Part shown: piece after piece, positions 1-7,687 of the stretch
Layout: each line of letters starts with the position of its first letter
How positions within the stretch are numbered: the first letter of the stretch is position 1
Source: an uncultured Demequina sp.
Lineage (GTDB): Bacteria; Actinomycetota; Actinomycetes; Actinomycetales; Demequinaceae
Assembly (NCBI GenBank): GCA_937925595.1
Contig: CALALQ010000160.1
Coordinates: 1 to 7,687 of the forward strand
DNA: 7,687 nucleotides
Reading direction: 5' to 3'
Made by a program: the position numbers and the translations under genes
The notes under the pieces: model-generated
What the model was told of the DNA's origin: nothing
Database searches by the model: none
Seen by the model: the letters and a program-made list of their open reading frames with translations, nothing else

Positions 1-1530
1 GGTGAAGGCGAAGCCACGCACCGAGCCGATCGCGAGAATGTACAGCACAACAGCCGCGAGGAAGCTCACCGCGTCAGAGGCGAGGATCGTGCGACGCGCG
101 CGGCTCCAGCCGTGGTCGATCGCCGCACTGAGGCTGCGACCCTCACGGAGTTCATCCTTCACGCGTTCGAAGTACACGATGAACGAGTCGACGGTGATGC
201 CGATCGCGATGATCAGACCCGCGACTCCCGCAAGCGACAGGCGATATCCCATGCCCCACGACAGCAGCGCAATCACGCCGTACGTGAGCACACCCGCGAT
301 GAGCAGCGAGCCGATCGTGACGACCGCCAGGGCACGGTACTGGAAGAACGAGTAGATGATGACCAGGATGAAGCCGATCAGGCCCGCAAGCAGACCCATC
401 TGGAGCTGCTCCTCACCGAGAGTCGCGGACACCTGCTCGCTCGACTGCAGGGTCAGCGTCAGCGGGATCGCACCGAACTTCAGCTGGTTCGCGAGCTGCG
501 CTGCGCCCTCCTGGGTGAAGCCGCCGGAGATGGTCGCCTTGCCATCGGTCAGATGCGCCTGCACGGAGGGGTACGAGATCACCGCGCCATCGAGGATCAC
601 CGCGAACTTGGCGCGGTCGTCGTCGGGGTTCTCCTTGTAGAAGTCGAACAGGCGGTCAGTGACATCGGAGAATGCCTTGGCACCCTTCGAGTTGAACTCA
701 AGGAGCACCTGGTAGGCGCCGGTCAGCGTGCCCGCGGACGTGTACTCAGGCCCAGAGCTCGCCGTGGAGACCTCGGCTCCGGTCAATTCGACCGGACCCA
801 TGGCGAGCTTTGCCGTGCCATCGATCGAGCACGCCACGTGGCCCGACTTAGGGTCGCCCGTGTCGACACCGGAAATGTTCGCGGGATCCGTGCAGTCGAG
901 CGCCTTGTACTGCTCAAGCAGCTCGTCGGTGAGCCACTCGAAGGAGGAGGGATCGGTCTCGCCGAACACCGGCTCCGGCGCCGGCGACTCGCTGGGCTCC
1001 GGAGTGGCCGTGGGCGTCGGCTCCGCAGAGGCGCTGGGCTCAGCTGACGCCGAAGGCTCCGGAGAGGCCGAGGGGTCGGGCGAGACGCTCGGCTCGGGCG
1101 TTGGCGTGGGCTCGAGGTCCGCATCCGTGACCACCTGCGGTCCGCCAACGAGGAGCACGGGACGGAACTGCAGCTGCGCGCTCTGGCGAATCAGGTTGAT
1201 AGTGGACTCGTCGGGGTCACCGGGAAGGGCAACAACGATGGTGTCGGTGCCCTGCGTGGAGATCTCGGCCTCAGCGACACCGGTCGAGTCGATGCGGCGA
1301 CGAATGACCTCAACCGCCTGATTGAGGTCGCCAGTGTCGATCTTCGCGCCCTCTTCGATGGGCTCTGCACGCAGAATGAGCGTGCGACCGCCCGCGAGGT
1401 CGAGGGCGAGTCCAGGCGTGACCGTCGTCTTGTCGGTGACGACGCCGAGCGTGAGAATCGCGTAGATGAGGGCGGTGATGACGCCCAACCAGATGAGCGC
1501 GCGCTTCGCACCCTTGACGACAGTTGACAC
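1..1530 (-). CDS. secD: Protein translocase subunit SecD (3' end beyond window)
   Basis: SecD is a membrane subunit of the SecDF complex, which uses the proton gradient to help pull proteins through SecYEG. Reading from 1530 to 1 gives 510 uninterrupted codons and no stop, so the C-terminus is cut off by the window. Visible parts are a first membrane segment (about residues 11-31), the LALDLAGG motif (41-48), a Pro/Ser/Glu-rich linker (about 141-188), the rest of the extracytoplasmic P1 region with GAVISYPSVQ (315-324), and membrane segments from about 379 onward. GITVDSFIVYFERVKDE (444-460) carries D448, matching the aspartate of TM4 known to be needed for proton coupling in SecD. C213 and C234 lie outside the membrane and could form a disulfide. 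The GTG start at 1530 is firm because an in-frame TGA lies directly before it and AAAGGAAAA sits a few bases upstream. secF would be expected next, outside the window. Confidence 0.97.
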   Translation of the reverse strand, partial: MSTVVKGAKRALIWLGVITALIYAILTLGVVTDKTTVTPGLALDLAGGRTLILRAEPIEEGAKIDTGDLNQAVEVIRRRIDSTGVAEAEISTQGTDTIVVALPGDPDESTINLIRQSAQLQFRPVLLVGGPQVVTDADLEPTPTPEPSVSPDPSASPEPSASAEPSASAEPTPTATPEPSESPAPEPVFGETDPSSFEWLTDELLEQYKALDCTDPANISGVDTGDPKSGHVACSIDGTAKLAMGPVELTGAEVSTASSGPEYTSAGTLTGAYQVLLEFNSKGAKAFSDVTDRLFDFYKENPDDDRAKFAVILDGAVISYPSVQAHLTDGKATISGGFTQEGAAQLANQLKFGAIPLTLTLQSSEQVSATLGEEQLQMGLLAGLIGFILVIIYSFFQYRALAVVTIGSLLIAGVLTYGVIALLSWGMGYRLSLAGVAGLIIAIGITVDSFIVYFERVKDELREGRSLSAAIDHGWSRARRTILASDAVSFLAAVVLYILAIGSVRGFAFT

Positions 1531-1608
1531 TCAGCTTTTCCTTTGCAATCGGCTTCCCCACCGGGGCCTCGACGATTCTAGGCGTAACAAGGGGCTGAGC
1601 GGGACAAC
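1531..1608 (-). promoter_or_regulatory. Putative secD promoter and ribosome binding site in ruvB-secD gap
   Basis: This 78-bp gap between ruvB and secD holds a purine-rich ribosome binding site (AAAGGAAAA, 1544-1536) and a -10-like hexamer TAGAAT (1580-1575), preceded by CGCC. No convincing -35 box lies 16-18 bp upstream; TTGTCC is present but about 21 bp away. The same ten bases, CGCCTAGAAT, occur upstream of yebC. A promoter here would let secD be transcribed apart from ruvCAB, but this is inference from a single hexamer. The gap is too short for yajC. Confidence 0.4.
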
Positions 1609-2655
1609 TCAGTCAAACAGGCGCGATGGCCCATCGCCCTTGGGCGCAATGCCAATGTGCGCAAAGGCCTCTGCAGTGGCCACTCGGCCGCGCGCGGTGC
1701 GCGTCACCAGCCCCTCGCGCACGAGGAACGGCTCCACGACGGACTCTACGGTCTCCGCCTCCTCGCCAACGGCAACGGCAAGCGTGGACAGGCCCACGGG
1801 GCCCCCGGCGAAGCGAGAACACAGCGCCGTCAGCACCGCTCGGTCGAGGCGATCGAGGCCGCGCTCGTCAACCTCGTACATCGCGAGTGCAGCGCGGGCC
1901 GCAGCGCGGGAGCCGTCACCGTCGCCATGGACCTGCGCGTAGTCACGCACGCGGCGCAGCAGCCGGTTGGCGATGCGCGGCGTTCCTCGCGAACGGGAAG
2001 CGATCTCGGCAGCGGCATCCGACGCGATGACGAAGTCGAGCTTGGTCGCCGAGCGGTCGACGATGCGCAGCAGCTCCTCAGGCGAGTAGAAGTCGAGATG
2101 CGCGGTGAAGCCGAAGCGGTCGCGAAGCGGCGCGGGAAGCAGGCCTGCTCGCGTCGTGGCGCCGACCACGGTGAAGCCTGGCAGCGTCAGCGGGATGGAC
2201 GTGGCACCGGGCCCCTTGCCCACCACGACGTCCACGCGGAAGTCCTCCATCGCGAGATAGAGCATCTCCTCTACGGGCCGCGCAAGGCGGTGGATCTCGT
2301 CGATGAACAGCACGTCTCCCGCCTCAAGCGAGGACAGGATCGCAGCCAGGTCGCCGGCGTGCTGGATTGCGGGTCCGGAGGTCACGCGCAGCGTGGCACC
2401 CAACTCCCCCGCCACGATCATCGCAAGCGTGGTCTTTCCCAGCCCCGGCGGCCCGGACAGCAGCACATGGTCGGCCGCGGCGCCGCGAGCAGCGGCCGCC
2501 TTGAGCACAAGCGACAGCTGGGCGCGCACGGACTCTTGACCCACGAATTCATCGAGGTTCGTGGGTCGCAGCGCGGCCTCCGTGGACCGCTCAATCGCGT
2601 CCGCGTCGCCCGCTACCAGCCGCTCGGCGTCCTCTTCGAGCCAGGTCTCATCCAC
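1609..2655 (-). CDS. ruvB: Holliday junction branch migration ATPase RuvB
   Basis: RuvB is the hexameric AAA+ motor that, with RuvA, moves Holliday junctions during recombinational repair. The 348-residue product has the usual length. Visible motifs are Walker A GPPGLGKT (68-75), Walker B LFIDE (116-120) followed by IHRL, sensor 1 GATTRAG (165-171), the arginine-finger segment PLRDRFG (176-182), a GTPRIANR sensor 2 region, and a C-terminal winged-helix domain ending in SRLFD. I chose the GTG at 2655: GGGAGG (2666-2661) lies 5 bases upstream, the N-terminal extension of a longer reading (start at 2703) is just out-of-frame ruvA sequence, and RuvB homologues begin near this point. It overlaps the last 8 bases of ruvA, so the two are probably translationally coupled. 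Confidence 0.98.
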
Positions 2656-3232
2656 GCGAGCCTCCCAAACGCTGCAGCGCCGCGCGCAGCGTCGCGGGCA
2701 CATCGTCCGACGCTATGGGGCCGTCAGCGACAGCGTCCACTGCCGCTTGGGCCGCCTTGGCATTCCAGCCGAGGCTCACGAGGGCATCGGTCACCTGATC
2801 GCGAGCATCGCCCGTGGCAGCGGGAGCCGCGTCCACGACGAGCTTGCCGCCCAGTTCGAGCAGGAGGCGGGCCGCCACCTTCGCGCCCACGCCAGGGCCC
2901 CGCTCAAGGGCCGACGTGGCCCCGGCGGCGACGGCGGCGGCGAGCTGCTCCGGCGGATGAACCGCGAGCATTGCCAGTGCAAGTTTTGGGCCCACGCCCT
3001 GGACGGACTGGAGAGTCTCGAAGGCGTCACGCTCGGCGGCCGTGCTGAAGCCGTAGAGGGTCAGCGAGTCCTCGCGCACGATGAGCTGGGTGTGCAGCGT
3101 CACCTGCTGGCCGTGGCGGATTCCTGCGAGCGTGCCAGGTGTGCATTGCACCAGCATGCCCACGCCGTTGACGTCGATCACCGCCGATGTGGTCGACACA
3201 TGGGCGGCCGTGCCGCTCAGTTGTGCGATCAC
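2648..3232 (-). CDS. ruvA: Holliday junction DNA-binding protein RuvA
   Basis: RuvA is the tetrameric Holliday-junction binder that loads RuvB rings. The 194-residue product shows the three-domain family layout: an N-terminal OB-like domain beginning VIAQLSG with the DVNGVG turn (20-25) and the acidic pin region [10 protein letters not shown] (53-62); two helix-hairpin-helix motifs, [10 protein letters not shown] (76-85) and [10 protein letters not shown] (111-120); and a small C-terminal RuvB-binding domain (about 145-190) after an Ala-rich linker. GTG at 3232 is chosen because it aligns with the family N-terminus (normally M-I-x-x-L-x-G); a start at 3340 would add 36 residues with no family counterpart and would run through the SOS box. 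GGGA sits 7 bases before the GTG, a modest Shine-Dalgarno. It is separated from ruvC by 125 bp and overlaps ruvB by 8 bp. Confidence 0.97.
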
Positions 3233-3260
3233 TCGTTCATCCCAACCACGCGCCAGCCTT

Positions 3261-3276
3261 TCGAACGTATGTACGA
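3261..3276. promoter_or_regulatory. Putative LexA-binding SOS box upstream of ruvA
   Basis: The plus-strand sequence TCGAAC-GTAT-GTACGA matches the actinobacterial SOS box (TCGAAC-N4-GTTCGA) at 11 of 12 defined positions, the exception being A for T in the right arm. It ends 28 bp before the ruvA GTG, a normal place for a repressor site over a promoter. ruv genes are classical LexA targets, which supports the call. A core promoter is not obvious: TACGGT (3284-3279) and TACGTT (3269-3264) both fit TANNNT but neither has a good -35. The right arm also belongs to a second small inverted repeat, GTACG-N5-CGTAC (3271-3285). Confidence 0.75.
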
Positions 3277-3319
3277 ATACCGTACGGCGTGGACGCTCGC
3301 CCAGGCGCACGGCACGCCG

Positions 3320-3355
3320 AAGCGCCGCGAGCACTCGCAAGCCCCGCGAGCACTC
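3320..3355. repeat. Tandem 17-bp direct repeat just after ruvC
   Basis: Two copies of AAGCnCCGCGAGCACTC (plus strand, 3320-3336 and 3339-3355) differ at one base and are separated by GC, giving a 19-bp period. They lie in the ruvC-ruvA gap starting 2 bp after the ruvC stop. There is no following U-run, so this is not an obvious terminator. It looks like a small slippage duplication; a protein-binding role is possible but not supported further. Confidence 0.6.
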
Positions 3356-3357
3356 AC

Positions 3358-3894
3358 TCAGCGTCGCTTGGCTGCTTTCTCAGCGGCGACCCACCGCTCC
3401 TGAGCCGACGTTGCCGGCCCCACCGCCTTGCCTCGCCAGCCATGGGTGACGGCGATTGCCAGGGCGTCCGCTGCGTCGGCCGGTTTGGGAGCCTCCGCCA
3501 GGCCCAGGATGCGCGTGACCATGAAGCCGATCTGCGCCTTTGCCGCGCGACCATCGCCGGTGACCGCCGCCTTGACCTCGCTTGGCGTGTACAGCGCAAG
3601 CGGCAGTCCGGCGCGTTCGGCAGCGAGCATGACCACGCCGGAAGCCTGCGCCACACCCATGACGGTGCGCACATTGTGCTGGGCGAAGACGCGCTCCATG
3701 GCCACTGCGTCGGGCTCATGGGTGGCGATGAGCGCATCGAGCGCATCCGCGATCAGAGCCAGCCGACGCGGAACCTCCCACGTGCTGGGACTCGCAGCGA
3801 CCTCGACGCTCACGAGTGAGCACTTGCGCCCGTTGACGTCCACGACCCCAAGGCCGCAGCGCGTGAGGCCAGGGTCAACGCCAAGGACGCGCAC
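3358..3894 (-). CDS. ruvC: Crossover junction endodeoxyribonuclease RuvC
   Basis: RuvC is the dimeric, metal-dependent nuclease that cuts Holliday junctions symmetrically after RuvAB branch migration. The 178-residue product has the RNase H-like family layout: MRVLGVDPG at the N-terminus with catalytic D7, AMERVF with E67, the [12 protein letters not shown] region, the SEVKAAVTG segment, and [15 protein letters not shown] with D140 and D143. These give the complete four-acid active site. A basic C-terminal tail (AEKAAKRR) follows. The GTG at 3894 is right at the conserved N-terminus and begins only 2 bp after the yebC stop. There is no strong Shine-Dalgarno at normal distance, so translation is probably coupled to yebC. 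Cotranscription with yebC is likely, while ruvA downstream appears to have its own control. Confidence 0.97.
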
Positions 3895-3896
3895 TG

Positions 3897-4652
3897 TCAG
3901 TCTTGCGCAGCCTCGAGCACCTCGTCAGAGGCGTCGAAGTTCGCCCAGACGTTCTGCACGTCGTCGCTGTCTTCGAGGGCGTCGATGAGGCGCAGCATCT
4001 TGCGGGCGCCTTCCACGTCGAGCTCGATCTTCACGGACGGCAGGAACGTGGCCTCGGCCTGCTCGTAGTCGATGCCGGCGTCCTGCAGCGCGGTGCGCAC
4101 CGCCACGAAGTCCGTCGCCTCGGAGATGATCTCGAACACGTCGCCAAGGTCGTTGATCTCCTCGGCACCCGCCTCGAGCGTGGCCTCCATGAGGTCGTCC
4201 TCGGTCACGCCGCTCGCCTTGTCCACGATGACCTGGCCCTTGCGGCTGAACAGGTAGCTCACGGAGCCGGGGTCAGCAAGGGAGCCGCCATTGCGGGTGA
4301 GGCCGATGCGGACCTCGGTGGCCGCGCGGTTGCGGTTGTCGGTGAGGCACTCGATGAGCACGGCGACGCCGCCGGGCCCGTAGCCCTCGTACATGATCGT
4401 CTCGTAGTCGGAGCCGCCAGCCTCGAGACCGGAGCCGCGCTTGATCGCGCGATCGATGTTGTCGTTGGGAACCGAGGACTTCTTGGCCTTCTGCACCGCG
4501 TCGTAGAGCGTGGGGTTACCAGCCAGGTCGCCGCCACCCGTGCGGGCCGCGACCTCAATGTTCTTGATCAGCTTGGCGAACAGCTTGCCGCGCTTGGCGT
4601 CAATGACCGCCTTCTTGTGCTTGGTGGTTGCCCATTTGGAGTGACCGGACAC
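3897..4652 (-). CDS. yebC: YebC/PmpR-family (TACO1-like) protein
   Basis: This 251-residue protein is a typical full-length YebC family member, recognisable from [15 protein letters not shown] at the N-terminus, the basic [17 protein letters not shown] stretch (21-37), [12 protein letters not shown] (62-73), YEGYGPGG (88-95), [12 protein letters not shown] (104-115), and the acidic C-terminus. Family members were first described as DNA-binding regulators (PmpR); others, such as mitochondrial TACO1, act in translation, and more recent work links bacterial YebC proteins to relief of ribosome stalling. Which role applies here cannot be told from sequence. The GTG at 4652 is preceded by GAGGAG (4662-4657) at good spacing. 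It is commonly found just upstream of ruvC, as here, with a 2-bp gap. Confidence 0.96.
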
Positions 4653-4711
4653 GTTGCTCCTCGGTTGTGATGACTGCGGAACATTCTAGGCGCCCCGCGC
4701 GCCGCTCGCGG
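4653..4711 (-). promoter_or_regulatory. Putative yebC-ruvC promoter and ribosome binding site
   Basis: The 59-bp gap between the membrane-protein gene and yebC contains a -10-like TAGAAT (4688-4683) in the context CGCCTAGAAT, identical over ten bases to the sequence upstream of secD. No recognisable -35 lies 17-18 bp upstream (the sequence there is GC-rich). GAGGAG (4662-4657) is a strong Shine-Dalgarno for the yebC GTG. A transcript starting near 4676 would have a 24-base leader. Promoter activity is inferred. Confidence 0.45.
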
Positions 4712-5083
4712 TTACGTTGCGATCGCTGTAATGAGCGCCCGCGCCCCCACACCTACGGCTGCCGCGATGAGGAAGCTCGTGAGGGTGCCGATGATGAAGC
4801 GCTCGGCCACGCCGCCCTTGAGGTCATCCTCCGCGTCCCGCAGCTCTGGGTAGCGGCCAAGACCCTTGATCGCGATCACGACGGCGATGACCTCCGGCAT
4901 GCCCACGAGGATTCCGCCGGTGATGAGCACCCGTTCGAGGATGCCTATCCAGGTGCCGCCGCGCAGCACCCCGGGCGTGGAAGCGGGACGGATCTTGGCG
5001 AAGATCAGCTTGACGGCCACCCAGCCGAGCAGCGCACTGACGGCGAGGGCCACGATGGCGATGAGGGTGATGACGAACGGCAC
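4712..5083 (-). CDS. Small integral membrane protein, partner of SatD-like protein
   Basis: The 123-residue product has three hydrophobic segments: about 3-28, 45-72 and 95-120. Between and around them are GGTWIGILER (42-51), AIKGLGRYPEL (71-81), a short acidic stretch (83-88), and AERFIIGTLTS (93-103). From memory, these blocks resemble the C-terminal part of DUF3307-type membrane proteins, which occur beside satD genes in other phyla; this was not searched. It may therefore be a short version lacking the N-terminal DUF3307 portion. Function is unknown. The GTG at 5083 is preferred over an ATG at 5122, which would run through the end of the satD frame: AAGG at 5094-5091 is 7 bases upstream, and the protein then starts directly with its first membrane segment. 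It begins 4 bp after the satD stop, so the pair is cotranscribed and probably coupled. Confidence 0.85.
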   Translation of the reverse strand: MPFVITLIAIVALAVSALLGWVAVKLIFAKIRPASTPGVLRGGTWIGILERVLITGGILVGMPEVIAVVIAIKGLGRYPELRDAEDDLKGGVAERFIIGTLTSFLIAAAVGVGARALITAIAT

Positions 5084-5087
5084 GGGC

Positions 5088-5693
5088 TCACCTTCCTGCT
5101 GCGTCGATGAGTCGCGCCGCAACGGGACGAGCGCGACGCTCCTCGTCGATCATGGCAGACGCGACGCGCTGGCTCACTGCCTGTTCGGAGATTTCCAGTC
5201 GTGCGGCGGCTTCGCGCTGGTTCAGCCCGCTCGCGAGCAGATCGGCGACCTCCCAGCCCGCTTCTGACCGACGCCGGATCACCGAGGCGAGCAGCTGGAC
5301 TACCGCCGTGGCCGCCTCGGCAGCGCCGTCGTGGGTGCCGGCGACCACGAGGGGCACCGGTTCCGACTTGAGTTTGGCCCTCTCGACGGCCGCCCTGGCG
5401 GCGACAAAGGCAGGTCCCGAGCTTGCTCGCGCAGACTCGCCCAATGGCTCGTCAACAGGGCCGGCGCCGATTCCCACCGACCATTTTCCCTTCCTGGCGA
5501 GCGTGAGCGCCAGGTCAAGCGCAGCGTCGGCGCTCGTGAGCACCGTCTGCACCTCGTCGCCGACTGTGCGCTCAAGCGGGAGCGCTACAGCGTCGGAATG
5601 TGCCGCGAACCAAGGGCGCAGCGACTCGGTGAGCGCCGCGACATGGTCGCCTTCGCGGGTGCTGGCCCGCTGGTCTGCCGTAAGGACGAACAT
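5088..5693 (-). CDS. SatD-family protein with C-terminal helix-turn-helix
   Basis: The 201-residue product has features I recognise from the SatD family: an N-terminal strand ending in an Asp (VLTADQRAST, D7), a GDE motif in TVGDEVQTVL (43-52), VGIGAGPV (73-80), and SGPAFVAARAAVERAK (92-107). The C-terminal part, LNQREAAARLEISEQAVSQR (157-176), is a clear helix-turn-helix of the sigma-70 region 4 or LuxR type, so DNA binding is likely. The D7, GD and GIGxG pattern loosely recalls class III nucleotidyl cyclases; this is inference only. The function of SatD proteins is poorly defined; the name comes from the acid-tolerance sat operon of Streptococcus mutans. The ATG at 5693 starts directly at the conserved strand. 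There is no Shine-Dalgarno, and the predicted transcript begins at this A. Autoregulation through the repeat array just upstream is plausible. Confidence 0.85.
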   Translation of the reverse strand: MFVLTADQRASTREGDHVAALTESLRPWFAAHSDAVALPLERTVGDEVQTVLTSADAALDLALTLARKGKWSVGIGAGPVDEPLGESARASSGPAFVAARAAVERAKLKSEPVPLVVAGTHDGAAEAATAVVQLLASVIRRRSEAGWEVADLLASGLNQREAAARLEISEQAVSQRVASAMIDEERRARPVAARLIDAAGR

Positions 5694-5695
5694 TC

Positions 5696-5743
5696 ATCAA
5701 GGTTAAACACTTGATTGTCACTAATCAAGCAATAATCCTTGAT
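5696..5743. repeat. Four alternating operator half-sites at 14-bp steps
   Basis: On the plus strand the hexamers ATCAAG (5696-5701), CTTGAT (5710-5715), ATCAAG (5724-5729) and CTTGAT (5738-5743) alternate in orientation, with exactly 8 bp between each neighbour. The inner pair extends to a 7-6-7 palindrome, CTTGATT-gtcact-AATCAAG (5710-5729). This pair contains the -35 box, and the 5696-5701 half-site overlaps the -10 by two bases. Such a layout suggests cooperative binding of a dimeric repressor across the promoter. The HTH-bearing SatD-like protein is the obvious candidate, but this is inference. Confidence 0.75.
5700..5728 (-). promoter_or_regulatory. Sigma-A-type promoter for satD, predicted leaderless
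   Basis: On the minus strand, TTGATT (5728-5723) and TAACCT (5705-5700) are separated by exactly 17 bp and fit -35 TTGACA-like and -10 TANNNT elements. Six bases follow the -10 before the A of the satD ATG at 5693, the spacing at which transcription would start at that A. With no Shine-Dalgarno before the ATG, a leaderless mRNA, common in Actinobacteria, is the simplest reading. The surrounding 57-bp gap is about 33% GC, in sharp contrast to its flanks. Confidence 0.7.
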
Positions 5744-5750
5744 TGATGTC

Positions 5751-6344
5751 TCACGTCAGCGAGACGAGGAGTTCGTGAACCCTGTCATCAGGGGTCGCAC
5801 CAGGGGCGACGATCTCAGGGTGGAAGCTCGTGGCGATGGCATTGCCGTGGCGAACCGCGACCACTTGTCCCCCGTGTGCCTCATCGATCGCGAGCACCTC
5901 GACGTCCTCCGCATACGACTCGACCCACGGAGCGCGAATGAACGTCGCATGCATGGGCGAACCGTCAGGAAGCCAGGTGAGCTCCACCTCCGAGGAGTCC
6001 ACCTGGCGCCCGAACGCATTGCGGCGCACCGTCATGGGGATGCCCCCAAGCGTCTGCTGGCCCTCGATGCCCCCGATGATGTCCGTCGCGAGCAGGATCA
6101 TTCCCGCGCAGGAGCCCATCACGGGCATGCCGTCGGCGATGCGCTGTCGCAGCGGCCCGAACAGGTCGAAGGCGCGCAGCAGCTTGTCGATCGTGGTGGA
6201 CTCGCCACCAGGGATGATGAGCGCGTCCACGGCCTCAAGCTCGCTGAGCCTGCGCACGCCCACCGGCTGTGCGCCGATGCGCGCGACGGCTGCCGCATGC
6301 TCTCGCACGTCGCCCTGCAGGGCGAGCACTCCCACTGTGGTCAT
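5751..6344 (-). CDS. pdxT: Pyridoxal 5'-phosphate synthase glutaminase subunit PdxT
   Basis: PdxT hydrolyses glutamine and passes ammonia to PdxS in the DXP-independent vitamin B6 pathway. The 197-residue product has the usual length and all active-site parts of this class I glutamine amidotransferase: [13 protein letters not shown] at the start, PGGEST (45-50), GSCAGM (77-82) with the nucleophile C79, RRNAFGRQ (107-114), FIRAP (135-139), and SFHPEI (173-178) with H175 and E177. HPEI rather than the more frequent HPEL is a minor variant. The ATG at 6344 overlaps the Nudix stop as ATGA, with GGAG about 10 bases upstream, which implies translational coupling. The stop at 5753-5751 is followed by the AT-rich satD promoter; no clear terminator separates the two. 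Confidence 0.97.
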
Positions 6345-6847
6345 TCGGCATTCACTCCAAGATCTCTTGTCACGCCGTCCCAATTCGCGAACACGTCCCA
6401 CGAGTCACGCAGAACTTCAGGGAACACCTCTCGCGGCTCATGCGCCACCTGTTCCTGTGTAAGCCATGCGAACTCATCAAGCGCTTCATGCTCGTCCGCC
6501 GTGAAGGCGGCGTCGGCGCGGGGCCTGCGCTCAGCATCGGCCAATCGCCCCACGAAGAACTGCTCGAACTGGACGTATGGCCTGCTTGCGAAGTCGAACA
6601 CGGCGGTGCGGAGCCACACAGGCCCCACGAGTTCATCGACTTCGAGCAGGTAGCCGGTCTCCTCGACGAGCTCGCGCACGGCGGCGTGAGCGTAGTCCTC
6701 GTCTCCCTCGAGGCCTCCTCCTGGCGTGAACCAGAAGGAGCGCTCGGGATCGTGCGGATCGTGGCCGCGAACCAGCAGCAGCCGGCCGTCGTCGTCGAGG
6801 AGCAGCACTCGGGCGCCGCGGCGCTCGATCCTGTCCGCGCCGGGCAA
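6341..6847 (-). CDS. Nudix hydrolase, substrate unknown
   Basis: The 168-residue product has a complete Nudix box, G44-x5-E50-x7-R58-E59-L-x-E62-E63-x-G65-Y66, within [24 protein letters not shown] split around residues 43-66. Before it are a typical first strand ([17 protein letters not shown], 12-28) and WFTPGGG (39-45). Nudix enzymes hydrolyse nucleoside diphosphates linked to another group; the substrate is not predictable here. The start is uncertain. I use TTG at 6847, one base after the pdxS stop, because it gives the natural fold start and minimal overlap; a GTG at residue 14 would cut into the first strand. There is no strong Shine-Dalgarno, so coupling to pdxS is likely. The gene sits between pdxS and pdxT and its stop overlaps the pdxT start. 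Confidence 0.9.
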
Positions 6848-6848
6848 A

Positions 6849-7687
6849 CTACCAGCCGCGCTCGGCGAGGCGGTGCGGCTCGGGAACGTCGTCGACGTTG
6901 ATGCCGACCATCGCCTCACCAAGTCCGCGAGACACCTCGGCGATGACCGCGGGGTCGTCGTAGAACGTGGTCGCCTTGACAATCGCCGCCGCTCGCTTCG
7001 CGGGGTCGCCCGACTTGAAGATTCCGGAGCCGACGAACACACCCTCGGCGCCCAGCTGCATCATCATCGCTGCGTCCGCGGGCGTCGCGATGCCGCCAGC
7101 GGTGAACAGCACCACGGGAAGCTTGCCGGTCTCCGCGATCTCCTGAACGAGCGGCAGGGGTGCCTGCAGCTCCTTCGCGGCCACGTACAGCTCGTCCTTG
7201 GGAAGAGCCGTGAGGGCCTGGATCTGCTGGCGGATCTGACGCATGTGGGTGGTGGCGTTGGAGACGTCACCCGTGCCGGCCTCGCCCTTGGAGCGGATCA
7301 TCGCCGCGCCCTCAGAGATGCGGCGCAGTGCCTCACCAAGGTTGGTGGCGCCACACACGAAGGGCACCGTGAACTGCCACTTGTCGATGTGGTGCGTGTA
7401 GTCGGCGGGCGTGAGCACCTCGGACTCGTCGACGTAGTCGACGCCAAGGCTCTGCAGCACCTGGGCCTCGACGAAGTGGCCGATGCGCGCCTTGGCCATC
7501 ACGGGGATCGACACGGCGTCGATGATTCCCTGGATGAGGTCGGGGTCGCTCATGCGCGCAACGCCGCCCTGTGCACGGATGTCCGCAGGCACGCGCTCGA
7601 GCGCCATGACGGCAACGGCTCCGGCGTCCTCCGCGATCTTCGCCTGGTCCGGCGTGACGACGTCCATGATGACGCCGCCCTTCAGCA
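6849..7687 (-). CDS. pdxS: Pyridoxal 5'-phosphate synthase subunit PdxS (5' end beyond window)
   Basis: PdxS is the (beta/alpha)8-barrel subunit that condenses ribose 5-phosphate, glyceraldehyde 3-phosphate and ammonia into PLP, working as a dodecamer decorated by PdxT. The frame is open to the window edge: the codons for LKGGVI precede the methionine at 7667, which is an internal residue and not the start. Counting that methionine as residue 23 puts D24, K81 (in MAKARIGHF) and K149 (in [10 protein letters not shown]) at the numbers used for Bacillus subtilis PdxS, so the three key residues are present. [27 protein letters not shown] is present in two adjoining blocks as the phosphate-binding region. 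About 20 N-terminal residues and the promoter lie outside the window. The stop is TAG at 6851-6849. Confidence 0.98.

Follow-up and report, generated by a model that had tools for sequence, protein, structure and literature searches.

A conserved 14-bp ladder of alternating half-sites in front of an actinobacterial satD-like gene is a likely autoregulatory operator

The DNA that was analysed (the window) is a stretch of 7,687 nucleotides from an uncultured Demequina sp. (contig CALALQ010000160.1). Its minus strand carries, in order, pdxS, a NUDIX gene, pdxT, the ladder of repeats described here, a satD-like gene (5088..5693), a small membrane-protein gene (4712..5083), yebC, ruvC, ruvA, ruvB and secD, of which pdxT, yebC and the NUDIX gene were named by Pfam, and pdxS, ruvC, ruvA, ruvB and secD by reading their translations. 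The small membrane-protein gene, with a GTG start at 5083 that was placed from the sequence, lies downstream of satD as its probable operon partner, and a homologue is present in 77 of 80 satD loci. Its product (4712-5083) has a conserved LRGG.WIG.LER...KGLGR...ERF..GTLAS-type core, matches no Pfam family above cut-off, and presumably resembles the C-terminal part of DUF3307 proteins. The SecD-like protein carries a long Pro/Ser/Glu/Ala-rich insert (window about 975-1105).

The SatD-like protein is predicted to consist of a nucleotidyl-cyclase-like fold (about residues 1-135; window 5289-5693) fused to a C-terminal HTH, the recognition helix of which begins at residue 170. The window protein scores 15.5 bits against the SatD family (PF16264; gathering cut-off 29), and 15 of 18 relatives match this family at E ≤ 0.1 (best 2.3e-5). 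With HTH_3 of Pfam the window protein reaches 13.8 bits, below the cut-off of 23. The palm fold of class III nucleotidyl cyclases is predicted over most of the N-terminal domain, for which the Foldseek E-values are weak (best 8.5e-3; 0 of 774 at 0.001). Residues D7 and D46, which are invariant in this domain of SatD-like proteins, may correspond to the metal-binding pair of the cyclase palm.

The original prediction had described, upstream of satD, four ATCAAG/CTTGAT hexamers at 5696, 5710, 5724 and 5738, alternating in orientation with an exact step of 14 bp, in an AT-rich island of about 33% GC. All four hexamers are present at these positions, in these orientations and with this period, and the measured GC content is 33.3% (5694-5750). 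When periods of 8 to 40 were scanned, this was the only exact four-rung alternating hexamer ladder in the window. Eight ATCAAG matches occur in the window, four of which are the ladder hexamers; shuffled sequences had a mean of 1.99, and none of 200 shuffles reached eight.

Relatives of the locus were gathered in one scan of genome contigs with an 18-sequence alignment, from which the best 80 loci of 246 relatives were kept. Together with the window, these loci make up set A (81 regions from Demequina, Georgenia, Nesterenkonia, Cellulomonas, Actinotalea, Oerskovia and others). When the whole class was searched, 85 of 394 genomes proved to encode SatD-like proteins (E ≤ 1e-6), and the matches listed, except for one 63-aa fragment, were taken as set B (L098-L166; 69 regions) and set C (L167-L184; 18 regions, the most distant, with uncertain gene starts). 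Two further loci (L096 and L097) were left out of the period and half-site analyses because they stem from the same genomes as L003 and L024, which removed the overlap between sets A and B for those two genomes.

In most set A loci a ladder of the same spacing is visible directly before the ATG. Each of the 168 upstream regions was scored against itself, without presupposing a consensus; the highest-scoring alternating-ladder period was 14 in 80/81 regions of set A, 48/69 of set B and 9/18 of set C, while another period scored best in 21 regions of set B and nine of set C. Averaged over the regions, the score was 26.3 for a period of 14 and 13.1 to 17.2 for every other period between 8 and 24, and an in-gene control gave 18.2 at period 14 with no peak (16.2 to 18.6 across all periods). 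Same-orientation repeats rose at 14 as well, to a far smaller extent (17.3 versus 11.6 to 14.8 elsewhere). At least four rungs were found in 77 of 80 regions (79 loci and the window; L078 left out), with a fifth rung in 38 and a sixth in 21 of them, compared with 1-3 of 80 at rung positions 7-10. The comparison of satD upstream regions, which had been proposed as a check, thus came out in favour of the original prediction: the ladder is kept across genera, contrary to the outcome that would have refuted it. What is shared family-wide is the 14-bp geometry and not the ATCAAG hexamer itself. Four set B regions (L149, L156, L157 and L159), belonging to proteins with QSAVSQR helices, contain AGG-N6-CCT dyads, which gave no plain 14-bp ladder in the scoring.

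The anatomy of the ladder was read from a logo of 78 of the 81 set A regions (L054, L074 and L078, below the match threshold, were left out). Since the consensus used to anchor this logo on the proximal dyad included TA and CTTG, the anchoring favours the columns of that dyad but not those of the distal one. In the half-site cores, each column holds about 1 to 2 bits. The spacer of the inward-facing pair, taken from the distal dyad, holds 0.07-0.62 bits per column and has complementary ends, as against 0.01-0.20 for the outward spacer. Because the inward spacer is informative and the outward one is not, the conserved unit is a 20-bp inward dyad, roughly ATCAAGSNYNNRNSCTTGAT, repeated in tandem with centres 28 bp apart. 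The window thus contains a proximal dyad of the putative operator at 5696..5715 (minus strand; half-sites 5696-5701 and 5710-5715) and a distal one at 5724..5743 (minus strand; half-sites 5724-5729 and 5738-5743), joined by an 8-bp linker (5716..5723) that is kept in length and not in sequence (0.01-0.20 bits per column). Overlapping dyads, which had been offered as a possible mode of binding, did not hold up, since the dyads are separate and the outward 8-bp gap is a linker of fixed length; overlapping or outward dyads were rejected as the unit on the lack of information in the outward spacer. The distance from the end of the dyad to the ATG is 2 nt in 71 of the 81 regions, 3 nt in nine and 1 nt in one.

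Read along the gene strand, the ladder also accommodates a predicted promoter, with a -35 element TTGATT (5728-5723), a 17-bp spacer, a -10 element TAACCT (5705-5700) and the ATG (5693-5691). The -35 element (5723..5728, minus strand) overlaps half-site 5724-5729 and shares position 5723, its last base, with the end of the linker; its T, T and G are found in 77, 76 and 77 of the 78 regions. For the -10 element (5700..5705, minus strand), T is found in 69, A in 78 and the last T in 78 of these regions, and its TA is confined to the proximal dyad in the logo, the columns of which are favoured by the anchoring. A generic sigma-70 scan called no promoter at the ladder; the satD promoter was assigned from this conservation. 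The last base of the -10 element lies 7 nt upstream of the A of the ATG, and the satD transcript is therefore probably leaderless, with its start site predicted at the ATG itself. The original prediction was right that the array covers the -35 (by way of half-site 5724-5729), and understated its relation to the -10, which is not merely touched by the array but lies inside the proximal dyad.

As judged from sequence and conservation, the array thus overlaps the promoter of the gene for its candidate regulator. Because of this overlap, the most likely effect of SatD is repression of its own operon, with the protein lying over the -35 and -10 elements. The same binding could in principle activate the promoter instead, given that the -35 follows the half-site rather than the sigma consensus (it reads CTTGT or CTTGC in some lineages) and that such a promoter could be weak and in need of help. 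We nevertheless regard activation as unlikely, because the proximal dyad spans the -10 and in 71/81 regions stops 2 nt short of the ATG, a place where bound protein should block polymerase.

Whether SatD is the protein in question was approached through the variation of the half-sites. Half-site tables comprised 122 sequences (81 from set A, 40 of the 69 in set B and one of the 18 in set C); those of sets B and C were picked at a ladder score of at least 24, and only 41 of their 87 regions had a ladder clear enough. The ranking of protein columns and the residue/base counts used 117 sequences (81 from set A and 36 from set B), with L136, L137, L142, L162 and L167 dropped. For sets B and C and for L078, the register was set by a rule preferring AA and, slightly, G, and L078 was left out of the tables made from set A alone. 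Half-sites vary between lineages and are largely uniform within a genome: ATCAAG predominates in Demequina and Georgenia, Cellulomonas has ACAAG, two Nesterenkonia, Demequina globuliformis and Oerskovia flava have ATCAAC, and GCAAG or GAAAG accompanies the set B proteins with RQAVGQR.

Among 200 protein columns compared over the 117 sequences, recognition-helix columns ranked first for base 2 (column 170), for bases 3 and 4 (171) and for base 6 (175), and for base 5 column 172 tied with column 43. With E, P, A, V, K, T, Y or D at residue 170, base 2 was T in 68/70 sequences (two undecided), while Q went with A in 27/28 and R with G in 19/19. At residue 175, Q went with G at base 6 in 94/99 sequences (five undecided) and A, D, S or L with G in 9/9; K was accompanied by C in 4/4, and R by C or T in 5/5. 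L078, which has Q170 and K175, shows A at base 2 in all four rungs; the final base is C in two of these, G in another and T in the fourth. The pairing of residue 170 with base 2 is confounded by ancestry, because column 170 comes only third in set A alone (behind Q133 and R160) and leads S174 and V103 narrowly in the combined set (0.305, 0.285 and 0.263).

Changes were then placed on a tree built from residues 1-145, which excludes the HTH. Residue Q175 changed to K/R on seven branches and base 6 changed from G to C/T on seven, all of them the same branches (p = 1.5e-13 if branches are interchangeable), the K/R versus C/T grouping having been chosen after inspection of the residue-base table. 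In set A alone, 4/4 switches of residue 175 and base 6 coincided (p = 3.8e-8). With nothing dropped, 7/8 residue and 7/9 base switches did so (p = 3.2e-11; FastTree gave the same), the unmatched ones being a residue switch at L167 and base switches at L136/L137 and L142. An independent-pairs test with treekit (residue 175 scored as K/R175 or non-R176) had 2.8 of 4 pairs in agreement and none in opposition, too few supported pairs for significance. For Q at residue 170 and A at base 2, 2/3 residue changes and 2/2 base changes coincided, and for R and G the single change did (1/1); with so few coinciding switches, the 170 pair rests mostly on consistency. At residue 171 and base 3, all three residue changes coincided, but only 3/6 base changes.

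The sequence of the site therefore varies together with the recognition helix of its candidate regulator. Because half-site bases and residues 170, 171 and 175 change together, SatD very probably binds its own operator, and autoregulation by the adjacent HTH protein, put forward originally as plausible, is now strongly supported. One might argue that satD is under the control of another protein, which binds the ladder, and that the association with the SatD helix is a by-product of ancestry; base 2 in set A does correlate with the non-helix columns 133 and 111 too. However, one would not expect a site read by an unlinked protein to follow SatD residues. On seven separate branches of a tree from which the HTH was omitted, base 6 and residue 175 change jointly, and in the combined set every top-ranked column for bases 2, 3, 4 and 6 belongs to the helix, which makes a different regulator quite improbable.

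A role of the repeats in RNA, whether in an mRNA hairpin or in terminating the upstream gene, is suggested by the fact that each adjacent pair forms an inverted repeat. A terminator-like site was not found, though, the predicted transcript starts at the ATG, and the half-sites change in concert with the HTH. Moreover, a pdxT homologue is present in only 4/80 loci (which reach at most 3 kb upstream), so that the ladder follows satD and not the upstream gene, and we hold a role in RNA to be very improbable. Chance, or decay of a simple repeat, which the AT-richness of the gap might favour and which had already been thought an unlikely origin, can be given practically no weight, as dinucleotide shuffling of the 57-bp gap produced a four-rung ladder in 0/20,000 trials (three rungs in 2/20,000) and 14 is the best period in 80/81 relatives.

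Further targets were sought with two patterns. In the genomes of 20 of the 80 loci, the exact dyad was present in 15, in 13 of these at satD only, and absent in five. The two genomes with an exact dyad away from satD (G010 and G014; 0 for a backward control) carry it at residues 500 and 502 of a 779/781-residue open frame that is 94% identical between them, and this shared place in the same frame indicates one coding match rather than a regulatory site. The four-rung pattern with at most two mismatches was found at satD in 26 of 29 genomes, and the three misses carry ATCAAC half-sites; its two matches away from satD (G005 and G420) represent background, as the backward control gave four. The scan for further copies that the original prediction called for thus brought up no further target that exceeded background in the 20 genomes searched for the exact dyad or the 29 searched for the four-rung pattern, and both patterns point to a single apparent SatD target within them. 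Those two four-rung matches away from satD, the only ones (L185:1958-2003 and L186:2015-2060; one and two mismatches) lie at junctions beside peptidoglycan-enzyme genes (Amidase_2 in L185, PG_binding_1 in L186) and adjoin small frames that read as holin-like in translation and have no Pfam match. Their count is at background level, yet the shared setting in two genera is odd.

In viral contigs, eight stretches matched the ladder versus four for a wrongly spaced control, and no satD relative was seen among open frames of at least 90 aa within about 1.5 kb. Exact four-rung ladders at L188:7159-7204, L191:11749-11794 and L193:650-695 lie in or near frames whose translations resemble HTH repressors. 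The viral ladders are possibly operators of phage repressors with a similar half-site.

Taken as a whole, the comparative evidence makes it highly likely that the satD-like gene is autoregulated, with the ladder as the operator at which tandem-dyad binding by SatD would repress satD and the membrane-protein gene. SatD dimers would use the recognition helix of their C-terminal HTH to bind tandem inward dyads (two in the window, and a larger number in some relatives), with residue 170 (helix position 1) reading base 2 of the half-site, residue 171 (position 2) reading base 3 and residue 175 (position 6) reading base 6. The fixed 28-bp pitch of neighbouring dimers suggests that they bind cooperatively. 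Occupied dyads would cover the -35 and -10 of the leaderless promoter and thereby switch off satD and the downstream membrane-protein gene, and a nucleotide may control binding via the cyclase-like domain. More tentatively, and with considerable doubt, SatD could be a one-component nucleotide-signalling repressor, the cyclase-like domain of which binds or makes a nucleotide that controls the cooperative assembly of HTH dimers on a growing ladder of 14-bp pitch, in a family that records repeated, matched changes of the helix and its only operator, with helix positions 1, 2 and 6 following a code like that of 434.

The ladder opens a way into an actinobacterial protein that has hardly been studied. 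One regulator with one apparent target and one operator array offers a clean system for the joint change of a transcription factor and its site, in which exchanging a single residue and a single base can put the seven parallel switches of one residue-base pair to the test.

Among the literature matches listed, which were mostly outside subscription journals, no paper on a SatD operator was found, and the phrase 'SatD family' occurred in one of these papers (PMC10326533). Autoregulatory operators are already known; what is new is the conserved 14-bp ladder geometry in combination with a drifting recognition code. The HAIR-type motif of HspR/MerR is CTTGAGT-N7-ACTCAAG. An operator of this type was ruled out, since the outward pair here is CTTGAT-N8-ATCAAG, which differs in spacing and sequence, and the outward spacer is not conserved. 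Evidence of the same type as ours, in which columns of the protein alignment are correlated with those of the operator over a whole family, comes from a study of MerR regulators (PMC5045206). That study concerns another family, whereas the SatD sites form a multi-rung autoregulatory array with one apparent target. Compared with the palm domains of class III nucleotidyl cyclases, GGDEF and mCpol proteins, the SatD domain gives Foldseek matches that are weak (best 8.5e-3). A parallel in site reading exists with phage 434 and lambda-type repressors (434 complex 2OR1), in which an HTH recognition helix reads short half-sites, a model that mutagenesis of the 434 repressor supported according to PMC8163980. 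The window protein differs from this type in missing the HTH_3 cut-off, and the best fold matches of the HTH model are others, so that common descent with 434 does not follow from a shared code. In the 434 operator the half-sites are about 10 bp apart, closer together than the 14 bp of the SatD ladder. The 434 repressor uses Gln28, Gln29 and Gln33 (helix positions 1, 2 and 6) on ACAAG/ACAAT, and changing Gln28 to Ala moves its preference to TCAA; likewise, in the SatD family Q170 goes with ACAAG and A170 with TCAAG.
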